Virus record (IMG/VR): IMGVR_UViG_3300020470_003436
Coordinates: 1 to 64,000 of that record
Direction: 5' to 3' (one strand)
DNA: 64,000 nucleotides
Origin: a virus
Below are positions 1 through 64,000 of the stretch, one piece after another. A program made the translations under genes and the position numbers. How positions within the stretch are numbered: the stretch's first letter is position 1; each line of letters begins with the position of its first letter. The notes beneath the pieces are model-generated. The model did no database searches. It was not told the DNA's origin and saw only the letters and a program-made list of their open reading frames with translations.

Positions 1-62
1 TAGAGGGAGTAACAGTTGACGGTAAGCCAGTAACTAACAGGATGCTAAGAGACAACGATTAA
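1..62 (+). CDS. 3' end of an upstream gene (partial)
   Basis: Frame 3 is open from the window edge to a TAA at 60-62 and encodes about 19 residues ending in LRDND. The other two forward frames stop within 20 bases, so this is probably the tail of a gene that starts outside the window. In a tailed phage the gene just before the capsid block is often the portal or a head-maturation protein, but too little is visible to name it. Confidence 0.5.
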   Translation, partial: EGVTVDGKPVTNRMLRDND

Positions 63-120
63 TTTGCTAAAATTATATTTTGATGCTAAAATAAAAGTAT
101 AGTGTTAAAGGATTAAAGAT

Positions 121-756
121 ATGGAATATTACAACTTATATGGAAAGAATGCGCTGGTTGTTCGTGTTGACGACGACCGTACCGCTGAGTTTACCGCTAA
201 GATTCCTCTTCAGAAAAACGTGAATACGTTTGAATCCCGTGCTAATACATTGAAACAAATGAATGAGCGTGAACCTGTTTACACTTTAGAAAATCTTCAA
301 GTGTTTTTTCCTGAAATGAAGAAAATAAAAGCAACAGCATACAATAAAGCAGTTAAAGATATACAAGAATATAATTCAGCTCAAAAAGCACTTAAACTGG
401 AGCTTTCCTCCATGTCAGTAGAGGATATGGAAAAATATATTAGAGTATTTCCTTTAGAGCATAAAAAGCTTATTTCGTATGAAGGTTTAAATAAGATTGA
501 AATGATGGTTCAGACTGCTGTTTTGGGGTCTTCTTCTACTACTGCTGAGATGACTCCTGATAAGTACAGAAAAATGGTGGAACAAGTTTATTCTTTGTTG
601 AAGAGTGCAGAAAAATCTGGAAGCGCTAAGATAATTAAGCGAATTCTTAAGATGGGTGAAAAGTTTAACCCAGCATCTCTCGGTATGATTACTGCACCCC
701 GAGAAGTTATTGAAGAGACCGAAGAATCTGAGGTTATTGAAGAAGTTCAGCCATGA
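121..756 (+). CDS. hypothetical head-region protein
   Basis: A 211-residue protein I do not recognise. It is soluble-looking, predicted mostly helical and rich in Lys and Glu, with an acidic C-terminus (EETEESEVIEEV). It lies 58 bases after the truncated upstream gene and overlaps the next start by four bases (ATGA), so the two are probably co-translated. Position just ahead of the major capsid gene would fit a scaffold or head accessory role; this is inference from synteny only. Confidence 0.75.
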   Translation: MEYYNLYGKNALVVRVDDDRTAEFTAKIPLQKNVNTFESRANTLKQMNEREPVYTLENLQVFFPEMKKIKATAYNKAVKDIQEYNSAQKALKLELSSMSVEDMEKYIRVFPLEHKKLISYEGLNKIEMMVQTAVLGSSSTTAEMTPDKYRKMVEQVYSLLKSAEKSGSAKIIKRILKMGEKFNPASLGMITAPREVIEETEESEVIEEVQP

Positions 757-1289
757 GCAAAGACCCATTAGAAGGCCAGACAGTACCTACAAAGAAAATG
801 GCTGAGAAACTGTCAGCCATGTTGGGTTGTTCAGGTGCTCATCGTGTTGGTGACTCTTGGGGTCCTTGCGAATCAAACGAAGACTTAAACAAACTTATTG
901 AATTAGGTAACCCAGAATTCCGAGAGTGGAAAAAAAGACAAAAGATGGGTAAAAAAATACAACCTAAACCAGATAAGGATACTTTTAACACTGAAGAAGA
1001 AGCATCTAAAGCGGCTATAAGCCTTGGATGTTTTGGGGCCCATAGGGTCAAGCAAGGTGTATGGTTACCGTGCGGCACTCCTGAAGAGTATAACGCTGCT
1101 CGTGCCCATGTAGGTGTAGGTGGTTCTAATATTTTGAGAGCAGCTAGACCAACCCGAAGGGTGATTAATCGTGGTAAGCATTGGGAAGAACTACGAGGGC
1201 GAGGACCTACAGGTATAGAGACACTCCCCGGAGGTGGGCTTGTTTCAGGAAAACGAAAAAAAGTGGGTAGGTTTACTCGCAGTATATAA
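753..1289 (+). CDS. small protein with two Cys/His GAHR motifs
   Basis: 178 residues. It contains two copies of one short motif: GCSGAHRVGDSWGPC at about residues 26-40 and GCFGAHRVKQGVWLPC at about 90-105. Each has two Cys, one His, an invariant GAHR and a Trp-x-Pro/Gly-x-Cys end, followed by a short acidic helix (NEDLNKL, PEEYNAA). The arrangement could bind a metal. I recall similar motifs beside capsid genes of actinophages, but cannot confirm this. The C-terminus is strongly basic (SGKRKKVGRFTRS). The start overlaps the previous gene (ATGA) and a terminator follows the stop. Confidence 0.75.
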   Translation: MSKDPLEGQTVPTKKMAEKLSAMLGCSGAHRVGDSWGPCESNEDLNKLIELGNPEFREWKKRQKMGKKIQPKPDKDTFNTEEEASKAAISLGCFGAHRVKQGVWLPCGTPEEYNAARAHVGVGGSNILRAARPTRRVINRGKHWEELRGRGPTGIETLPGGGLVSGKRKKVGRFTRSI

Positions 1290-1325
1290 CCCCACACAGT
1301 TATGACAATAAGTTAACACAAAACG

Positions 1326-1354
1326 CCTCCCAGTGACTAGGGGGGTCTTTTTTT
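1326..1354 (+). terminator. rho-independent terminator after the head accessory genes
   Basis: A six-base-pair stem (1326-1331 with 1340-1345, one G-U pair) and an eight-base loop are followed by a T-rich run at 1348-1354. It separates the accessory genes from the capsid promoter. Confidence 0.65.
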
Positions 1355-1363
1355 GTATAGTGG

Positions 1364-1393
1364 TTGTTTGGTAAAACATATATACAGTATAAT
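1364..1393 (+). promoter_or_regulatory. major capsid promoter
   Basis: TTGTTT at 1364-1369 and a perfect TATAAT at 1388-1393 are spaced 18 bases. The transcript would start near 1400 and carry a leader of about 150 bases before the capsid start codon, unlike the leaderless genes elsewhere in the window. Confidence 0.6.
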
Positions 1394-1550
1394 ATATTTA
1401 TCTGACACCACAAAGATTATTGGGAAAGTTCCCATGAATACCTTTACGGTGTTGGTAGCATAATAATTGACTGGTCGTACTCACAGATTTTATTTGTTGG
1501 GTCGCCTGTCATTAGTAGACATGTTTCATTCATATGAAGGAGAAAATAAC

Positions 1551-2840
1551 ATGAGCTTTGATGAAGGTAGGCTCAACGAACTCAAAGGTGCTCTCGCCGG
1601 TAAAATGGCAGAACAACAAGAGATCGCTGACTCAATATCACTTGAGGGTGAAACCCTCGTCGTTACAGATGAACATCGTGCATCTTTTAACGAAAACATG
1701 ACCCAGATTAAAGATATCAAGGGTCTCATTGAAGACATGACCACCCTTCGTGACGTTTCTGCGTGGTCTTCTGAAGCCGAACACGCTTCTGTAGCTGCTG
1801 AAGTAGCTGCTGGCGTTGAAGCTGAAGTAAAAGCACACAGAAGCTCCCTAGGTGAAGCTTTCGTTAGTTCGGAAGAATTCAAATCACTACAAGGTGGAAA
1901 GGCTGGAGCCAATATGTCTTCACCTTTCGTTACGAAGTCTCTTGAGCAGAAAGACATTTACTCAAGCATGCCAACTGGTACACCCGGTTCTTTCGGTGCC
2001 GTTGAACGTGATGGGATTGTTCCTATCGCACAACGCCGAAGCCGAGTACGGGATCTTTTCCCATCACGTACCACAAACGCAGCTGTAATTGAGTATTTCC
2101 GTCAAACTGGCTTCACGAACAACGCTGACACTGTTGCAGAACGTTCTGGAAGCAATTTTGGCGCTAAACCACAGTCAGCAATGACTTTCGTAGGGGAGCA
2201 AGCTCCAGTACGTACCATTGCTCACTGGGAAGCTGCTCATAGGAATGTTCTTGCCGATGAACCGCAATTGCGATCAATCATTGACAACGAACTTCTTTAT
2301 GGTCTTCGTCTTACAGAAGATAATCAAATCCTATCTGGATCAGGTACCGGAGAAGACCTTGCAGGTATTCTAAATAACGGTAGCATCCAGAGTTATTCAT
2401 GGTCCTCTGGTGCAACAACTCCTGTTGCTGACACCAAGGCTGATGCCGTTCGTCGTGCAGCTACACTTTCGTACCTCGCATACTACGAACCAACAGGTAT
2501 CATCGTCAACCCCAATGACTGGGAAGACATTGAGCTAACAAAGAACTCGCAGGGCACATACTTGCTCGCGATCTCTGTAGCTGGTGGAGCCGAATCTCGT
2601 ATTTGGCGAATTCCTGTCATTGATACGCCTGCTATTGCTTCTGGAACTGCACTTATTGGTGCTTTCGGAACTGGTGCGCAGTTGTATGACCGTGAAGCTG
2701 CTTCAATCCGAATCAGCGAACAACATTCTGACTTCTTTGTCCGGAATGCTATCGTTGTTCTGGCTGAAGAACGTTTGGCACTTGCTGTTAAACGACCAGA
2801 ATCGTTTGTGAAAGTCACATTTGACGCTGCTCCTAGCTAA
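1551..2840 (+). CDS. major capsid protein, HK97 fold
   Basis: The main shell protein of the head, 429 residues from the chosen start. Residues 1-60 form a charged helical segment like the HK97 delta/scaffold region (LNELKGALAGKMAEQQEI). The rest has Phage_capsid features: the RSRVRDLFPSRTT segment, an IDNELLYGL..TEDNQILSGSG stretch and a C-terminal domain ending in AVKRPESFVKVTF. The frame is open upstream to 1467, but only the ATG at 1551 has a Shine-Dalgarno (GAAGGAGA). It is transcribed alone, between its own promoter and a strong terminator, as expected for a very highly expressed product. Confidence 0.9.
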   Translation: MSFDEGRLNELKGALAGKMAEQQEIADSISLEGETLVVTDEHRASFNENMTQIKDIKGLIEDMTTLRDVSAWSSEAEHASVAAEVAAGVEAEVKAHRSSLGEAFVSSEEFKSLQGGKAGANMSSPFVTKSLEQKDIYSSMPTGTPGSFGAVERDGIVPIAQRRSRVRDLFPSRTTNAAVIEYFRQTGFTNNADTVAERSGSNFGAKPQSAMTFVGEQAPVRTIAHWEAAHRNVLADEPQLRSIIDNELLYGLRLTEDNQILSGSGTGEDLAGILNNGSIQSYSWSSGATTPVADTKADAVRRAATLSYLAYYEPTGIIVNPNDWEDIELTKNSQGTYLLAISVAGGAESRIWRIPVIDTPAIASGTALIGAFGTGAQLYDREAASIRISEQHSDFFVRNAIVVLAEERLALAVKRPESFVKVTFDAAPS

Positions 2841-2887
2841 ACCTAGGAACTAGTTAGTCAGACCGACTTAAACGGTCCTAAGATTTA

Positions 2888-2925
2888 GGTCCCCTCACCT
2901 TCGGGTGGGGGGCCTTTTCTTTTTT
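2888..2925 (+). terminator. strong rho-independent terminator after the capsid gene
   Basis: A GC-rich stem (2888-2899 with 2904-2914) is closed by a stable TTCG tetraloop and followed by a T-rich tract at 2915-2925. It isolates the capsid gene transcript. Confidence 0.85.
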
Positions 2926-2937
2926 ACACCAATTGTG

Positions 2938-2943
2938 TATACT
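2938..2943 (+). promoter_or_regulatory. -10 element of a leaderless promoter
   Basis: TATACT lies exactly six bases before the ATG at 2950. No good -35 is present; the expected position is in the T tract of the capsid terminator. Confidence 0.5.
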
Positions 2944-2949
2944 AAAGTT

Positions 2950-3675
2950 ATGGACCATGACGATACTAACAACAGTCATAAAAATTGGTCGGCTGACGAC
3001 ATTGACTCTCTTTTATCAATAGACCCTGACGCTATTATAGGTATTAAAAATTTATTATTTTTCCTTATAGATAATAACGGTGTTGTCAAAGACAAAGACA
3101 TGGACTTGATGCTAGTTATCAACTCTGTTGTGCAGTTTGGGCAAGATAATTTCTACTTCAAGAACGCAGAAAAAGTTGTTTCGTTAGCAAGTGAGTTTTG
3201 CTTAGTTGATTGCCGGAAAGACCAGCAAGTGCTTGAGGCGATTGGTCTCGCTGACAACAGCGTGCTATTTTTAGCGATCCACGATGAAGATGATTGGGCT
3301 CTTGACGCTGCCTTATGTTTAGTAAATAGACGAGGCTCTATCATGCAAGATGAAATCACACTTCCTTCTTTATGCTTGTTTGGATATTGGGAACGCACAG
3401 CAGTAAGTTTGTTAAAAACGGTGTTGACAACTGGCGGTTTAAGTGTTAATATATCAGGGCTAAGGGAAAACGCAGAAAAAGAAAGATTATTTTTTAACTC
3501 TGATTTAGAGTTTGTAGATTGTCTAAGAAATTTATGCGAAGTCGGACTTTTTAAAACACGAATAGATAAGTCTGGTGTAGCGCATGTGGATATAGTTGAA
3601 GAAGCCGCAGGTTTGTTTTTAGTTTTATGTGGACATGTTGATTTAGCGAGAGAATTAGCCAACTCTAGAATTTGA
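2950..3675 (+). CDS. hypothetical protein
   Basis: 241 residues, unrecognised. It is acidic at the N-terminus (MDHDDTNNSHKNWSADDID) with several amphipathic or hydrophobic helices further on, such as LLFFLIDNN near residue 35 and GLFLVLCGHVDLARELANS at the end. The frame is open upstream to 2905, inside the terminator, so the ATG at 2950, six bases after a TATACT -10 element, is the likely start. It stands alone between the capsid terminator and the promoter of the ribonucleotide reductase. Confidence 0.75.
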   Translation: MDHDDTNNSHKNWSADDIDSLLSIDPDAIIGIKNLLFFLIDNNGVVKDKDMDLMLVINSVVQFGQDNFYFKNAEKVVSLASEFCLVDCRKDQQVLEAIGLADNSVLFLAIHDEDDWALDAALCLVNRRGSIMQDEITLPSLCLFGYWERTAVSLLKTVLTTGGLSVNISGLRENAEKERLFFNSDLEFVDCLRNLCEVGLFKTRIDKSGVAHVDIVEEAAGLFLVLCGHVDLARELANSRI

Positions 3676-3700
3676 CAAAGAGTTGTAGTTGTGCTAATAT
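3672..3700 (+). promoter_or_regulatory. ribonucleotide reductase promoter with structured leader
   Basis: TTGACA (3672-3677), 17 bases, TAATAT (3695-3700). The leader is about 120 bases long. It opens with a perfect 8-bp inverted repeat (3709-3716 with 3724-3731) whose right arm runs into a second TTGACA (3727-3732). That second box has TATTTT 17 bases later (3750-3755), so tandem promoters are possible. Confidence 0.6.
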
Positions 3701-3827
3701 GAAAAAAAGTCAAGTCTCCAAACGACTTGACAATTGATGGCTGGTTTAGTATTTTAGAATACTTAAATCCCCCCCATACACAATCACTAGCTAGCAAGGA
3801 TGTGTTAGCTTTTATTTAGGAGAGAAA

Positions 3828-5789
3828 GTGAAAAGCTTCCACATTGATGACGAACATGCAAATAGTTACTCTGACAAGATGCCCCCATGGGGCTTCAACG
3901 GTCTAGGTTATGTAACTTATAAACGAACATATGCTAGACCTTTTTTTGATTTAGGTTCAGACGAGATTATGAGAACCGAAGAATGGCATGAGACTGTTCA
4001 ACGTGTTGTTAATGGCGCACAAGACATAGGGGCCGCTTTATCCGAAGAAGAAGCCTCCAGATTATACGACTACATTTTTAATCTAAAAGGATGTGTTGCG
4101 GGGAGAATGTTATGGCAACTAGGTACAGAAAACAACAAACGACTAGGTGGAGACAGTTTAGTTAATTGTTGGTTTGTTGACGTTTCAAAACCTTCTGATT
4201 TTTCTTGGACAGTTGAACGTTTAATGCTCGGCGGAGGCGTAGGATTTTCTTGCAACGCTCCGGAACGGCTTGGTGTTGTCCGTGATGCGTGGGTTGAACA
4301 TTTTGATGCCGATGATGCGGATTATATCGTGCCTGACAAAAGAGAAGGGTGGGGAGAGTTAGTACGTAAAGTTTTTGAATGTTATCTAGGAGATGATGAC
4401 AACCCTACCTCTATGACCTATGCTACTCATTTAGTTAGAAAAGCTGGTGTGCCTATTAAGACATTTGGGGGAACTGCCTCAGGTCCTGATATCCTGATTT
4501 CGGGCGTGGAAAAAATTTGTAAAGTTTTAGATGGAGCGGTAGGAAGAACGCTAACTTCAGTTGAAGTTTTAGATTGTATGAATATAATTGGTTCTATTGT
4601 TGTTGCGGGTAACGTTCGTAGAAGCGCTGAGATAGCAGTAGGGTCGCTTGATGATGAAGAGTATCTCATGGCAAAGAGATGGGATCTAGGAGATATCCCC
4701 ATTGAAAGGGCCATGTCAAACAATACCGTATTTGTTTCTCCTGAGCAGATGAAAGACATGCCGGAGCTAATATGGGAAGGTTACAAAGGAAACGGCGAGC
4801 CTTATGGTTTCTTTAATTTAGAATCTTCAGTGAAGTATGGCAGAATGGGCGAGGAAAGACCTGACACTTCTATTGTCGGGGTGAATCCTTGCGCTGAGAT
4901 TCCACTATCCAACCGTGAATCTTGCAACTTATCTGAAATTTATCTACCTATGGTAGGCTCAAAAGAAGAACTTATTGATGTTGCATGTCTTTTGTATAAG
5001 GTACAAAAGGCTGTTGCCGCCCTTTCCTATTTAGACCCAGCATCAGATAAAATTACCTCCCAGAACATGCGTTTAGGTTTAGGTGTTACTGGTGTAGCCC
5101 AAGCGTTAGATAAAGTTGATTGGTTAGATGATACGTATAAGGCGTTAAGAGAGCTAGACAGTGCGTGGTCGGCTGAACGAGGATGGCCTGAATCTGTAAG
5201 GCTAACTACGGTTAAACCTTCTGGAACTTTGAGTCTTTTGCCGGGAGTAACTCCGGGGGTACATCCGGGATTTAGCCAATATTTTGTAAAGCGTATGCGT
5301 ATGGCTTCAAGCGATATTCTTGTTAATTACTGCAAGTCAAAAGGATATTTTGTAGAGCCTTTGCGTAACTTTGATGGCTCTCAAGACCCACGCACTGTAG
5401 TAGTTGAGTTTCCATGCAAATTCCCAGAAGGCACAGTATTAGCTGAAGACATGACCGCTATTGATCAGATGGATTTAGTCAGAAAGCTGCAAAGAGTTTG
5501 GGCAGATAACGCTGTTTCAGTTACTGTTTACTATAAGCCTGAAGAGTTAGAAGGCATACAAGACTATTTGAAAGAGCATTGGTCAGAGATGAAATCTGTA
5601 AGCTTTTTACTTCATTCTGAGCATGGATTTGATCAAGCCCCTATGGGAGAGTTGTTAGAAGAAGACTATTTGAAAATTCTTGAAACCACTACGCCCCTTG
5701 GTGAAAAACTTTCTGGTTCCACTATAATGACAGATGATGATATGGCATTACTTGATGAGTGTGCTACTGGTGCATGCCCAATAAGGTAG
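3828..5789 (+). CDS. adenosylcobalamin-dependent ribonucleoside-triphosphate reductase (class II)
   Basis: Makes deoxynucleotides from ribonucleotides in the cytoplasm using a cobalamin radical; supplies dNTPs for phage replication. 653 residues, GTG start after an AGGAGA site. Key residues fit the monomeric Lactobacillus-type enzyme. C114 (SLVNCWF) and C366 (ESCNLSE) would be the redox pair, and C355 in NPCAEIPLSN the thiyl-radical cysteine. C645 and C650 near the C-terminus (ECATGACPIR) would be the shuttle pair. The spacings 355-366 and 645-650 equal those of the reference enzyme (408-419 and 731-736). It is somewhat shorter than the roughly 740-residue reference. A thioredoxin at 52.6 kb is a plausible reductant. 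Confidence 0.95.
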   Translation: MKSFHIDDEHANSYSDKMPPWGFNGLGYVTYKRTYARPFFDLGSDEIMRTEEWHETVQRVVNGAQDIGAALSEEEASRLYDYIFNLKGCVAGRMLWQLGTENNKRLGGDSLVNCWFVDVSKPSDFSWTVERLMLGGGVGFSCNAPERLGVVRDAWVEHFDADDADYIVPDKREGWGELVRKVFECYLGDDDNPTSMTYATHLVRKAGVPIKTFGGTASGPDILISGVEKICKVLDGAVGRTLTSVEVLDCMNIIGSIVVAGNVRRSAEIAVGSLDDEEYLMAKRWDLGDIPIERAMSNNTVFVSPEQMKDMPELIWEGYKGNGEPYGFFNLESSVKYGRMGEERPDTSIVGVNPCAEIPLSNRESCNLSEIYLPMVGSKEELIDVACLLYKVQKAVAALSYLDPASDKITSQNMRLGLGVTGVAQALDKVDWLDDTYKALRELDSAWSAERGWPESVRLTTVKPSGTLSLLPGVTPGVHPGFSQYFVKRMRMASSDILVNYCKSKGYFVEPLRNFDGSQDPRTVVVEFPCKFPEGTVLAEDMTAIDQMDLVRKLQRVWADNAVSVTVYYKPEELEGIQDYLKEHWSEMKSVSFLLHSEHGFDQAPMGELLEEDYLKILETTTPLGEKLSGSTIMTDDDMALLDECATGACPIR

Positions 5790-5921
5790 CGTATTATACC
5801 TAAAAAACTTGCACAACAGTGAAAAGCATTGGCTTATTCTATTTATGTACCGGCAAAGCAAGTCTGTTAAGGAGGAGATTGTATGGTATCGGCGTAGAGG
5901 CCGGACTCCGAGTTCCAGTTG

Positions 5922-5953
5922 AGATGGGGTTTGGTTGTCCAAGCCCCATCTTT
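5922..5953 (+). terminator. hairpin terminator after ribonucleotide reductase
   Basis: A 12-13 bp stem (5922-5934 with 5939-5951, one G-U pair) and a TTGT loop. The following T run is short (TTTGAGTT), so termination may be partial. Confidence 0.65.
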
Positions 5954-5982
5954 GAGTTAATATAAACAGACGCCTATAAGTG

Positions 5983-5988
5983 TAGAAT
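5983..5988 (+). promoter_or_regulatory. -10 element of a leaderless promoter
   Basis: TAGAAT sits seven bases before the ATG at 5996; no convincing -35 is seen. Confidence 0.4.
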
Positions 5989-5995
5989 ATATGGT

Positions 5996-6349
5996 ATGCA
6001 TACTTTAACTGACCTTAAAGATACTAAAATATTTCTAGACTTAAACCACATTGCTGATCTGGTTGAAGTTTCTGGCATTTCTAACACTGCTCCCTTGTCT
6101 CCACGAGGAGCTATTTCTCTTCCGTATAGTTTGGCTATAATTTGCGGAATGAAGAATTATCCTGCATGCGATGATTTTAGTTTTTTAATTGATGAGATTC
6201 CCCAAGCATATGTTTCTCGGTTTATTATGTGTTGGGATGCAATTGAAATGGAAGTTGATGAAGACATTGTTGAATGGTCAGAGAGAGTCGGTACGAAAGC
6301 TGTTGTTAGGAAGATAAGGTCGCTCGCTTCTGAGATACAACACAGCTAA
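5996..6349 (+). CDS. hypothetical protein
   Basis: 117 residues, no recognised family. It is a mixed helical protein with an acidic stretch (EMEVDEDIVEW) and a basic C-terminal helix. No Shine-Dalgarno precedes the ATG; a TAGAAT box seven bases upstream suggests a leaderless message. It is separated from the next gene by a separate promoter. Confidence 0.65.
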   Translation: MHTLTDLKDTKIFLDLNHIADLVEVSGISNTAPLSPRGAISLPYSLAIICGMKNYPACDDFSFLIDEIPQAYVSRFIMCWDAIEMEVDEDIVEWSERVGTKAVVRKIRSLASEIQHS

Positions 6350-6367
6350 TCTTTTCCAATAAACCCC

Positions 6368-6396
6368 TTGACATGTAAACTTATCTTTACTAAAAT
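6368..6396 (+). promoter_or_regulatory. leaderless promoter of the gene at 6403
   Basis: Consensus TTGACA (6368-6373), 17-base spacer, TAAAAT (6391-6396), then six bases to ATG at 6403. This is one of the clearest examples of the pattern in the window. Confidence 0.75.
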
Positions 6397-6402
6397 AAGG
6401 CT

Positions 6403-6786
6403 ATGAAGCATGAAGAAAGATGGAACAAGTACTACAATGCTTTGCTACAGTATGAAAAGCGTTATGGAGATGCTTTAGTTCCTAGCGGTCATTTAGAGTT
6501 TATTAAAGATGGTGAAGAAATAAACTTAGGTCACTGGGTAAGCTATATGAGAACTCGGTATCGTCAAGGCTTACTATCTAAACAAAGAGTTAGCCTTTTG
6601 GAATCTGTTTCTTCGTGGACTTGGGGCCCTATTAGGCCGGGTCCAAAATCTAAAGACTTTGTAGTACAAAGAAATGAAAAAATAATAAGTGCTTACTTGA
6701 AAGGGCAATCTCCTTCAGTTTTGGCTAGGGAGTATGGTTTAAGTAGGCAATGGATTTATCAAATAATTAAGGAAGAAAATGAGTAG
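6403..6786 (+). CDS. helicase-associated (HA) domain protein with helix-turn-helix
   Basis: 127 residues. The first 70 match the small helicase-associated domain (PF03457 pattern): W-x-KYY-x4-QYEKRYGDALVP, then LGHWVSYMRTRYRQG, LLSKQRVSLLES and a terminal Trp. The last 40 residues form a homeodomain-like helix-turn-helix (ISAYLKGQSPSVLAREYGLSRQWIYQII). Both parts are expected to bind nucleic acid; its role is unknown. Transcribed from a leaderless promoter and overlapping the next gene by eight bases. Confidence 0.8.
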   Translation: MKHEERWNKYYNALLQYEKRYGDALVPSGHLEFIKDGEEINLGHWVSYMRTRYRQGLLSKQRVSLLESVSSWTWGPIRPGPKSKDFVVQRNEKIISAYLKGQSPSVLAREYGLSRQWIYQIIKEENE

Positions 6787-7087
6787 TAATAATTCAGATT
6801 GGGATTCAATTTTAGAAGGGTTAGAAAAGGGTACCCCTAAAAAAAATGTCAGACAAGGAAATCCTTTTGGCGGACTAGCAGTTTATGGTGCTGTTGTTGC
6901 GTTTTGCGCCTTAATGGTGATGCAAATAAACAGTGTATTAATTTCTGCTTGGCCAAACATGGAGTGGATGTCACCGGGCATTGGCTACTGGGCATCTGTT
7001 AAAGTTTGTGCAATGGTATGGGCAATTTTATCATTAAAAGCACTAGTGCTAGGTGCGGCTGCTATTGCCGCAGCCAAAGAGGATTAG
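6779..7087 (+). CDS. small membrane protein with two predicted helices
   Basis: 102 residues. After a soluble 30-residue N-terminus there are two hydrophobic segments, about residues 32-56 (GLAVYGAVVAFCALMVMQI) and 72-98 (ASVKVCAMVWAILSLKALVL), joined by a short loop. It overlaps the helicase-associated gene by eight bases, so the two are translationally coupled. Two-helix topology could fit a holin, but it is far from the lysis genes; function unknown. Confidence 0.7.
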   Translation: MSSNNSDWDSILEGLEKGTPKKNVRQGNPFGGLAVYGAVVAFCALMVMQINSVLISAWPNMEWMSPGIGYWASVKVCAMVWAILSLKALVLGAAAIAAAKED

Positions 7088-7088
7088 T

Positions 7089-7574
7089 ATGCTTGCTATG
7101 ACTGATACTAATACCGTTGAAACTTGGGACGACGCTGCTGAGCGGCATGTCCTTAGAATTTGGGACCGTACGGCTGATATAAATTTCCACGACCCTGTTG
7201 GAGAGATTCGTAGGGTTGTAGACAACATGATTGAATTGTTTTTTAACGAGGACAACGAAATAACTACGGAGATTTATTGGCTGAATTTAGGCGCATTAGT
7301 TTTACTTGCGTATGGCGAGTTAGATCCTTATGAGGTTTCACGAACTCTTGCTGATAAGCAAAGAGATTACGGTCCTAACAATATTGCTAGGTTTGCGGAG
7401 AAGGGCCTTATTGTACGTTTGCACGACAAGGTTGCCCGTCTTGAGAATCTTTTAGCCAGTAACTTATCTGCTAAGAATGAGTCCATAGAAGACACTTATC
7501 TAGATATAATAGGCTATTCTGTTATTGGGCTTATGTGGCTTAATGGGGAGTTCTTTAATCCTTTGAAAGGTTGA
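7089..7574 (+). CDS. DUF1599-like nucleotide-modification-associated protein
   Basis: 161 residues from the ATG at 7089, one base after the previous stop; the frame extends upstream to 7053 but that part overlaps the preceding gene. The C-terminal half carries the pattern of DUF1599 (nucleotide modification associated domain 1): LADKQRDYGPNNIARFAEKG, then RLHDKVARLENLL and SIEDTYLDIIGYSVIG. The conserved E/D positions resemble all-alpha NTP pyrophosphohydrolases, so a dNTP-pool or modified-base role beside the reductase is plausible. Family assignment is from memory. Confidence 0.75.
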   Translation: MLAMTDTNTVETWDDAAERHVLRIWDRTADINFHDPVGEIRRVVDNMIELFFNEDNEITTEIYWLNLGALVLLAYGELDPYEVSRTLADKQRDYGPNNIARFAEKGLIVRLHDKVARLENLLASNLSAKNESIEDTYLDIIGYSVIGLMWLNGEFFNPLKG

Positions 7575-7659
7575 AGTAATGGCGACTCCATAGGTGTTTG
7601 CGGTATCATATAAATTGAGGAGCAATTTATTTATTCACTATAGGAATTTTGGAGTTAAA

Positions 7660-7809
7660 ATGCCTAAACCATTAAAAAAGTTTTTTGACAGGGAGTCGGG
7701 AGCTGGCGCTAGAGCAAGGCGATTTGGCCGTAGAGTTGCCGACCGTTTCCGTGGCGGAGTTGCACGTTTGCGTGAAGCACGTGACGCACGTCGGGCACGT
7801 AGAGGTTAA
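7660..7809 (+). CDS. small arginine-rich basic protein
   Basis: 49 residues from the ATG at 7660, which follows a TTGGAG ribosome-binding site; an in-frame start at 7594 lacks one. About a third of the residues are Arg (RARRFGRRVADRFRGG, ARDARRARRG). Such a peptide would bind nucleic acid or acidic surfaces. It opens the connector operon; function unknown. Confidence 0.6.
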   Translation: MPKPLKKFFDRESGAGARARRFGRRVADRFRGGVARLREARDARRARRG

Positions 7810-7845
7810 TGGGAAATCCCACCTGACTCAAGTTAAGGACCCATT

Positions 7846-8835
7846 ATGGCTTTAGTAACCGTTTCTGATATAGAAACGTATATGGATATTGATTTAGACA
7901 ATAAGCAGGAAGACGCTGCCCAGTTCATTATAGATGGGCTTGAATCGGAGCTTGTTGCCTATTTGCGACGTCCTGTTTCTGTCACTTCATTTACTGAGAC
8001 ATATAGGGTGCCTGAAGTCGGTAGAGGGGTCGCACAAAATAACCACTACCATAATTACACGACAGATCCGTCGTATTCAACTACGTTATCGTCACCGGGG
8101 ATTTTATACACGCCTACATGGGTTTTGTATTTGAACGAAAGCCCTGTAGTCTCTATTACAGATTTGACAATCACACCAGCGACAGCGTCTGGAAACAAAA
8201 CTACAGTTAAGCTAGATCTTGCCGGAGCAACGAACGGCACATACGCTGCTGGTGATGCAACCGTCTACTACATTGATTCCACGACTGACCCTGATGACCC
8301 TGATGTGTATGCTTATACAAACACAGAGTCAATAACTGTAGCCAGTAATACTGCAACGAATAAGTCATTTCAGGCTGTAAAAGCTAGTAAGAATTATAAT
8401 TCAGTTGCTAATGGCGGAAAGATTCCTAATGGAACTGGCGGTTCAGGTCCATCGTTTACTGGGTCTTCTGGTGATCAAGGTGGAACGGCTACGGTTAATT
8501 CTGGGTCTGCTCTTTCGGGTGGTACTGATGGGGCTACAGCGGTAGCGCAAGTTGCTGAAACGGATTACATTAAAAGAAAGTATGGTGTAGATTTATACAA
8601 TGCCTACGCCAACGACACTATAAATATCACATACACTGCTGGTCTTGACGGCGCAAATATTAAAGCTTTTAAGATTTTGATTCTTAGAGCGGCTGCTCGT
8701 GAAATGCAAAACATGTATGATGATACAGTAGGTTTGAAAGATTTGACCACTAGAGACATTGCTCCTTTAGAGACAGGTTTTACTGAGAGAGAATTGGCAA
8801 GTATAAAGAGGTATCGCAGGGTAAGGGTGTCCTAG
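7846..8835 (+). CDS. head-tail connector protein with an inserted beta-rich domain
   Basis: 329 residues. The N-terminus (MALVTVSDIETYMDIDL, then AAQFIIDGLESELVAYLRRPV) and the C-terminus (IKAFKILILRAAAREMQNMYDD) have the pattern of gp6-like head-tail adaptors, which bridge portal and tail. Between them, about residues 117-228, sits a Gly/Thr-rich beta domain. It is closely related to a domain in the baseplate J-like protein (36008-37906), down to shared codons. Such an insertion makes the protein about twice the usual adaptor size. Ribosome-binding site AAGGA. Confidence 0.75.
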   Translation: MALVTVSDIETYMDIDLDNKQEDAAQFIIDGLESELVAYLRRPVSVTSFTETYRVPEVGRGVAQNNHYHNYTTDPSYSTTLSSPGILYTPTWVLYLNESPVVSITDLTITPATASGNKTTVKLDLAGATNGTYAAGDATVYYIDSTTDPDDPDVYAYTNTESITVASNTATNKSFQAVKASKNYNSVANGGKIPNGTGGSGPSFTGSSGDQGGTATVNSGSALSGGTDGATAVAQVAETDYIKRKYGVDLYNAYANDTINITYTAGLDGANIKAFKILILRAAAREMQNMYDDTVGLKDLTTRDIAPLETGFTERELASIKRYRRVRVS

Positions 8836-8836
8836 T

Positions 8837-9355
8837 ATGGCTCCTAGAAAGAAAATAGAAGTTGACACAACCGCACTTCAGGCGTACCGAAGAGGTGTTG
8901 CACAGCGTGCATCTGATTTTAAGCCTGTATTTAGGGCACTTCAGGATGAACTTATAGACGCACATTCACGTCTTTTTCAAACAGAAGGAATGGCTGTCGG
9001 TGGATGGAAACCTTTAGATAGAGATACTTTTTACGAAAAGAGACATAAAGGTTATGGGGCTAACGGAATTCTAATAAGAACAGGCGATTTAGAACGAAGC
9101 CTTACAAGTAGAGGACAATTTCCACCCATGGGAATTAGAGATATGGGTAAAAAAACTTATGAGTATGGCACTCGGGTACCTTACGCTTCATTTCATCAAA
9201 TGGGTACTAGGAACATGCATGAACGGCAAATAGTTTACGTTCCTCGTACATTTGCTGCTAATGCCGCAAATAAAGCCGCTCATCATGTGGCTGTCGGTGG
9301 ACCAGTTATGAGATTGGCTGGGTCTATGGCTAATGCAGCTGTTAGAGGTTTTTAA
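8837..9355 (+). CDS. tail completion / virion morphogenesis protein (gpG/gpS-like)
   Basis: 172 residues with the familiar order of phage virion morphogenesis proteins: GGWKPLDRDTFYEKRHKG, then ILIRTGDLERSLTSRG and GTRVPYASFHQMGTRN. These proteins finish the tail or its junction with the head. It follows the connector gene by one base and precedes the tail-terminator-like gene, which is the usual order. Confidence 0.8.
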   Translation: MAPRKKIEVDTTALQAYRRGVAQRASDFKPVFRALQDELIDAHSRLFQTEGMAVGGWKPLDRDTFYEKRHKGYGANGILIRTGDLERSLTSRGQFPPMGIRDMGKKTYEYGTRVPYASFHQMGTRNMHERQIVYVPRTFAANAANKAAHHVAVGGPVMRLAGSMANAAVRGF

Positions 9356-9357
9356 TC

Positions 9358-10227
9358 ATGATGTCTGGACCTCGCTTAGCGAAAAACTATGTTAGTAACT
9401 ATTTAGCGAATGATTTACCGCCTCGTTTATTAACGTACAGAAACCAATGGAACTTAAGTTCATCTCAATTACCTGACCCTAGATTGTACACAACATTTGA
9501 GCCATTTGCGTTGGACAAGTGGCCTACAATTATAAATGTTGTAATGGATACTTCGTCTATAACGAAGCAAGGGTATGCTTATGATTTTGACCCTGAATAT
9601 CAAGTTAAATATTCTATGAGAACTTATGTTTGGGTTAGGGCCACTGGGTCGCAGATAGTTACTGAGCAGAGAGACAATATTACTACTGTTGTTAGGGAAG
9701 CGCTTTTAGACGGCCCTTCTCTAAGCGCTTACGACACTACGGTACCATGCTATCCAAAAATTGATGAAGGTACCATGCGTGAAGAATTTTCAGAATTAAC
9801 GCTTGTGAAAGGTGAACGACTTTTAGCCGGATCATTTATAGCCTATGAACTGTCCCTACAGGAAACGATTGACCATACAGCACTAGGGGTGGTATCAAGT
9901 TATGATGCAACTGTGTCAACGTTGTCCTTGTTACCAAATGCTCCTACAATTCCACAGGCAGTTCCCGGAAATGCTAAGGTAACGTTAACTTGGAACAACT
10001 CTACATGGAATGGCGGCGTGTACGATATAACAGGTTATACCATACAGCAAAGTTTAGATAATTCGTCGTGGAATACAGTTGTAGCCGATACTGGGGATTT
10101 AGACCCCATGCACGTTATTACGGGCTTAACAAACGGAACGAAGTATTACTTTAGAGTTGCAGCTAAAAACCTTAAAGGGGTGGGAGCTTATTCTGTCGCC
10201 ACTGTTGCGGCTACTCCGTCAGCTTGA
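9358..10227 (+). CDS. tail terminator-like protein with fibronectin type III domain
   Basis: 289 residues. Residues 1-185 look like a structural protein in the tail-terminator position (VVMDTSSITKQGYAYDF, TEQRDNITTVVREALLDG). Residues about 193-289 form an FN3 domain: PNAPTIPQAVPGNAKVTLTW, ITGYTIQQS, HVITGLTNGTKYYFRVAAKN and a closing TPS. Surface Ig/FN3-like domains on phage particles are thought to aid weak attachment to cells or glycans. The terminator assignment rests mainly on gene order. Confidence 0.65.
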   Translation: MMSGPRLAKNYVSNYLANDLPPRLLTYRNQWNLSSSQLPDPRLYTTFEPFALDKWPTIINVVMDTSSITKQGYAYDFDPEYQVKYSMRTYVWVRATGSQIVTEQRDNITTVVREALLDGPSLSAYDTTVPCYPKIDEGTMREEFSELTLVKGERLLAGSFIAYELSLQETIDHTALGVVSSYDATVSTLSLLPNAPTIPQAVPGNAKVTLTWNNSTWNGGVYDITGYTIQQSLDNSSWNTVVADTGDLDPMHVITGLTNGTKYYFRVAAKNLKGVGAYSVATVAATPSA

Positions 10228-10233
10228 TAGAAT
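10205..10233 (+). promoter_or_regulatory. leaderless promoter of the giant gene
   Basis: TTGCGG (10205-10210), 17 bases, TAGAAT (10228-10233), six bases, ATG at 10240. The box overlaps the 3' end of the preceding gene. Confidence 0.6.
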
Positions 10234-10239
10234 AAGCAT

Positions 10240-13200
10240 ATGGTTAGTGCACGGTGGGGCGGGGTCAGAACAGATCCGTATAATCCCAATCCTAAAGATG
10301 CCGATTTAGACGGCATTGTTCAGGAGGGGACTTTTTTTGAACGCCCAGTAGGAACAAAATTTATAAGCGGAGCGATGGAGCTAATTTCTGGCGCACAGGG
10401 TAACAACCTTGAAGATATCGCTGGGCTTGTTCTTGTTGATGACGACGGAAACCCTGTTGATTATACCCCTACTTGGCGTGGCATGAGGTTGTCTGTTGGG
10501 CAGCAGCATGCTTCAGTTGGTCAAAGAACTACCGCTGTTGGAGATAGGGGAACTTTAGCTTCGGGTCCACTTACCCAAGAAGCGCCTAGTGTTAGAGCTG
10601 CTCCAGATGTTCGTGAAGGTAGAGGCATGCGTGGTCTTTTAGGGGCCTCCGTAGACGATCAATCGTTTGTTGAGCGCAGGGAAGAAAGGTTTCTAAACAG
10701 AATTGATGACGCTGCTTTGTGGTCACGTGTAAATAATCGTGGTGAGTCTCCTGAGAGCCTTGAAGAATTTTTCAAAGATAAAGAAACGCTTGATGCTGAT
10801 GGCGATCCGATTAATGTTGATGTTAGGTATATTAATAGGGCTGTTAACCGTCATGGAAAAGTACGTGACGCTTCTCGTCTAAGAGAGGAAAAACGACAAG
10901 CTGAATTAGCCGCAAGTAAGCTCCGTCAAGAAAAACAACAACGAGATTTTGCTATATCTAGACGTATTAGAAAAGGCGAATCAGTTGAGGAGATAGCTGA
11001 AGATTTGGGAATTAGCGCTCGTGAAGTTCGTTCAGCAAATAGGCGGATTAGTAGGATTAGAAGAAGAGAAAGAAATAACGCTGCACGGGAAAGAAGAGGT
11101 AGGGCTACTCGTAGCCTTACAGATGCGGATGCGTCTTCAGTATTTCCTGAAGATTTACGGAGAGATGTTGAAGCGTATAATTGGGTAGATCGTAGGGTGG
11201 AACTTGAAGAAAAAAACCAACGCACCGTAGAAGGTATAATAGGAACTTTTTGGTCTGGTAGAGATGGCGATGATGCGCCGTGGGACATTCTTAGTGATGA
11301 GAAGCTAAAAGACCATTTAAGAAAAATTTACCCTGATGCTTCTGAAGAAGATATTGACATTTCATTTGATTTTTATTCTGAGCAACTTAAAGAAGGAACC
11401 TTACAACCGAAGGACGTGTTTAAGCACGTTTTGGATGATGAAGGACGGGAAGAGTTTGCCCGTAACATGTTTTTGATCGGCAAACGAATTGATTTAGGTG
11501 AGGTTGAGGGCTCTGACGGAAGAATGTATCGTGTGGTAGCTATTCCCGAGTTAGAAGATCAAGCAAATCTGGATGAGACACAGTATTATGTTTCTGGGCG
11601 TTTCAATTATGAAGTTTTTGACAGTCTTTCAGGTGAGAAGGTTGCGGAGTATACTCCGCAGACGTTTGGCAATTATTCCGATTCGGGCTTTACACGGATT
11701 CTAGATTTGCCCGCTGCGGGATCTCCAGAGTTACACAACGATGAGTTAGGAGCTAATGCGGTAATTAAATTTGGTGATGACATTGAAGTTGATACACGAG
11801 GCATGGGCTTAGCTGATATATTTAATGGAAATGCTTTTATGTTTGCACAAAGTTTAGGTGCCGAAAGAGCTAGTATGGGTGCAGCAGATGATGGATTTGT
11901 TGTGTGGCCTCGTAAAGGATACCGAACAGATGAAGATGTGCCCCTAGTTGAGACTGTTAGCAGGGTTTCTGAGGTACTGGATCTTTATGATGAGTACCAA
12001 AGAAGAAAGCTTGATGGAATTGAAGTAAACCCAGAGATTCCAAGTGACAGGAAGCTAGTTTTGGCTGCGGCAATGATAGGTGACGATGAGAGGGCAGATA
12101 GGCTACGAGCTATGGTTTCTCCTTTAGATGGCTTGAAATCAACTATTGATGGCGAATACTTTAATGATGAGACTTTGAAATCCACGTTAGGAATTGAGCG
12201 AGGAGACATACCACAGTTGGGCGATTTTTTATTAGCGCTTGATCCTTCAGATTCGTCTAAACGAAACACATTGGCTTTTGTTGCTTTTAACCCAGATAAA
12301 AATGATACGGAGGTACAGCGTTTACTTGAGCAGGCGGTACCAGACCTTGAAGAAGATTTCCCAGAATTGAGGAGAGCGACTGACGCTATTATCCGTGACG
12401 GCACTAGCCCAAATTCGGTTTTAGAGTTACAAACTAATGATGGGGGTAGATTGTTTGATGGAGGAAGTATTGCTTTGGATAGTTTCTCGCCTGAAAAAGC
12501 TAAACAGAAAGCACGTTCTGGTAGGGCTGCACGAGAAACTGAAGTGCTTGAAAGTATGCAAGCGGGTTTTGATTCAGCAGACACTCCAAAAGACAAGATA
12601 AGGGAAGCAGAAGCGATGAGGCAATCAGTATCGGCACAACGCCGAGAGACCTTTAATGCGGCTGAAGAGGTTATGGAAAAACCGAGACGCCCTGCTGCAG
12701 GAACTCACATTGGTGGAGATCTTGATCTTGCTGATGGGTTAGATGAATCAGAGGTGGCTGCTGTTGATGAAGCTGCAGATATTATTAGTAACGTTATTTC
12801 TCTTCCCCCTAAACGTGGAACAGAGCGTCAATTATTTGTAACTCATACTGATCAACTTCCGGACGATCAGCTTTTGACCCTGCAACTTTCAGATGGAAAA
12901 CGTCCTCCAACCCGATTCAGTGCAGCAGAGTTATTAGGTGAGGAGCGATTTGACGCTGTTAAGGCGGGTGACCCGTTGACTCCTGAAGAACGTGACGATC
13001 TAGCTTTCTTCTCCATGGCTTATATTCAAAACGATTTGAACGCTAATGCAATGTACTTTGATCCTATAAGTGAGGGTCAAACAGGTATAATTTGGGTAAG
13101 GAATAGGCAGGCTGGTCGTTCTACGGTTCAGGATGAGATGTTAGGTGAGTTAGTTCTTCCAGATGGTCGGGTAACTTCCATTACTGCTGTTAGAGACATT

Positions 13201-16200
13201 ATACATGAGTATGTGCATAGGATTGACGCCGACGTTATTGATACTGACGGGGTAGAGGGCAGTGGGGGCTTTTTGTCAACTAAAGTAGCGGATAAACTAG
13301 ATCCTAGAGTTACAGAGATAAATAATCGGATAAAGAATCTGGAGAAGTTACGAAGGGCCGGAGGTATTTCAGACGAAGAATTTCAGACTGGTCTTGAGTC
13401 TTTACAAGCCGAAATCTTTACAGTTCAGACGGAGCTATTACAAAGTATCCCTGAAACCTCCAATTTATCTATTGAAGAAATACAAGACATTATAGATCCG
13501 CGTAGTGAAAAGTATGACCCTGCATTCCTTAATGCCGTAGCGTTTAGGCGAGCCCTTGAAGACCCAGATATAACATTAACCCCCCAAGAAGAAGCGATGA
13601 CTCGTCTTCAGCTAGCATTACTTGAGTCTCCTTCAACGAAAGATCTGCTGTCAAGGGTAACAAATTCTGGAGATAAAGACTACTACTCGTCGCCAGAAGA
13701 ACTGCTTGCGAGAGGTCAATCTCAATGGATAGCGTACGAAGCTTTAAAGAATTCAGGAGTAGATCCAGCCAATTATGATAACATGTCTGAAAGAATTATG
13801 CGAGTAGCAGATTTGTATATGGAGTCACGTAGGGGCCCTATTACTCCTGAGATGCGGCAGGAATTTGAAGAGTTACAAGATGAAATTCTTGAGTTATGGT
13901 TAGACGCTAAAGACGAATTAGATGATGAGCAATTTAGTAACTTAATGCTTTACTTATCTTATTCTTCAGATAATCAGCATTTTACAACTGAAGAGATGGA
14001 GGCGCTGGATGGCCCCATGCGTGACCTTTTAGGGGAAATGGGGCTTTTACCAGACTCTGAAGGTGATGGTCTTCGGCTTTCGCCTGCAACTGTTGATGTT
14101 GATGTTGATAGCGACTCTCGTTTGGGTATGGCTGCACGTGCTTCGCCACCACCTCCACCTCCGCCTGCTAGTGAGGTAAGGAGAGACGTTGACGCACCTC
14201 CTCCACCACCACCTCCACCGCCAACTCCACCATCATCCCCACCACCGCCACCTCCGCCTCCGGGTCCACCTCCCAGAGTTGAAAGAGACGTACCCCCTCC
14301 ACCTCCGCCACCTCCGTTTGATCCAGTTAGGGACGCCATTCCGGATGTCGCTGATCCACCAAGCATACCTCCACCTCCTCCGCCACCTCGGAGATCTGAG
14401 CCTAGTATTCCACCGCCTCCACCGCCAACAGCGGAAGATCTACAACGACTGCGGCCTGTTGACTTAACCCCTGAGCAAACAAGGTTGAGAGATTTAGGTT
14501 TTGCAGAAGATCCGGATAGTATTCCTCGGTTAGATAGCGCTGATTTTGAAAGAAGGAGAAGAGCTTTATCAGAAAACTTTGATGGAATACCTGAATCTAA
14601 ACTATATGGCCAGAATGATGAGTGGCTCTCCGGAACACAATACTACACTGATGATGGCCCTATTTTGCCTCCGCCTGTGATTTTCAGTCAGTGGGTTGAA
14701 GACGCTAACATTAGGGATGAAGGTACTCGTGACGCACGCAACTTGCAACATGCTGTTTGGGCTGACGAGAAGTCTCCTTTGATAAATAGAGGATTTGATA
14801 GACATGGAGGATACCACTCTACTAGCAATCCAACTCCGGAAGAGATGGAAAGAAGATGGTCTGATGCTGAAGTTGAAAACTATTTGGTAGCATTAGAGTG
14901 GAATGTGCCTAAAGAAGGCGAAACAAATTATGTTTTCCAACAGGGTAAACGAGACATGGATCGTTACCTTGCGATGGATCGTGAAGAGTATATTGAACAC
15001 TTGGAAGAAATACGTAAGTATGTGCATGACAGGTACCAGTTTAGAGGCGGTGAGCAGCATCCTCGTTATAGGCGTGCAAGGTTAGAGGATGGCTTGGAGC
15101 CGTTTCATGAGCATGGTGGCTCTGGAATGAGAGATGTTTGGGAAAGAGATCTTCGTTTAAGAGGTATTGAGGTTGATGAAAATGGAAAATGGATTAAAGG
15201 TCCTCCTCCTCGGAGACGAGATTCTACAGAATTAACTTCTTTTGAGAAGTATAGGGGGGAAACAGAAGTAACAGATAATTTTAGGGAACGTTTCTTCCCT
15301 ACTCGTGACTTTGCTGAACTTCAGGCTGAAAGAAAACTAAGAAGACAACGTGAGGTTGAGAAACGAACAGAAAATCTTGCTAGGCATCAGGACGCTAGAG
15401 AAAGACTAGGTGCTCCTGATAGAACACCTACGCCTCCTCCTCCGAGCGAGAGAACTGGTAGGGCTACTCGTGCTTCGGGTCCACCTCCGAGAGTTGAGGA
15501 CGCACCTCCACCACCGCCACCACCGGGATATTCGGGTGCACGCACGCCCGCCCCTGATTCAGATGGCCCTCCCCCACCGCCACCACGAGTTTCTGGCCCA
15601 CCGCCTAGAGTGGAAAGAGAAACACCGCCCCCACCACCGCCACCACCTCCGCCGGGATCTGTGGCTCCTACCCCTTCAGGTATTCCTGAAGCAGATCGTC
15701 GTCCGAGCCCTCCTCCGCCACCTAGGAGACGTGAAAGTCGCTTTCCGCCACCTCCAGCGTTTGACCCAGTTCGTGACACTATCCCAGAACAAACTCGTGA
15801 AGAGCGAAGATTAGATGATTTAGGATTTTCTAAAGATCCAGATAAAATACCTAGAATAGGCGATCGCAAGTATAAGTTAAGGGAGCGTGCGCTATCTTCT
15901 GCTTATGATGAAACGAATAGACCTTCCGGATCTCACATAAGCGCTGGCACAAGGGACGAATGGCTTGACGGTACCATGTACTACACTGATGCTGGGCCTA
16001 TTCTCCCTGAACCAGTGATTTTCAGTCAGTGGGTTGAGGATGCTAACCTTAGAGAGGAAGGCACTCGTGACGCATTCGGACTTCAGAATGCTGTTTTCGG
16101 AAACGAAAAATCTCCTTTAATTAGCTTAAGATTTAATGACCGTAAGAGGAGATTACGTGACAACCCGACTTCAGAAGATTTAACAAATTGGTCTGATTCA

Positions 16201-17013
16201 GAGGTAGAAAATTATTTGGTATCTTTAGAATGGAACGTGCCTGCTGAAGGTGAACGTGGGCATGGTTTTGTTAGAGGCGTGCGTGATGATGGTTTATTTG
16301 ATATGGACCGAGATGAGTACACCGAGCATTTAGAAATGGTTCGTAAACATGTAAACGATAGGTACCAGTTTAGAGGCGGCGAAGAACATCCTCGTTACAG
16401 ACGAGAAAGACTAGAAAGAGGTTTAGAGCCTTATAATGAATTCGGAAGATCCTCTGGCTTACAAGAAGTTTGGGATAGAGATAATGAGTTACGAGGTGTG
16501 AGCTTTGATGAGAGGGGCAACATGACCACAACGAAACCTCCTCAACGGCGAGATAATTTGACGTTGACTTCCCAAGAGAAGTATAGAGGAGAGTATGAAA
16601 TTGGTGGGGGTTACCGTGAGAGATTGTATCCCGATCGTGATGAAGTTGAGAGGATGAAGGAAAGAAAAGCACGTAGGAAACGTGAAGCTGATCTTCGTGC
16701 GGAAAATCTTTTACGTAATCAGGATTATAGATCTAGGAACGGTCCTCCTGACCGAATGCGCAAACCGCCTCCTCCTTCTGTTGAGAGAACTGGGAGAGCT
16801 ACACGTGTAGCTGAAGAAATTGAAAATCTTAGCGAAGAGCAAAAAGAACAGTACGAAAAGATGACTAGACTGCGGGTAGATAGAAATATATGGGCAAGAA
16901 TGAAGAGCGGAGATTCTCTTGAAGAAATAGCTGCCTCTTTGGGCATGACAGAAGATGAAGTTCGTGCCGCCCAAGAACGGCTCCGTTCTGGGACATACGG
17001 ATTCACCAACTAG
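10240..17013 (+). CDS. giant multidomain virion-region protein with zincin motif
   Basis: 2257 residues, the largest gene here. The N-terminus has an actinophage-like Asp-rich motif (DADLDGIVQEGTFFERP). A helix-turn-helix-like segment near residue 250 (GESVEEIAEDLGISAREV) recurs at the C-terminus (GDSLEEIAASLGMTEDEV). A zinc-protease motif HEYVH lies at 989-993. Two Pro-rich linkers (about 1300-1400 and 1728-1845) flank a domain of roughly 340 residues that is then repeated (about 1409-1745 and 1850-2190; shared VIFSQWVEDAN and DRYQFRGGE). ER-x-GRATR occurs three times. The build recalls 'polyvalent' proteins thought to be injected with phage DNA; that is inference. Confidence 0.75.
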   Translation: MVSARWGGVRTDPYNPNPKDADLDGIVQEGTFFERPVGTKFISGAMELISGAQGNNLEDIAGLVLVDDDGNPVDYTPTWRGMRLSVGQQHASVGQRTTAVGDRGTLASGPLTQEAPSVRAAPDVREGRGMRGLLGASVDDQSFVERREERFLNRIDDAALWSRVNNRGESPESLEEFFKDKETLDADGDPINVDVRYINRAVNRHGKVRDASRLREEKRQAELAASKLRQEKQQRDFAISRRIRKGESVEEIAEDLGISAREVRSANRRISRIRRRERNNAARERRGRATRSLTDADASSVFPEDLRRDVEAYNWVDRRVELEEKNQRTVEGIIGTFWSGRDGDDAPWDILSDEKLKDHLRKIYPDASEEDIDISFDFYSEQLKEGTLQPKDVFKHVLDDEGREEFARNMFLIGKRIDLGEVEGSDGRMYRVVAIPELEDQANLDETQYYVSGRFNYEVFDSLSGEKVAEYTPQTFGNYSDSGFTRILDLPAAGSPELHNDELGANAVIKFGDDIEVDTRGMGLADIFNGNAFMFAQSLGAERASMGAADDGFVVWPRKGYRTDEDVPLVETVSRVSEVLDLYDEYQRRKLDGIEVNPEIPSDRKLVLAAAMIGDDERADRLRAMVSPLDGLKSTIDGEYFNDETLKSTLGIERGDIPQLGDFLLALDPSDSSKRNTLAFVAFNPDKNDTEVQRLLEQAVPDLEEDFPELRRATDAIIRDGTSPNSVLELQTNDGGRLFDGGSIALDSFSPEKAKQKARSGRAARETEVLESMQAGFDSADTPKDKIREAEAMRQSVSAQRRETFNAAEEVMEKPRRPAAGTHIGGDLDLADGLDESEVAAVDEAADIISNVISLPPKRGTERQLFVTHTDQLPDDQLLTLQLSDGKRPPTRFSAAELLGEERFDAVKAGDPLTPEERDDLAFFSMAYIQNDLNANAMYFDPISEGQTGIIWVRNRQAGRSTVQDEMLGELVLPDGRVTSITAVRDIIHEYVHRIDADVIDTDGVEGSGGFLSTKVADKLDPRVTEINNRIKNLEKLRRAGGISDEEFQTGLESLQAEIFTVQTELLQSIPETSNLSIEEIQDIIDPRSEKYDPAFLNAVAFRRALEDPDITLTPQEEAMTRLQLALLESPSTKDLLSRVTNSGDKDYYSSPEELLARGQSQWIAYEALKNSGVDPANYDNMSERIMRVADLYMESRRGPITPEMRQEFEELQDEILELWLDAKDELDDEQFSNLMLYLSYSSDNQHFTTEEMEALDGPMRDLLGEMGLLPDSEGDGLRLSPATVDVDVDSDSRLGMAARASPPPPPPPASEVRRDVDAPPPPPPPPPTPPSSPPPPPPPPGPPPRVERDVPPPPPPPPFDPVRDAIPDVADPPSIPPPPPPPRRSEPSIPPPPPPTAEDLQRLRPVDLTPEQTRLRDLGFAEDPDSIPRLDSADFERRRRALSENFDGIPESKLYGQNDEWLSGTQYYTDDGPILPPPVIFSQWVEDANIRDEGTRDARNLQHAVWADEKSPLINRGFDRHGGYHSTSNPTPEEMERRWSDAEVENYLVALEWNVPKEGETNYVFQQGKRDMDRYLAMDREEYIEHLEEIRKYVHDRYQFRGGEQHPRYRRARLEDGLEPFHEHGGSGMRDVWERDLRLRGIEVDENGKWIKGPPPRRRDSTELTSFEKYRGETEVTDNFRERFFPTRDFAELQAERKLRRQREVEKRTENLARHQDARERLGAPDRTPTPPPPSERTGRATRASGPPPRVEDAPPPPPPPGYSGARTPAPDSDGPPPPPPRVSGPPPRVERETPPPPPPPPPPGSVAPTPSGIPEADRRPSPPPPPRRRESRFPPPPAFDPVRDTIPEQTREERRLDDLGFSKDPDKIPRIGDRKYKLRERALSSAYDETNRPSGSHISAGTRDEWLDGTMYYTDAGPILPEPVIFSQWVEDANLREEGTRDAFGLQNAVFGNEKSPLISLRFNDRKRRLRDNPTSEDLTNWSDSEVENYLVSLEWNVPAEGERGHGFVRGVRDDGLFDMDRDEYTEHLEMVRKHVNDRYQFRGGEEHPRYRRERLERGLEPYNEFGRSSGLQEVWDRDNELRGVSFDERGNMTTTKPPQRRDNLTLTSQEKYRGEYEIGGGYRERLYPDRDEVERMKERKARRKREADLRAENLLRNQDYRSRNGPPDRMRKPPPPSVERTGRATRVAEEIENLSEEQKEQYEKMTRLRVDRNIWARMKSGDSLEEIAASLGMTEDEVRAAQERLRSGTYGFTN

Positions 17014-17020
17014 ATTGATA

Positions 17021-17049
17021 TTGACAAGACACCATGTATGCGGTAAACT
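17021..17049 (+). promoter_or_regulatory. promoter before the 17068 gene
   Basis: TTGACA (17021-17026), 17 bases, TAAACT (17044-17049). The predicted leader of about 12 bases begins with the AAGGAG ribosome-binding site. Confidence 0.65.
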
Positions 17050-17067
17050 AGGCACAAGGAGACAATT

Positions 17068-17280
17068 ATGGCAGATAAAAACTCAGATGAATTTAAAGCT
17101 ACTACAGACAATGAAGAGTTTAATAGTTTTTTCAATTACATACTAGAAAATGCTAGGAGTAGTGTATCTAGACCTTATCGTATAATGCAAAGAAACGCTG
17201 ATGGCGTGTATGAAGAAAGGGTATCGCTTAATCAGCGCCTTTTCCCTGATGCATATAAGGAAACAAATGACGAAGAATGA
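17068..17280 (+). CDS. small acidic protein
   Basis: 70 residues, unrecognised; acidic N- and C-termini (DKNSDEFKATTDNEEF, KETNDEE). It starts after a clear AAGGAG site and overlaps the next gene by 14 bases. Located between the giant protein and the tail sheath. Confidence 0.65.
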   Translation: MADKNSDEFKATTDNEEFNSFFNYILENARSSVSRPYRIMQRNADGVYEERVSLNQRLFPDAYKETNDEE

Positions 17281-17563
17281 TAAGCTGATTGGGGCTTACA
17301 GGACATATATTATTGAGTTTCCTGAAAAAACAGGCAACTTGGTTAATTATGATACAATCGGTAGATTGATGGAAATTTTTCAAACTATTCGGACAGGGTC
17401 AGAAGATTCAGACCCCAGAGGTGATCAAGAGGGGCAAGTAGAAGACATGCGCCGTGTATATGCAATGTTACGTGATGCCGAAACTCGTCAAAGTGTAGAC
17501 TTTATTGAAGAGATAATAGAAAAAGCCACGCCTAAAGATGTACAAACAAATCAAAATAAATGA
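17267..17563 (+). CDS. small helical protein
   Basis: 98 residues from the ATG at 17267, chosen because AAGGA lies just upstream and longer starts would overlap the previous gene more. Predicted helical and charged (GQVEDMRRVYAMLRDAETRQ). Not recognised. It ends directly before the long leader of the sheath gene. Confidence 0.6.
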   Translation: MTKNDKLIGAYRTYIIEFPEKTGNLVNYDTIGRLMEIFQTIRTGSEDSDPRGDQEGQVEDMRRVYAMLRDAETRQSVDFIEEIIEKATPKDVQTNQNK

Positions 17564-17569
17564 TATACT
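17564..17569 (+). promoter_or_regulatory. possible -10 of the tail sheath promoter
   Basis: TATACT right after the upstream stop codon; the -35 position (TACAAA, 17541-17546) is poor. If used, the leader to the sheath start is about 130 bases, similar to the capsid gene. Confidence 0.35.
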
Positions 17570-17708
17570 AAACCCATAAGGACTTACGAAGTTCCATCGG
17601 CGTTAGTTGGTCGTATGGTAATATAACGTTAGTACAAACGCTTTGGCTTTTAGAGACAGAGCATAATTTCAATACCGTATTGATAACTAGTAAAATTGGA
17701 GGCTAGAA

Positions 17709-19223
17709 ATGCCAGGAATTAATGTCACCACTGCGGTGCGCACAGGACCTGTGGGTACCGGAGATATTGTGGCAGGGCAATGGTTTGTCGCTGGGGAGAC
17801 TGAGCGCGGAGACCTAGCCGTGCCAACACTATGTCGTAGCTTTAGCGATTATGTAAAATACTACGGAGATTATCAAGCTGGTAACCTTTATCAGTATGTA
17901 AAGACATATTTTGATGAGGGTGGTACACGTTGCTATGTTCAACGTGCTCTTGGTGCATCTAGCGCTACTGCCACAAAAACACTTGATGACGCTTCAGGTA
18001 ATGATACAATCACATTCACTGCCAAGAATGCAGGGCAATGGGGTAACAAACTTGCTGTACAAGTTGTTGCCGCTGACGTCGCTGGATTCAGAGTAAAAAT
18101 TTATTTAAACGATGTTCTTTTGCTAACAACTCGTGACTGTACAGATGTTACAGATTGTATAAATCTTATCAACACTACATCATCAGTTAACTATTTGATT
18201 GTTGCGTCTGATGATACAACTTCATCGGCTAACCCTGCTGTTGTTGCTAAAACATCTTTAGCGAGTGGGGCAAACGGAAACAACCCTCTTACAGACGCTG
18301 AAGCAGTAACTGCACTTGATTTACTTTCTCGTTCATACAAGTCAGGCGCTGTTTCTTTGCCGGGTCGTACTGGAACAACAATTTGGAATGGCCTTGTTGC
18401 ACACGCTCAGGCTAACAACCGAATAGCGATTTGTGGATTTGGTTCTACGCAAACAGCCGCTCAAGCTAAAACTGCGGCTTCTGCATATTACTCAAATGCT
18501 GGCGCAAGCCACATGGGGTTCTATTTCCCACATGTTAAGGTTCCAGCACCTGCAAGTTCTGAACTTGCTTCTTTGAATGAAGCAGGTTCTGCTGTAGAAC
18601 CAACACCGTTAACTTCAACTGTTACAATTGACCCAACTGCTTATGTTGCGGCGGCACGTACTCGTGCGATTGAAGCTGCTGGTGGTCCATGGCGTGCAGG
18701 CGCTGGTCAGATTTCATCTGCGATAACTATCACAGATTTAGCAACTGATGTTACTCCAGCCGTAGGTGACTTGCTTGATGAAGCTAGAGTAAATGGTTTA
18801 CGTAAAATTGGTGGACAGATTAGAGTTTATGGCGCTCGTTCAGTTTCTAACGATGAAGCTAACTGGCGGTTCATAACATTGCGTGACACAGTCAATTACA
18901 TTGTGTATGGTTGTGAAGATCGCATGGAACAATTTGTGTTCAACACAATTGATGGACGTGGAAACCTTTTTGGACGCATTCGTGCATCATTAAAAGCTTG
19001 GCTTGATCCAATGCGTATTGCTGGTGGGCTTTATGAAGCGTATGATGACAATGGTAATTTAGTGGACCCCGGTTATTCTGTAGTAGTTAACTCTACCAAC
19101 AACCCAAATACTCAACTCGCTACCGGACTTGTAAAAGCTTCGGTTGGTGTAAGAGTTTCTGGTGTTGCTGATCTTATTGAAGTAGAAGTAACCAAGAGCA
19201 ACCTAACGGCCCCAATTCTATAA
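17709..19223 (+). CDS. contractile tail sheath protein
   Basis: 504 residues. The outer tail sheath contracts to drive the tube through the cell envelope. Diagnostic features are the N-terminal MPGINVTTAV with GDIVAGQWFVAGETERGD, the SFSDYVKYYGDY and YFDEGGTRCYVQRA segments, and the C-terminal domain (GLRKIGGQIRVYGARS, WRFITLRDTVNYI, IEVEVTKSNL). A strong GGAGG site precedes the start. It is followed immediately by the tube gene, the standard myovirus pair. Confidence 0.93.
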   Translation: MPGINVTTAVRTGPVGTGDIVAGQWFVAGETERGDLAVPTLCRSFSDYVKYYGDYQAGNLYQYVKTYFDEGGTRCYVQRALGASSATATKTLDDASGNDTITFTAKNAGQWGNKLAVQVVAADVAGFRVKIYLNDVLLLTTRDCTDVTDCINLINTTSSVNYLIVASDDTTSSANPAVVAKTSLASGANGNNPLTDAEAVTALDLLSRSYKSGAVSLPGRTGTTIWNGLVAHAQANNRIAICGFGSTQTAAQAKTAASAYYSNAGASHMGFYFPHVKVPAPASSELASLNEAGSAVEPTPLTSTVTIDPTAYVAAARTRAIEAAGGPWRAGAGQISSAITITDLATDVTPAVGDLLDEARVNGLRKIGGQIRVYGARSVSNDEANWRFITLRDTVNYIVYGCEDRMEQFVFNTIDGRGNLFGRIRASLKAWLDPMRIAGGLYEAYDDNGNLVDPGYSVVVNSTNNPNTQLATGLVKASVGVRVSGVADLIEVEVTKSNLTAPIL

Positions 19224-19237
19224 GGAGATTATAAGAC

Positions 19238-19726
19238 ATGAAAACCACTCAAAGACAAATAGTAGGCGCAATTGAGCCTTCAGACTTGCCCGGAGCTGGC
19301 GCTGGTCATATTAGAGGCCCAGAGATGCAAACAGGTCAGGCTACTAATTACTTTGCTACTGTAAGTGGTGGGGAAATTAGTGCCGCTGTAGAAAAAATCT
19401 ACGACGGAAACAATGCTTTCCCTGATGTTCTATGTGCCCCTTCAGAAATTGGTGATATAACTGTAAGCAAATTCTATGATGAGCAGTATGACTTAACATT
19501 TTTAGAAAAACTGCGTCAAATGGTAGGACGTGTATACTACGACGTGACTATATTTACGCTAGATTGTGATCTAAAAGTTTCTGGTTCAGAGCGTGTTTAC
19601 CCACGCTGCCTGCTAGTAGGACTTTCAGACATTGATGGTGACGCATCTTCTGGTGCCCCATCATCATTCTCGCTTACATTTGCAGTTTCGCAAATTACAC
19701 CAACTGAAGGCACCGTAGTAGCTTAA
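19238..19726 (+). CDS. tail tube protein, gp19-like
   Basis: 162 residues, the usual size for T4 gp19-type tube proteins, which stack as rings inside the sheath. Visible features include FDATVSGGEIS-like strand starts (FATVSGGEISAAVEKIYDG), a central GDITVSKFYDEQYDLTFLEKL, a YYDVTIFTLD strand and a C-terminal SFSLTFAVSQITPTEG. Fourteen bases after the sheath gene with its own AAGGAG site. Confidence 0.88.
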   Translation: MKTTQRQIVGAIEPSDLPGAGAGHIRGPEMQTGQATNYFATVSGGEISAAVEKIYDGNNAFPDVLCAPSEIGDITVSKFYDEQYDLTFLEKLRQMVGRVYYDVTIFTLDCDLKVSGSERVYPRCLLVGLSDIDGDASSGAPSSFSLTFAVSQITPTEGTVVA

Positions 19727-19748
19727 ACAATTAAAGGAAAGAAGAGAT

Positions 19749-20489
19749 ATGGCTATTCCAACCACGAGTAAATGGGTTCGTCTTGACGAACTACACCCAC
19801 GATTTAAAGATAGGCTAGAGGCGTTTTTCAACGATCCTGAGATAAAAGGAAAAGTTGCTGTTGTATCTGGTGTTCGTACCTACGCACAGCAAAAGCGCCT
19901 TTATGATGGCTACATTAGCAAAAAGCCGGGGTTCAATCTGGCCGCCAACCCAGATAGAAAAAAATCTAATGGGTTTCAGGGCAGTTATCACATGGCTCAG
20001 CCTTCATTTGGGTCTTACGGCTATGCTGTAGACTTTAGAATAATCAAATGGGGCGGCGGCATGAGCACCAATAAGGTCAATGCTGTAGCTAAAAAATATG
20101 GTATTCAAAAAACCGTACCTTCGGAGTGGTGGCATCACCAGCCCGGATATGTTTCTGGTGGAAAATTTGTTTGGTTTGATGCTCCAGCTATTTCAGGTGA
20201 GAAGAAAATCACTAAAGCTGTTGCTGAACCCGAAAAGAGTGTTTTCAAGTTTATTGAAGACTGCATGAAACTTGTTCTCCGTCGTGGAAGCAAGGGACCT
20301 GCTGTTGAATTACTGCAAAAACTTCTTGTTGCGCAGGGATATAAGCTAACACGTCATAAGAACCGTACAGGAATTGACGGAGATTTTGGTCCTGCCACAC
20401 AACGTGCTGTTAAGCGATTCCAAAAAGACGATGGTCTTGTCGCTGATGGTATTGTAGGCAAAAAGTCTTGGGCAGCATTAACTGACTAA
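19749..20489 (+). CDS. endolysin: M15 peptidase plus peptidoglycan-binding domain
   Basis: 246 residues. Residues about 10-135 are a zinc D,L-carboxypeptidase/VanY-type M15 domain: SGVRTYAQQKRLYDG, then H81 (GSYHMA), D95 (GYAVDFR), E126 and H129 (SEWWHH) as zinc ligands and catalytic acid. Residues about 177-243 are a PG_binding_1 domain (LRRGSKGPAVELLQKLL, GDFGPATQRAVKRFQKDDGL, DGIVGKKSWAAL). It cuts the peptide part of the cell wall. There is no signal peptide, so it needs a holin or acts from the virion; its place between tube and chaperone genes allows either. Confidence 0.88.
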   Translation: MAIPTTSKWVRLDELHPRFKDRLEAFFNDPEIKGKVAVVSGVRTYAQQKRLYDGYISKKPGFNLAANPDRKKSNGFQGSYHMAQPSFGSYGYAVDFRIIKWGGGMSTNKVNAVAKKYGIQKTVPSEWWHHQPGYVSGGKFVWFDAPAISGEKKITKAVAEPEKSVFKFIEDCMKLVLRRGSKGPAVELLQKLLVAQGYKLTRHKNRTGIDGDFGPATQRAVKRFQKDDGLVADGIVGKKSWAALTD

Positions 20490-20503
20490 TTCGTGTGCAC
20501 TGG

Positions 20504-20532
20504 TTGACACACATCTTAGTATTTGATAATAT
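20504..20532 (+). promoter_or_regulatory. leaderless promoter of the tail-assembly chaperone
   Basis: TTGACA (20504-20509), 17 bases, TAATAT (20527-20532), six bases, ATG at 20539. Confidence 0.7.
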
Positions 20533-20538
20533 ATAAGT

Positions 20539-21075
20539 ATGGATACACGAACAAATCAAAACGCTTCAGAAGGAGATGCGCCTATAAACGTACCTTCTGC
20601 AGCGCCTCAAGCAAAAGAGAAAAGCGCACCTAGATTATCAATTTTAGATCAGTTGAAAGAAGAAATCTCTAAAGAGGTTACTAGGCCTGATATTGAAATG
20701 GAAGTACCTGAGCGTGCTGGCGTTACTGTTAGGTTCTCACCTAATATAACTAACGAGCAGTTAAAGTCTTGGCGTAGAAACTCAACTAACAGAAAGACTG
20801 ATGAACTTGATTCTATTAAGTTTTCTTGTTATGTTGTAGGTCAAACAGTTCAAGGCATTTATTTCAATGAAGAACTTGTTGAAGATGCTAACGGCAATGT
20901 TGTTACTTTTGCATCTCCAGAAATTTTGGAGATGACGAACACTACACGCCCTCTTCCTGATGCTATTCGTGCGTTTTACGCTACTGACCCTCACCTAGAA
21001 TCAGTTGCTATCAAGATTCTTGATTATGCTGGTTACGGTGATGAAGTGGACGCAGAGGACCCTACGAGGGGCTAG
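20539..21075 (+). CDS. tail assembly chaperone (short form)
   Basis: 178 residues, directly before the tape measure where tailed phages keep the G/T-type chaperones that coat the tape measure during tail assembly. The N-terminal 35 residues are disordered; the core includes LDQLKEEISKEVTRPDIEM and VTVRFSPNITNEQLKSWRR. The stop at 21073-21075 falls in a region where the -1 frame is open and continues for 63 more codons without any start codon of its own, which suggests programmed frameshifting (see the next entry). Confidence 0.7.
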   Translation: MDTRTNQNASEGDAPINVPSAAPQAKEKSAPRLSILDQLKEEISKEVTRPDIEMEVPERAGVTVRFSPNITNEQLKSWRRNSTNRKTDELDSIKFSCYVVGQTVQGIYFNEELVEDANGNVVTFASPEILEMTNTTRPLPDAIRAFYATDPHLESVAIKILDYAGYGDEVDAEDPTRG

Positions 21076-21263
21076 TTGATCACCTATCACATGATCACCG
21101 GATAAGATCAGCAGCCCGACTTGGAGAAGCCTTTCATACCGACCCGATTGAAATCCTTAGTTCGGATTTTGATACATGGTTAATCCGTATCGCTTGCGCA
21201 CAGGCTTTGGCTAGGGATCAAGAAGAAGCGGAGCGTCGGAGAAGAGCACAAGGTGGCTTCTAA
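21066..21263 (+). CDS. -1 frame extension of the tail assembly chaperone
   Basis: The -1 frame is open from 21045 to a TAA at 21261-21263 and contains no ATG, GTG or TTG before the conserved-looking part. The peptide (HTDPIEILSSDFDTWLIRIA, then CAQALARDQEEAERRRR) resembles the C-terminal extension of long tail-assembly chaperones. The shift must occur between 21045 and 21075; GAGGGGC at 21066-21072 directly before the stop is one candidate slip site. Two copies of the palindrome TGATCA (21077-21082, 21092-21097) could form a stimulating hairpin four bases later. Slippery site not proven. Confidence 0.6.
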   Translation, partial: EGLVDHLSHDHRIRSAARLGEAFHTDPIEILSSDFDTWLIRIACAQALARDQEEAERRRRAQGGF

Positions 21264-21328
21264 GCGCCTTTAGGTGCGGTAGAATACTATTATAATTAAT
21301 AGATTTTTGCCTACCCTTTGGAGAACCC

Positions 21329-24300
21329 ATGGCTGACACCCGGTCTACAGTTTCAATTAAAGTTAATATTGACGCTGATGGTGCTGCGGCGCAAATCAAG
21401 GTCCTTGAACAACGCTTAAAATCTTTAGAAAAGGTTTCAGATAGGGTTGGGGGCAGAGGCCGTAAAAGTATCGCTGGCCAAATGGATAAAGCCACCAGCG
21501 CATTCTCTAGACTCGGTAAGGGCATGGCGGGTGTTACGAAGGGATTCGGCCAACTCCTTGGAGCCATGACGAAAGTCAACTTTATTGCCATGGCGGCTGA
21601 AATGGCGGTATTTACTGCTGGTTTGTTAGCGATTAAATTAGCGTTGCTGACTGGGCGTGCTGCGGCACAAGTATGGTCAGTGGCCATGAAGGGTGTTTCT
21701 GTGGCCGCTGCGACAGTTACTGCTGGTTTGGCTACGGCTGCGGCTGCTATGCGCCAGTTTCAAGAAGCACAGATGACTCCGTTTTTGGGCGGAAAGTCAG
21801 TCGGAATGGGTCGTGCTAGAGGCATAAGCCGTGGTATGGGTGCAAGAAACATGGGTCTTCTTGGCGGTCAAGGAGCGCAACAAGTTGCTGCTGCACAGGC
21901 TAAGGGCGGATTTAAAGGTGTAAATAGTGCTAGTTTTATTTCAGCTTTAATTAACGCTGCTGGTAGCGCTGATCCCGCAGCGCTTGCGGCTGTGTTAAGT
22001 CAAACGACTGTAAGTGGGGCAAGGAACGCTATGAGCGGCTTGGCGGGCGTTAATAAAGATGCTTTGTCTGGTGCTACTACTTTTGAAGGATTAGCTTCTG
22101 CTCTTGGAGGCGCAACTAAGGCTGGTTTTGGTAGCACAGGCGAGACAATGGCTAACACCTTTATTGGAACCGTTAAGACTGGTTTTGCTGGCATGAAAAC
22201 CATGTTTGCTGATATGGGCGCTCCAATGCTGGAGCCAATGCGTGAAGCTTTCATGCAAATCAATCAAATATTGACTAATAACTTTTTGGTTCTTCAGTCT
22301 ATCATTCAAAAATTTGGTGCTAATTCTATGGCACCCACGATGGTCACAATATTTGACCGAATGATGAAGTGGATAACTAGAAATGTTATTGACCATTTGG
22401 ACAACATTAAAGAAATGGGTGAAAACTTTGTTGGCTTCTTCAGAAGCATAAAGAATTTTTTCCAAGGAATGGGCGCTTGGCTTGTACAGTTTGAGCCTGC
22501 TGCTAATGTTATTATTGACATGTTTAAGGCTGCGTCTAATGCGAATTCGTCTGGACTTTTTAGACAGTTTTCTAAGCTACTTACTGATAACGCTGAGGGA
22601 ATTAAAGAGTTTGGTGCTGCGTCAGGGCGTTTGTTCGGCGGCGTGATGAACTTATTTGCTGGGGGTAACAGAGGATTCTTTGAGAGAATCCCTATGATTG
22701 TACAAACAATGGACACAATCACTACGAAACTTATTCCAGCTATTTCTGATTTGTGGAATAGGATAGCTCCTGTTTTTGATAGGTTGCCTGAGGTTATAGA
22801 CAGTGTGGCGCAGGCGATCAATGCAGTTGCTCCGTTTATTGGTATGTTGGCTAGCGCTATTAGTCAAGTTATTGGCATTTTATCTAAGCTAGGCCCTTTG
22901 CTAGGCATGATGGTGTTTGCTGGCGCAGGTGCTTCCGGAGCAAAATTGTTTGGTATAGGTACTATGGCTCGGGGTTTGGGAAGAGCGACGGGCTTGAATG
23001 CAGCAAATCTAGGTGGTAAAGCTCGTGCGTGGTGGAATGCTCCTGCTAGAGGACAGCAAGCTCTTGGCAAAGGCATGCACGGTCCAGTACTGACCAATGC
23101 GGTAAAGTATGGTAGATATGCCAGAATGGCCGGAGGATTAACAACCGCAGTGGCTGGAGGCGCTATGGCTGTTCAAGGCGGCATGGAGGCATGGAATACG
23201 GGTAGATTTTCTGGTAAAATGGCCATGGGTGCTGGTTTGGGTATAATGGGCGCTGGTATGATGGGGTTGACTGTAACTGGTCCTGTTGGAGCTGCAATTA
23301 TAGCGACTGCTCTTTTGACGGAAGGTATTTTAGCTTACTTCGGTAATAAAAAGTTTAAAGCCGACTCTAGAAAGGCTATGGAAGAGGCTTTTGAATCCCG
23401 TGATAAAGCAAGAGAGAAAAAGTTTACAGATGGAACATTTGGTGTGGACGATTTCAATATCCTAACACAAGAGGCCAAACTTTTAGAGGCGGCGATTGAG
23501 GCTGGCTTTGATGATAAGGGAGAATGGAAGGGCGAAGGCGACACTCCGGAAATGCGTGCATATTTACGCTTCCTTGAGGAGCATGGCGTTGAAGGCGCTA
23601 CACAGAAGCACCGAGATGAGTCTTTACAGACAGCAGTAGATGAAGGCGAACTTGAAGCGTTGCAGGAAGATATATTAAAGGCCGAGGAAAACAGGCTAGC
23701 TCACATTACAAAGTTCGCTGAACAAACAAACCTTGCGTTTGAAAAATTAGGAATGTCGCTGGAAATAACTGCCGAAGAAGCCACAGAGCTAGGTCAAAAA
23801 CTATATGGTATAGACTTCTTTCAATCCGGTGGCGGTGTACTGGGTGGACTAATGTTAGCCTCACACTTGGGGGAGATAGACAGGAACCAAGCTTTCACTC
23901 CAAACTTCTCTGGGTCTATGTTGAGCCAAAATGAAAGCATGCTTTCTGCTGATGCTGCTCTGAATGCGTTAGCGGGCGATTTCAACATGAACAACTTACA
24001 GGACTTTACAAGTAAGTTTGCTGGATATGAAATCTCACGAGGCATGTCGGCTGATATGGCGGGCTTGTCTGCTCTTGTAGAGGTTAGACAACATGCTGAA
24101 GCTGGAGTGTTCGGTACAAACAAGAACGCTGCGTTAGAAGCGGTAAATGTTGCTGAGCAACAGATGTTTGCAGATATGGGTATGAGTTACAACATGGACT
24201 CTATCATGTTGAAGGCAGCGTTTGATACTGGCGGCATTGAGGCTGTTGAGGCCAAGATAACGGAGACGCAACAAGTAAGGCGTGCGATAGCTGGAACTGA

Positions 24301-24772
24301 CAAATCCCAAGATGCCTTTGGAAGAATACAGCAGATAGAACAGATCTCTGGAGTTAACTTAAGAACAGACCAAGATTTCTTACAGAACATGGGTGGACGA
24401 ATTACAGATGAGCAATTAGATGAACTTGGCATTCAGTCACACAGAGCCGCCTATTCCGATACTGGTAGACAATATAACGTGACGACTTCTGATGAGTATA
24501 GGATTGAAGCACTTATGGCGAAAGCTGAAGCGGGCGACGAAGCAGCCAATGAGGCTTTGAATGAAATTATGAACCAGTGGATGCTTGATAGTGACGACAT
24601 GGATGGTAAGCGTAACCAATTGTTAGAAGGTATTTTAGAGGCGGCACAGAATCCAGTTGTAATTATAAATGGTCAGGAAGCTGGGGGAGCAGAAGTAACA
24701 ATATCAACAGTAGCCGAATCAATCCGAAATACAGCGCAAACCGTAACCTCGGCTTTAACAGGACTAGTCTAA
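21329..24772 (+). CDS. tape measure protein
   Basis: 1147 residues, sets tail length and occupies the tube lumen. The N-terminus is coiled-coil (QIKVLEQRLKSLEKVSDRVG). It is followed by hydrophobic segments (FIAMAAEMAVFTAGLLAIKL, and Ala/Gly/Met-rich stretches around residues 530-560 and 620-670) and a helical acidic C-terminal half. Using the rule of about 0.15 nm per residue the tail would be near 170 nm. TTGGAG precedes the ATG. It sits directly after the frameshifted chaperone, the canonical order. Confidence 0.9.
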   Translation: MADTRSTVSIKVNIDADGAAAQIKVLEQRLKSLEKVSDRVGGRGRKSIAGQMDKATSAFSRLGKGMAGVTKGFGQLLGAMTKVNFIAMAAEMAVFTAGLLAIKLALLTGRAAAQVWSVAMKGVSVAAATVTAGLATAAAAMRQFQEAQMTPFLGGKSVGMGRARGISRGMGARNMGLLGGQGAQQVAAAQAKGGFKGVNSASFISALINAAGSADPAALAAVLSQTTVSGARNAMSGLAGVNKDALSGATTFEGLASALGGATKAGFGSTGETMANTFIGTVKTGFAGMKTMFADMGAPMLEPMREAFMQINQILTNNFLVLQSIIQKFGANSMAPTMVTIFDRMMKWITRNVIDHLDNIKEMGENFVGFFRSIKNFFQGMGAWLVQFEPAANVIIDMFKAASNANSSGLFRQFSKLLTDNAEGIKEFGAASGRLFGGVMNLFAGGNRGFFERIPMIVQTMDTITTKLIPAISDLWNRIAPVFDRLPEVIDSVAQAINAVAPFIGMLASAISQVIGILSKLGPLLGMMVFAGAGASGAKLFGIGTMARGLGRATGLNAANLGGKARAWWNAPARGQQALGKGMHGPVLTNAVKYGRYARMAGGLTTAVAGGAMAVQGGMEAWNTGRFSGKMAMGAGLGIMGAGMMGLTVTGPVGAAIIATALLTEGILAYFGNKKFKADSRKAMEEAFESRDKAREKKFTDGTFGVDDFNILTQEAKLLEAAIEAGFDDKGEWKGEGDTPEMRAYLRFLEEHGVEGATQKHRDESLQTAVDEGELEALQEDILKAEENRLAHITKFAEQTNLAFEKLGMSLEITAEEATELGQKLYGIDFFQSGGGVLGGLMLASHLGEIDRNQAFTPNFSGSMLSQNESMLSADAALNALAGDFNMNNLQDFTSKFAGYEISRGMSADMAGLSALVEVRQHAEAGVFGTNKNAALEAVNVAEQQMFADMGMSYNMDSIMLKAAFDTGGIEAVEAKITETQQVRRAIAGTDKSQDAFGRIQQIEQISGVNLRTDQDFLQNMGGRITDEQLDELGIQSHRAAYSDTGRQYNVTTSDEYRIEALMAKAEAGDEAANEALNEIMNQWMLDSDDMDGKRNQLLEGILEAAQNPVVIINGQEAGGAEVTISTVAESIRNTAQTVTSALTGLV

Positions 24773-24773
24773 A

Positions 24774-25541
24774 ATGGCTAGGGTTCTAACCACGTTTATA
24801 ACACCTGACAATGCGGTAGTTAATTCACCGTTTAGGTCCGTTACCCCAAAACGTGCAATACTTAAAAGACACATAAACGACACATCTGATTTATCTGGGT
24901 ACGATTCAACTATATCAGATTCTATTGAGTTTCCTTTCGGCCCGAAAGATTTAAAACACGACGGAATGGCAGTGAACATGGCAGAAATAGCTAGGCCGGG
25001 AAAAGTGCCGCTATTAGAAGTAGATGCTCCCAAGCTAAGGAGTGTTACGTTTAATGCCGTAATATCAAATAAAGCGTCAGGCGGAACAATATCTGTTATT
25101 CCCATGTTGGAGACATTGGAAATGCTCGCTGGTTCTGGAGCCGCTTGTACTTTTACTTATGGGACTACAAAACTAGGGTTTACTGTTTGTTTGGTCAATT
25201 TCAGCTATACGGTTAAATACCGCAACTCAGAAGGAGAGCCTGTAAGGGTTGACGCTTCACTTACCTTAAGAGAAAAGCCTGTCTTTACACAGCAATTAGT
25301 GCAATTAGATGTTATTCCCTATACGCCTCCCGTGCAAAAACCGGGAGACCCTCCTCCTGATCCAGAGGGCGAGCCTCCATGGTACACGGTTCACTCTCAG
25401 TTTGACCCCACAGGAGAAGATTACGACCGAATGGCTGTATTGTGGCAGCTTGCTCAAGATGATCCAGAAACATATGGGCAGGCATACGAGAATGCTATGA
25501 AGCAAAGAATTGGTTTTATTTCTCCAAACGTTGCTTCTTAA
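24774..25541 (+). CDS. baseplate/tube-associated protein (CIS tube N-domain-like)
   Basis: 255 residues. The segment SIEFPFGPKDLKHDGMAVNM followed by EIARPGKVPLLEVDAPKLRS resembles the N-terminal domain of contractile-injection-system tube/LysM baseplate proteins (gp53/XkdP group). A Pro-rich stretch (KPGDPPPDPEGEPP, about residues 186-200) leads to a helical tail. Two bases after the tape measure and before the hub gene, so a role at the tube-baseplate joint is likely. Family placement is moderate. Confidence 0.65.
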   Translation: MARVLTTFITPDNAVVNSPFRSVTPKRAILKRHINDTSDLSGYDSTISDSIEFPFGPKDLKHDGMAVNMAEIARPGKVPLLEVDAPKLRSVTFNAVISNKASGGTISVIPMLETLEMLAGSGAACTFTYGTTKLGFTVCLVNFSYTVKYRNSEGEPVRVDASLTLREKPVFTQQLVQLDVIPYTPPVQKPGDPPPDPEGEPPWYTVHSQFDPTGEDYDRMAVLWQLAQDDPETYGQAYENAMKQRIGFISPNVAS

Positions 25542-25590
25542 CCAAGTAACTAGTTAATAATTGGGGCTGGAAACTATAAGCTTAATGCTG

Positions 25591-25596
25591 TAGAAT
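25591..25596 (+). promoter_or_regulatory. -10 element of a leaderless promoter (hub gene)
   Basis: TAGAAT exactly six bases before the ATG at 25603; no clear -35 is seen. Confidence 0.45.
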
Positions 25597-25602
25597 AAGT
25601 AT

Positions 25603-26802
25603 ATGCCTGAAGAAACGTTAGATTTAAAGCCTGTAACCTTAGATTCGCTAATTGTTGGCGAAGTAGGCGATGGCGCTTTAGCAGAAATAAAAGACTCCAT
25701 AATAGCTTTTTCTTGTGAGCTAACAGCCGACCGTGTAAGCTCTATTACTTTTACCGTGTATGACCCACAATTTAAAATGCACGATCTTAATTATTTCCTA
25801 ATTCAGCGAACTGTAGCATTTAATAACATGTTGTATGAAATAGCCACAGTTACTCTTAATCACAAAAACCGAGACACAATTCAAGTAACGTGCCGTAATA
25901 AAGCAATGGAAAGAATGAGAAGAGCTAAAGGTCAACATTCATGGGGAACGATATCCCCTACTGACTTAGCTGCTTTAATTGCCAGAAAGTACGGGCTTTC
26001 TTTTTTCGGGGAGCCGTCTCCGATCAATGGGACGATCTCTAGAAAGCAAGATCAGAATAATGAGGAGTCAACCTATCAAGTTCTTCAAAGATTGGCAAAA
26101 GATTTAGAGTTTAGATTTTTTGAAGCAAAAGGAACGCTTTTCTTTGCTTCAGAAGAATATATTGTTGGTGCACAAGGCTTGATTCAGATGACTGTGCCGG
26201 GGAGAGAAGCCATAACGCTTTCTGACGGTTCGTTTTCAACAGACACAGTGTTTACCTTATCCGCTAACTTGAAACGAAGCCAAGACACTGAGAAGCCTGC
26301 AACTTTTACTGCGACAGTGTATAAGAACCCGACCACAGAACAACTATACCCCGGATTAGGTGCGGCTTTTTACAAAATAAAAGAGAAAAAAGTTGCCGAT
26401 CCGGAAACTTTAGAGATGGTAACTTCGTATGACAGGGTGCCGTTCCCTACTTATTCAGATTTATTTTTTATAGATAAGGTAGCCTACGGTATTGGGCCAA
26501 CTGCACAAGTTTCTATATCGGGGACTTCAATTTTGGAAACTTCTGACATGGTGTGTTCAACTGAAACATTCCAGTCTGGATCTGCAGGAATTTGTGTAGA
26601 AAGAATACAGCAAGCTGTGGGTATTGATGTTGAGAGCAGAACTGGCATTTTTGATAGCAATACTGAAATTAAAGTTAAAGAGTTCCAGACAGCCAACTCA
26701 CTTACATCTAACGGTATTGTGGGTCCTGAGACATGGGCTAAAATAGAAGAGCAAGGCTTAACAAACGTTTCTGCGCCAATAACAGATATTAGGGCATCAT
26801 GA
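25603..26802 (+). CDS. baseplate hub protein with C-terminal peptidoglycan-binding domain
   Basis: 399 residues. Residues 1-310 resemble late-control gpD/gp27-like hub proteins: CELTADRVSSITFTVYDPQF, DTIQVTCRNKAMERMRRAKG, TSPTDLAALIARKYGL-like helix, and TYQVLQRLAKDLEFRFFEAK. Residues about 330-385 are a PG_binding_1 domain (VERIQQAVGIDVESRTGIFD, VKEFQTANSLTSNGIVGPET). A wall-binding module on the hub would bring the tail tip to peptidoglycan. Overlaps the next gene by four bases (ATGA). Confidence 0.75.
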   Translation: MPEETLDLKPVTLDSLIVGEVGDGALAEIKDSIIAFSCELTADRVSSITFTVYDPQFKMHDLNYFLIQRTVAFNNMLYEIATVTLNHKNRDTIQVTCRNKAMERMRRAKGQHSWGTISPTDLAALIARKYGLSFFGEPSPINGTISRKQDQNNEESTYQVLQRLAKDLEFRFFEAKGTLFFASEEYIVGAQGLIQMTVPGREAITLSDGSFSTDTVFTLSANLKRSQDTEKPATFTATVYKNPTTEQLYPGLGAAFYKIKEKKVADPETLEMVTSYDRVPFPTYSDLFFIDKVAYGIGPTAQVSISGTSILETSDMVCSTETFQSGSAGICVERIQQAVGIDVESRTGIFDSNTEIKVKEFQTANSLTSNGIVGPETWAKIEEQGLTNVSAPITDIRAS

Positions 26803-28487
26803 GTTCACGAAGAAATTTTAACACATCATATTCCAATCCGGGTGGGGTCCCTGCGGGAATTTTCCGTGCCGAAGTAATTGAGGCGGCGGCAAGCAGTTTA
26901 AAGGTCCGCATACCACGATTAGGGTCTAATGGGGTTTATAGCGACGTACCGTATTATGGTATCAAGCCTGCTGTTGGTGATACTATTATTGTGGGGTTGT
27001 TAGAAGGCAATTCTAGTAATCCTGTTGCTATTACTCCCTCTCCTTATGGTGAGAGTGCTGGTGGCGGTGGGTCTTCTGTGGGTGGTGCTAACACACAAGT
27101 TCAGTATAACAATAGTGGTGTGTTGGCGGGTTCTACTAATATGACTTTTGATGGCACTTCTTTGGATGTTGCTGGGTTGAAGTTGGCTAATACTGCGATT
27201 ACGTCTACTGCCGCTGAGTTAAACATTCTTGATGGTGTTACATCTACGACAGCTGAGTTAAACATTCTTGATGGTGTTACCTCTACGACAGCAGAGTTAA
27301 ATATTCTTGATGGTGTTACTTCTACAGCGGCAGAACTCAATCTCCTTGACGGTATAACCGCTGGAACAGTGTCTGCATCGCTAGCGGTAATTGTAGATAG
27401 TGACAAAGATATCACAGGTTTTAGAAACGTCACGCTCACAGGTGAACTTGATGCAGCCACTTTAGACATATCGGGGGATGCTGATATTGACGGTACCACT
27501 AATTTAGATGTTGTAGACATTGACGGTGCAGTTGATATGGCATCTACTTTAAACGTGGCGACTAGTGTGGGTATTGGTACTACATCTCCGGTTGGTCAAC
27601 TTAGTGTTGACTCTCAAAACCGTCAAATATCTATTATTGACTCAGGTACTGTTAATTACGCTGAAATACGAGCGCACGCTGTGGACAGTGCTACGAGCTA
27701 TGCCAACGTTAATTACAACGCTTATAGTCATAACTTTGTTATTGAAGGAACTAGAAAACTATACATTGATAACAATGGGGATATTTTACCTGATACAGAT
27801 AGTGATATAGATTTAGGCAATTCAACTAGGTTTTTTGCTAAGGCTTACATAGATGAAGCAACTATAGGAGCTTCTATTGGGCCAATCCTTAAAAGCGGTT
27901 CTGGTGATGCTTTGCGAATAGAGAACGATCACGGTTATATTGATATTGGCCCTATGAATGATGGCGCAGAACACATATATGCTTCAGCATCAACTCTGTT
28001 CTTTGGGGTAAGTGGTAACGCTGAGATTCGTCTTACTTCAAGTCAACTCTCCCCATCTTCTAATGAGGGGACTAATCTTGGAAGTGAGGATTACACTTGG
28101 AATAAATTCTATCTAGGTCAGGCTAACACATTCTCATCAGGTGGCTATTATACGTTGCGTTCTAGGGACGAAGACCGACAGGTAATGGAGTTAACCTCAA
28201 GTGAGCGCTTTAAGAAAGACATTGTAGACCTTCCACTAAGCGAAGCATATAAAATATTAGATGCTAGGCCTATCAAATACAGGGGGATTGATGATGATGC
28301 TTCAGTTCCTCTAGAAGTTGGTTTATCTGCTGAAAGTCTACACAACGCAGGCTATGAGTATGCAGTCCGTTATGATGAAGGGCATTGGGGGACAACCCCA
28401 CGAAGTATTTACTACGAATACTTAACTGCGCCACTAATAGCGATTATTAAAGACTTGAAAACACGACTTGAAGCACTTGAATCATAA
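26799..28487 (+). CDS. central spike/fibre protein: gpV-like OB fold plus S74 chaperone domain
   Basis: 562 residues. Residues about 20-85 form an OB-fold like baseplate gpV/gp5 (RAEVIEAAASSLKVRIPRLG, VGDTIIVGLLEGNSSNPVAI). A Gly/Ser linker follows, then four tandem copies of TST-A-AELNILDGV (about 128-180) and beta-rich shaft. The C-terminus is an intramolecular chaperone of peptidase family S74: S468 followed five residues later by K473 (SSERFKKDIVDLPL), AESLHNAGYEYAVRYDEGHW and a final coiled coil. This domain folds the trimer and then cuts itself off before S468. The protein at 48194 has the same repeats and chaperone. Confidence 0.82.
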   Translation: MSSRRNFNTSYSNPGGVPAGIFRAEVIEAAASSLKVRIPRLGSNGVYSDVPYYGIKPAVGDTIIVGLLEGNSSNPVAITPSPYGESAGGGGSSVGGANTQVQYNNSGVLAGSTNMTFDGTSLDVAGLKLANTAITSTAAELNILDGVTSTTAELNILDGVTSTTAELNILDGVTSTAAELNLLDGITAGTVSASLAVIVDSDKDITGFRNVTLTGELDAATLDISGDADIDGTTNLDVVDIDGAVDMASTLNVATSVGIGTTSPVGQLSVDSQNRQISIIDSGTVNYAEIRAHAVDSATSYANVNYNAYSHNFVIEGTRKLYIDNNGDILPDTDSDIDLGNSTRFFAKAYIDEATIGASIGPILKSGSGDALRIENDHGYIDIGPMNDGAEHIYASASTLFFGVSGNAEIRLTSSQLSPSSNEGTNLGSEDYTWNKFYLGQANTFSSGGYYTLRSRDEDRQVMELTSSERFKKDIVDLPLSEAYKILDARPIKYRGIDDDASVPLEVGLSAESLHNAGYEYAVRYDEGHWGTTPRSIYYEYLTAPLIAIIKDLKTRLEALES

Positions 28488-28514
28488 TCTTACCTGAGTT
28501 TACATAAAGAAATC

Positions 28515-28542
28515 TTGACTTTTTCTGTACGTGTAGTAGAAT
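28515..28542 (+). promoter_or_regulatory. leaderless promoter of the lipoprotein lysozyme
   Basis: TTGACT (28515-28520), 16 bases, TAGAAT (28537-28542), six bases, GTG start at 28549. Confidence 0.65.
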
Positions 28543-28548
28543 AGGTAT

Positions 28549-29337
28549 GTGAAAGTAACAAGAAAATTTTTAGGTTTGGTTGTACTATTTACGGTTATTG
28601 CTTGCAGTGGCGTAGACACTAATGTAAAGACAAGCGGTGAACCCGTTACTATTGAGCTCATAGTGGAGAACCCTATTGAGCGTCCGGAAGAGGCTTTAGA
28701 GCCCCCTCAGGCGCTCGTAGAGGCCCCTGAGGGCGCTTTAGAGAGCTCTGAAGGGACTTTAGCGCCTGTATGGCCGTTAGCCCATACTCCAGAAGTGGAT
28801 TGGGATATGGTTGAAAAGTCTATAATGGCTTTAGATTACAAGTGGCTGGAAAACAGTCAAAGAGTTAGGCTTTTGCAAACTTACATTGGTGTAGAAGCCG
28901 ATGGGATCTATGGATTGACTACTTGGGGTGCACATAGAACGCATGCTGTAAGTCTTGGCTTAATTAACCTCACTTACCCCAAGCCTACTAATAACACTAT
29001 TTTAAGAGATGGGTGGGAGTGCCCTGAGTGGTTAGATCTTGCTAGAACTGCCGGATGGCCAGAGGAAGAATTAAGGAAACTTTCCTACGTTATTTATAGA
29101 GAGTCTAGGTGTGATCCGAATGCTTTTAATGGCGATGACCCTATTGGCGGCTCATTAGGATTAATTCAGATAAACCGATACTGGTGCACATCAAACATGT
29201 ATTGGCCTGATGGTTATTTACAGGTTAGGGATAGTGGCGTTACTACCTGTGATGATTTATATGACCCATATGTAAACTTAAGGTCAGGTTATCATATATG
29301 GGTAACTGAAGGCGGTTGGAGCCCATGGGGGCTGTAG
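28549..29337 (+). CDS. secreted lipoprotein with lysozyme-like domain
   Basis: 262 residues, GTG start. A signal peptide (KVTRKFLGLVVLFTVIAC) ends in a lipobox VIAC with C19 as the lipidated residue. A Pro/Glu-rich linker follows (about 40-80), then a region resembling a peptidoglycan-binding fold (RVRLLQTYIGVEADGIYG). The C-terminal part is an SLT/lysozyme-like domain: catalytic-type E185 in YRESRCDP, GGSLGLIQINR and DPYVNLRSGYHIW. Exported and anchored outside the membrane it would cut glycan strands. It could act in lysis or in superinfection exclusion or envelope remodelling; the sequence does not decide. Confidence 0.8.
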   Translation: MKVTRKFLGLVVLFTVIACSGVDTNVKTSGEPVTIELIVENPIERPEEALEPPQALVEAPEGALESSEGTLAPVWPLAHTPEVDWDMVEKSIMALDYKWLENSQRVRLLQTYIGVEADGIYGLTTWGAHRTHAVSLGLINLTYPKPTNNTILRDGWECPEWLDLARTAGWPEEELRKLSYVIYRESRCDPNAFNGDDPIGGSLGLIQINRYWCTSNMYWPDGYLQVRDSGVTTCDDLYDPYVNLRSGYHIWVTEGGWSPWGL

Positions 29338-29354
29338 TATCGCCTCGGAGGCTG

Positions 29355-29360
29355 TATACT
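29355..29360 (+). promoter_or_regulatory. -10 element of a leaderless promoter (nuclease gene)
   Basis: TATACT exactly six bases before the ATG at 29367; weak -35. Confidence 0.5.
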
Positions 29361-29366
29361 ATAGCT

Positions 29367-29729
29367 ATGCAGTATTTTTACAAAGCTTCACTTGATAGAG
29401 TCGTTGATGGTGACACAGTAGACTTAAATCTTGACTTAGGGTTCAACGTATGGCACAAAGTACGTGTTCGTTTGAATGGAGTGAACACTCCGGAGTCACG
29501 AACAAGAGATCTAGAGGAAAAAGCATTAGGTTTAGCCGCTAAAGACTTTGTGTCAAATTGGCTAGGAAAACACGACCATGTCTTTGTCCAAACTAAGAAA
29601 GACGCTAAAGGTAAGTTCGGAAGAGTCTTAGGCACAATTTATGGGGACATAGAGATGTTGACGTGTTTGAATGTTGATATCATCAGTTCTGGTCATGGTG
29701 TTGAGTATCATGGCGGTTCTCGCAAATAA
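29367..29729 (+). CDS. staphylococcal nuclease-like (thermonuclease) protein
   Basis: 120 residues. An in-frame ATG at 29316 lies inside the lysozyme gene, while the ATG at 29367 follows a TATACT box by six bases, so the shorter form is preferred. It matches the SNase fold: DRVVDGDTVDL, R35 and E43 in RLNGVNTPE, and R86 in GKFGRVLG, the three catalytic residues at nearly the reference numbering. It degrades DNA or RNA with Ca2+. No signal peptide, so it is probably cytoplasmic (host nucleic acid breakdown or processing). Confidence 0.88.
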   Translation: MQYFYKASLDRVVDGDTVDLNLDLGFNVWHKVRVRLNGVNTPESRTRDLEEKALGLAAKDFVSNWLGKHDHVFVQTKKDAKGKFGRVLGTIYGDIEMLTCLNVDIISSGHGVEYHGGSRK

Positions 29730-29732
29730 CCC

Positions 29733-29761
29733 TTGACAAGGTAACCATATTGGGGTAGTAT
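29733..29761 (+). promoter_or_regulatory. leaderless promoter of the 29768 gene
   Basis: TTGACA (29733-29738), 17 bases, TAGTAT (29756-29761), six bases, ATG at 29768. Confidence 0.7.
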
Positions 29762-29767
29762 ACCTTT

Positions 29768-30301
29768 ATGGAACAAAATCAAAACAAAGAATGGCACGTT
29801 ACGGAAGCGGGCGCTAATCAAATAAACAGAGACGATGACTCTCTGCTCCGAGCTATAAATTTAATAATCGCTAAAGAAGGAACGTTTCGCACAGATGAGA
29901 ATTGGGTCCATCGTGCTGTAGATCCACTTGTTGAAGCGGGTATTTTGGTTAGAGAAGGTTCTGTTATTTCCGTCGGAGATAACTTTGAGCCGACGCTGGT
30001 TGAGATTGCTACAGTAGATCAGAGGTTCCAAGAAAGTCTGACTTCTTATAGAGCGCTGGTAACCAGACAAGCTGAATCGTATGGTGTTATTGACACAGAT
30101 ATTTATGATAAGCTAGCGTCTCTTAGCAGCACCGAAGAAAAAATAATTTTTCTATGTGGGACATTAGCGGAAACTTCAGGTAAATTAAAAGTTGCCCTTG
30201 AAAAGGCTAACATGCTTGAATCTAAATTAAGAGAAGTAGACCTTTCGTTGTCGGTCCTTGAATCAATATCGTATGATGACGATGAGAATCCTGACAGTTA
30301 A
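29768..30301 (+). CDS. hypothetical protein, winged-helix-like N-terminus
   Basis: 177 residues, not recognised. Residues about 20-70 could be a winged-helix (LLRAINLIIAKEGTFRTDEN, VDPLVEAGILVREGSVIS). The C-terminal half is helical and probably coiled coil (GKLKVALEKANMLESKLREV) with an acidic end. It overlaps the following helix-turn-helix gene by about 29 bases, suggesting coupled expression of two DNA-binding proteins. Confidence 0.65.
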   Translation: MEQNQNKEWHVTEAGANQINRDDDSLLRAINLIIAKEGTFRTDENWVHRAVDPLVEAGILVREGSVISVGDNFEPTLVEIATVDQRFQESLTSYRALVTRQAESYGVIDTDIYDKLASLSSTEEKIIFLCGTLAETSGKLKVALEKANMLESKLREVDLSLSVLESISYDDDENPDS

Positions 30302-30539
30302 CGCAAGGGTTCTTTTGGCAGTGTTGGAACATCCAGAAATGACGCAAAAAGAAATTGCGGATAACCTTGGAATGCGTTACCAGCATGTTTGGCGGTCACT
30401 TGACCGTTTGGTCAAAGAAGGTATACTAACAAAGACGAGAAAAAGTAGACGCACAATATTCCATGCGGCAGAAGGATTTTCAGAGTTGGAAGATATTCAA
30501 CGCTTAAAAACTTGCCTTATGGCTACAAATGTGCTATAG
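30273..30539 (+). CDS. winged helix-turn-helix (MarR/ArsR-like) regulator
   Basis: About 88 residues. The core is a compact wHTH: ARVLLAVLEHPEMTQKEIAD, NLGMRYQHVWRSLDRLVKEG and a basic wing (TKTRKSRRTIFHA). The start is uncertain: TTG at 30258, ATG at 30273, 30276 or 30282 are all in frame and none has a good Shine-Dalgarno. It lies just before the replication genes, where a phage regulator would be expected. Confidence 0.7.
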   Translation: MMTMRILTVNARVLLAVLEHPEMTQKEIADNLGMRYQHVWRSLDRLVKEGILTKTRKSRRTIFHAAEGFSELEDIQRLKTCLMATNVL

Positions 30540-30540
30540 T
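30512..30540 (+). promoter_or_regulatory. promoter of the exonuclease-polymerase operon
   Basis: TTGCCT (30512-30517), 17 bases, TATAGT (30535-30540). The short leader contains an AGGAGAGGA ribosome-binding site before the ATG at 30570. Confidence 0.6.
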
Positions 30541-30569
30541 GTAGTTAGAGGATTTAGGAGAGGAATTTA

Positions 30570-31334
30570 ATGAGTAAGCCAAGAGTGTTGTATTATGATA
30601 TTGAGACAGCGCCAAACCTTGCATATGTGTGGGGCCAGTACGAACAGAACGTTATTGCCCATGACAGGGAATGGTATCTTTTATGTGTTTCGTATAAGTG
30701 GGAAGGCGAGCGCAAGACACATGTTTGCGCTTTAGATGATTTCAAGGAAGCATATAAAAAAGACCCAGAGAACGACTATCATGTTGCTAAAAAGATGTGG
30801 GAGTTATTTGATGAGGCCGATGTTGTTATCGCACACAATGGCGACAAGTTTGATATGCGTAAAGCGAACGCTCGGTTTATAGTCCACGGATTTGGGCCAC
30901 CTTCAAAGCCTAAGTCAGTTGACACTTTAAAGGTCGCAAGACGGCACTTTATGTTTAATAGCAATAAGTTAAACCATCTTGGACAACATTTAGGCTTAGG
31001 TGAAAAAGTTGATACAGGTGGTTTTGAGACATGGGCTGGCTGTATGCGAGGAGATGTGAAAGCTTGGAAAACCATGAAAAAATATGCCAAGCAAGACGTG
31101 GATCTTCTCGTAAAAGTGTACAAAGAGTTACGTCCTTGGATGAATAACCATCCGAACTTAAATGTGTTCAATGGTGCTTCAAACTGCCCAACGTGTGGTT
31201 CAAGTAATATTCAATACAGAGGATATCAGTATACAAAGGTTGCTACATATCGCCAGTTCCAATGTAACGACTGTAGAAGTTATAGTCGCACTAGATTGGC
31301 TGAGAAGGTTGAGCGACCAGAGATTGTACCATAA
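30570..31334 (+). CDS. DnaQ-like 3'-5' exonuclease with C-terminal zinc ribbon
   Basis: 254 residues. A DEDDy exonuclease core is visible: D10 and E12 (YYDIETAPN), the second Asp motif in AHNGDKFD (about 89-95), and Y172-x3-D176 (KYAKQDVD). A zinc ribbon follows with C206, C209, C232 and C235 (NCPTCG ... QCNDC). It likely proofreads or trims DNA ends during replication. Its stop codon overlaps the polymerase start (TAATG), so the two are co-translated and probably work together. Confidence 0.85.
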   Translation: MSKPRVLYYDIETAPNLAYVWGQYEQNVIAHDREWYLLCVSYKWEGERKTHVCALDDFKEAYKKDPENDYHVAKKMWELFDEADVVIAHNGDKFDMRKANARFIVHGFGPPSKPKSVDTLKVARRHFMFNSNKLNHLGQHLGLGEKVDTGGFETWAGCMRGDVKAWKTMKKYAKQDVDLLVKVYKELRPWMNNHPNLNVFNGASNCPTCGSSNIQYRGYQYTKVATYRQFQCNDCRSYSRTRLAEKVERPEIVP

Positions 31335-33262
31335 TGGCGGACAATATAACATTATTTGACGACTGGTTGCACGAACAAGACATTCTAGATACTCCAATGC
31401 AGAAGGTTACCCTTGTGCGCTCGGACGAAGAGTTTAGAGTTTTTTCAGAATGGTTGTTTGACAGAAAACGACCATTAGCATATGACATTGAGGCAACTGG
31501 CCTTGACACCTACGCCCCAACTTGGGAGATAAAGAGCATTCAATGGGGTGACACTTCTGAAGCGTTTGTCTTTATTTGGGGTGAGCCTTGGTTCCAGAAA
31601 TCTATAGATATGGTCATGAATGAAACTGACTATAGGTTACTAGCCCACAACGCATCATACGATGCTTTAGGCCTAGATAGGCATGGGCACGTTGATGCCA
31701 TAGACCTTTTGAAGCGAACATTTGACACAAAGATACTCTCCCACTTAGCAGACCCACGCAGTAGGGTTGAAGGTGGTGTGGGTCATGGCTTAAAGAACTT
31801 AGCTGCTTTTCACGTTGATAAGTCTGCGCCTGATTCACAATCAGCTTTAAAAAAGATTTTTAAAGAGAATGGTTGGAGCGATAAGGACGGTTGGCGTAAG
31901 ATACCGGCCTCACACCCAACTATGGTTCATTATGCGGGTATGGATGTGGTATTAACTGCTCGCTTGTACCCTAAACTTAGAGACGAGATAAATCGTCAGA
32001 CTATGGGTCATTTAGTTAAATATGAGCACGAGTTGATGTTACTTGTAGCAGAAATGGAACGCAGAGGAATGCGTATTGATGTTGAGTACGCTGAAAAACT
32101 TGTTCAAAAAATGACAGATGACGAACAACAAAGCATAGACATAGTTAGAGGATTTGGGGTAAATAACCATAACGCCACGAGAGATGTTGCCGCTGCTTTA
32201 CAAGGCATGGGCGTTAAATTACTAGAAACTACAGCTTCAGGTGCAATTAAAGTTGATAAAACAATTTTAAACGCTATAGCGGATGATCCTTCAAATAAGG
32301 ATGCCGCACAGTTGGCTACGGCAGTTATGACAGCAAAGAACAGCGCTAAATGGCGTGATACTTATGTGATTGCATCGCTAGAAAACATGGACTCCAATGG
32401 CAGGGTTCACCCAAAAATCAACAGTCTTCATGCGAGAACTGGAAGAATGTCAATTAGTCACCCTCCTTTACAGCAGTTACCTTCAGGTAATGATGCTATA
32501 CGTCGCATGTTTTTAGCTGAAGAGGGGTGCAGAATGGCTTCAATTGACTTTTCTGGAGTTGAATTAAGGGTTTTAGCCGCTCTTTCACAGGATTCTGTTA
32601 TGTTAGATGTTTTCAAACAAGGTGGAGATTTACATCAAACCACTGCTGACAACACCGGGGTTACAAGAAAAATTGCAAAAACGGTTAACTTTGGTAAAGT
32701 TTATGGTGCTGGTCCAAAGACCTTAGCAAGACAATCAGGTTTATCTATTGACGAAGCCCAAAAAGTATGTGATTTGTTTGACTCAACCTACAAGGGGGTT
32801 ACTCAGTTTTCGCATCAATTGGCGGCTCCAGTTAAAAAGGGAGTGAGAAACTATGTTATAACCCACACTGGACGTAAGTTACCTGTTGATTCAGATAGGC
32901 CTTATGCTGCTTTAAACTATTGCATACAGTCTACTGCACGAGATGTTTTAGGTAGGGCTATGGTGAAATTAGCGGCAAATGGGTATTGGGACTATGCGTT
33001 ATTACCGATCCATGACGAGATACTATTCTCGTTCCCAAGTGATTTGGCTGAAGATTTATGTAGAGAAGCAGGTGTTACTATGGAGATGATATTGAAAGAT
33101 ATCCATATATCATCTGATCCTGAACTTGGTGGGGAGTCATGGGGTACGTTATATACAGAGGGTGAACACACCCAAATTGAGATAAAAAATGAGGATCGTT
33201 TGCAGTTTGGTGATGAAACGCTCGTAAATCACATAAAAGAGACAGAATTGGTCAAGTTTTGA
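31334..33262 (+). CDS. DNA polymerase I, family A
   Basis: 642 residues; the phage replicative polymerase. The N-terminal third is a 3'-5' exonuclease-type domain (AYDIEATGLDTYAP, LAHNASYDALGLD, HYAGMDVVLTARLYPKL). The polymerase domain has motif A around residue 404 (SIDFSGVELRVLAALS), motif B around 453 (RKIAKTVNFGKVYG) and motif C around 560 (PIHDEILFSFP), with HARTGRMSISHPPLQQLPSG before motif A. There is no 5'-3' nuclease domain. The length resembles phage T7-like and actinophage PolA. A terminator overlaps the stop codon. Confidence 0.93.
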   Translation: MADNITLFDDWLHEQDILDTPMQKVTLVRSDEEFRVFSEWLFDRKRPLAYDIEATGLDTYAPTWEIKSIQWGDTSEAFVFIWGEPWFQKSIDMVMNETDYRLLAHNASYDALGLDRHGHVDAIDLLKRTFDTKILSHLADPRSRVEGGVGHGLKNLAAFHVDKSAPDSQSALKKIFKENGWSDKDGWRKIPASHPTMVHYAGMDVVLTARLYPKLRDEINRQTMGHLVKYEHELMLLVAEMERRGMRIDVEYAEKLVQKMTDDEQQSIDIVRGFGVNNHNATRDVAAALQGMGVKLLETTASGAIKVDKTILNAIADDPSNKDAAQLATAVMTAKNSAKWRDTYVIASLENMDSNGRVHPKINSLHARTGRMSISHPPLQQLPSGNDAIRRMFLAEEGCRMASIDFSGVELRVLAALSQDSVMLDVFKQGGDLHQTTADNTGVTRKIAKTVNFGKVYGAGPKTLARQSGLSIDEAQKVCDLFDSTYKGVTQFSHQLAAPVKKGVRNYVITHTGRKLPVDSDRPYAALNYCIQSTARDVLGRAMVKLAANGYWDYALLPIHDEILFSFPSDLAEDLCREAGVTMEMILKDIHISSDPELGGESWGTLYTEGEHTQIEIKNEDRLQFGDETLVNHIKETELVKF

Positions 33263-33300
33263 AGCAAAAGTTAGTGGTTTCTAACAAAACTTGTTTTTTT
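33253..33300 (+). terminator. two-stage hairpin terminator after DNA polymerase
   Basis: The outer stem CAAGTTTT/AAAACTTG (33253-33260 with 33286-33293) encloses an inner stem GTTAG/CTAAC (33270-33274 with 33281-33285), followed by seven T (33294-33300). The left arm is the last codons of the polymerase gene. A direct repeat TTTCTAACAAAACTT (33278-33292, 33298-33312) continues past it. Confidence 0.7.
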
Positions 33301-33323
33301 CTAACAAAACTTTTAGGAAGGGC

Positions 33324-33352
33324 TTGACAAAGCATTCTGTCTGTGGTATAGT
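33324..33352 (+). promoter_or_regulatory. promoter of the sigma factor operon
   Basis: TTGACA (33324-33329), 17 bases, TATAGT (33347-33352). Just downstream, at the predicted transcript start, is a palindrome GTGCTTTTAAGCAC (33359-33372) followed by five T, which could attenuate transcription. Confidence 0.7.
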
Positions 33353-33401
33353 GTAAGGGTGCTTTTAAGCACTTTTTAACAAGAATAAAGGAGCATATAG
33401 C

Positions 33402-33545
33402 TTGGAAGATGATTCATATATACATCTAGAAAGAGAAGCCGCTAAGCGGCGACATCCGGCTTATCAGAGCAAATATAAAAGCTTAGGTAAGGTTTTTATT
33501 AAGTCATTAGCGAATACGCTAAATCAACAGAAGGAGCAAAAGTAA
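33402..33545 (+). CDS. 47-residue protein with TTG start, upstream of the sigma factor
   Basis: A TTG at 33402, nine bases after an AAAGGAG ribosome-binding site, opens a frame of 47 codons (MEDDSYIHLEREAAKRRHPA at the start) that ends at 33545. Its TAA overlaps the sigma factor ATG by one base, so the two are translationally coupled. The peptide is charged, acidic then basic, and not recognised. Position suggests a partner or controller of the sigma factor, which is inference. Confidence 0.55.
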   Translation: MEDDSYIHLEREAAKRRHPAYQSKYKSLGKVFIKSLANTLNQQKEQK

Positions 33546-34459
33546 TGGCAGGGTATGTTGAGAGTTCTAAGCATAGAATACTTACCAGAGAAGAAGAAAC
33601 AGTTTTGGGTCGTGCAGTTATTGAGGGCGCTGAAGCCCAAGAAAAATTAGATGCCTTAGGTGAAGATCCAGATATTAGGCTGCACAGAAAACTTCAAGCA
33701 GCAATTAAAGAAGGTAAAAGAGCAAAAAATACGTTTGTTGAACACAATTTACGCTTAGCCATGGACACTGCGGCTCGCTATGCTCGTTCTCAGACTCGTA
33801 TGGAGTATGAAGATTTAATCCAAGAAGCGACGATAGGGCTAATGCGTGCTGTGGATAAGTTTGACCCAGAGCGTGGTTTTAAGTTTTCTACGTATGCAAC
33901 ATGGTGGTGTAGGCAAGCGTGCCAGCGTGCCATAGCAAATAGTGGTAGGGCTATACGTTTACCTATGCATGTTGAAGCCGATGTTCGTAAATTAGCAGCG
34001 GTTGTTGAAGAGTTTGAATCAAGAGAAGATGGGTTTAATCGTAAAGACTTAGCATACTTTCTTGAATGGGACATGGATAAGTTAGATAATATTTGGTCTC
34101 ATATGGAAAACACTAGGCTTGAATCTATAGATAACGCCATAACAGAAGGAAGCTCTTTACAGCATGTTGATACTTTGATTGATCCAAACGCTATTAACGT
34201 GGAAGAAGCGGGCATGGAGACAAGTTTTGCTAAATCAATTATGGATGCCTTGTCAGTGTTACCTGAGAGAGAGTTACAGGTTTTAAAGATGCACCATGGT
34301 TTAGCGGACGAAGAACGTCCACTAACACTGCAGGAAATTGGCGAACGAATGGGCTTAACAAGAGAGCGTGTTCGGCAGTTAGAAGCTAAAGCGATTGCTC
34401 GCTTGAGGCATCCTGCATCGGGTGTGGCGTGGGCGTTTAGCTTTGAGAACATGGAATAA
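33545..34459 (+). CDS. phage-encoded sigma-70 family sigma factor
   Basis: 304 residues. Region 1.2-like helix at about 14-30 (TREEETVLGRAVIEGAEA). Region 2 at about 63-142 includes VEHNLRLAMDTAARYARS, YEDLIQEATIGLMRAVDKF, the core-binding/-10 helix RGFKFSTYATWWCRQACQRA and the RAIRLPMHV start of region 3. Region 4 is about 240-293 (LPERELQVLKMHHGLADEER, TLQEIGERMGLTRERVRQLE), the -35-binding helix-turn-helix. The complete domain set makes it a primary-like (group 1/2) factor rather than an ECF. It should redirect host RNA polymerase; the many TTGACA-N17-TANNNT promoters here are candidate targets. Confidence 0.9.
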   Translation: MAGYVESSKHRILTREEETVLGRAVIEGAEAQEKLDALGEDPDIRLHRKLQAAIKEGKRAKNTFVEHNLRLAMDTAARYARSQTRMEYEDLIQEATIGLMRAVDKFDPERGFKFSTYATWWCRQACQRAIANSGRAIRLPMHVEADVRKLAAVVEEFESREDGFNRKDLAYFLEWDMDKLDNIWSHMENTRLESIDNAITEGSSLQHVDTLIDPNAINVEEAGMETSFAKSIMDALSVLPERELQVLKMHHGLADEERPLTLQEIGERMGLTRERVRQLEAKAIARLRHPASGVAWAFSFENME

Positions 34460-34463
34460 GGGG

Positions 34464-34492
34464 TTGACACAGTCATCCTGAAAGGATAAAAT
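34464..34492 (+). promoter_or_regulatory. leaderless promoter of the 34499 gene
   Basis: TTGACA (34464-34469), 17 bases, TAAAAT (34487-34492), six bases, ATG at 34499. Confidence 0.75.
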
Positions 34493-34498
34493 ATAATT

Positions 34499-34690
34499 AT
34501 GAGTGATACAAATTTAAACATTAATCCAAATGAAGTAATTGAGGATCTTCTCAATCAGATTAAGCAGTTGACTGCTGACAACTCTATGTTGCGTGCTGGT
34601 ATGAAACAGCTTCAAGAGATGTTAGTTCAGGTTTCTGAAGCTGCCGCTGAAGAAGATAAATCATCCAAGAAGTCTACCAGTTCTAAGTGA
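34499..34690 (+). CDS. small coiled-coil protein
   Basis: 63 residues. A central heptad-like helix (IEDLLNQIKQLTADNSMLRA, GMKQLQEMLVQV) is followed by a Ser/Lys tail (EEDKSSKKSTSSK). Not recognised. It is transcribed from its own leaderless promoter right after the sigma factor. The small gene at 53747 has a similar ELLKLTADRSMF segment. Confidence 0.6.
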   Translation: MSDTNLNINPNEVIEDLLNQIKQLTADNSMLRAGMKQLQEMLVQVSEAAAEEDKSSKKSTSSK

Positions 34691-34710
34691 TTTCCAGTGG
34701 GGGATTAAGG

Positions 34711-34716
34711 TATAAT
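34711..34716 (+). promoter_or_regulatory. -10 element before the baseplate/fibre operon
   Basis: A perfect TATAAT 28 bases before the ATG at 34745; an AAAGGA ribosome-binding site lies between them. The -35 region is poor. Confidence 0.45.
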
Positions 34717-34744
34717 ATCTTAAGAACCCTCAAAGGATAACATT

Positions 34745-35089
34745 ATGAGCGCTGGAGAATACGACATTATATGTGAGCAAGGGGCTACTTTTGCACGTAC
34801 TCTTACTGTTAAAGACAGTTCTGGTACGGCAAGAAACCTTAGTTCTTATACTGGTAAAATGCAGGTAAGAAAAAGGGTTACTAGTTCATCTGTTCTAATT
34901 GAGTTGAGTACTTCAAATGGTAGAATGACCCTTAACTCTTCTGGTGAGATCGCTTTGAGCATAACTGCGTCTGACACCGCTGCCTTAACAGATGGTGGCG
35001 TGTACGATCTTGAAATAACAAGTTCTGGTGGTGTGGTTGAGAGAGTTGTTGAAGGTGACTTTAATTTGATTCCTGAGGTGACACGCTAA
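34745..35089 (+). CDS. small beta-rich tail accessory protein
   Basis: 114 residues. The sequence (YDIICEQGATFARTLTVKDS, YTGKMQVRKRVTSSS, GGVYDLEITSSGGVVERVVE) matches a small phage structural family common beside tail fibres. A paralogue is encoded at 44523-44861, with the same YD/N-F-C-x-G start, QIRK, NGR and YDLE positions. Probably a connector or cap in the fibre/baseplate assembly; not proven. Stop overlaps the next start (TAATG). Confidence 0.7.
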   Translation: MSAGEYDIICEQGATFARTLTVKDSSGTARNLSSYTGKMQVRKRVTSSSVLIELSTSNGRMTLNSSGEIALSITASDTAALTDGGVYDLEITSSGGVVERVVEGDFNLIPEVTR

Positions 35090-35304
35090 TGTTTTCTTAT
35101 GATGACGGTGTTCTGGCCGAAGTTCTATGGGAAGAACTAGCTACCACTAAAAGAACTGTGATTGATTTACGGTCACAATTATATGTTGCCCAAAAAACAG
35201 TAGAAGAGTTGCAGGCGATTAATGAAGACTTGCACATGATGTCTCATGCTGAGGAAGGAAACACAACCCCTCCGGTTGAGCAACCACTAGAAAATGACGA
35301 CTGA
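35089..35304 (+). CDS. small coiled-coil protein
   Basis: 71 residues. Residues 10-50 form a likely coiled coil (LWEELATTKRTVIDLRSQLY, VAQKTVEELQAINEDL); the end is acidic and Pro-rich. Starts one base inside the previous stop codon and overlaps the next gene by 11 bases, so it belongs to the same tightly packed operon. Function unknown. Confidence 0.6.
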   Translation: MFSYDDGVLAEVLWEELATTKRTVIDLRSQLYVAQKTVEELQAINEDLHMMSHAEEGNTTPPVEQPLENDD

Positions 35305-35632
35305 ATTTGAATGGAACACCGACGGCCATCGGATGCTTTTATGGGTGGACAAGTCTGAAGTTAAAGTAACTTCAGAAATATGCCCCTTTGGAAATGACAA
35401 GGAAGCACCATGTTACCATGAGGGCATTGAAGGGTGCGCTTTTACGTATTTTGTTAATGCTTATGGATTAGAGGTAAACGCAGGCATAATTCCTGCTGAG
35501 CATTCCATTGAGTGCGCTTGGGCTATGAGCGGTTCATTATGGGACATTGATTTAGTTCAATTTTCTGTGATGCCTGTTGATGATCCTGCGTTTAAGGATT
35601 GGTTTTCTTCAATGAAGGCGGCGGCTGAGTAG
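35294..35632 (+). CDS. hypothetical protein with several cysteines
   Basis: 112 residues, not recognised. Four Cys at CPFGNDKEAPCYHEGIEGCA and SIECAW might bind metal. Otherwise a mixed alpha/beta acidic protein. It overlaps the upstream coiled-coil gene and ends shortly before the baseplate wedge gene. Confidence 0.6.
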   Translation: MTTEFEWNTDGHRMLLWVDKSEVKVTSEICPFGNDKEAPCYHEGIEGCAFTYFVNAYGLEVNAGIIPAEHSIECAWAMSGSLWDIDLVQFSVMPVDDPAFKDWFSSMKAAAE

Positions 35633-35694
35633 TAGCAGTAGGGTGCCTTTTTACGGTAGAATGTATATGAAGGTCTTTTTTTGGAGGTAAACAC

Positions 35695-35997
35695 ATGGCG
35701 GCGCAATTCGTATTATCATATCCGTTTCGCATAGATACGAATAACTCACGTTTTGCTACGGTTAATAACACTACCGACACGTATAAAGCTGAGCAGGTTC
35801 AAAGCTTTATACGGACTGAAAAAGGGGAGCGAGTAATGTTCCCAGCTTTCGGTATAGACGACCCTGTTTTTCACAAGTTTGATGCGGGTGAATTTTTAGA
35901 AACTTTTAGTGAATTTTATACCGATGTTCTTATAGACGAAATTGAAGTAGTAGAAACGGCTGGTCGCTTAACCGACATTATGGTCTCGTTTCATTAG
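35695..35997 (+). CDS. baseplate wedge protein, gp25/gpW family
   Basis: 100 residues, the usual size for gp25-like proteins with a lysozyme-like fold that nucleate sheath assembly at the baseplate. Diagnostic stretch: EQVQSFIRTEKGERVMFPAF followed by GIDDPVFHKFDAG and a C-terminal strand. A GGAGGT site precedes the ATG. Next gene is the gpJ-like wedge protein, the standard order. Confidence 0.87.
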   Translation: MAAQFVLSYPFRIDTNNSRFATVNNTTDTYKAEQVQSFIRTEKGERVMFPAFGIDDPVFHKFDAGEFLETFSEFYTDVLIDEIEVVETAGRLTDIMVSFH

Positions 35998-36007
35998 GGA
36001 ATAAATT

Positions 36008-37906
36008 ATGGCTTCTCCGGATGCAAAAAAATATACAGATTTAACAGTTTACGACAGTAACGCCACAACGTCATTGAATAGCATATTGGCGGCGGCTCGT
36101 GCGCTTATTCCTGATTGGGCTCCGCAAACAGGGCAGATTGAAGTAGCTTTAGCTGAGGCAATAGCTAACAGATCGGCGGAGGTTATTTTTGCTATAAACC
36201 GACTTCCGGGAGCGACTGTTGAAACTTTATTAGAACTTTTCAATTTAACAAAAAATGCAGGAACACAAGCGACTGCCACAATAAATGTTGCTGCATATGG
36301 TAATTTATCTTTACCTAAAGATTCTGAATTTTTATATTACGCTTCAGGTACTGGTGTGGGTTATGTTTTTAAGAGCAACTCTGCTGTTGATTTAACTCCT
36401 GCAAAAACTGGTGGTGTTTTGACGCTTGCTGGTTGCGCAAATGCAAGTTATGCTGCAGGGACTCAATTCTCAGTAACCGTTAACAGTGTCGTATACACAT
36501 ACGCCGCTAACGATACCTTTACAGTTTCAGGGGGTGCCGCTACGGTACCTGTTACTGCAACTGCTTTTGGGGTTGCTTACAACGATGTCGCACATGGTGG
36601 AGTTATACCTAATGGTAGTGCCAGTTTCACAAATACAAATGTTGGAGGAAGTGGAACGGTTACTGCAGGAACAGGCGACACTAACGGTCTTATAAACGGA
36701 GCTAACGATAATGCAGACGTTGTAATTACAGCAGATACTGCTGGCGCAACGTACAATCAGTCTGTAGTAGGGCAAACCTTGTCGTTATTAGCTGATAGTG
36801 CTAACTTTAAATCAGCTACGTTTACTGTAGCACCTTCGGGCGGTGTCTCTGTTGAAACTGATGCAGAATACTTTGATAGAGCCATTAACCTTTTAGCAAG
36901 TTATACATCTGCTTCAACAACTCCGTCGCAAATAAAATACTATATTGCTGCGAATAAATCCTTTGCACCAAGGGTCGCAGTATTCAATAGGCGTCGTTAT
37001 CGTGATAGAGATACTACGGCTGCTACATATGCTTATCACAATGGACACATTCTTGTCGCTGTAGGAGGAAACGTTTCTTCTGCAGCATCAGCTTCAACTC
37101 AAGTTGCTGTTTCAGCGGCCAACTTATCTGATTTACACACTTCTATTTCAGAACGTGTACCTGCTAGCCTTTCGGTTGATGTAATGTCAGCGGAGCTAGC
37201 TGATGTTGATGTAACTGCTACTGTTGTTAAAAAGTCGGGCACCACTGGGGCTACTGTTAAAACCGCTATTGAAAGTGCTTTAAAAGGATATCTTGATCCA
37301 AACTCTTGGGATTGGGACCAGCAACATGTTCGCAGAAACGAAATTATTTCTTTAATAGACTCCGTTGAGGGCGTTGATTATGTAAGCTCCTTAACTATGG
37401 GAGGTGACACCTTAATCGGAACCAGCAATATTGGTTACACCGGATCATCAGGTGGTACTAAAACTACAGTCAATTTAGATTTAGCTGGGGCGACTAATGC
37501 TACTTACGCTGCTGGTGAAGCCACTGTTTACTATGTTGATTCCACGACAGATCCTGATGCCCCTGTTGTCTACGCTTATGTTAACACAGAATCAATAACT
37601 GTTTCTGGGGGAGCTGCTACCAATAAAGCTTTTCAAGCTGTAGCGGTTGGCTTAAATTATAATAGTCAGACCAATGGTGGAAAGTTACCAAACGGAACTG
37701 GTGGATCTGGTCCTGCGTTTACTGGCTCCGCAGGAGATCAGGGAGGAACGGCTACTGTTAATTCAGGGTCGTCTCTATCGGGGGGAAGCAACGACAGCAG
37801 TCAATTTGTTGCCCTAAGTGGTTCAACTTTAGTTTCTACTGACCTTGTTCTTAAAAATCTTGGGACGTTAGTAACTTACGGTACGTTAAATATTACGGTG
37901 ACTTGA
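36008..37906 (+). CDS. baseplate J-like wedge protein with two inserted beta domains
   Basis: 632 residues. The gpJ core is recognisable: the N-terminus (LIPDWAPQTGQIEVALAEAI, ETLLELFNLTKNAGTQATAT), a middle segment (ETDAEYFDRAINLLASYTSA, PSQIKYYIAANKSFAPRVAV) and a C-terminal wing (HVRRNEIISLIDSVEGVDYV). Two copies of a Gly/Thr-rich beta domain are inserted, about residues 134-237 and 482-597. The second is nearly the same as the insert in the connector protein (7846-8835) and the first matches one in the next protein. They probably project from the baseplate. Eleven bases after gp25. Confidence 0.82.
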   Translation: MASPDAKKYTDLTVYDSNATTSLNSILAAARALIPDWAPQTGQIEVALAEAIANRSAEVIFAINRLPGATVETLLELFNLTKNAGTQATATINVAAYGNLSLPKDSEFLYYASGTGVGYVFKSNSAVDLTPAKTGGVLTLAGCANASYAAGTQFSVTVNSVVYTYAANDTFTVSGGAATVPVTATAFGVAYNDVAHGGVIPNGSASFTNTNVGGSGTVTAGTGDTNGLINGANDNADVVITADTAGATYNQSVVGQTLSLLADSANFKSATFTVAPSGGVSVETDAEYFDRAINLLASYTSASTTPSQIKYYIAANKSFAPRVAVFNRRRYRDRDTTAATYAYHNGHILVAVGGNVSSAASASTQVAVSAANLSDLHTSISERVPASLSVDVMSAELADVDVTATVVKKSGTTGATVKTAIESALKGYLDPNSWDWDQQHVRRNEIISLIDSVEGVDYVSSLTMGGDTLIGTSNIGYTGSSGGTKTTVNLDLAGATNATYAAGEATVYYVDSTTDPDAPVVYAYVNTESITVSGGAATNKAFQAVAVGLNYNSQTNGGKLPNGTGGSGPAFTGSAGDQGGTATVNSGSSLSGGSNDSSQFVALSGSTLVSTDLVLKNLGTLVTYGTLNITVT

Positions 37907-37918
37907 TAGGAGAAAAAT

Positions 37919-40900
37919 ATGGCTGTTAGAAGCACTAATCTTTTCTCCACCGCCCAGAGAATATTTGGATACAAAACAAGCACTGGCGACGACTTAAATG
38001 GTGGTTGGACGTCAACTAGTGGGTCAAAAGCTACGATGACCTTGACTCTGGCTAATTGTACTAATGGCACTTACACAGATGCAGACGATAAACGTTTTAC
38101 TAAGGTTGTTAGCGGTGTGACATACACGTTTACTGCTAATGCTGATTTTACTGTGTCTAGTAACGCTGCTTCTGTTCCCTGTACTGCAACAGTAAACTCT
38201 ATAGCGTATAATGATGCAAATAATGGTGGGGCCATTCCTGCTTCAACTACTTTTACTGGATCTACTGCGGTTATGGGGGGTAGTGGTACTGCTACGGCTG
38301 GTGCTATCTCTGGAGGAAAAGACGATCCTTTCCTAGGAATGGTGTACAAGCTATTTCGCTATACTCAGTACGTTCCCGACAACACAAACTATGAGGGCAA
38401 CAGTTTAATAATTGCAGCTAGAAACTCTGAAGATATTGTTTTCAAGTCTCCAATTGTTGACTGTCTGGGAGGAAAAAACTATTTTGGGTCTTACCTTTTT
38501 TCTGCAGCACGCTCCGTTGATGTTACGTCTGAAATACTTTTTTACGAATCAAGGGGTGGGCCGGTCCTAACAACAACCAACGTGCCTTCCCTTGCAGTTA
38601 TACCTGTTAAAGAAACCGGAAAAACAGGTATGTTTGTTACTTCTCCGCTTAATGCAAATTTTGCTCAGATGCAGATAACTATTAAAGCATCTGCTGGTTC
38701 ACTTGATGCCGGTAACTACTGGTATATTTTTGACCCTGTGCTGGCTGACGTTACAAGAGCGGATCGTGGTAACATAGCTAAGCTTGCTTATGGTGACTTA
38801 CCTCAGTTCATGCGTTTAGATGATGAAAATATCGGCAACTTGGCTTTAGGGACGGAAGCCGCTAAGACTAAGGGAACTTTAACTTTAGCTAGTTGTGTTA
38901 ATGGCACATATGCGTTGGGTACTGAATTTTCAGTTGTAGTAGGCAATACGGAATATGTTTACGCTTCTGATAATGAGTTTACAGTCTCTGGAGGTGCTGC
39001 TACTGTTAAGGTGACAGCTAAACAAGGTGGTTTAATTTTTAATGATGTCGCACATGGCGGTGTCATCCCTAATGGCAGTGCTTCCTTTAGTAATACAAAT
39101 GTTGGAGGAAGTGGGACGGTTACAGCGGGAACAGGCGACACTAATGGCCTCATAAACGGAGCTAATAGCGCAGATTTACAGCAACCTACACCTTTGATGT
39201 CTTACCTAGATTCTCTGTTACACCCTATAGACACCGTGTACGATTCAGCAAGAAACTTTGACTATATCCACGCTTCTGAAGGGACTTTAAGTAGATCAAC
39301 TTTAACAGATCCTCTTACATCTCCGGCAGCGTATTTACCTTGGCTTGCAGGAATTACTGGAACAACCCTTCTGTCATCCTCTAGTGGTTTCACTCCTTGG
39401 ACTGCTTTGGAATCGTATCAAGCTGCGGGAAGCTCTGAGCCCGGTGAGTGGGCAGACTTAGAAACACTTGCTTCTTGGAATGCGCTACAGGCATTAGATC
39501 CAGATTTCTTTGATTCTATTTCCGGATACAGAAATCAAATTAATACTGGTTTTTCCGGTATTCACGCTGGAACAAAACTGACGATTGATAAATATATTCC
39601 AACCTTGTTAGAGACGGAGACTCCAGCGAACCATGTTGGCCTAGTGCGTAAAAATGATTTTAATAATCCGTTTAGACTACAGTCTGTAGTTGATCCTGCT
39701 GTTGATCCAGATGTCGGAGGTTCCTTAGTCAAGGAAGCCATTGACCACGGTGCGGCTGCTGGTGCAATTGCTGCTTCAACTAATAATGTGATTGAGTCTG
39801 CTGATGGTTCGTATGACTTTTCTTCAATACTTACCTCTTTGCAAGGTGTACAAGAAGTGCCTAACGAATTTATTGATGATAGAGATGGGTTTAATAGAAG
39901 CATTTTGTTAAACGAGGGCACGACAGGTAATCTTGGTGGCGGTATAGGAACTTCGCAGTATACAGGCAATAGAGTGTATTTGTATGGTGAGTCTGGTAAA
40001 ATGACTACTGAAACTGACACCTTGTTTAACATTGGTGGAGATGATAATGCTTTTGACATTGTAGTGGAGCTAACCAACTTTACACCATTTACGGCTTCAG
40101 CTTGGTCAGGTCAAAACGGTGCTACTGGTAGTCAACCGGATGATTGGTTCTTGAGGGAAAAACGATTACTTGTTTGTGGGCAAGACAATAATGGAAGCGA
40201 TAACGACTGGGCGTTTTATATTGTGTCTGGTTTTGATCAATCAGCAGATACCAAGATGAGGCTTTTGTGGGTTGATGGTTACATGGATGAGAACTCTACA
40301 AACTATGCTTATTCTTCAGAAATAGATATGGCCTCTGTTCAACAGTATGGTCCTGTTGTGTTTAGGGTAAGTAAGTCAGCTTCAGATGTTGTAAAATTTT
40401 ATGCTCAATCTTCTTTGTATGATGATTGGGAATCAAATGTTTTAACATCTACCCCTTCTACTGCGATTACTCCAACTGCAGGTACCGCAGGGGCTGACGC
40501 TTACATACAGGTTGGTGGTACTTTAAGTAACTCTAACATCTGGTCAGACGCTTCAGCGCTGCCCGCTGCTTTTAGTCGGGTTATGGTAAATGATGCTGTG
40601 TTTTCGTTTAGTGGTTCTGGTACAACAAGCAGCGAGAACCACGCTATAGTTGATGGGGGAGGTGTAAATGATTTTGGTAATATTTCCTACACGCCTTTGC
40701 TTGACATTGATGTAAGCAAAGCATCTGCTGTATACGCAGCGGAGTTCCATTCTACAAAAACAGTTAGTGGTACGGAAAGCGACATTGACACCACTATTGG
40801 CTATGATGGTGCCGCTAATGACGTGAAGTTGATGGCAATGGAACCAGATAGCACTCACGGCAATCTTTGGTACTTTGGATCTCAAGACACTTTAGCTGTT

Positions 40901-41764
40901 TCTGGGCTACCTTCAGCATCTTACAAAATACGTATCACAGAATACGATGACTCTGATGGAAGTATAAACAACTACATTGATATCGGTGCTGCCACAGCAA
41001 CCACTTTTTCTTTCGCTGGCGGAACGTATGGTGGTAAAACAATTTACTCTATAGACGTTCTTGCTGCTGCAGGAACATATGGAACGAACGGTGCCAAGTC
41101 AGCAGCCTCTGTCGCTTACTTCCGACCAGATACTATCGGTGCGGCAGCTAACCCTCTAAGCGCTACAGGCACAGACAGTGAGAGTGAGACTTGGACTTTA
41201 ACTAGAGCCACTGCGAATAATTCAACTGATTGGATATCTAGTCAAGCGATTGACAAGTCATTTATTCAACCGTATAAAGGAAAGTTCGTTACGGCAGAAC
41301 CTCCACAGATAGAATACTACACTCCATTTTCTGTAGCTATGCAGATAAGAAGGTGTTGGACTTCTTCTGGAACAGGAACGGACCATAACGTGTTCTCATT
41401 ACTTAACGGTTCTAACCAAGGTTTGAAGATTTATTTTGAAGACGCTACAATGAAAGCTGTGTTTACAGACGGTACAAATTCTGAGACAGCTACGTGGACG
41501 CAAACTTCTTTTGGCGGCTGGGATAACGTAGTTGTTCAAAGAGACCCACAAGTGGGGTTGAGCATTTATGTAAATGGAGCTTTAGCTAATAAGGCTGATC
41601 ATAATACCCTTATCACAGCTTTCTCCGCTCCCACGAATGCTGCAACGTTTAGCGAGGGCACTACTTCACAGTATTATCCTTGGTTCGCTCTTTCGCAGTT
41701 TGCTTTTTATTCAAGATATTTGTCAACAACAGAAGTCGCTCTTCTCAACAGCCAATTAACATAG
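37919..41764 (+). CDS. baseplate/tail fibre protein with repeated domains and LamG-like end
   Basis: 1281 residues. Two copies of the Gly/Thr-rich beta domain occur at about residues 36-135 and 316-416. A gpI-like portion follows (PLMSYLDSLLHPIDTVYDSA, AAYLPWLAGITGTTL), placing it after gpJ as in P2. The C-terminal 150 residues resemble a LamG/concanavalin-like lectin fold (FSVAMQIRRCW, GGWDNVVVQRDPQVGLSIYV, FALSQFAFYSRYLSTTEVAL). This suggests it links the baseplate to a glycan-binding adhesin. Confidence 0.7.
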   Translation: MAVRSTNLFSTAQRIFGYKTSTGDDLNGGWTSTSGSKATMTLTLANCTNGTYTDADDKRFTKVVSGVTYTFTANADFTVSSNAASVPCTATVNSIAYNDANNGGAIPASTTFTGSTAVMGGSGTATAGAISGGKDDPFLGMVYKLFRYTQYVPDNTNYEGNSLIIAARNSEDIVFKSPIVDCLGGKNYFGSYLFSAARSVDVTSEILFYESRGGPVLTTTNVPSLAVIPVKETGKTGMFVTSPLNANFAQMQITIKASAGSLDAGNYWYIFDPVLADVTRADRGNIAKLAYGDLPQFMRLDDENIGNLALGTEAAKTKGTLTLASCVNGTYALGTEFSVVVGNTEYVYASDNEFTVSGGAATVKVTAKQGGLIFNDVAHGGVIPNGSASFSNTNVGGSGTVTAGTGDTNGLINGANSADLQQPTPLMSYLDSLLHPIDTVYDSARNFDYIHASEGTLSRSTLTDPLTSPAAYLPWLAGITGTTLLSSSSGFTPWTALESYQAAGSSEPGEWADLETLASWNALQALDPDFFDSISGYRNQINTGFSGIHAGTKLTIDKYIPTLLETETPANHVGLVRKNDFNNPFRLQSVVDPAVDPDVGGSLVKEAIDHGAAAGAIAASTNNVIESADGSYDFSSILTSLQGVQEVPNEFIDDRDGFNRSILLNEGTTGNLGGGIGTSQYTGNRVYLYGESGKMTTETDTLFNIGGDDNAFDIVVELTNFTPFTASAWSGQNGATGSQPDDWFLREKRLLVCGQDNNGSDNDWAFYIVSGFDQSADTKMRLLWVDGYMDENSTNYAYSSEIDMASVQQYGPVVFRVSKSASDVVKFYAQSSLYDDWESNVLTSTPSTAITPTAGTAGADAYIQVGGTLSNSNIWSDASALPAAFSRVMVNDAVFSFSGSGTTSSENHAIVDGGGVNDFGNISYTPLLDIDVSKASAVYAAEFHSTKTVSGTESDIDTTIGYDGAANDVKLMAMEPDSTHGNLWYFGSQDTLAVSGLPSASYKIRITEYDDSDGSINNYIDIGAATATTFSFAGGTYGGKTIYSIDVLAAAGTYGTNGAKSAASVAYFRPDTIGAAANPLSATGTDSESETWTLTRATANNSTDWISSQAIDKSFIQPYKGKFVTAEPPQIEYYTPFSVAMQIRRCWTSSGTGTDHNVFSLLNGSNQGLKIYFEDATMKAVFTDGTNSETATWTQTSFGGWDNVVVQRDPQVGLSIYVNGALANKADHNTLITAFSAPTNAATFSEGTTSQYYPWFALSQFAFYSRYLSTTEVALLNSQLT

Positions 41765-41797
41765 TACAATATACTCAGAGGAAAGGATTTAACCAAA

Positions 41798-42907
41798 ATG
41801 GCAGCAAGTGCTTCAACTCGTTTAGGAATTTTTACTTGGACAGCAGGAACTGACGCTTTTACACGCTCACAGATGACTGACTCTATGAGTGCGTTAGAAG
41901 CTAAAGCTGCTGGGTTTGATCAAACAGGATCTCGGCCAACTGCTGGTGCGGGTTATAAAGGATTTTTTCATTATTCAAGTACAGACTCTAGCGTAGGTAC
42001 TTTGGCGTACTGTAATGGTACTGCATGGTTTGATATTGGTACGTTTGGTACTGGTACTCCTACTGCTTTGACTGGTTCTACTGGTGCTGTTGGTACTGCT
42101 TCTACGTATTCTCGTTCTGACCACAGGCACGCTCTTGCCAGCAACTCTGTTACTACAGCCACGATTACCGATGCTAATGTGACGACTGCTAAGATAGCTG
42201 ATGACGCTGTAACGACAGCGAAAATAACTGACGCTAACATTACCACAGCAAAAATAGCTGATGATAACGTTACTACAGATAAGATAGCTGATGACGCTGT
42301 CGGTGCTGACCAGCTAGCGTCTAACGCTGTTGTTACTGCTTCTATTCTTGACGACAATGTAACCCATGAGAAGATAGAAGAGTCTGTCGCTAGGTCTGTT
42401 CTGGGTGTGACAGGGAATGCTGCGGCTCACGTAGCAGATATTCAGGCGGGCACAGATCATCATGTTCTAAGGAGAAGCGGAACTTCTATAGGTTTTGGAA
42501 CGGTAGCCACCGATGGTATTGCCAACGATGCTATAACTCATGAGAAGATAGAAGAGTCTGCAGCTAGGTCTGTTCTGGGTGTAACTGGAAACGCTGCGGC
42601 TCACGTAGCAGATATTCAGGCGGCCACAGATCATCATGTTTTGAGAAGAAGCGGAACTTCTATAGGTTTCGGAACGGTAGCCACTGATGGTATTGCCGAC
42701 GATGCTGTTACAACTGGTAAAATAGATGATAATGCTGTTACGGCTGCTAAGATAGCTGCGAATGCTGTAAGTGATGCTGAACTAGATCTAGATCAGTGTT
42801 CTTTTTACGCCCCAAGCGGCACAGCTAAAGATGGTTACAAAATTACCGTGAGTACTAGTGACCCAAGTAGTGGCGACAACGGCGATATATGGCTTAAGTA
42901 CTCATAG
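41798..42907 (+). CDS. tail fibre protein with TTAKI repeats
   Basis: 369 residues. Residues about 125-185 are short repeats of the form VTTAKIADDA / ITTAKITDAN. Two longer near-identical units (THEKIEES-ARSVLGVTGNA... up to VATDGIA, about 190-245 and 247-302) follow. The C-terminus (SGTAKDGYKITVSTSDPSSG) is a common phage-fibre end. Such repeats form beta-helical or collagen-like trimer shafts. Eight bases before the next fibre gene. Confidence 0.75.
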   Translation: MAASASTRLGIFTWTAGTDAFTRSQMTDSMSALEAKAAGFDQTGSRPTAGAGYKGFFHYSSTDSSVGTLAYCNGTAWFDIGTFGTGTPTALTGSTGAVGTASTYSRSDHRHALASNSVTTATITDANVTTAKIADDAVTTAKITDANITTAKIADDNVTTDKIADDAVGADQLASNAVVTASILDDNVTHEKIEESVARSVLGVTGNAAAHVADIQAGTDHHVLRRSGTSIGFGTVATDGIANDAITHEKIEESAARSVLGVTGNAAAHVADIQAATDHHVLRRSGTSIGFGTVATDGIADDAVTTGKIDDNAVTAAKIAANAVSDAELDLDQCSFYAPSGTAKDGYKITVSTSDPSSGDNGDIWLKYS

Positions 42908-42915
42908 GGGTTTTC

Positions 42916-43890
42916 ATGACTTTACACACTAAAGTAGGTGGGGCGTGGAAAACAATTGCTGATGGTAATTTGTGGGTCAAGGATGGTGGCACATGGAGGA
43001 ACACGTCTTTGGAGACAAAGGTAGGCGGTGTTTGGAAACCTATACACACTGCTTCTGATGAGAGAAAATACGCTATTCCTACAAATAACTCTAGGTCTTT
43101 TAGATCTGCTTCTGGTGGAAGCACTGGTGCTTGGATAACTGGAGGTTTTACGAATGGGGCTAACTCTATACGGCAGGGCAAGTATGGCGGTAAGGGGGCG
43201 TACAGCCAATTAGGTTATTCTGGAGGTTCAGCGTATGTAATTAGTTGTTACCCTAACACGTATGAGTGGGTTGGTGTTATGGCATTTAGTGACGCAACTT
43301 ACGCATATGACATTACAGATGGTTGGGGAAGTAAAACGTACTTGCCTAACACTACCTTACAGGATCTTATGGACGTAAGAGGCGTAGTTAAGGGAACACC
43401 TAAGCTTCACTTACAGAGAGTTTACACTGCTGAGAACGAAGATCAGACAGGTGGAGAGGGGTATGCCACTGGTTATGGCAACGTTTATATTGGTGAGTAC
43501 AATGCGTCAATAACCGAAACAACGCCATCTCTTTCCAACCTATCAGCCAGCAATCAGGTGACGTACAATCCCGGAGGTAACTGGTTCAGTAGGGGCGAAA
43601 AAATATCTATCAACTTAACGTCTACAATAATAAACAACATAAAAACGACTGACAAGAATCTTGCGGTTTACGGAAACGCAACAATTAACACCAACGATCA
43701 AGGGTTACGTGACCCCGATAACCCAACTGGGGCTTCTAATTCATGCTGGGTTTACCGATCAGATTATTTTTTAGCACCGTCTTCGCAAGGAAATTATTTA
43801 TGGTATTACCATCATTGGACAGGAATCGCCGACCCAAGCAGCGCCACCGTTAGTGGTCCTTGGCTTGAAGTAAGCCTAGATTACACATAA
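42916..43890 (+). CDS. tail fibre tip / receptor-binding candidate
   Basis: 324 residues. The N-terminus has three copies of the KVGG-x-WK type motif (HTKVGGAWKTI, WVKDGGTWRN, ETKVGGVWKPI), a common adaptor in phage fibre tips. The rest is Gly, Tyr, Ser, Asn-rich beta structure (YGGKGAYSQLGYSGG, CYPNTYEWVGVMAF) with no recognised enzyme motif. Compositional bias and location at the end of a fibre run make a receptor-binding role likely but unproven. Confidence 0.65.
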   Translation: MTLHTKVGGAWKTIADGNLWVKDGGTWRNTSLETKVGGVWKPIHTASDERKYAIPTNNSRSFRSASGGSTGAWITGGFTNGANSIRQGKYGGKGAYSQLGYSGGSAYVISCYPNTYEWVGVMAFSDATYAYDITDGWGSKTYLPNTTLQDLMDVRGVVKGTPKLHLQRVYTAENEDQTGGEGYATGYGNVYIGEYNASITETTPSLSNLSASNQVTYNPGGNWFSRGEKISINLTSTIINNIKTTDKNLAVYGNATINTNDQGLRDPDNPTGASNSCWVYRSDYFLAPSSQGNYLWYYHHWTGIADPSSATVSGPWLEVSLDYT

Positions 43891-43901
43891 GGGGTAATAT
43901 T

Positions 43902-44222
43902 ATGTGGGGGGATTTCCTTAACATGACCGTGCCCGCACTCGTAGGTTCGGCTGTAACATTCTTTGGACTATGGGCGACTCTTCGTAACCGTTCTAAACGG
44001 TTAGAGTTTGATATAGAATCAGCACAAGACAGCGTTTGGTTGGATTTGGTTAAGCAAAGTAGGATAGAATATGAATTACAGAGGAAAGAAAATAATAGGT
44101 TAAGGTACATAGCGCATCATTTACAAGCAGAAGTTGTTGAGTTAGAACAAAAAAATAGAGACCTAAATCAAAAAGTTGCGGCATTGCAGAAAGAAGTTAA
44201 GAAAAATGGGAGAAAGTTTTAA
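43902..44222 (+). CDS. membrane-anchored coiled-coil protein (holin or spanin-like candidate)
   Basis: 106 residues. One hydrophobic helix at about residues 8-28 (MTVPALVGSAVTFFGLWATL), then a basic boundary (RNRSKR) and a long coiled coil (YELQRKENNRLRYIAHHLQA, EVVELEQKNRDLNQKVAALQ). The N-out/C-in topology with a long helix occurs in some class III holin-like proteins of actinophages. Lysis role is a guess. The next gene starts 17 bases before its stop. Confidence 0.6.
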   Translation: MWGDFLNMTVPALVGSAVTFFGLWATLRNRSKRLEFDIESAQDSVWLDLVKQSRIEYELQRKENNRLRYIAHHLQAEVVELEQKNRDLNQKVAALQKEVKKNGRKF

Positions 44223-44526
44223 ACCTTGGAGTGAGCGTAACGAAGACGATTCGGTTGATGATTTAATCGCCGCTTTTGCAGATGCAATGCAAGGAGATGA
44301 GGAAGTCTCTGCCGATGAAGTGGTAGATAAAGTTTTAGAAAGCGTTTGGGGCCATGGTGAAGAAGGAGCCGTCCTAGGTAATTTTGTTTTTGTTGGTGAG
44401 GTTATTTCTCCTAGAGGTGACGGGCACCTAATGGTTGTTACTTCTGACGGGTTACCTCACTGGATATCAAGAGGAATGATAGCCACGGCAGACGATTATT
44501 TAGCGTCAGGTATTATAGAGCAATGA
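44206..44526 (+). CDS. hypothetical acidic protein
   Basis: 106 residues from the ATG at 44206; a longer frame to 44176 would overlap the coiled-coil gene further. Acidic N-terminal half (NEDDSVDDLIAAFADAMQGD). The C-terminal half looks like a small beta barrel (GNFVFVGEVISPRGDGHLMV). Not recognised. It overlaps the next gene by four bases (ATGA). Confidence 0.6.
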   Translation: MGESFKPWSERNEDDSVDDLIAAFADAMQGDEEVSADEVVDKVLESVWGHGEEGAVLGNFVFVGEVISPRGDGHLMVVTSDGLPHWISRGMIATADDYLASGIIEQ

Positions 44527-44861
44527 CAGCAGGCCTGTATAATTTTGAATGCACGAAGGGTTCTGCTTTAGGGGTTACGATAACCATTAAAAACCCTGAT
44601 TCTGAAAAGGCTCAACTTACTTCTTGGAACTCTCGTATGCAGATTAGAAAAACAATGGATGCTGCGTCGCCAATGTTAGAATTGACGAATGCAAATGGTA
44701 GGCTTGTACATAACGTTTCAAATGGTACAATAACAGTAACGCTTACTTCGGCTGAAACGAACACGTTGACGTCTAGTGGCATTTATGATTTAGAATTAGT
44801 TGAAGAAAACAGCGGAACAGTTATCCGTTTATTACAAGGAAATTTTAACGTTACGGTGTAG
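44523..44861 (+). CDS. small beta-rich tail accessory protein, paralogue of 34745
   Basis: 112 residues. It shares its plan with the 34745 gene: N-terminal GLYNFECTKGSALGVTITIK, middle SRMQIRKTMDA and NANGRLV, then SGIYDLELVEENSGTVIRLL. Each copy begins a run of fibre genes, which suggests a structural joint used at two places. Two bases before the next gene. Confidence 0.7.
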   Translation: MTAGLYNFECTKGSALGVTITIKNPDSEKAQLTSWNSRMQIRKTMDAASPMLELTNANGRLVHNVSNGTITVTLTSAETNTLTSSGIYDLELVEENSGTVIRLLQGNFNVTV

Positions 44862-44863
44862 CC

Positions 44864-45343
44864 ATGGCAGACAATACAGTACAGATAACAGAAATAGCAG
44901 GTAACTCTGTAACGGCTACAGACATTATTAATGCTGTTACCGTTACGGACACAACAGAAAATAGTGTTTCTGTAGTTGCGGCCACGTTTGTGAATGACGC
45001 TGGGGCTAGTTCAAAGATTTATTATGGAACCACCACGCCGAGCGCTTCAATTGGAACTACAGGAGATTTTTGGATACGTACTGACACAGGAGAACTGTAT
45101 GGCCCTAAAACTGGGTCGGGTTGGCCTGCTTCTTCTTTACCTTTAATACCGAAAAGGCATACGCATACTCAGTCAAGTGCGGCTACGACTTGGACTGTTT
45201 CGCACACATTAAGTGGGTATCCATCTGTTACGGTAGTGGATAGTGCCGGTACAGTTGTGATAGGTACGGTAAAATATGATAGTACTTCACAAATTACAAT
45301 AACTTTTGAGTCTGCTTTTTCAGGAAAAGCATACTTAACCTAG
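44864..45343 (+). CDS. short tail fibre/adaptor protein
   Basis: 159 residues. Contains GDFWIRTDTGELYGPKTGSG, a common phage-fibre joint, and a C-terminal beta domain (THTQSSAATTWTVSHTLSGY, PSVTVVDSAGTVVIGTVKYD) seen at the ends of many tail proteins. Belongs to the second fibre run and precedes the long repeat fibre by 13 bases. Confidence 0.7.
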   Translation: MADNTVQITEIAGNSVTATDIINAVTVTDTTENSVSVVAATFVNDAGASSKIYYGTTTPSASIGTTGDFWIRTDTGELYGPKTGSGWPASSLPLIPKRHTHTQSSAATTWTVSHTLSGYPSVTVVDSAGTVVIGTVKYDSTSQITITFESAFSGKAYLT

Positions 45344-45356
45344 TAGGAGAATACTA

Positions 45357-48086
45357 ATGGCACAGAAATTTTTAGTAAATCTGGATCTCAATAAAAATGA
45401 GCTTCAGAATGCTAAAGTACAGAACCTTGGGACTGCCCCCGGATCTCCTACTGCTGGCCAGATTTATTATGACTCTGGAGACAACGAACTTTATGTTTAT
45501 AATGGTTCAGGGTGGGTAAGTTTACAAGCTGTAGGTGATATTACTGGAGTTACTGCGGGAACTGGTTTGTCTGGTGGCGGAACCTCTGGTACGGTCACTG
45601 TTAACTTTGCGCCTACTGGCCTTTCTACTGCTACAGTTGCATCTGATGATAAAGTAATTATTGCAGATACGGACGACAGCGACACTCCAAAAACTGTTAC
45701 GGCTGCTGCTATTGCGGCTTTAGCCCCACAGGGTGACATAACAGGAGTCACTGCTGGCACTAATCTTAATGGTGGAGGATCGTCTGGAGCGATTACCCTT
45801 AACGTGGACGCTTCACCTTCTTTCACGTCTGCTACTTTTTCTGCGGCGTCGCCTCTTGTCTTTGAGGGAGCCACGGCAGATTCATACGAAACAACTTTCG
45901 CTATAACTGATCCGACTGCTGACCGAACAATAACTTTCCCGAACTCTTCAGGAACTGTAGCGTTTACCTCCAGCGATATTACTGGAAACGCTGCTACTGC
46001 TACAGCTTTAGCAACTGCCAGAAATATTGGCGGTGTTTCTTTTGATGGAACAGCAAATATAGATCTTCCGGGTGTTAATTCATCTGGTAACCAAAACACT
46101 TCAGGAAACGCTGCAACGGCCACAGCTTTGGCCACAGCTAGAACTATCGGTGGTGTAAGTTTTGATGGTTCTGCAAACATTGACCTGCCCGGAGTTAACT
46201 CTGCAGGTAACCAGAACACTACTGGAAATGCTGCCACCGCTACCGCACTTGCAACAGCAAGGGCAATTAACGGTGTAGACTTTGATGGAACTGCAGCAAT
46301 CACTGTTACGGCCGCTGCTGGAACGTTAACAGGAAATACCCTTAAATCATCTGTAACTGCTTCATCGCTTACTAGTGTTGGAACTCTTACATCTTTAACG
46401 ACCAGTGGTACTTTAACTGTTGGTTCAGATGGTTCAGGCGCTGACGTTACTTTCCATTCAGCCACATCAGGAGACAGCTTCCTTTGGGACGCTTCAGAAG
46501 AAAAACTTGTAATTACAGGTACCAATGGAGCAAACGCCCTTGAGGTCGCTGACGGAAACGTTGACATATCTGACAACTTGACTGTAGATGGCACAGCTAC
46601 TGTAGGTGGCTTGCTAACCGCTAATGGTGGAATAACAATTCAAGCTACTGACACGTTTACTTTTGATAGCGTTGCCCTTACGACAGTTCAAACATCTGGT
46701 GAATCTTTTGCCGATAACGACACGTCGTTAATGACTTCAGCAGCTATAGATGACAGAATTAACGCTCATGGTGTAACCTCACTTACTGGAACCGCTAATG
46801 AGGTTGAGGTTTCTGCTTCAACTGGTGCGATAACTGTTGGATTACCAAATGATGTTACCATTTCTGGTGACCTTACAGTTAACGGAGACACAACTACAGT
46901 AAATACTGCTACGTTGTCAGTTGAAGACCCATTGATTAAACTCGCTAAAGGAAATAGTGGCGCTGACTCAGTAGACATTGGTTTCTATGGTCTATACGAC
47001 ACAAGCGGTTCACAAGACCTTTACGCTGGTCTTTTCCGTGACGCTAATGACAGTGGTAAGTTTAAACTATTTAAAGACCTACAGGCAGAGCCAACAACTA
47101 CTGTTAATACTAGTGGTACTGGATATGCCGCTGCAACACTTGTGGTTGGGACCCTTGAAGGTGCAGTAACTGGTGATGTAACTGGTAATGCTGACACTGC
47201 AACAACTGCCACGAACGTTACAGCTAGCGCAAATAACTCAGGTAACGAAACAGTATACTTAACTTTTGTTGATGGGGCTACTGGAGCGCAAGGCATTGAA
47301 ACAGACACAGGACTCAACTACAACCCAAGCACTGGAATGCTCACAACTACTGGCGTTACCGCTGCTTTAACTGGTAATGCTTCTACTGCTACCGCTCTCG
47401 CAACAGCGAGAAACATTGGTGGTGTATCATTTGACGGTACAGGAAACATTGACCTTCCGGGTGTAAACTCTGCAGGTAATCAAAATACTACTGGAAATGC
47501 GGCAACGGCTACAGCGTTGGCTACTGCTAGAACAATAGGTGGCGTTTCATTTGACGGTAGTGCCAATATTGATCTTCCGGGTGTGAACTCTGCTGGTAAC
47601 CAAAACACAACTGGAAATGCCGCTACAGCCACGGCTTTGGCAACTGCTAGAGCTATTAACGGCGTTGATTTTGATGGCACAGCAGCTATTACAGTTACTG
47701 CTGCTGCAGGGACTTTGACTGGAACTGAGTTAAAGTCTACTGTTGTTACTTCTTCACTTACTGAAGTTGGAACAATCGCCACTGGTACATGGGCGGCGAC
47801 AGATGTCGCTGTTGCCCACGGTGGTACTGGCGCTTCAACTGCCGCTGCTGCTCGTTCTAATTTAGGTGCCACAACTAAGGTCACTGGAACTATTGGTGAT
47901 GGGTCTGCTACAGCTATTGCTGTAACCCACAGCTTGGGAACTAATGATGTTATCTGTGAAGTGTATGATGCGTCTAGCTTAGAAACTGTGGTTTGTGAGG
48001 TGGATCGCACCAGCACTAATGCTGTTACGTTCACGTTCGCTTCTGCACCTGCTAACAACGCATATAAGGTCGTAATTATCGGTTAA
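45357..48086 (+). CDS. long tail fibre with IGGVSFDG repeats
   Basis: 909 residues. The N-terminal adaptor is KFLVNLDLNKNELQNAKVQN followed by SPTAGQIYYDSGDNELYVYN. Two blocks of a roughly 33-residue repeat (GNAATATALATARNIGGVSF, then DGTANIDLPGVNS) at about residues 203-320 and 672-785 are separated by a beta-rich middle with VNGDTTTVNTATLSVEDPLI. The C-terminus (AVTHSLGTNDVICEVYDASS) resembles the end domain of other fibres. Repeats of this kind form long trimeric shafts. Confidence 0.8.
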   Translation: MAQKFLVNLDLNKNELQNAKVQNLGTAPGSPTAGQIYYDSGDNELYVYNGSGWVSLQAVGDITGVTAGTGLSGGGTSGTVTVNFAPTGLSTATVASDDKVIIADTDDSDTPKTVTAAAIAALAPQGDITGVTAGTNLNGGGSSGAITLNVDASPSFTSATFSAASPLVFEGATADSYETTFAITDPTADRTITFPNSSGTVAFTSSDITGNAATATALATARNIGGVSFDGTANIDLPGVNSSGNQNTSGNAATATALATARTIGGVSFDGSANIDLPGVNSAGNQNTTGNAATATALATARAINGVDFDGTAAITVTAAAGTLTGNTLKSSVTASSLTSVGTLTSLTTSGTLTVGSDGSGADVTFHSATSGDSFLWDASEEKLVITGTNGANALEVADGNVDISDNLTVDGTATVGGLLTANGGITIQATDTFTFDSVALTTVQTSGESFADNDTSLMTSAAIDDRINAHGVTSLTGTANEVEVSASTGAITVGLPNDVTISGDLTVNGDTTTVNTATLSVEDPLIKLAKGNSGADSVDIGFYGLYDTSGSQDLYAGLFRDANDSGKFKLFKDLQAEPTTTVNTSGTGYAAATLVVGTLEGAVTGDVTGNADTATTATNVTASANNSGNETVYLTFVDGATGAQGIETDTGLNYNPSTGMLTTTGVTAALTGNASTATALATARNIGGVSFDGTGNIDLPGVNSAGNQNTTGNAATATALATARTIGGVSFDGSANIDLPGVNSAGNQNTTGNAATATALATARAINGVDFDGTAAITVTAAAGTLTGTELKSTVVTSSLTEVGTIATGTWAATDVAVAHGGTGASTAAAARSNLGATTKVTGTIGDGSATAIAVTHSLGTNDVICEVYDASSLETVVCEVDRTSTNAVTFTFASAPANNAYKVVIIG

Positions 48087-48110
48087 CGTTGCTGCCATTT
48101 GCATACCGTT

Positions 48111-48144
48111 AAGGGGTGAGGTCAATGATTTGGCTTCACCCCTT
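48111..48144 (+). other. hairpin between two fibre genes
   Basis: A nine-base-pair stem AAGGGGTGA/TCACCCCTT (48111-48119 with 48136-48144) has a 16-base loop and no T run after it. A TATAAT (48149-48154) follows at once with a poor -35. It may be a partial terminator or an operator for the following gene. Confidence 0.4.
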
Positions 48145-48193
48145 GTGCTATAATATGAGAAGAAGTTAGTTTTTACCCAAGGAACCCTATAAC

Positions 48194-51121
48194 ATGGCTA
48201 GAGATTTTTTATCAGAAGTAGATTTTAAGAGCAGTGTTACTTTGACGAGCACTGATGATGGTTCTGCGGCTGCTCCTGAACTTAAGCTTTATCGGAATAG
48301 TGCTAGTCCTGCTGATGCTGATTATATAGGTCAGATAAAGTTTCAGGGTGAGAATGATAACGATCAAAAAGTTGTTTACGCTAAGATAACTGGTAAGATT
48401 GGTGACGCTTCTGATACTTCTGAAGATGGTATCATTGAGATTGCTCATCAAAAAGCTGGTTCAAATAATATTTCTGCTCGTTTTACGTCTGACGCACTTA
48501 AGTTGATAAACGGCACTGGTTTGGAAGTCGCTGACGGGCTGCTGACTCTTGGTAGCACAGCGGTCACTTCAACTGCTGCTGAGCTTAACATTCTTGACGG
48601 GGTAACTTCAACCACTGCTGAACTTAACATTTTAGATGGTGTTACTGCCTCTACTGCTGAACTAAATATTCTTGATGGGGTAACTTCTACGGCATCAGAA
48701 CTAAATCTGGTTGATGGTATTACCGCTGGAACAGTGTCAGCATCTTTAGCAGTAATTGCAGACAGCAACAAAGATGTCACTGGATTCAGAAATGTGACAT
48801 TGACAGGGGAGTTAGACGCAGCCACCCTAGACATATCAGGGAATGCTGACATTGATGGCACAACCAACCTTGACGATGTTGATATTGACGGAACCGTACA
48901 AATAGATGGTGCTGTAACTGTAGGTGTTGATGACACTGGTGTAGACGTTAAATTCTTTGGCGCTACTTCTGGTAAGTACATGTTGTGGGATGAGTCAGCA
49001 GACAGCTTAATTGTTAAAGATACTGTAGACGCAGTTAATTTCAAAGTTAATGGTGGTCAAGGCTCCGACGGACAAGTTTTAACTTCAACAGGAAGCGGAG
49101 TGGCTTGGGAAAACGCTACTGGTGGTGGAGGATCACCGGGTGGTTCAAACACACAGATTCAGTTTAATAACAGTGGTTCTTTTGGTGGATCTTCAAACCT
49201 TACCTTTGATGGTACTAATTTAACTTTGGCTGGCGATGCGACTATCGGAGATACGCTGATACTGACTGGAAACGCTGTATCTCATATAAGCAACAATGAT
49301 AGCGCCAATCGGGAGATACTTCAGTTGCGAGGCAAAACTGCTCTTAGCGATAGTGCTGGTATAAATATTTACGGCGCTGGTGACAGTACCCATGCTGGCA
49401 AAATTAAAGTGTGGACAAATAATACCGATCGGTTTACTCTTGATAACTCTGGAGGTTTTCAACTAAACGGAACTGTAACGGTTGGCGTTGATGACACGGG
49501 CCACGATGTTAAGTTTTTTGGTGCTACTTCTGGTAAGTATATGTTATGGGACGAGAGTATTGATACTGCTGTGGTTGAGGGCAAGGTTGCTATTGGGCAT
49601 ACTACTGCTATGCGTGAACTTGATGTTAAGTCAGACATTATGATCCATCACCCTGACCTTGACCATGCGTGGCTTTGGTCAATTGACACTGACGGCAATA
49701 ACGAATGGTGGTATCAAAGCACTTATTCTGGTGGTGATAGTGGTTGGGGTCAGAGACTCAATATGAGTCCAGATGGTGATATGACTCTTTCAAATGGTGC
49801 TCTTTTTGCTACTGCTAAAATACAGACAGGGCAAAGCTCGTGGACTCAAGAACCTTGGGCTGCTTCAACGATTTCTTTAGGCGATTATGGCTCAATAGGT
49901 ACTCAGGGTTCTTACAGGACATACATGTCTTGGAACTATGAGCGTGGAACTGACAGCAACTTTCACCACTTAGATGTTAATAGTTATCCCCAAGCAGGAC
50001 ACGTTGCTATTGGCAACACTGGTATTTTGTTTGGGTTTGATGATGATTTTGAAACAACCCACACAAGCAATCCGACTACAAGGGCTTTGGTTACTTCGCA
50101 AGGTCTTGGGGTTGGAGATGGTTCTGGCAGTTCGCCTTCTATATTCTTTACAGGCGATACGGACTCTGGCTTTTATCTTAGTGGTTCTGGTTTATCTGTT
50201 ACTACTGCTGGTAGCCAACGTGCTTGGTGGTCTACCGCTGGTCGCTTACATTTAGCGCAAATAGATGATGTTGATGGTGATGCTGTTTCAGGTTCGTTAA
50301 TTATTGGGGGCGACGGTACAGGTTCACATCTTGCTTTTGATAATAATGAAATACAGGCTAAGAGCAGTGCCACAGCAGGATCTACTTTGTACGTTAACAT
50401 GGAAGGCGGTACTGTAAAGACAAAAGGTGAGCTTCATGTTCATCACAGTGGTATCGCTATGACTATTCAAGATACCTCTAATGATACTGGTTCTTATATT
50501 CAGTTTACCGATACAGACGGTGACCAACTTGCTTATATTGGTTGCCCAAACAACGACGATATTCACATTAAAAACACAAACACTTCTGGATACATATATG
50601 TTGGCGTTACTGGCGCTACTAGTGGTTATTGTGCTTACTGGACCAATACTGGGGATTTCTTACCGTACAACAATGTCCAACACAATCTTGGTGCTAGTGG
50701 TGTCGCTTGGGAGCATTTTTACTTAGGGCAAGGTAACACGTTCTCATCGGGTGGCTATTGGACCCTACGATCAAGAGACTCCGATAGGCAAGTTATGGAG
50801 TACACGTCTAGTGAGCGCTTTAAAAAAGACATTGTAGACCTACCGTTAAGCGAAGCGTATCAGGTTCTTAATGCTCGCCCTATAAAGTTTAGGGGAGCTG
50901 ATGACGATTCTTCCGTTCCTCTTGAAGCAGGTCTTTCTGCTGAGAGTTTACATAACGCTGGATATGAATATGCGGTAAGGTACGACGAAGGACATTGGGG
51001 CGAAACACCTAGATCAATTTATTATGATCAATTAACTGCCCCCTTAATAAAAATTTGCAAAGATCAAAAAGATCGTATAGAATCTTTAGAGGCAAAAGTT
51101 GCCGCATTAGAGTCAGCTTAA
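48194..51121 (+). CDS. tail spike/fibre with S74 self-cleaving chaperone
   Basis: 975 residues. Four copies of the TSTTAELNILDGV repeat (about residues 120-180) and a following 70-residue segment (GTVSASLAVIADSNKDVTGF, RNVTLTGELDAATLDISGN) match the spike at 26799. Two copies of a VGVDDTG-DVKFFGATSGKYM unit occur at about 235 and 432. The C-terminus is an S74 chaperone: S873 and K878 (SSERFKKDIVDLPLSEAYQV), RYDEGHWGETPRSIYYDQL and a terminal coiled coil. After trimer folding the chaperone is cut off. Preceded by AAGGA. Confidence 0.85.
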   Translation: MARDFLSEVDFKSSVTLTSTDDGSAAAPELKLYRNSASPADADYIGQIKFQGENDNDQKVVYAKITGKIGDASDTSEDGIIEIAHQKAGSNNISARFTSDALKLINGTGLEVADGLLTLGSTAVTSTAAELNILDGVTSTTAELNILDGVTASTAELNILDGVTSTASELNLVDGITAGTVSASLAVIADSNKDVTGFRNVTLTGELDAATLDISGNADIDGTTNLDDVDIDGTVQIDGAVTVGVDDTGVDVKFFGATSGKYMLWDESADSLIVKDTVDAVNFKVNGGQGSDGQVLTSTGSGVAWENATGGGGSPGGSNTQIQFNNSGSFGGSSNLTFDGTNLTLAGDATIGDTLILTGNAVSHISNNDSANREILQLRGKTALSDSAGINIYGAGDSTHAGKIKVWTNNTDRFTLDNSGGFQLNGTVTVGVDDTGHDVKFFGATSGKYMLWDESIDTAVVEGKVAIGHTTAMRELDVKSDIMIHHPDLDHAWLWSIDTDGNNEWWYQSTYSGGDSGWGQRLNMSPDGDMTLSNGALFATAKIQTGQSSWTQEPWAASTISLGDYGSIGTQGSYRTYMSWNYERGTDSNFHHLDVNSYPQAGHVAIGNTGILFGFDDDFETTHTSNPTTRALVTSQGLGVGDGSGSSPSIFFTGDTDSGFYLSGSGLSVTTAGSQRAWWSTAGRLHLAQIDDVDGDAVSGSLIIGGDGTGSHLAFDNNEIQAKSSATAGSTLYVNMEGGTVKTKGELHVHHSGIAMTIQDTSNDTGSYIQFTDTDGDQLAYIGCPNNDDIHIKNTNTSGYIYVGVTGATSGYCAYWTNTGDFLPYNNVQHNLGASGVAWEHFYLGQGNTFSSGGYWTLRSRDSDRQVMEYTSSERFKKDIVDLPLSEAYQVLNARPIKFRGADDDSSVPLEAGLSAESLHNAGYEYAVRYDEGHWGETPRSIYYDQLTAPLIKICKDQKDRIESLEAKVAALESA

Positions 51122-51131
51122 GGAGAGTAAA

Positions 51132-51374
51132 GTGGCTTTTCATTCATCAGTAACAGATTTAGACGCAGAATGCGCACAAGTTTATACATATATTGTTGCT
51201 AAAAACGTAGACAGCCTTAAAACAGCGTTACCTACTTTTAAAACAAATATAGAGAACTTGCAAGCAAACATGGCTAGCCTAGACGCAGAAAGCAAAGAAA
51301 GGGCTAGAGTTATATTGACCCCTTGCATAGCGAACTATACAATGGGCTACAATTTGGTTAATCCGCCTGCTTAA
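51132..51374 (+). CDS. small helical protein after the tail spike
   Basis: 80 residues, GTG start after GGAGAG. Mostly helical (SVTDLDAECAQVYTYIVAKN, KTALPTFKTNIENLQANMAS). Not recognised. Ten bases after the spike stop, so co-transcribed; its end overlaps by four bases the 3' end of the convergent gene on the other strand. Confidence 0.65.
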   Translation: MAFHSSVTDLDAECAQVYTYIVAKNVDSLKTALPTFKTNIENLQANMASLDAESKERARVILTPCIANYTMGYNLVNPPA

Positions 51375-51586
51375 AGAAAATCTTTTACAGGTTCAATGAT
51401 TTGAGGGCTTGGACTGGGTGTAAGTTCTTTAACCCATTCTCCAAACGTTTGAGTGATATTTCTTAAGTGTTCTCCCTCTGAATCAAACGCATCTAGAACT
51501 AAATGTGTGTCAGTTATAAACACTTGTAGTTTAGTTCCGTCTTCTGCGCCACAGACGAACACGTGTGCGCCCTCATTGTTGTCCAT
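51371..51586 (-). CDS. small beta-rich protein on the minus strand
   Basis: 71 residues (MDNNEGAHVFVCGAEDGTKL at the start; TQTFGEWVKELTPSP near the end). The only minus-strand gene in the first 58 kb. Its ATG at 51586 lies six bases after a TATAAT box with TTGCTT 17 bases further, matching the leaderless pattern of the plus-strand genes; this supports this start rather than the ATG six bases upstream. Function unknown. Confidence 0.65.
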   Translation of the reverse strand: MDNNEGAHVFVCGAEDGTKLQVFITDTHLVLDAFDSEGEHLRNITQTFGEWVKELTPSPSPQIIEPVKDFL

Positions 51587-51592
51587 ATTCAT

Positions 51593-51621
51593 ATTATACT
51601 TGTTTCTTGCATTGAAAGCAA
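51593..51621 (-). promoter_or_regulatory. leaderless minus-strand promoter
   Basis: Read on the minus strand: TTGCTT (51621-51616), 17 bases, TATAAT (51598-51593), six bases, ATG at 51586. It overlaps the plus-strand promoter at 51607-51635. Confidence 0.65.
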
Positions 51622-51635
51622 ATTTGTGGTATCAT
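51607..51635 (+). promoter_or_regulatory. plus-strand promoter overlapping the divergent one
   Basis: TTGCAT (51607-51612), 17 bases, TATCAT (51630-51635). A leader of about 75 bases precedes the gene at 51716. Both promoters cannot be filled by polymerase at once. Confidence 0.55.
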
Positions 51636-51715
51636 ATGGAAAGAAAAGAGGGAGTTTTTCCTCCTTTCATTTACTATCACGATTTATCAATTTATATGAA
51701 GGTAAGGTAAAACTT

Positions 51716-52093
51716 ATGTCAAGTTCAGGTATAATTGGCGACCAGATGTTTACGTTGCAACACAAAGGCAACCTAACAACTGGTGTCAAAGAACAGATTA
51801 GAATGCCTTTTGCTGGTGAAATTACTTTTGTGACAGCGGCGCTTACTACAGCTCCTGCTGGATCAACTGCTATATTTGACCTTAACAAAAACGGCACGAC
51901 AATGTACACGACTCAAGGTAACCGTCCTACGATAGCAGCAGCAGCTACTTCGGTAACAGCTTCTCTTCCAGACGTTAAAACTTGGGCCGCAGGTGACAGG
52001 CTTGCAATAGAGGTTGACCAAAAAGGGTCAGGCACTGCAGGCGCTAACCTCACAGTTTGTATCGGCTACGTAGGCAACGACGCCGTAGCGTAA
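51716..52093 (+). CDS. small structural protein, first of a tandem pair
   Basis: 125 residues from the ATG at 51716, which follows AAGGTAAGG; the frame is open further upstream without a ribosome site. It is beta-rich (EQIRMPFAGEITFVTAALTT, STAIFDLNKNGTTMYTTQGN, DVKTWAAGDRLAIEVDQKGS). The next gene is a clear paralogue. Size and composition suggest a decoration or fibre head domain exposed on the virion; no family is claimed. Confidence 0.7.
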   Translation: MSSSGIIGDQMFTLQHKGNLTTGVKEQIRMPFAGEITFVTAALTTAPAGSTAIFDLNKNGTTMYTTQGNRPTIAAAATSVTASLPDVKTWAAGDRLAIEVDQKGSGTAGANLTVCIGYVGNDAVA

Positions 52094-52119
52094 CCTAACA
52101 GAAAGATTGAGGTTTAATT

Positions 52120-52500
52120 ATGTCAAGTTCAGGAATAATAGGCGACCAATTGTTTCACTATCACATTAAAGGTGATTTGAACACAACAAGTGGTAAGCAA
52201 GCTATTCGGATGCCTTTTGCAGGCGAAATTACATTTGTAACAGCAGCTGTAGTAACAGCTCCTACTGGTTCAACTGCAATTTTTGACCTACACAAAAATG
52301 GCACCACCATGTACACAACTCAAGGAAATCGTCCTACGATAGCCGCTGGCTCCACTTATGTGACAGCTACGCTACCTGACGTTAAGACTTGGGCTGCGGG
52401 CGACATACTTCAACTAGAAGTAGATCAGAAAGGTTCAAGCGCCGATGGTGCCGATCTTTCAGTTGTCGTCGGTTATGTAGGCAATACTGCCACAGCGTAA
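52120..52500 (+). CDS. small structural protein, second of a tandem pair
   Basis: 126 residues, a duplicate of the upstream gene: both start MSSSGIIGDQ and share IRMPFAGEITFVTA, GSTAIFDL-KNGTTMYTTQG and DVKTWAAGD. Differences cluster in residues 11-28 and in the loops, as in exposed variable surfaces. A strong terminator follows and ends the structural block. Confidence 0.7.
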   Translation: MSSSGIIGDQLFHYHIKGDLNTTSGKQAIRMPFAGEITFVTAAVVTAPTGSTAIFDLHKNGTTMYTTQGNRPTIAAGSTYVTATLPDVKTWAAGDILQLEVDQKGSSADGADLSVVVGYVGNTATA

Positions 52501-52524
52501 CATTAATCTGTAAAGATTTACTTA

Positions 52525-52555
52525 AACCCCATCGTCTTCGGGCGGTGGGGTTTTT
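52525..52555 (+). terminator. strong terminator at the end of the structural block
   Basis: A 12-bp stem (52525-52536 with 52541-52552, two G-U pairs) closes a TTCG tetraloop, followed by T run 52551-52555. Confidence 0.88.
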
Positions 52556-52568
52556 GCTATGATATGGC

Positions 52569-52597
52569 TTGCCTGAGGCGTGTAAATGTGATACACT
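52569..52597 (+). promoter_or_regulatory. leaderless promoter of thioredoxin
   Basis: TTGCCT (52569-52574), 17 bases, TACACT (52592-52597), six bases, ATG at 52604. Confidence 0.65.
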
Positions 52598-52603
52598 AGA
52601 GTC

Positions 52604-53023
52604 ATGGATTCTAAATACTCACGCATTGAAAGTTCGGTAAAACGTGTTTATCTGGATGACGGGTTCGCCCTTCCTTTAGATGAAAAGTCGTTTGATCAGG
52701 AAATAAGCACTTCTTCTGTGCCTGTTTTGGTTGATTTTTGGGCTAGCTGGTGTGGACCCTGTGAGTTTCAAGCCCCCATTCTTGACGAACTTGCCGCTAA
52801 GCACGCTGGTGCGTTAAAAGTTCGTAAAGTAGATGTAGAAAAAGAACCGTTTTTAGCCAATAGGTTTGATTTAACTGGAATTCCTTCCATGTTATTGTTC
52901 GTAAATGGGGAAGTTAAGGAAACTTTGGTAGGGGCTAGACCTTTAGAGATGTTAGAGAAAGATTTAGGGTCTTATTTGAGTATAGAAACAAAAGAAGCTA
53001 ACCATGACGAACACGTGGGATGA
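52604..53023 (+). CDS. thioredoxin
   Basis: 139 residues, about 30 longer than a typical thioredoxin because of an N-terminal extension. The active site WCGPC has C50 and C53, within VPVLVDFWASWCGPCEFQAP; the cis-Pro loop is TGIPSMLLFVNGE. It passes electrons to target disulfides in the cytoplasm; the phage ribonucleotide reductase and the peroxiredoxin at 54.2 kb are natural partners. First gene of a redox cluster. Confidence 0.92.
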   Translation: MDSKYSRIESSVKRVYLDDGFALPLDEKSFDQEISTSSVPVLVDFWASWCGPCEFQAPILDELAAKHAGALKVRKVDVEKEPFLANRFDLTGIPSMLLFVNGEVKETLVGARPLEMLEKDLGSYLSIETKEANHDEHVG

Positions 53024-53138
53024 TTTACCTATTGAAATGATGGGCGAAAGACCCGAATTATTTATAAAGAAAGAGAGGCGTGATGCAACCGAAAATGAAA
53101 ACCATCTCCAAACGCCTCGCCCCCTACAAGATAATTAA
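53004..53138 (+). CDS. 44-residue overlapping small ORF
   Basis: ATG at 53004, inside the end of the thioredoxin gene, opens 44 codons (MTNTWDDLPIEMMGERPELF at the start, then charged). It overlaps the next gene by 56 bases. Ribosome-binding sequence is weak (AAAGAAGC). The gap it fills would otherwise be empty between coupled genes, but the long overlap keeps confidence low. Confidence 0.35.
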   Translation: MTNTWDDLPIEMMGERPELFIKKERRDATENENHLQTPRPLQDN

Positions 53139-53331
53139 TAAGTTTACGCTGCATCCTCACTTGAATGGGATGACGTATATACAACATTTTGCTTTTTCCA
53201 CTAGACTCGGCTTAAGGCTTGGTAGACTAGTGTTTGTGGCCATCACTCATGCTATATTTCCATGGATTTGGAAAAGAGAGGTGTCCACTACTATAAACAG
53301 TTTATCTAGAGGATTTAGGGTGAAGCGTTAA
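53083..53331 (+). CDS. DUF6356-like small membrane-associated protein
   Basis: 82 residues from the ATG at 53083 after GAGAGG. The pattern FTLHPHLNGMTYIQHFAFST, then LGRLVFVAITHAIFPWIWKR and STTINSL, resembles the DUF6356 family as I remember it (HP...Y..H..., a hydrophobic helix with HA-x-x-P). One hydrophobic segment at about 45-65. It is directly followed by the ferredoxin gene, so it could have a role in an electron-transfer reaction; inference. Confidence 0.55.
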   Translation: MQPKMKTISKRLAPYKIINKFTLHPHLNGMTYIQHFAFSTRLGLRLGRLVFVAITHAIFPWIWKREVSTTINSLSRGFRVKR

Positions 53332-53610
53332 ATGTCAATTAAAGTTTGGATTGATCAAGATTTATGTACTGGTGATGGTCTTTGTGCCGAGATTTGTCCC
53401 CAGATTTTTGAGATGGCTGACGATGGTTTAGCCTATGTCAAGGAAGAATCATGGCCTACAATATACTCAAAAGATGGAAAAACTGCCCAAAATGAACCTA
53501 TTTTACAAATGGCTGAGGGAACAGCGGATGTTCCAGAAGAATTACTTGAAGCTGTAGTGGAATCAGCAGAGGAATGTCCGGGAGAATGCATCTTTATTGA
53601 TGTAGAATAG
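53332..53610 (+). CDS. ferredoxin, single 3Fe-4S type cluster
   Basis: 92 residues. Cysteines C12-x5-C18-x3-C22-P and C82-P fit the [3Fe-4S] (or convertible 4Fe-4S) ferredoxins common in Actinobacteria, where they feed cytochrome P450s and other oxygenases. The N-terminus IKVWIDQDLCTGDGLCAEIC is typical. A central insertion (KEESWPTIYSKDGKTAQNEP) makes it longer than the usual 65-70 residues. No P450 or reductase is visible here, so it would use host partners. It starts one base after the previous stop. Confidence 0.9.
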   Translation: MSIKVWIDQDLCTGDGLCAEICPQIFEMADDGLAYVKEESWPTIYSKDGKTAQNEPILQMAEGTADVPEELLEAVVESAEECPGECIFIDVE

Positions 53611-53615
53611 GTCTT

Positions 53616-53696
53616 GCTCCTCTCGTATAAGCTGATTACGCACAGTTGCCCTCTTCCGGCTGTGAAATCTAGGTTCAAGTCCTAGGAGGAGCGCCA
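53616..53696 (+). tRNA. tRNA-like cloverleaf with oversized anticodon loop
   Basis: All four stems pair perfectly: acceptor 53616-53622 with 53686-53692 (7 bp), D stem 53624-53627 with 53637-53640, anticodon stem 53641-53645 with 53660-53664, T stem 53669-53673 with 53681-53685 around TTCAAGT, then discriminator G and an encoded CCA (53694-53696). The anticodon loop has 14 bases instead of 7, only one base joins acceptor and D stem, and the D loop lacks GG. An inner CC/GG pairing would leave the seven-base loop CTCTTCC (anticodon CUU, Lys). Could be a non-standard tRNA, a decayed one or a remnant of an integration site. Confidence 0.5.
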
Positions 53697-53699
53697 CTC

Positions 53700-53728
53700 T
53701 TGACAAATGACTTATAATATGTTATAGT
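53700..53728 (+). promoter_or_regulatory. promoter after the tRNA-like element
   Basis: TTGACA (53700-53705), 17 bases, TATAGT (53723-53728). The ATG seven bases later (53736) stops after four codons; the ATG at 53747 has GGAGGT immediately upstream and is the likely start. Confidence 0.65.
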
Positions 53729-53746
53729 TATAGGTATGGAGGTAGT

Positions 53747-53905
53747 ATGACAGCGCAAGTACAGAGTGAGTTAATTAGTAAGATAGAGGAGCTTTTGAAA
53801 CTTACTGCCGATAGAAGCATGTTTTCGGCAGAGGAAATTCAGGACACTATGTTGGATCTTTATTCAGATATAGTAAGTCTTGACTTCCCTACTGAAATAG
53901 AGTAG
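53747..53905 (+). CDS. 52-residue acidic helical protein
   Basis: 52 residues (MTAQVQSELISKIEELLKLT at the start, ending DFPTEIE). Mostly helical and acidic. GGAGGT precedes it closely (four bases). Resembles the 34499 coiled-coil protein in its KIEELLKLTADRSMF segment. The -35 and part of the spacer of the next promoter lie inside its 3' end. Confidence 0.6.
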   Translation: MTAQVQSELISKIEELLKLTADRSMFSAEEIQDTMLDLYSDIVSLDFPTEIE

Positions 53906-53908
53906 AAT
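53880..53908 (+). promoter_or_regulatory. leaderless promoter of the 53915 gene
   Basis: TTGACT (53880-53885), 17 bases, TAGAAT (53903-53908), six bases, ATG at 53915. Confidence 0.7.
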
Positions 53909-53914
53909 ATAGTT

Positions 53915-54154
53915 ATGAGCATTCCAGAATCATTAGAAGCACAACGCATGACCATGTGGGGTTATGCTATAAACGAGAACGCATCAGCGTTAGCTGCTGG
54001 CATTGACGCATATGATGCCGCATTAGATGCTGTAGATAACAGTGATTTGTCGGGATCAAAGAAAGATGAAGCCGACGAATGGCTTGAAAATGCTAAAGCA
54101 GACGCTTATACATTTCGGGCAAACGCTCAAAACAGAGACGTAACAGATATATAA
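53915..54154 (+). CDS. small acidic helical protein
   Basis: 79 residues, rich in Ala and Asp (ALAAGIDAYDAALDAVDNSD, KKDEADEWLENAKADAYTFR). Predicted helical bundle. Not recognised. Transcribed from a leaderless promoter, with the peroxiredoxin gene 21 bases downstream in the same direction. Confidence 0.65.
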   Translation: MSIPESLEAQRMTMWGYAINENASALAAGIDAYDAALDAVDNSDLSGSKKDEADEWLENAKADAYTFRANAQNRDVTDI

Positions 54155-54175
54155 ACACACAATAAAGGAGCAATA

Positions 54176-54700
54176 ATGCTAGGTGTTAACGAAACGTTCC
54201 CCAACTTCTCACTTACAGGAGTTGATGCGGACAACAAATTCACAACAGTAAGTAACAACGATATGGCCCTGTCTCTTGAAGGAACATGGTCAGTATTTTA
54301 CTTTTATCCCAAGGACTTTACATTTATCTGCCCTACAGAGATAGCAGAGATGGACCGCCTAGTTGACGAAGGCGTAAATGTGGTTGGTTTCAGTGGGGAC
54401 AATGAACATTGTAAGCTAAATTGGAAAAAATCAAATAATCTTATCAAAGATATCCGACATCCATTAGTTGCTGACACTGGTTTAAGCCTTTCACATGAAC
54501 TAGGTATCGTAGATGAAAACGCAGGCGTTTGTCTCCGTGCAACGTATATCGTTAACCCTATGAACCGTGTAGTGTCAGTAAGTGTTAACGAATTAGACAC
54601 TGGACGCAACGTAGACGAAGTTATTCGCACGCTAAATGCCCTACAAGCAGATGGTTTAACGCCTTGCGCTTGGAACGTTGGCGACGAATTTGTCGGCTAA
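54176..54700 (+). CDS. AhpC/2-Cys peroxiredoxin
   Basis: 174 residues. It reduces peroxides: peroxidatic C52 in YPKDFTFICPTEIAEM and resolving C164 in TPCAWNVGDEF, in the AhpC arrangement. Other family marks are GFSGDNEHCKLNW (usual S-x-D-x3-H-x-AW) and AGVCLRATYIVNP. AAGGAG precedes the ATG. With thioredoxin nearby it forms a possible peroxide-defence pair protecting the infected cell or the radical enzyme. Confidence 0.92.
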   Translation: MLGVNETFPNFSLTGVDADNKFTTVSNNDMALSLEGTWSVFYFYPKDFTFICPTEIAEMDRLVDEGVNVVGFSGDNEHCKLNWKKSNNLIKDIRHPLVADTGLSLSHELGIVDENAGVCLRATYIVNPMNRVVSVSVNELDTGRNVDEVIRTLNALQADGLTPCAWNVGDEFVG

Positions 54701-54933
54701 TGAAAGCGGTTGTACATGTTCATCAGGCGTTGGCTAAGAAAAAAGACCCCTGTGAACACCCTGCAATAATAATAAGAACATATCAAAGATCTACACATCA
54801 CAGGAAAGTGACGTTAGATGGGCCAGTGACACTGACTCATTCTCCCCAGCCAGATTCATGTGGGGCGACAATAACCATTACCTGCGACACAGATCAAATA
54901 AAGGAGTGTGAGCCAGCATGGAGCAGACTATGA
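54700..54933 (+). CDS. hypothetical small protein
   Basis: 77 residues from the ATG at 54700, which overlaps the peroxiredoxin stop (TAATG). Contains three Cys and several His (HVHQALAKKKDPCEHPAIII, SPQPDSCGATITITCDTDQ); metal binding is possible. From here to about 56.19 kb the plus strand becomes markedly rich in A and C. It overlaps the next small gene by 16 bases. Confidence 0.6.
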   Translation: MKAVVHVHQALAKKKDPCEHPAIIIRTYQRSTHHRKVTLDGPVTLTHSPQPDSCGATITITCDTDQIKECEPAWSRL

Positions 54934-55091
54934 CAGGCCCAAGCATTACATCAAGAAGGCGTAAAGACCCTGTTAAAGACCCTATACGAGGGTACTGGTA
55001 CCTACAAGTAGGGTTTATCCTTATAGCCGCAAGCGCTATAGCAGCAGTGGTGTTCGTAGTGCGAAGAATCCACGAAGCTATTAAGTCATGA
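54918..55091 (+). CDS. small single-pass membrane protein
   Basis: 57 residues. A basic N-terminus (TSRRRKDPVKDPIRG) leads to one hydrophobic helix (LQVGFILIAASAIAAVVFVV) and a short basic end. AAGGAG lies upstream. Its stop overlaps the next start (ATGA). Too short for standard ORF filters but consistent with its coupled neighbours. Confidence 0.6.
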   Translation: MEQTMTGPSITSRRRKDPVKDPIRGYWYLQVGFILIAASAIAAVVFVVRRIHEAIKS

Positions 55092-55261
55092 ATAGCCTAA
55101 TACAAGACATAAAAGCCCCCTTCCAAGATGGCGGAATACACGACTTAGCCATCTTTATGGGTGATTTATGCGCAATGTTAACGTTCATATCCTTTGTTAA
55201 ACTAGACAAACTAGGCTTCGGGTTCTGGTTTGACTGGTCACTATTCTGGATGCCGTCATGA
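55088..55261 (+). CDS. small membrane-associated protein
   Basis: 57 residues; a hydrophobic middle and end (DLAIFMGDLCAMLTFISFVK, FGFWFDWSLFWMPS) suggest one or two membrane passes. Start and stop both overlap neighbours by four bases (ATGA), a sign of a real coupled gene. Unknown function. Confidence 0.6.
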   Translation: MNSLIQDIKAPFQDGGIHDLAIFMGDLCAMLTFISFVKLDKLGFGFWFDWSLFWMPS

Positions 55262-55509
55262 TAGGCGAAGAAGAAATCAACGAAGACTGGTTCCTGCTAG
55301 ACGTAGAGCAAGCAATAGACCTAATACGAGTACAACAACTCGGCAGACTACAGGCAGAGTCACTAGTTAAAGGCCTAGAACACTACCAAGAAGCACATAA
55401 CTTAGGTGAAAAATACACTACAGTGTTAAACGACCTAAGGAAAGCAGTAGAAGAAATGCCAAAAACTGCCCCACTTTATCCCGAAATAGTCCAAAACCCC
55501 CTTGACTGA
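55258..55509 (+). CDS. hypothetical helical protein
   Basis: 83 residues, acidic and helical (LLDVEQAIDLIRVQQLGRLQ, EKYTTVLNDLRKAVEEM). Begins on the overlapping ATGA of the previous gene. Not recognised. It is the longest member of the chain of tiny genes. Confidence 0.65.
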   Translation: MIGEEEINEDWFLLDVEQAIDLIRVQQLGRLQAESLVKGLEHYQEAHNLGEKYTTVLNDLRKAVEEMPKTAPLYPEIVQNPLD

Positions 55510-55529
55510 AACCGATATTTTGTAAAAAC

Positions 55530-55607
55530 ATGATCACTTTTGTCGTAATATGGTTCATCATCCTGTGCCTAATAGCCCTACTAGACTACATCTTACATAA
55601 CTTATGA
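55530..55607 (+). CDS. 25-residue membrane peptide
   Basis: Almost entirely hydrophobic (TFVVIWFIILCLIALLDYIL). ATG at 55530; stop overlaps the next start by four bases. Plausible because of the ATGA coupling, but very short. Confidence 0.4.
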   Translation: MITFVVIWFIILCLIALLDYILHNL

Positions 55608-55777
55608 AAGACTTTGACTTCACACCACAACCAAAAAAGAAGAAACCAGCCTACAAAAAGAGCAAATTCTACAAGTGCACCAACAAGAAATGCCGTGCAC
55701 TCATAGCCGAAAAGCTCCACCCCCAATACCAAACATGCCCCTTCTGCGGCAAAACCGAATGGATAAAACTAGCATGA
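55604..55777 (+). CDS. small zinc-ribbon protein
   Basis: 57 residues. A Lys-rich N-terminus (PQPKKKKPAYKKSKF) and a four-Cys zinc ribbon: YKCTNKKC, then CPFCGKTEW. Likely binds nucleic acid or RNA polymerase. Coupled to both neighbours through ATGA overlaps. Confidence 0.65.
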   Translation: MKDFDFTPQPKKKKPAYKKSKFYKCTNKKCRALIAEKLHPQYQTCPFCGKTEWIKLA

Positions 55778-55893
55778 AAATCATCGTATTCATACTAGCA
55801 TTCATCATATCCTACTTCGGAGGAGCCATACTACTCTGCGTAGACAGCGGACAATCACCCAACTCATTCCCCAAAATATGCAGTCAATACTAG
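55774..55893 (+). CDS. 39-residue secreted or membrane peptide
   Basis: From the ATG at 55774: one hydrophobic segment (KIIVFILAFIISYFGGAILL) then CVDSGQSPNSFPKICSQY with two Cys that could form a disulfide outside the membrane. The frame is open upstream to 55675 but that part overlaps the zinc-ribbon gene; the ATGA overlap supports the short form. Confidence 0.55.
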   Translation: MKIIVFILAFIISYFGGAILLCVDSGQSPNSFPKICSQY

Positions 55894-56007
55894 AGGACCA
55901 TCGGGCGGAAACACTAACCACGTTACCAAAAAGGTCATAATCCCCTATACAAGCATACACCCCTATAGCTAGGGACACCATAAGCATATAGAAGCCTAAC
56001 ACACCCC

Positions 56008-56036
56008 TTGACTCAGCCCAATATATGCTTTACAAT
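56008..56036 (+). promoter_or_regulatory. whiB promoter
   Basis: TTGACT (56008-56013), 17 bases, TACAAT (56031-56036). The leader is about 55 bases. A TAGGGACACCAT copy lies 26 bases upstream of the -35. Confidence 0.65.
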
Positions 56037-56097
56037 AGGGTAAAAGGAATACTACACACACAATAAAAGCACACTACCCCCCAACTAAAGTATTCCA

Positions 56098-56484
56098 ATG
56101 ACACACACAAACGAACCACCCCAACGCCTAACCAAAACAAACCAAACCGATATACCACACACAAACCCCGAAAAACCCCCGCCCTCCCCTGCTTTGCCTC
56201 CGCATTGGTCGGATGATGCTGCTTGTGCTGGTAAGGCTGAGAAGATGTTTCCTAAGGCTCATAAGGATTTGAGTTATATTAGTGATGCTCGTAGGATTTG
56301 TAGGCAGTGCCCGGTTCGTCAGGATTGTTTGGAGTATGCCCTGTCGTTTCCTGCTTCTGATTTGCATGGGGTGTGGGCTGGTTTGACGCCCCGCCAGTTG
56401 GCTGCTGAGGGGCAGCGTCGTGGTGTGAAGCCCCGTCGTTTTACTTTGGCTCAGGTTTGGTCGCAGTATAATTCTAGGCATTAG
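56098..56484 (+). CDS. WhiB-like iron-sulfur transcription factor
   Basis: 128 residues. Four Cys typical of the Wbl [4Fe-4S] cluster: one in DDAACAGKAEKMF, then CRQCPVRQDCLEYAL; the signature turn follows (GVWAGLTPRQL, usually G[VI]WGG) and a basic DNA-binding tail (GQRRGVKPRRF). Wbl proteins are confined to Actinobacteria and their phages and act with sigma A. About 40 N-terminal residues are Thr/Pro/Asn-rich and encoded by A/C-rich DNA; at about 56190 the base composition flips to G/T-rich within the gene. No Shine-Dalgarno precedes the ATG, so the start is uncertain. Confidence 0.9.
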   Translation: MTHTNEPPQRLTKTNQTDIPHTNPEKPPPSPALPPHWSDDAACAGKAEKMFPKAHKDLSYISDARRICRQCPVRQDCLEYALSFPASDLHGVWAGLTPRQLAAEGQRRGVKPRRFTLAQVWSQYNSRH

Positions 56485-56501
56485 GGTGTATTGCTGTGTG
56501 C

Positions 56502-56524
56502 TATACTATGTTTGGGGACACCAT
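56502..56524 (+). promoter_or_regulatory. -10 box followed by repeat operator, before the terminase gene
   Basis: TATACT (56502-56507) with a TGGGGACACCAT copy at 56513-56524, around the expected transcript start. The -35 is not clear. Confidence 0.4.
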
Positions 56525-56566
56525 TGGGGTTTGTAGAGCATAGTTTATTTAAGAAACGGGACTATT

Positions 56567-57223
56567 ATGGCAGATAATTTACCTAAGGAATTCTTGGCGG
56601 AGAGGGATGCTCGTATCTTTTCTTTGAAAAAGTCGGGGCTTTCTAATTCGGATATTGCGAAGCGTTTTGATATGACTGCGTCTGCTGTTGCGGCGGCTAC
56701 TCGGCGTCAGTTGAATCGGTTAAATTCTGAGGCGTTTTTGGCGTATCCTGAAGTTTTGCGGCTTGAGTTGGAAAGGTTAGATGAGATGCAGAAGTCTTTG
56801 TGGCCTTTGACGCAGTTTAGGCGTGAGGAGTTGGAGGATGGTTCTACTATTACGGTGGAGCCTGATCAGCGTGCGGTTCAGACTGTGCTTGGTATTATGG
56901 ATAGGCGTGCTCGTTTGCTCGGCATGAACGTGGAACGTGTTGATGTGGCGTTGAATACTTTAGGTGAAGCTACGGTTGTTGATGCTAGGTCTACGTTGGC
57001 TGGTGCTGATGCGAAAGCGTTGCCTGCGGGTGCTGATCCTAAGGAAGAATCTATGCAGTTATTGGAACTTATGGGCCAGTCCGGGGTTTTGGATTCCACA
57101 GTCTTGGGGCAAATCTTAGGTAACGTTAGGGACACCATTGAGGTTTCTAGCGAAATAGTTGAAGAAGAAGACGGGACTATTATAGTTTCGGTTGATGAAA
57201 GTGAGATAGACAATGTCAAGTGA
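56567..57223 (+). CDS. terminase small subunit-like protein
   Basis: 218 residues. The N-terminus is a helix-turn-helix (RIFSLKKSGLSNSDIAKRFD, MTASAVAAATRRQLNRLNSE). It is followed by the segment EVLRLELERLDEMQKSLWPL common in actinophage small terminases, then RAVQTVLGIMDRRARLLGM. The acidic C-terminus may contact the large subunit. It would select phage DNA for packaging, so the packaging site may be nearby. The large subunit is not in the window. One copy of the 14-bp motif lies in its coding sequence at 57127. Confidence 0.65.
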   Translation: MADNLPKEFLAERDARIFSLKKSGLSNSDIAKRFDMTASAVAAATRRQLNRLNSEAFLAYPEVLRLELERLDEMQKSLWPLTQFRREELEDGSTITVEPDQRAVQTVLGIMDRRARLLGMNVERVDVALNTLGEATVVDARSTLAGADAKALPAGADPKEESMQLLELMGQSGVLDSTVLGQILGNVRDTIEVSSEIVEEEDGTIIVSVDESEIDNVK

Positions 57224-57545
57224 ATACTTAAAGGAAACTTTGCGTTCCAATGAGATTAAGGGTAAACAGTTAGATAAGGCGATTTCCGGTGCGTTATTGT
57301 CGGATGAAGTTGTGGAGCCTGTTTCGGAGACACGTGATAAGCAGGTGCTGATTCGGGTGTCGGAGTCCCAGCGTGACCAGTGGGCTAAGGCGGCTGATAA
57401 GGATGGTTTGTCGGTTTCCGAGTGGCTTCGTTCTATGGCGGATTTCCGGTATCGTGAGATTTTTGAATGCTTGCATAAGATTGAGTCTCGTCGGGTGTAT
57501 CCGTGGTCTGAACATTGTATGGATTGTGGCGCTCGCCTGCGCTAG
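57213..57545 (+). CDS. ribbon-helix-helix-like protein with C-terminal CxxC
   Basis: 110 residues. Residues about 43-85 resemble a ribbon-helix-helix/MobA-like DNA-binding unit (KQVLIRVSESQRDQWAKAAD, KDGLSVSEWLRSMADFRYRE). The end has HCMDCGARLR, half of a zinc site, with an additional upstream Cys/His. It overlaps the terminase gene by 11 bases. Its stop codon TAG is the first three bases of a TAGGGACACCAT repeat, so it could be autoregulated; inference. Confidence 0.65.
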   Translation: MSSEYLKETLRSNEIKGKQLDKAISGALLSDEVVEPVSETRDKQVLIRVSESQRDQWAKAADKDGLSVSEWLRSMADFRYREIFECLHKIESRRVYPWSEHCMDCGARLR

Positions 57546-58110
57546 GGACACCATAGACTATAGTTAGAACTACAGTAATGTGGGTTTTAGGGTAGTGATA
57601 CGGTTAGTGGTTGGGCTGTGTTGCTTTTCAAGTCTGACGTATAGTCAGTAGGGTGGGTTTACTGCAGTTCTGATCCCGCTGCCGGATTTGCAAAAAGTGG
57701 CCAGTTTTGATTGTTTTTAAGAGCTCCCAGGCTTTCCCGGGGAGAGGTAAAAAGTGGTATGTTTTTGCGTTTTTTGGACTTTGGCAGCACTAGGGTCCAA
57801 ATAAAAAAAGTGGTATAGTTTTTTCTTTTTCTTGAGCTACCCGGGCAGCTGTCTTCATAAAAAGTGGTATAGTTTTATCGTTTTTTGATTTTCCATCCCT
57901 GAGCTTCCAGGCTTGCTGCCGGATTTGCAAAAAAGGGGTGGTTTTTTCGTTTTTTGAAGAGCTCTGATCCATTTCATACTTACGGTCTTCTACAAAAATG
58001 AAAAAGGGGCCTACTTTTGTTCAAAATCCCCCCGGAAGCTGCTGAGCTCTCCGGGTGTCATTTACAAAAGTGACCCACTTTTTACGTTTTTTGCTTTTAC
58101 GCAGCTGAGC
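57546..58110 (+). repeat. noncoding region with tandem AAAAAGTGG iteron-like repeats
   Basis: No credible gene for 565 bases. Seven copies of a roughly 29-base element, AAAAAGTGGTATAGTTTT then about three bases and GTTTTTTG, begin near 57692, 57749, 57805, 57859, 57929, 58001 and 58066, spaced 54-72 bases. Between them is a second, GC-rich element with cores GAGCTCCCAGGCTT, GCTGCCGGATTTGC or CCCGGGCAGCTG. Two more partial copies occur near 58404 and 58459 at the start of the next gene. Candidates: replication origin iterons, or a regulator-binding array. Confidence 0.7.
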
Positions 58111-58260
58111 TTAGAATCTACTTCGTAGTCGGAAGATTTCTCTTTCAAGTCCGTCTGACCATTGTAGATCATTTACGTTGCGGTATTTAGATGGAAGGCT
58201 GTGGCCTTTTGGGGCTTGTTTCTTTCCACCGAATACTAATTTCTTAGCTAATTTTTTCAT
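58111..58260 (-). CDS. small basic protein on the minus strand
   Basis: 49 residues from the ATG at 58260, preceded by a perfect AGGAGG site eight bases away (minus strand). Lys-rich N-terminus (MKKLAKKLVFGGKKQAPKGH) and an Arg-rich end. The strong ribosome site makes it credible despite its size. It sits between the repeat array and the intergenic region with a TAGGGACACCATTG copy. Confidence 0.65.
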   Translation of the reverse strand: MKKLAKKLVFGGKKQAPKGHSLPSKYRNVNDLQWSDGLEREIFRLRSRF

Positions 58261-58427
58261 TTCGCCTCCTTTTGTGGCAGTTGGTAATTTGTACATCAAC
58301 TATTTAGTTTAGGGACACCATTGACTCTTTTTGCGATACTATAAGGTGATTGGTGTCACACCTGTTGCGTCCTAAGCTGGGCAGCTATATACTAAGTTTA
58401 TATAAAAGTGCATAGTTTTTTACATTT

Positions 58428-58676
58428 ATGCCGTCCGCCCGGCAGCTGAGAAAAGAGATAAAAGTGCGTGATTTTTCAAACTTTAACAAAACGGGAAGAC
58501 CGCCGAAACGGGCTGATGAAACACAAGACTTTGTTGGCATGAGTTTCCGAGTGTCACCTAAACTAAAGAATCTTTTACTTGAGATTTCCAAAGGGTATGA
58601 CATATCTATGACTGAACTCCTGTTGATGATGGCCCTGAAAGAGGCCGGTAAAGAATCGTTGGACGATTTAGATTAA
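58428..58676 (+). CDS. ribbon-helix-helix-like DNA-binding protein
   Basis: 82 residues if the ATG at 58428 is used; a GTG at 58464 is an alternative, because residues 1-11 are encoded by a copy of the GC-rich repeat element. The basic N-terminus (FNKTGRPPKRADE) precedes an RHH core (GMSFRVSPKLKNLLLEISKG, YDISMTELLLMMALKEAGKE). Such proteins bind DNA as dimers and often control their own promoter or partition. Two bases separate it from the next RHH gene. Confidence 0.65.
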   Translation: MPSARQLRKEIKVRDFSNFNKTGRPPKRADETQDFVGMSFRVSPKLKNLLLEISKGYDISMTELLLMMALKEAGKESLDDLD

Positions 58677-58678
58677 AA

Positions 58679-59020
58679 ATGGATGACAAGAACAAGATAG
58701 TACGAGTACATATCTCGTTGCCACTTGGTGTAAAAATGGTTTGCCAAGAGGCCGCTAAAGAATTAGGCATATCTACGTCAGAAGTCATCGCTCTAGCCGC
58801 TAGGGAGTACGCTAGGGACACCATTGGACTCCCTAGCAAAGCGCCCGAGGCTCCTATCCCTTCCGTTGCCGACGTGCTTCGCGATTATGTTGACGGCGTA
58901 GGTGCTCGTCTAATTGGACCCTGTGGAGAAGCGTGGTCACAGTGCGCATATGATCAAGAAACACCCGAACGTGTCGGGTCAATGGAGTTCTGCGGTTCTT
59001 GTGGGGTCCGGACTGGCTAG
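58679..59020 (+). CDS. CopG-like protein with C-terminal zinc motif
   Basis: 113 residues. The RHH-like N-terminus is IVRVHISLPLGVKMVCQEAA, then KELGISTSEVIALAAREYAR. The C-terminus has CGEAWSQC and CGSCGVRTG, a four-Cys zinc site. It contains a TAGGGACACCATTG copy in its coding region (58813). Its stop overlaps the convergent gene on the other strand (shared CTAG). Probably acts with the preceding RHH protein; inference. Confidence 0.65.
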   Translation: MDDKNKIVRVHISLPLGVKMVCQEAAKELGISTSEVIALAAREYARDTIGLPSKAPEAPIPSVADVLRDYVDGVGARLIGPCGEAWSQCAYDQETPERVGSMEFCGSCGVRTG

Positions 59021-59340
59021 TCATCTGCTAACTCTCCGTCTCCGTACGTCCTGTAGAGTTCGTTTATGTCTCGTATGATGATGGGAGTATTCTCTCCTAC
59101 ATACGCTCCTTCTATATTGTAGGTAAAGTATTCGTTGGCTTCTAGGTGAGACATTCCGTCCTCAAACATTAGCGATTGTATGATAGCGGACTCACTGTAC
59201 ACTACCTTATGTGCACCGAACGCACCGCCGACGCCGATAATGGCACTGTCTAAGCCGTCCATAAAGAGTGCATCAGGGTTTAGTTCCTGTATGGCTTCCT
59301 CTGCTATTGCCCTCTTAGTCTTACCATTTACTGATAACAT
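59017..59340 (-). CDS. conserved-looking phage protein, unknown function
   Basis: 107 residues from the ATG at 59340, chosen for the AGGAG site; an in-frame start at 59361 is possible. The sequence LNPDALFMDGLDSAIIGVGG, then HKVVYSESAIIQSL and EYFTYNIEGAYVGENTPIII, resembles a small protein seen in many actinophages (from memory). No enzymatic motif recognised. Last gene of the leftward run. Confidence 0.7.
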   Translation of the reverse strand: MLSVNGKTKRAIAEEAIQELNPDALFMDGLDSAIIGVGGAFGAHKVVYSESAIIQSLMFEDGMSHLEANEYFTYNIEGAYVGENTPIIIRDINELYRTYGDGELADD

Positions 59341-59345
59341 GTTAC

Positions 59346-59708
59346 TTACTCCTGTAACCATTCGTCCATCTCCTTTTTAGCTTTTGTTTCCTCGTAGTAA
59401 GTTTCTAAAAACTGCTCCACTTTTTCAGCGTTACGGAAGATGAGCGTAAGGTCGTGATACTTTTTCCCTAAAGGGTTATGCCCATTATGCCACGAGGATA
59501 GGGAGCAACCTTTTATAGCCTGTTTACAAGTCTCCATGCCATAGTTCTTAATGGCTATAGATATCTTCTTGCTTCTGGCTTCGTCTAAGATAGTGTTTCC
59601 GTTCTTCTCAAACACTTCTATCCAGTAGTTAAACAATTCTTCTATCTCTGACGCAGTCACACCGTTTAAATGTGGTTCCACATCTCCGAACAAGTTTATT
59701 TCAGACAA
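59346..59708 (-). CDS. replication-associated C-terminal-domain-like protein
   Basis: 120 residues, TTG start at 59708 after AAGGAGGG. The pattern YWIEVFEKNGNTILDEARSK, then AIKNYGMETCKQAIKGCSLS, SWHNGHNPLGKKY and LIFRNAEKVEQFLETYY resembles the C-terminal domain of phage replication initiators and helicase loaders (W..G.N..G..Y..L..IFR). The N-terminal DNA-binding half is absent. A TTGACC-N18-TAGAAT promoter is visible upstream on the minus strand. Function inferred only. Confidence 0.55.
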   Translation of the reverse strand: MSEINLFGDVEPHLNGVTASEIEELFNYWIEVFEKNGNTILDEARSKKISIAIKNYGMETCKQAIKGCSLSSWHNGHNPLGKKYHDLTLIFRNAEKVEQFLETYYEETKAKKEMDEWLQE

Positions 59709-59783
59709 GATTTGCTACCCTCCTTCCTTTATTCTACCGTATAATATGAATAGCGGTCAAGTCCGTTATTGGGGAATGTGAGT

Positions 59784-59819
59784 AGTGGCAGGAGTGAGAG
59801 GAGATCACTTCCTGCCACT
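59784..59819 (-). terminator. hairpin after the VWA gene
   Basis: A 14-bp stem with one bulged base (59784-59797 with 59805-59819) and a seven-base loop, ten bases past the stop of the VWA gene. No clear T run, so it may mainly protect the mRNA end. Confidence 0.5.
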
Positions 59820-59828
59820 AACTCGTTC

Positions 59829-61496
59829 CTATCTGGCGAGATGGAGTGTGAACATCTCTCTCCATCGCTCCAGTATTCGTGGATTAGGCTTATCGCCTCG
59901 CTGGAGTCCCCTAAGGTACTCAATAGCACCCTCTGGTTCATACTCCATGTGTATCTTGTGCTTGAGGGCGAACTTGGCACATTCTAGTTCGTCCGACCAC
60001 CCTTGACCGTGATAGCCTTCCTTGTAGCACATGCCGTCTGTTATCCAGATGACTGGTGCTTTAGCGTTCTGGCGCTTCTCAATAGCGTATTCTGCTACTG
60101 ATAGGTCACACAAGTTTCCACCGTTTACTCTTGGAATATCGTCTACGATTTTACCCTTGTCTCCGAGTATCCAAGTATTAGGGTTCTCATGGCTTCCACC
60201 AGAGTATCCGATTATGAGACAGCCCTTGCTGGCTAGCATCATATCTTTTACCTGTTCTTTTGAGAGACTCATAGAACCAGACATGTCAATGATGACAACT
60301 CCACCAGATGCTTTGACGTACTTGTCAAAGATTCTTTTATCTGGGTCCGTAAGGAACCTGTGCATGCGTCGTGGGTTCTTGCCCATGTTGGCAGGAACTC
60401 TACGCTTGCCTATAGCACCCTGTACGGTAAGTGAGCGAGTAGTAGGTCCAATTTTGACTGGTTGCCATTTTGCTTGTCCACCGTGTTCGTGAACCTTATC
60501 TCGCAAGATGTTCTTTGCAGTCTGTTGGATACCTGCTCTATCCACTTCTTGTGTCTCATCTTCTAGGTCTGATGGGTCACCTTCTGCTTTGCCATCACCC
60601 TTCATGGCTTCACCAGAGTTCTCACCCTGTTCTGCTCCGTCACCGTTCTCGTCTGATGCTCCACCAGCGAGTTCGCCTTGACCCTCAACTTCTTCGCCTT
60701 CGCCTTCTTCGCCTTCTCCGGCTTCGTCAGAATCTTCTTGTTCATTGTAGCCAGTAGGAGGAGGCATCTCTGCTACTGCTTGGAGTAGCATAGCGAGTGC
60801 GATGGTGTGATTCATACCCACGATGGTTTCCAACTGAACATAGTTGTTTCCATCGTAGTATTCGTTTAGCGCCGTGCTACCCATGACTGCTAATGCGTCT
60901 TGTGTAGGTGTTGAGTTTACTCCCCACTTGCGCTTTTTAATTTCACGCACTTGTGACTTCATAAACTTTTTGACTTCTTTAGCGAGGTCACGGAGCGCTG
61001 ATGCCCAGTCAGGATTAACGCTTCGTACTCCAGAGATTAGTGGAGTAAGCCCACCAGTGAAGCAGGAAGCACCGACAGCGTATACTGCTGATGCCCAGTC
61101 CTCTGCTTGAGCGATAATCTTACCGTCATGCTTGTCTCCACCAGTGACCATAGACTTCATAGGGAAGCCTAGTTCATTAGCGATGAAGTTTACTCTGGCT
61201 TCTTCTGCCGAGCGAATAGCCTGCTCTGGAGTAAGTTCCGTAATGTATGGTGTAAGGTCTTGTGGGCTAATCTTAACGTGGATTTGCTCATGCGCCCTAA
61301 TCGCTTGTGACAATTCAGAATCGTCTAGGGGTACTCGCATAACACGACCAGATACGGTAATGAATGGTTCCCCTCTTACTGCTGGAGCATGCCCTACGTC
61401 CCAACCACCAGAATTTCTGATGTCGTTACGCCGGAATACTTCTGGCATAGGTCTGTTTCTAATTGTTGTTTCTTTTATTTGTTGTTCTACTGACAT
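59829..61496 (-). CDS. VWA-domain protein with N-terminal metallopeptidase motif
   Basis: 555 residues. HEQIH at 69-73 is an HExxH zinc motif, with E98/E99 a possible third ligand. A low-complexity Glu/Gly linker spans about 250-320. The C-terminal von Willebrand A domain has a MIDAS D404-x-S406-x-S408 (VVIIDMSGSMS) and WITDGM further on. This order matches DUF2201-type proteins (metallopeptidase-like plus VWA-like) that pair with MoxR AAA+ ATPases. Such a ATPase is encoded just upstream. Together they probably remodel or insert cofactors into a target protein; the target is unknown. Start: AGAGGAG site. Confidence 0.82.
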   Translation of the reverse strand: MSVEQQIKETTIRNRPMPEVFRRNDIRNSGGWDVGHAPAVRGEPFITVSGRVMRVPLDDSELSQAIRAHEQIHVKISPQDLTPYITELTPEQAIRSAEEARVNFIANELGFPMKSMVTGGDKHDGKIIAQAEDWASAVYAVGASCFTGGLTPLISGVRSVNPDWASALRDLAKEVKKFMKSQVREIKKRKWGVNSTPTQDALAVMGSTALNEYYDGNNYVQLETIVGMNHTIALAMLLQAVAEMPPPTGYNEQEDSDEAGEGEEGEGEEVEGQGELAGGASDENGDGAEQGENSGEAMKGDGKAEGDPSDLEDETQEVDRAGIQQTAKNILRDKVHEHGGQAKWQPVKIGPTTRSLTVQGAIGKRRVPANMGKNPRRMHRFLTDPDKRIFDKYVKASGGVVIIDMSGSMSLSKEQVKDMMLASKGCLIIGYSGGSHENPNTWILGDKGKIVDDIPRVNGGNLCDLSVAEYAIEKRQNAKAPVIWITDGMCYKEGYHGQGWSDELECAKFALKHKIHMEYEPEGAIEYLRGLQRGDKPNPRILERWREMFTLHLAR

Positions 61497-61522
61497 TTTT
61501 TCTCCTCTTGTTCAGTAATACG

Positions 61523-61551
61523 AATATAGCATATATTTGGTTGCTTGTCAA
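61523..61551 (-). promoter_or_regulatory. minus-strand promoter of the VWA gene
   Basis: TTGACA (61551-61546), 17 bases, TATATT (61528-61523). The sequence ACTTGACAAGCAACCAAA and TATGCTA at the spacer end are shared with the promoters at 62403 and 63474. Confidence 0.75.
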
Positions 61552-61567
61552 GTCTTACCTAAGAAAT

Positions 61568-61600
61568 AGGGGAGGGTAGGCAACCACTCTACCCTCCCCT
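61568..61600 (-). terminator. perfect hairpin between the AAA+ and VWA genes
   Basis: A 12-bp perfect stem (61568-61579 with 61589-61600) with a nine-base loop; ATTTCTT follows on the minus strand. It would end the AAA+ transcript just before the VWA promoter. Confidence 0.65.
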
Positions 61601-61640
61601 TAGCGGTACGGAGGGATAACCACTTCCTCCGTGTTTTGAA

Positions 61641-62345
61641 CTATTCCGTTCGGAAGGTATCTATTTTGATTGCTTCCAAGAAGGCGTTTGCCCTCTCACC
61701 AAGAATCACCTTAGAGGCTTCCTGCTCTCCGATTTTACGAGAGAGTTGGTTAAGGGATTGAAACAGTCGCAATGACATGCGCTCACTACCAGCGTCAGCC
61801 ATACGAGATGCATAGTCTCTCCAGTGTGGAGGAAGCGTCTCTAGTGCTTCTGGGTGTGGACGGTCAATGCGTAGTCGCACTGGGAACCTGTCTACTAGTG
61901 CAGTAGGTAGTTCCTCAACATGTTCTACGTTAGTAGTCATTATGACTTTGAAACCCTGTTGGGGAGTATGAACTTCACCAGTGATAGGGTGTTCCCATGT
62001 AGCAGACCCATCAGAGTCAGTCATGTTAAGCAGGGTAGCGAATACGTCACCACCAGCCTTGTCAATTTCGTCAATGACAAGTCTATGTCCTGCCCATGCT
62101 TTAATAGCGGAACCTTCTACATAGGAGAAACCCCCATCTGCGGAAGGTAGGAACCCACCAGTAACGTCCATGTTAGTCATGTCGTCCGTGCAGGTTAGTC
62201 GGTATGCTTTGCCACCTTCAGGTTGGTAGGCGTGCATCGCCGTATATGTTTTGCCAGTTCCAGGAGGTCCAAAAAGAATCACCCTGTCTATTCCGGCTTC
62301 TAAAATGCTGTTGAATGTATCCCAACAGTTGCTTTCGGTACTCAT
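61641..62345 (-). CDS. MoxR-type AAA+ ATPase
   Basis: 234 residues, a minimal AAA+ module. Walker A GPPGTGKT (26-33), Walker B HRLVIDEID (D91, E92), sensor 1 IMTTNVEHVEELPTALVDRF with an arginine nearby. The segment LTCTDDMTNMDVTGGFLPS between Walker A and B is typical of MoxR/CbbQ/CobS-like proteins. These use ATP to remodel partners together with a VWA protein, which here is the next gene. AGAGGAG precedes the ATG. Confidence 0.85.
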   Translation of the reverse strand: MSTESNCWDTFNSILEAGIDRVILFGPPGTGKTYTAMHAYQPEGGKAYRLTCTDDMTNMDVTGGFLPSADGGFSYVEGSAIKAWAGHRLVIDEIDKAGGDVFATLLNMTDSDGSATWEHPITGEVHTPQQGFKVIMTTNVEHVEELPTALVDRFPVRLRIDRPHPEALETLPPHWRDYASRMADAGSERMSLRLFQSLNQLSRKIGEQEASKVILGERANAFLEAIKIDTFRTE

Positions 62346-62402
62346 CTAAACTCCTCTTGTTTAGTTGCTTTAGTTAAGCGACTTGCTCAACTTGTTAAAC
62401 TC

Positions 62403-62431
62403 ACTTTAGCATACTTTCGTTTGCTTGTCAA
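62403..62431 (-). promoter_or_regulatory. minus-strand promoter of the AAA+ gene
   Basis: TTGACA (62431-62426), 17 bases, TAAAGT (62408-62403). Spacer start AGCAAACGAAA and end TATGC match the two sister promoters. Confidence 0.75.
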
Positions 62432-62452
62432 GTCTTTATCTGAATTATTTGC

Positions 62453-62483
62453 TGGTGGAGCAGAAAGCTTTTCTGCCCCACCA
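62453..62483 (-). terminator. hairpin after the DUF932 gene
   Basis: Nearly perfect 14-15 bp palindrome TGGTGGAGCAGAAAG/CTTTTCTGCCCCACCA with one mismatch, 35 bases past the stop. Weak T run. Confidence 0.55.
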
Positions 62484-62517
62484 ACAAGACCCACTATATC
62501 ATAGGGGTGTGACATTC

Positions 62518-63426
62518 CTATACTAGCCCTCCTGCTAATGCTATTTCCTTGAAGGATTCGGTAAGTGATTGATTTCTCTCCGGCTTACGGAGAACGTCAA
62601 TTTGCTTTTCCGCTTTTGCTTTTGTAGCAGTATGGAACTCATAGGATTGGAATGCGTTATATAGCGCCCAAGCGTTTTCGCCGACTCTATCCGCTTCCTC
62701 TTGATAGAAGTAGTCAATGGCTTCAATTCGTTTATCAGCGAAAGAAACCGCTTTACCACTTGCATCTTCGTCAAGCGTAGGTAAGATTTGGTCACGGATA
62801 CGTCGGTACGTTACTTGGTTGAAAGTTATCCCTCTCATGTAAGTAGCGTTAGATGTAAACGTGTCAAATACTGACGACGCTTGTGCTAGAACCAACGCTT
62901 TGCTAAATAGCATAGCATCGTGGTTCTTAGTTCGCTTTTGACTTAGTTGTAACAAACCCATAGGGATTTGGTTAGAACAGAATGGTCTGAAAGCGAAACC
63001 ATATACCGCTGTCGCCCATGTGCTGTCAAGTGACCCAGTGTACATGAGATGACTTGTCACAGTATCTCCTCCACCTAAGTCTTTTGACTCACCAAGTTCT
63101 TGGGTAAACATTACTTTCTCGCCGTTGCCGAGTAGTTTGAAGTCTACGCAAGAATTAGGGAACATAGCGTCAGCCGTTTCATACAGAACTTTATATGAGT
63201 CTGCATGATACGTTTGTGATACTGCTGGATTCAGTAGAACTTGAGAACCGTCTGCTTTAGTTCTGTAGATGGTCCTAAATTGTGCTTCACCTTTGGACTC
63301 TGGAACTGTACCGTCAGGTAATGTCAGAGGCGCTTGTTCTGGCACAAATAAGGCATCAGCATCTAACGCAGAGTCTATGACGCTGGTTCCTGCTTCTACT
63401 TTATCCGATGAATCATACATTGGCAT
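62518..63426 (-). CDS. DUF932 family phage/plasmid-like protein
   Basis: 302 residues. The core pattern NSCVDFKLLGNGEKVMFTQE, then GDTVTSHLMYTGSLDSTWAT, YGFAFRPFCSNQIPMGL and helices to the end fits DUF932 (TIGR03299-like), widespread in phages and plasmids and of unknown biochemical function. It is the first of three minus-strand genes with sister promoters, followed by the AAA+ and VWA genes, so it may belong to the same process. AGGAG lies ten bases before the ATG. Confidence 0.75.
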   Translation of the reverse strand: MPMYDSSDKVEAGTSVIDSALDADALFVPEQAPLTLPDGTVPESKGEAQFRTIYRTKADGSQVLLNPAVSQTYHADSYKVLYETADAMFPNSCVDFKLLGNGEKVMFTQELGESKDLGGGDTVTSHLMYTGSLDSTWATAVYGFAFRPFCSNQIPMGLLQLSQKRTKNHDAMLFSKALVLAQASSVFDTFTSNATYMRGITFNQVTYRRIRDQILPTLDEDASGKAVSFADKRIEAIDYFYQEEADRVGENAWALYNAFQSYEFHTATKAKAEKQIDVLRKPERNQSLTESFKEIALAGGLV

Positions 63427-63473
63427 TGTTGTTTGCTCCTAATTGTTAAGGTGGGGTTTTTCCCACTAACCAA

Positions 63474-63502
63474 ACCTTAGCATAGATTTGGTTGCTTGTC
63501 AA
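63474..63502 (-). promoter_or_regulatory. minus-strand promoter of the DUF932 gene
   Basis: TTGACA (63502-63497), 17 bases, TAAGGT (63479-63474). Spacer starts AGCAACCAAAT and ends TATGC, as in the VWA promoter. Confidence 0.75.
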
Positions 63503-63521
63503 GTTTTATTTAAGATTTCTT

Positions 63522-63683
63522 TTAGTGGTACGATACGCCTCTTTGGTGAGGGTATGTCTTTTCATGCACTCGGTAGCATGGAACACATATCTTACTTGTT
63601 CCATCATCTACATAGATTGCTGTCTCTGGGTCCACATTGGCTATGCCACAGTGGTCGCAAAGGTAAGGTGTAATATATCCCAT
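63522..63683 (-). CDS. small zinc-finger protein
   Basis: 53 residues. Four Cys in CDHCGIANVDPETAIY and KICVPCYRVHEK form a zinc-ribbon-like site. Its ATG overlaps the stop codon of the upstream minus-strand gene by one base (TAATG), so it is coupled to it. Two longer frames on the plus strand overlap it but lack ribosome sites. Confidence 0.65.
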   Translation of the reverse strand: MGYITPYLCDHCGIANVDPETAIYVDDGTSKICVPCYRVHEKTYPHQRGVSYH

Positions 63684-63952
63684 TAGTCAAATACTATGGT
63701 AACGCTTTTAACTCGCTTACCTTCCATGTCTGCGTAGACTGGATAGTTACCATCTCCGATATATGTGCTAGTAGCAACTCCGAGTTCAATTTCGCCTGCG
63801 CCTTGTTCTATCGTAACATCACAAATGTCAAGATAAAGTTGGTTAAGGTTTTTGTCGTCGGTGTTATTGTCCGCTAATACATAGCATGGGTCAATTAACA
63901 TTATTTGTCCGCTGTCCACTGGACAGTGACCTATTAGTTTTCCTTTTGGCAT
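63683..63952 (-). CDS. hypothetical small phage protein
   Basis: 89 residues after a clean AAGGAG site. The sequence CPVDSGQIMLIDPCYVLADN, then YIGDGNYPVYADMEGKRVKS and a final VTIVF strand, resembles a small protein family common in phages (VDSGQ...DPCY...GDG.YPVY), function unknown. Its upstream region runs out of the window; a TACAGT box at about 63984-63979 could be its -10. Confidence 0.65.
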   Translation of the reverse strand: MPKGKLIGHCPVDSGQIMLIDPCYVLADNNTDDKNLNQLYLDICDVTIEQGAGEIELGVATSTYIGDGNYPVYADMEGKRVKSVTIVFD

Positions 63953-64000
63953 TTCTGCTCCTTCTCTTAGTGTCCCATCACTGTAGCACAGATAAAGTTT

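Follow-up and report, generated by a model that had tools for sequence, protein, structure and literature searches.

Dispersed one-orientation sites that accompany a small RHH-like protein in uncultured phages: a possible stoperator-like control system

INTRODUCTION

A viral DNA stretch of 64,000 nt (IMG/VR record IMGVR_UViG_3300020470_003436, positions 1 to 64,000; hereafter the window) contains six similar asymmetric sites that all face the same way. The question raised by this locus is which protein reads such sites, and which process makes use of their common orientation.

RESULTS

Sites in the window and in the whole record

The six sites are listed below, followed by the genes of the region.

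55970..55983, + strand: site 1, TAGGGACACCATAA, intergenic, upstream of WhiB
56513..56526, + strand: site 2, TGGGGACACCATTG, intergenic, between WhiB and the HTH gene
57127..57140, + strand: site 3, exact 14-mer TAGGGACACCATTG, inside the HTH gene (56567-57223)
57543..57556, + strand: site 4, TAGGGACACCATAG, the TAG of the site being the stop codon of RHH1 (57213-57545)
58310..58323, + strand: site 5, exact 14-mer TAGGGACACCATTG, non-coding, upstream of RHH2
58813..58826, + strand: site 6, exact 14-mer TAGGGACACCATTG, inside RHH3 (58679-59020)

56098..56484, + strand: WhiB
56567..57223, + strand: HTH protein, with several hundred family members
57213..57545, + strand: RHH1, a NikA-like RHH protein, present also in records without RHH2 and the motif
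58428..58676, + strand: RHH2, an 82-aa RHH-like protein with a GRP arm, the best candidate binder
58679..59020, + strand: RHH3, RHH-like with a C-terminal CxxC pair, a possible partner of RHH2
59346..59708, - strand: O-like replication-initiation domain; a site lies near the gene start in relatives
59829..61496, - strand: large conserved gene of the early block, with a weak VWA match
61641..62345, - strand: MoxR-type AAA ATPase of the early block

The first-pass annotation had reported six plus-strand copies between 55970 and 58813, located in intergenic regions, inside two genes and over one stop codon, and all of them were found at the given coordinates and in these contexts. It had also described them as one 14-base motif occurring six times; the six sites are real, but the 14-mer TAGGGACACCATTG is exact at only three of the six (57127, 58310 and 58813), with one mismatch at 56513 and 57543 and two at 55970. 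The 8-mer GGGACACC occurs in the 64-kb window at the six sites only, and nowhere on the minus strand. When up to three mismatches were allowed, the window gave 14 matches against 5.2 expected from shuffles, and 14 was reached in none of 100 shuffles, in agreement with the earlier view that the repetition is far beyond chance. In the whole 71,064-bp record, GGGACACCAT was found eight times forward and zero times in reverse rather than equally in the two orientations, including two sites beyond the window, at 64357 and 68570 of the record, and the backwards-read control of GGGACACCAT gave 0 and 1. A degenerate unit, CAGGGACGCCATAG, with an 11-bp period overlaps the site at 68.57 kb, and inverted repeats flanking some of the window sites were seen by eye.

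Conservation in related phages

Related viral contigs were fetched via homologues of the HTH protein (56567-57223). The window-type site occurs, as forward/opposite counts, 5/0 in G001, 9/1 in G002 and 11/0 in G003, the single opposite match of G002 overlapping a forward site, and G010-G017 carry 3-10 such sites each with zero opposite, where G010, G015 and G017 look near-identical around the sites and count as about one. The first-pass annotation had made its proposal depend on conservation in related phages, and a single-orientation site is indeed present in them. A logo of 67 sites has a near-invariant 14-bp core, TAGG[GTA]AC[AG]CCAT[TA]G, with, about 8-10 bp beyond it, a weaker T-rich/TAG stretch; doublets of sites with an 11-bp period were found in several genomes. 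The site within the HTH gene falls at other codons in relatives and, in L004, lies in another frame (V-G-T-P-L-G vs R-D-T-I-E), which argues that selection on this site acts on the DNA rather than on the protein. Four further pattern matches in the viral contigs L014-L017 were set aside, each being single-copy with no repeated motif, as was a 36-bp-period array in L005/L008-L010, which is a separate thing from the sites.

The gene that goes with the motif

Many loci that lack the motif have WhiB, the HTH protein and RHH1. Across the loci compared, RHH2 and RHH3 were seen only alongside the motif and, in addition, in L081-L084. The record of L084 (G018) has a polar motif of its own, ACGGTGAAGATTTC and variants (12 forward, 0 reverse), with all 12 sites inside the first 17.3 kb of 69.5 kb, and this motif, read on the other strand, resembles the window motif by eye in both parts (CGAAATCGACACCGTAAGGTTATTAGAG vs TAGGGACACCATTGAGGTTTATTAGAAG). 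A profile search of whole records found RHH2 homologues in five others, in which a repeat search without any assumed sequence (12-mers, one mismatch, strand-biased) gave a one-orientation motif of the ACGGTGGCG type: G021 9/0, G026 12/0, G033 8/0, G019 15/0 and G005 11/0, numbers to be read with the knowledge that, in large records, a search of this kind will always return some strand-biased families and that chance families of 5-8 members occur. The motifs of the RHH2 records stand out by their common GGTGG core, which was not imposed, and by their clustering in one region upstream of RHH2, while in G033 the motif is equalled in number by an unrelated family.

A further RHH2 scan yielded 38 loci, of which 27 have distant homologues (L151-L177); these 27 are not independent tests, as L152/L153, L157/L160/L162, L176/L177 and L167/L171 are near-duplicates, and L156 and L165 come from G026 and G021, respectively, records already used. 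In most loci with a few kb upstream of RHH2, the motif is found on the strand of RHH2 and mainly upstream of it. Overall, nearly all RHH2-bearing records with sufficient upstream DNA have a motif of their own, of the ACGGTGGCGGAA type, in single orientation and concentrated upstream of RHH2. L151, where RHH2 is present with no recognisable motif, is a clear exception; L169 and L171 have one to three copies only, and L176/L177 have a few core matches, located downstream of RHH2 or reversed. Where RHH2 lies near the left contig end (L158, L159, L163, L168 and L170), no motif was found downstream. Four HTH-positive, RHH2-negative records of 50-90 kb (G020, G047, G049 and G036) have no ACGGTGGCG array.

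Because the RHH2 records gave polar motifs of their own and the four RHH2-negative records none, the motif tracks RHH2, and WhiB, the HTH protein and RHH1 (57213) are set aside because they are found in records without RHH2 and the motif; on this comparison RHH2 is the predicted determinant of the motif. The first-pass annotation had named the RHH proteins and WhiB as candidate binders, and this list can now be narrowed: RHH2 is the best candidate and RHH3 a possible partner, while WhiB and RHH1, which occur without the motif, are not supported as determinants.

Predicted proteins and host

The predicted model of RHH2 (mean pLDDT 73) has an extended segment followed by two helices. This model is of moderate confidence, and its top structural matches are RHH proteins, none of which is significant alone; the sequence itself has no Pfam RHH match, and its comparison with the annotated phage collection gave one weak match in a Streptococcus phage (E 0.1). 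The HTH and VWA-like proteins have no match among the phages of that collection. The host is probably an actinobacterium, because the capsid is closest to those of Gordonia and Brevibacterium phages and WhiB is present.

The HTH protein gave weak Foldseek matches to small terminases (6ejq, prob 0.75, E 0.26), and directional packaging would suit polar sites, so we considered that the sites may be pac-like sequences bound by this protein (56567) as a small terminase. This explanation is highly improbable: it is RHH2, not the HTH protein, that the motif goes with, and the large-terminase gene of G003 lies on the other strand at a distance of about 64 kb.

Bipartite architecture and the predicted contact strand

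The site is bipartite, with a common GGTG-centred core and a lineage-specific half. With the early block (MoxR, VWA-like and O-like genes) setting the reading direction, the lineage-specific half comes first and the GGTG core follows: TCTAATAAACC and then CAATGGTGTCCCTA in the window clade, and the respective half and then ACGGTGG[CT]GGAA in other lineages. The half is TCTAATAAACC in the window clade and G018, TTCTTCT in G019 and L153, CTCAAG or GCAAG in G026, G033 and G005, GATCCTATGTTTG in L160 and ACAACTCTTTT in L176.

The GRP arm is invariant in RHH2. Its predicted contact strand is G-x-S-x-[KR] in the window clade with its ATGGTGTCC core, and T-x-T-x-[KR] in other lineages, whose core is ACGGTGGCG or nearly so, the comparison consisting of two classes only, which are themselves two lineages. 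Because the RHH2 strand tracks the core and the RHH3 strand is variable, we infer that RHH2 is the more likely of the two to read the core, and that RHH3 may read the variable half.

These data bear on the explanation that the sites belong to a host protein or serve some other purpose, RHH2 being a mere linked neighbour. The sites share a region with RHH2, so that part of their co-occurrence could come from linkage alone; it would not be expected, however, that the site cores and the predicted contact strand of RHH2 change together, or that RHH2-negative relatives are free of any such motif, and we regard this explanation as quite unlikely.

Polarity and location

The sites number about 5-15 per phage, dispersed over about 9-21 kb and confined to one genome region. 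In G018, G019, G021, G005, G026 and G033, they lie upstream of RHH2 and on its strand. The window clade has the RHH operon turned round with respect to the VWA/MoxR/O-like genes, yet the sites still face the same way relative to those genes. When only genes backed by a diverged homologue in another locus were counted, the window clade had 9 sense and 18 antisense in-gene sites, against 35 sense and 5 antisense in the phages outside it. Polarity thus follows the genome, and site orientation seems to belong to the genome region and not to the individual gene. That most in-gene sites are antisense in the window clade is evidence against a simple local stoperator.

There was no enrichment of sites near sigma70-like promoters. 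L002, L003 and L025 share an orthologous site that covers part of the -10 of a promoter (TTGAC[AG]-N17-TATGGT) lying upstream of the O-like gene, and this is the one clear operator-like case. That the site itself is a promoter -10 was rejected, since a good -35 at the right spacing is found in these three orthologous sites only and the sigma70-like enrichment is lacking. Chi-like recombination sites, suggested by the GGTGG of the core, were also rejected, the present sites being long, bipartite, lineage-specific, regional and RHH2-linked, as was an RNA element, there being no Rfam match in the region and the sites being both sense and antisense.

Another role is suggested because RHH2 adjoins replication genes. 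In G019, G021, G026, G033 and G005, RHH2 and RHH3 follow the O-like initiation domain and a helicase-loader-like protein, with genes of this set often overlapping; a site inside the O-like gene, near its start, recurs across lineages; and DnaA-box-like clusters lie beside some sites in G018, G013, G026 and G033. Together with a polarity that tracks the genome and not the gene, these features would suit RHH2 and RHH3 directing helicase loading, origin use or fork passage from polar sites. The DnaA-box-like clusters are, however, absent from the window's record and others, and at least 10 sites over 9-21 kb, many of them in genes, are unlike the usual origin; we consider replication sites an unlikely explanation.

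DISCUSSION

Preferred explanation and its mechanism

We propose, with slightly less than an even chance of being right, that these are dispersed, asymmetric, bipartite sites of an RHH2-core complex, which would act as a stoperator-like silencer of early-direction transcription. This reading is preferred because the sites are polar and mostly early-sense in non-inverted operons, one site overlaps a promoter, and an RHH-type gene stands at the block end. RHH2, possibly with its neighbour RHH3, would bind the 5-15 sites of the early/replication region, all facing one way, and the bound protein would block RNA polymerases moving in the early direction, at one promoter but mostly while they elongate, also where they read through into convergent genes. 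The purpose may be early-gene shut-off or autoregulation. That the sites hold to the polarity of the genome in inverted or convergent stretches is compatible with such a read-through block, and equally with a replication or architectural role.

The first-pass annotation had called the sites stoperator-like, and this stands as far as dispersed, asymmetric, one-orientation and conserved sites are concerned, and only partly for orientation by local transcription. Its further suggestion of an immunity system is unsupported, because tyrosine integrase (PF00589) was not found in the records searched and ParA (PF13614, AAA_31 only) was not found in 18 records, most of which may be incomplete.

A broader reading is possible but doubtful: the adjacent RHH2, on the core, and RHH3, on the lineage half, would use bipartite one-way sites across the early region to give a direction to some process at the DNA level (for instance helicase loading, fork passage or the organisation of a domain) regardless of gene orientation, which would make the sites a new class of genome-polar cis-element. 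That an RHH protein organises or anchors one region, as in MatP/matS or plasmid RHH centromeres, is very unlikely; the RHH-like protein and the dispersed sites confined to one region would suit it, but no ParA was found in 18 records, known sites of this kind are usually palindromic or compact arrays, and the polarity would have no obvious use.

Significance

Repressor sites that are scattered and all face one way have been described mainly in L5-type mycobacteriophages, where they are bound by an HTH immunity repressor; in many uncultured phages, as seen here, a comparable site system goes with an RHH-like protein of much smaller size. The signal and RHH2 nearly always co-occur, and this points to a phage control system not described before, one related to mycobacteriophage stoperators in style. 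Since the site sequence diverges between lineages while orientation and layout are kept, the phages form a natural series for studying protein-site co-evolution, and the system offers a clean way to ask which process the polarity serves, be it transcription, replication or genome organisation. A simple annotation rule for non-coding control sites of environmental phages follows as well, namely to find RHH2 and look upstream.

Comparison with known systems

The stoperators of Cluster A mycobacteriophages are asymmetric 13-14-bp sites, many per genome and in one orientation, of which a few overlap promoters and most do not, and their sequence differs between related phages together with the repressor; the binder is a monomeric HTH immunity repressor, the phages are temperate, and site orientation follows transcription (PMC6550527, PMC9283540). 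The present sites are similar in being many per genome, asymmetric, of one sequence in each genome and in one orientation, with a few at promoters and a sequence that differs between lineages. They differ in that the candidate binder is RHH-like and not an HTH repressor, the sites lie in one region with a polarity set by genome, and no tyrosine integrase or ParA was found in records that may be incomplete. We do not claim membership of the Cluster A stoperator family, because orientation does not follow local transcription here (mostly sense outside the window clade, mostly antisense within it) and the temperate-phage genes looked for, tyrosine integrase and ParA, were not found in these records.

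The start-associated sequences of Cluster K mycobacteriophages are asymmetric 13-bp elements located 3-7 bp before start codons in the non-structural genome half, nearly always in one orientation (PMC3203893). The present sites share the asymmetry, the location in the non-structural half and the near-single orientation, but a nearby ATG with an ORF of at least 40 aa was found at just 13/110 and 2/67 sites, and this assignment was rejected.

Arc, CopG, omega and ParG, which are repressors and centromere binders, are small RHH proteins on repeated sites (PMC5016525). Their sites are palindromes or compact arrays, whereas the sites here are single, polar, bipartite and dispersed (about 9-21 kb). 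Plasmid-type RHH partition has a ParA-type ATPase with the RHH protein, and none was found by the AAA_31 search of 18 records. In MatP/matS, dispersed sites are confined to one domain, and in the same manner the dispersed sites described here are confined to one region of the phage genome.

Repeats and genes around the sites

Directly ahead of the site-bearing control region, window positions 52604-54700 hold genes with the following resemblances, as judged by eye:

52604, thioredoxin-like gene
53332, ferredoxin-like gene
54176, peroxiredoxin-like gene

AAAAAGTGG-TATAG-TTTTT elements recur every 50-65 bp or so in a non-coding stretch (window 57690-58110), with GC-rich pieces such as GAGCTCCCAGGC between successive elements, and continue more weakly as far as 58480. 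Elsewhere in the same record, many small plus-strand genes occupy L001:12020-19065 (record 64-71 kb), each preceded by a TTGACA-N17-TATAGT or TATGGT promoter, and several of these units embed TGTCACACC. Repeated AGCCCCG/CGGGACT units, which could form hairpins, lie at L001:12390-12480 and L001:16650-16760 (record ~64.4 and 68.7 kb); many sites in the related records G003 and G018 and the contig loci L028 and L030 are also trailed by AG[TC]CCCG units.

In other phages, ACGGTTCTCT units are arrayed at 36-bp spacing within an open frame adjoining the HTH/RHH1 genes (L005:12113-12617; also L008, L009 and L010). DnaA-box-like TTNTCCACA sequences, 11-12 bp apart, are clustered near some sites in four related records, G018 (L101), G013 (L102), G026 (L123/L124) and G033 (L114), and in G018 and G013 these clusters far exceed expectation.
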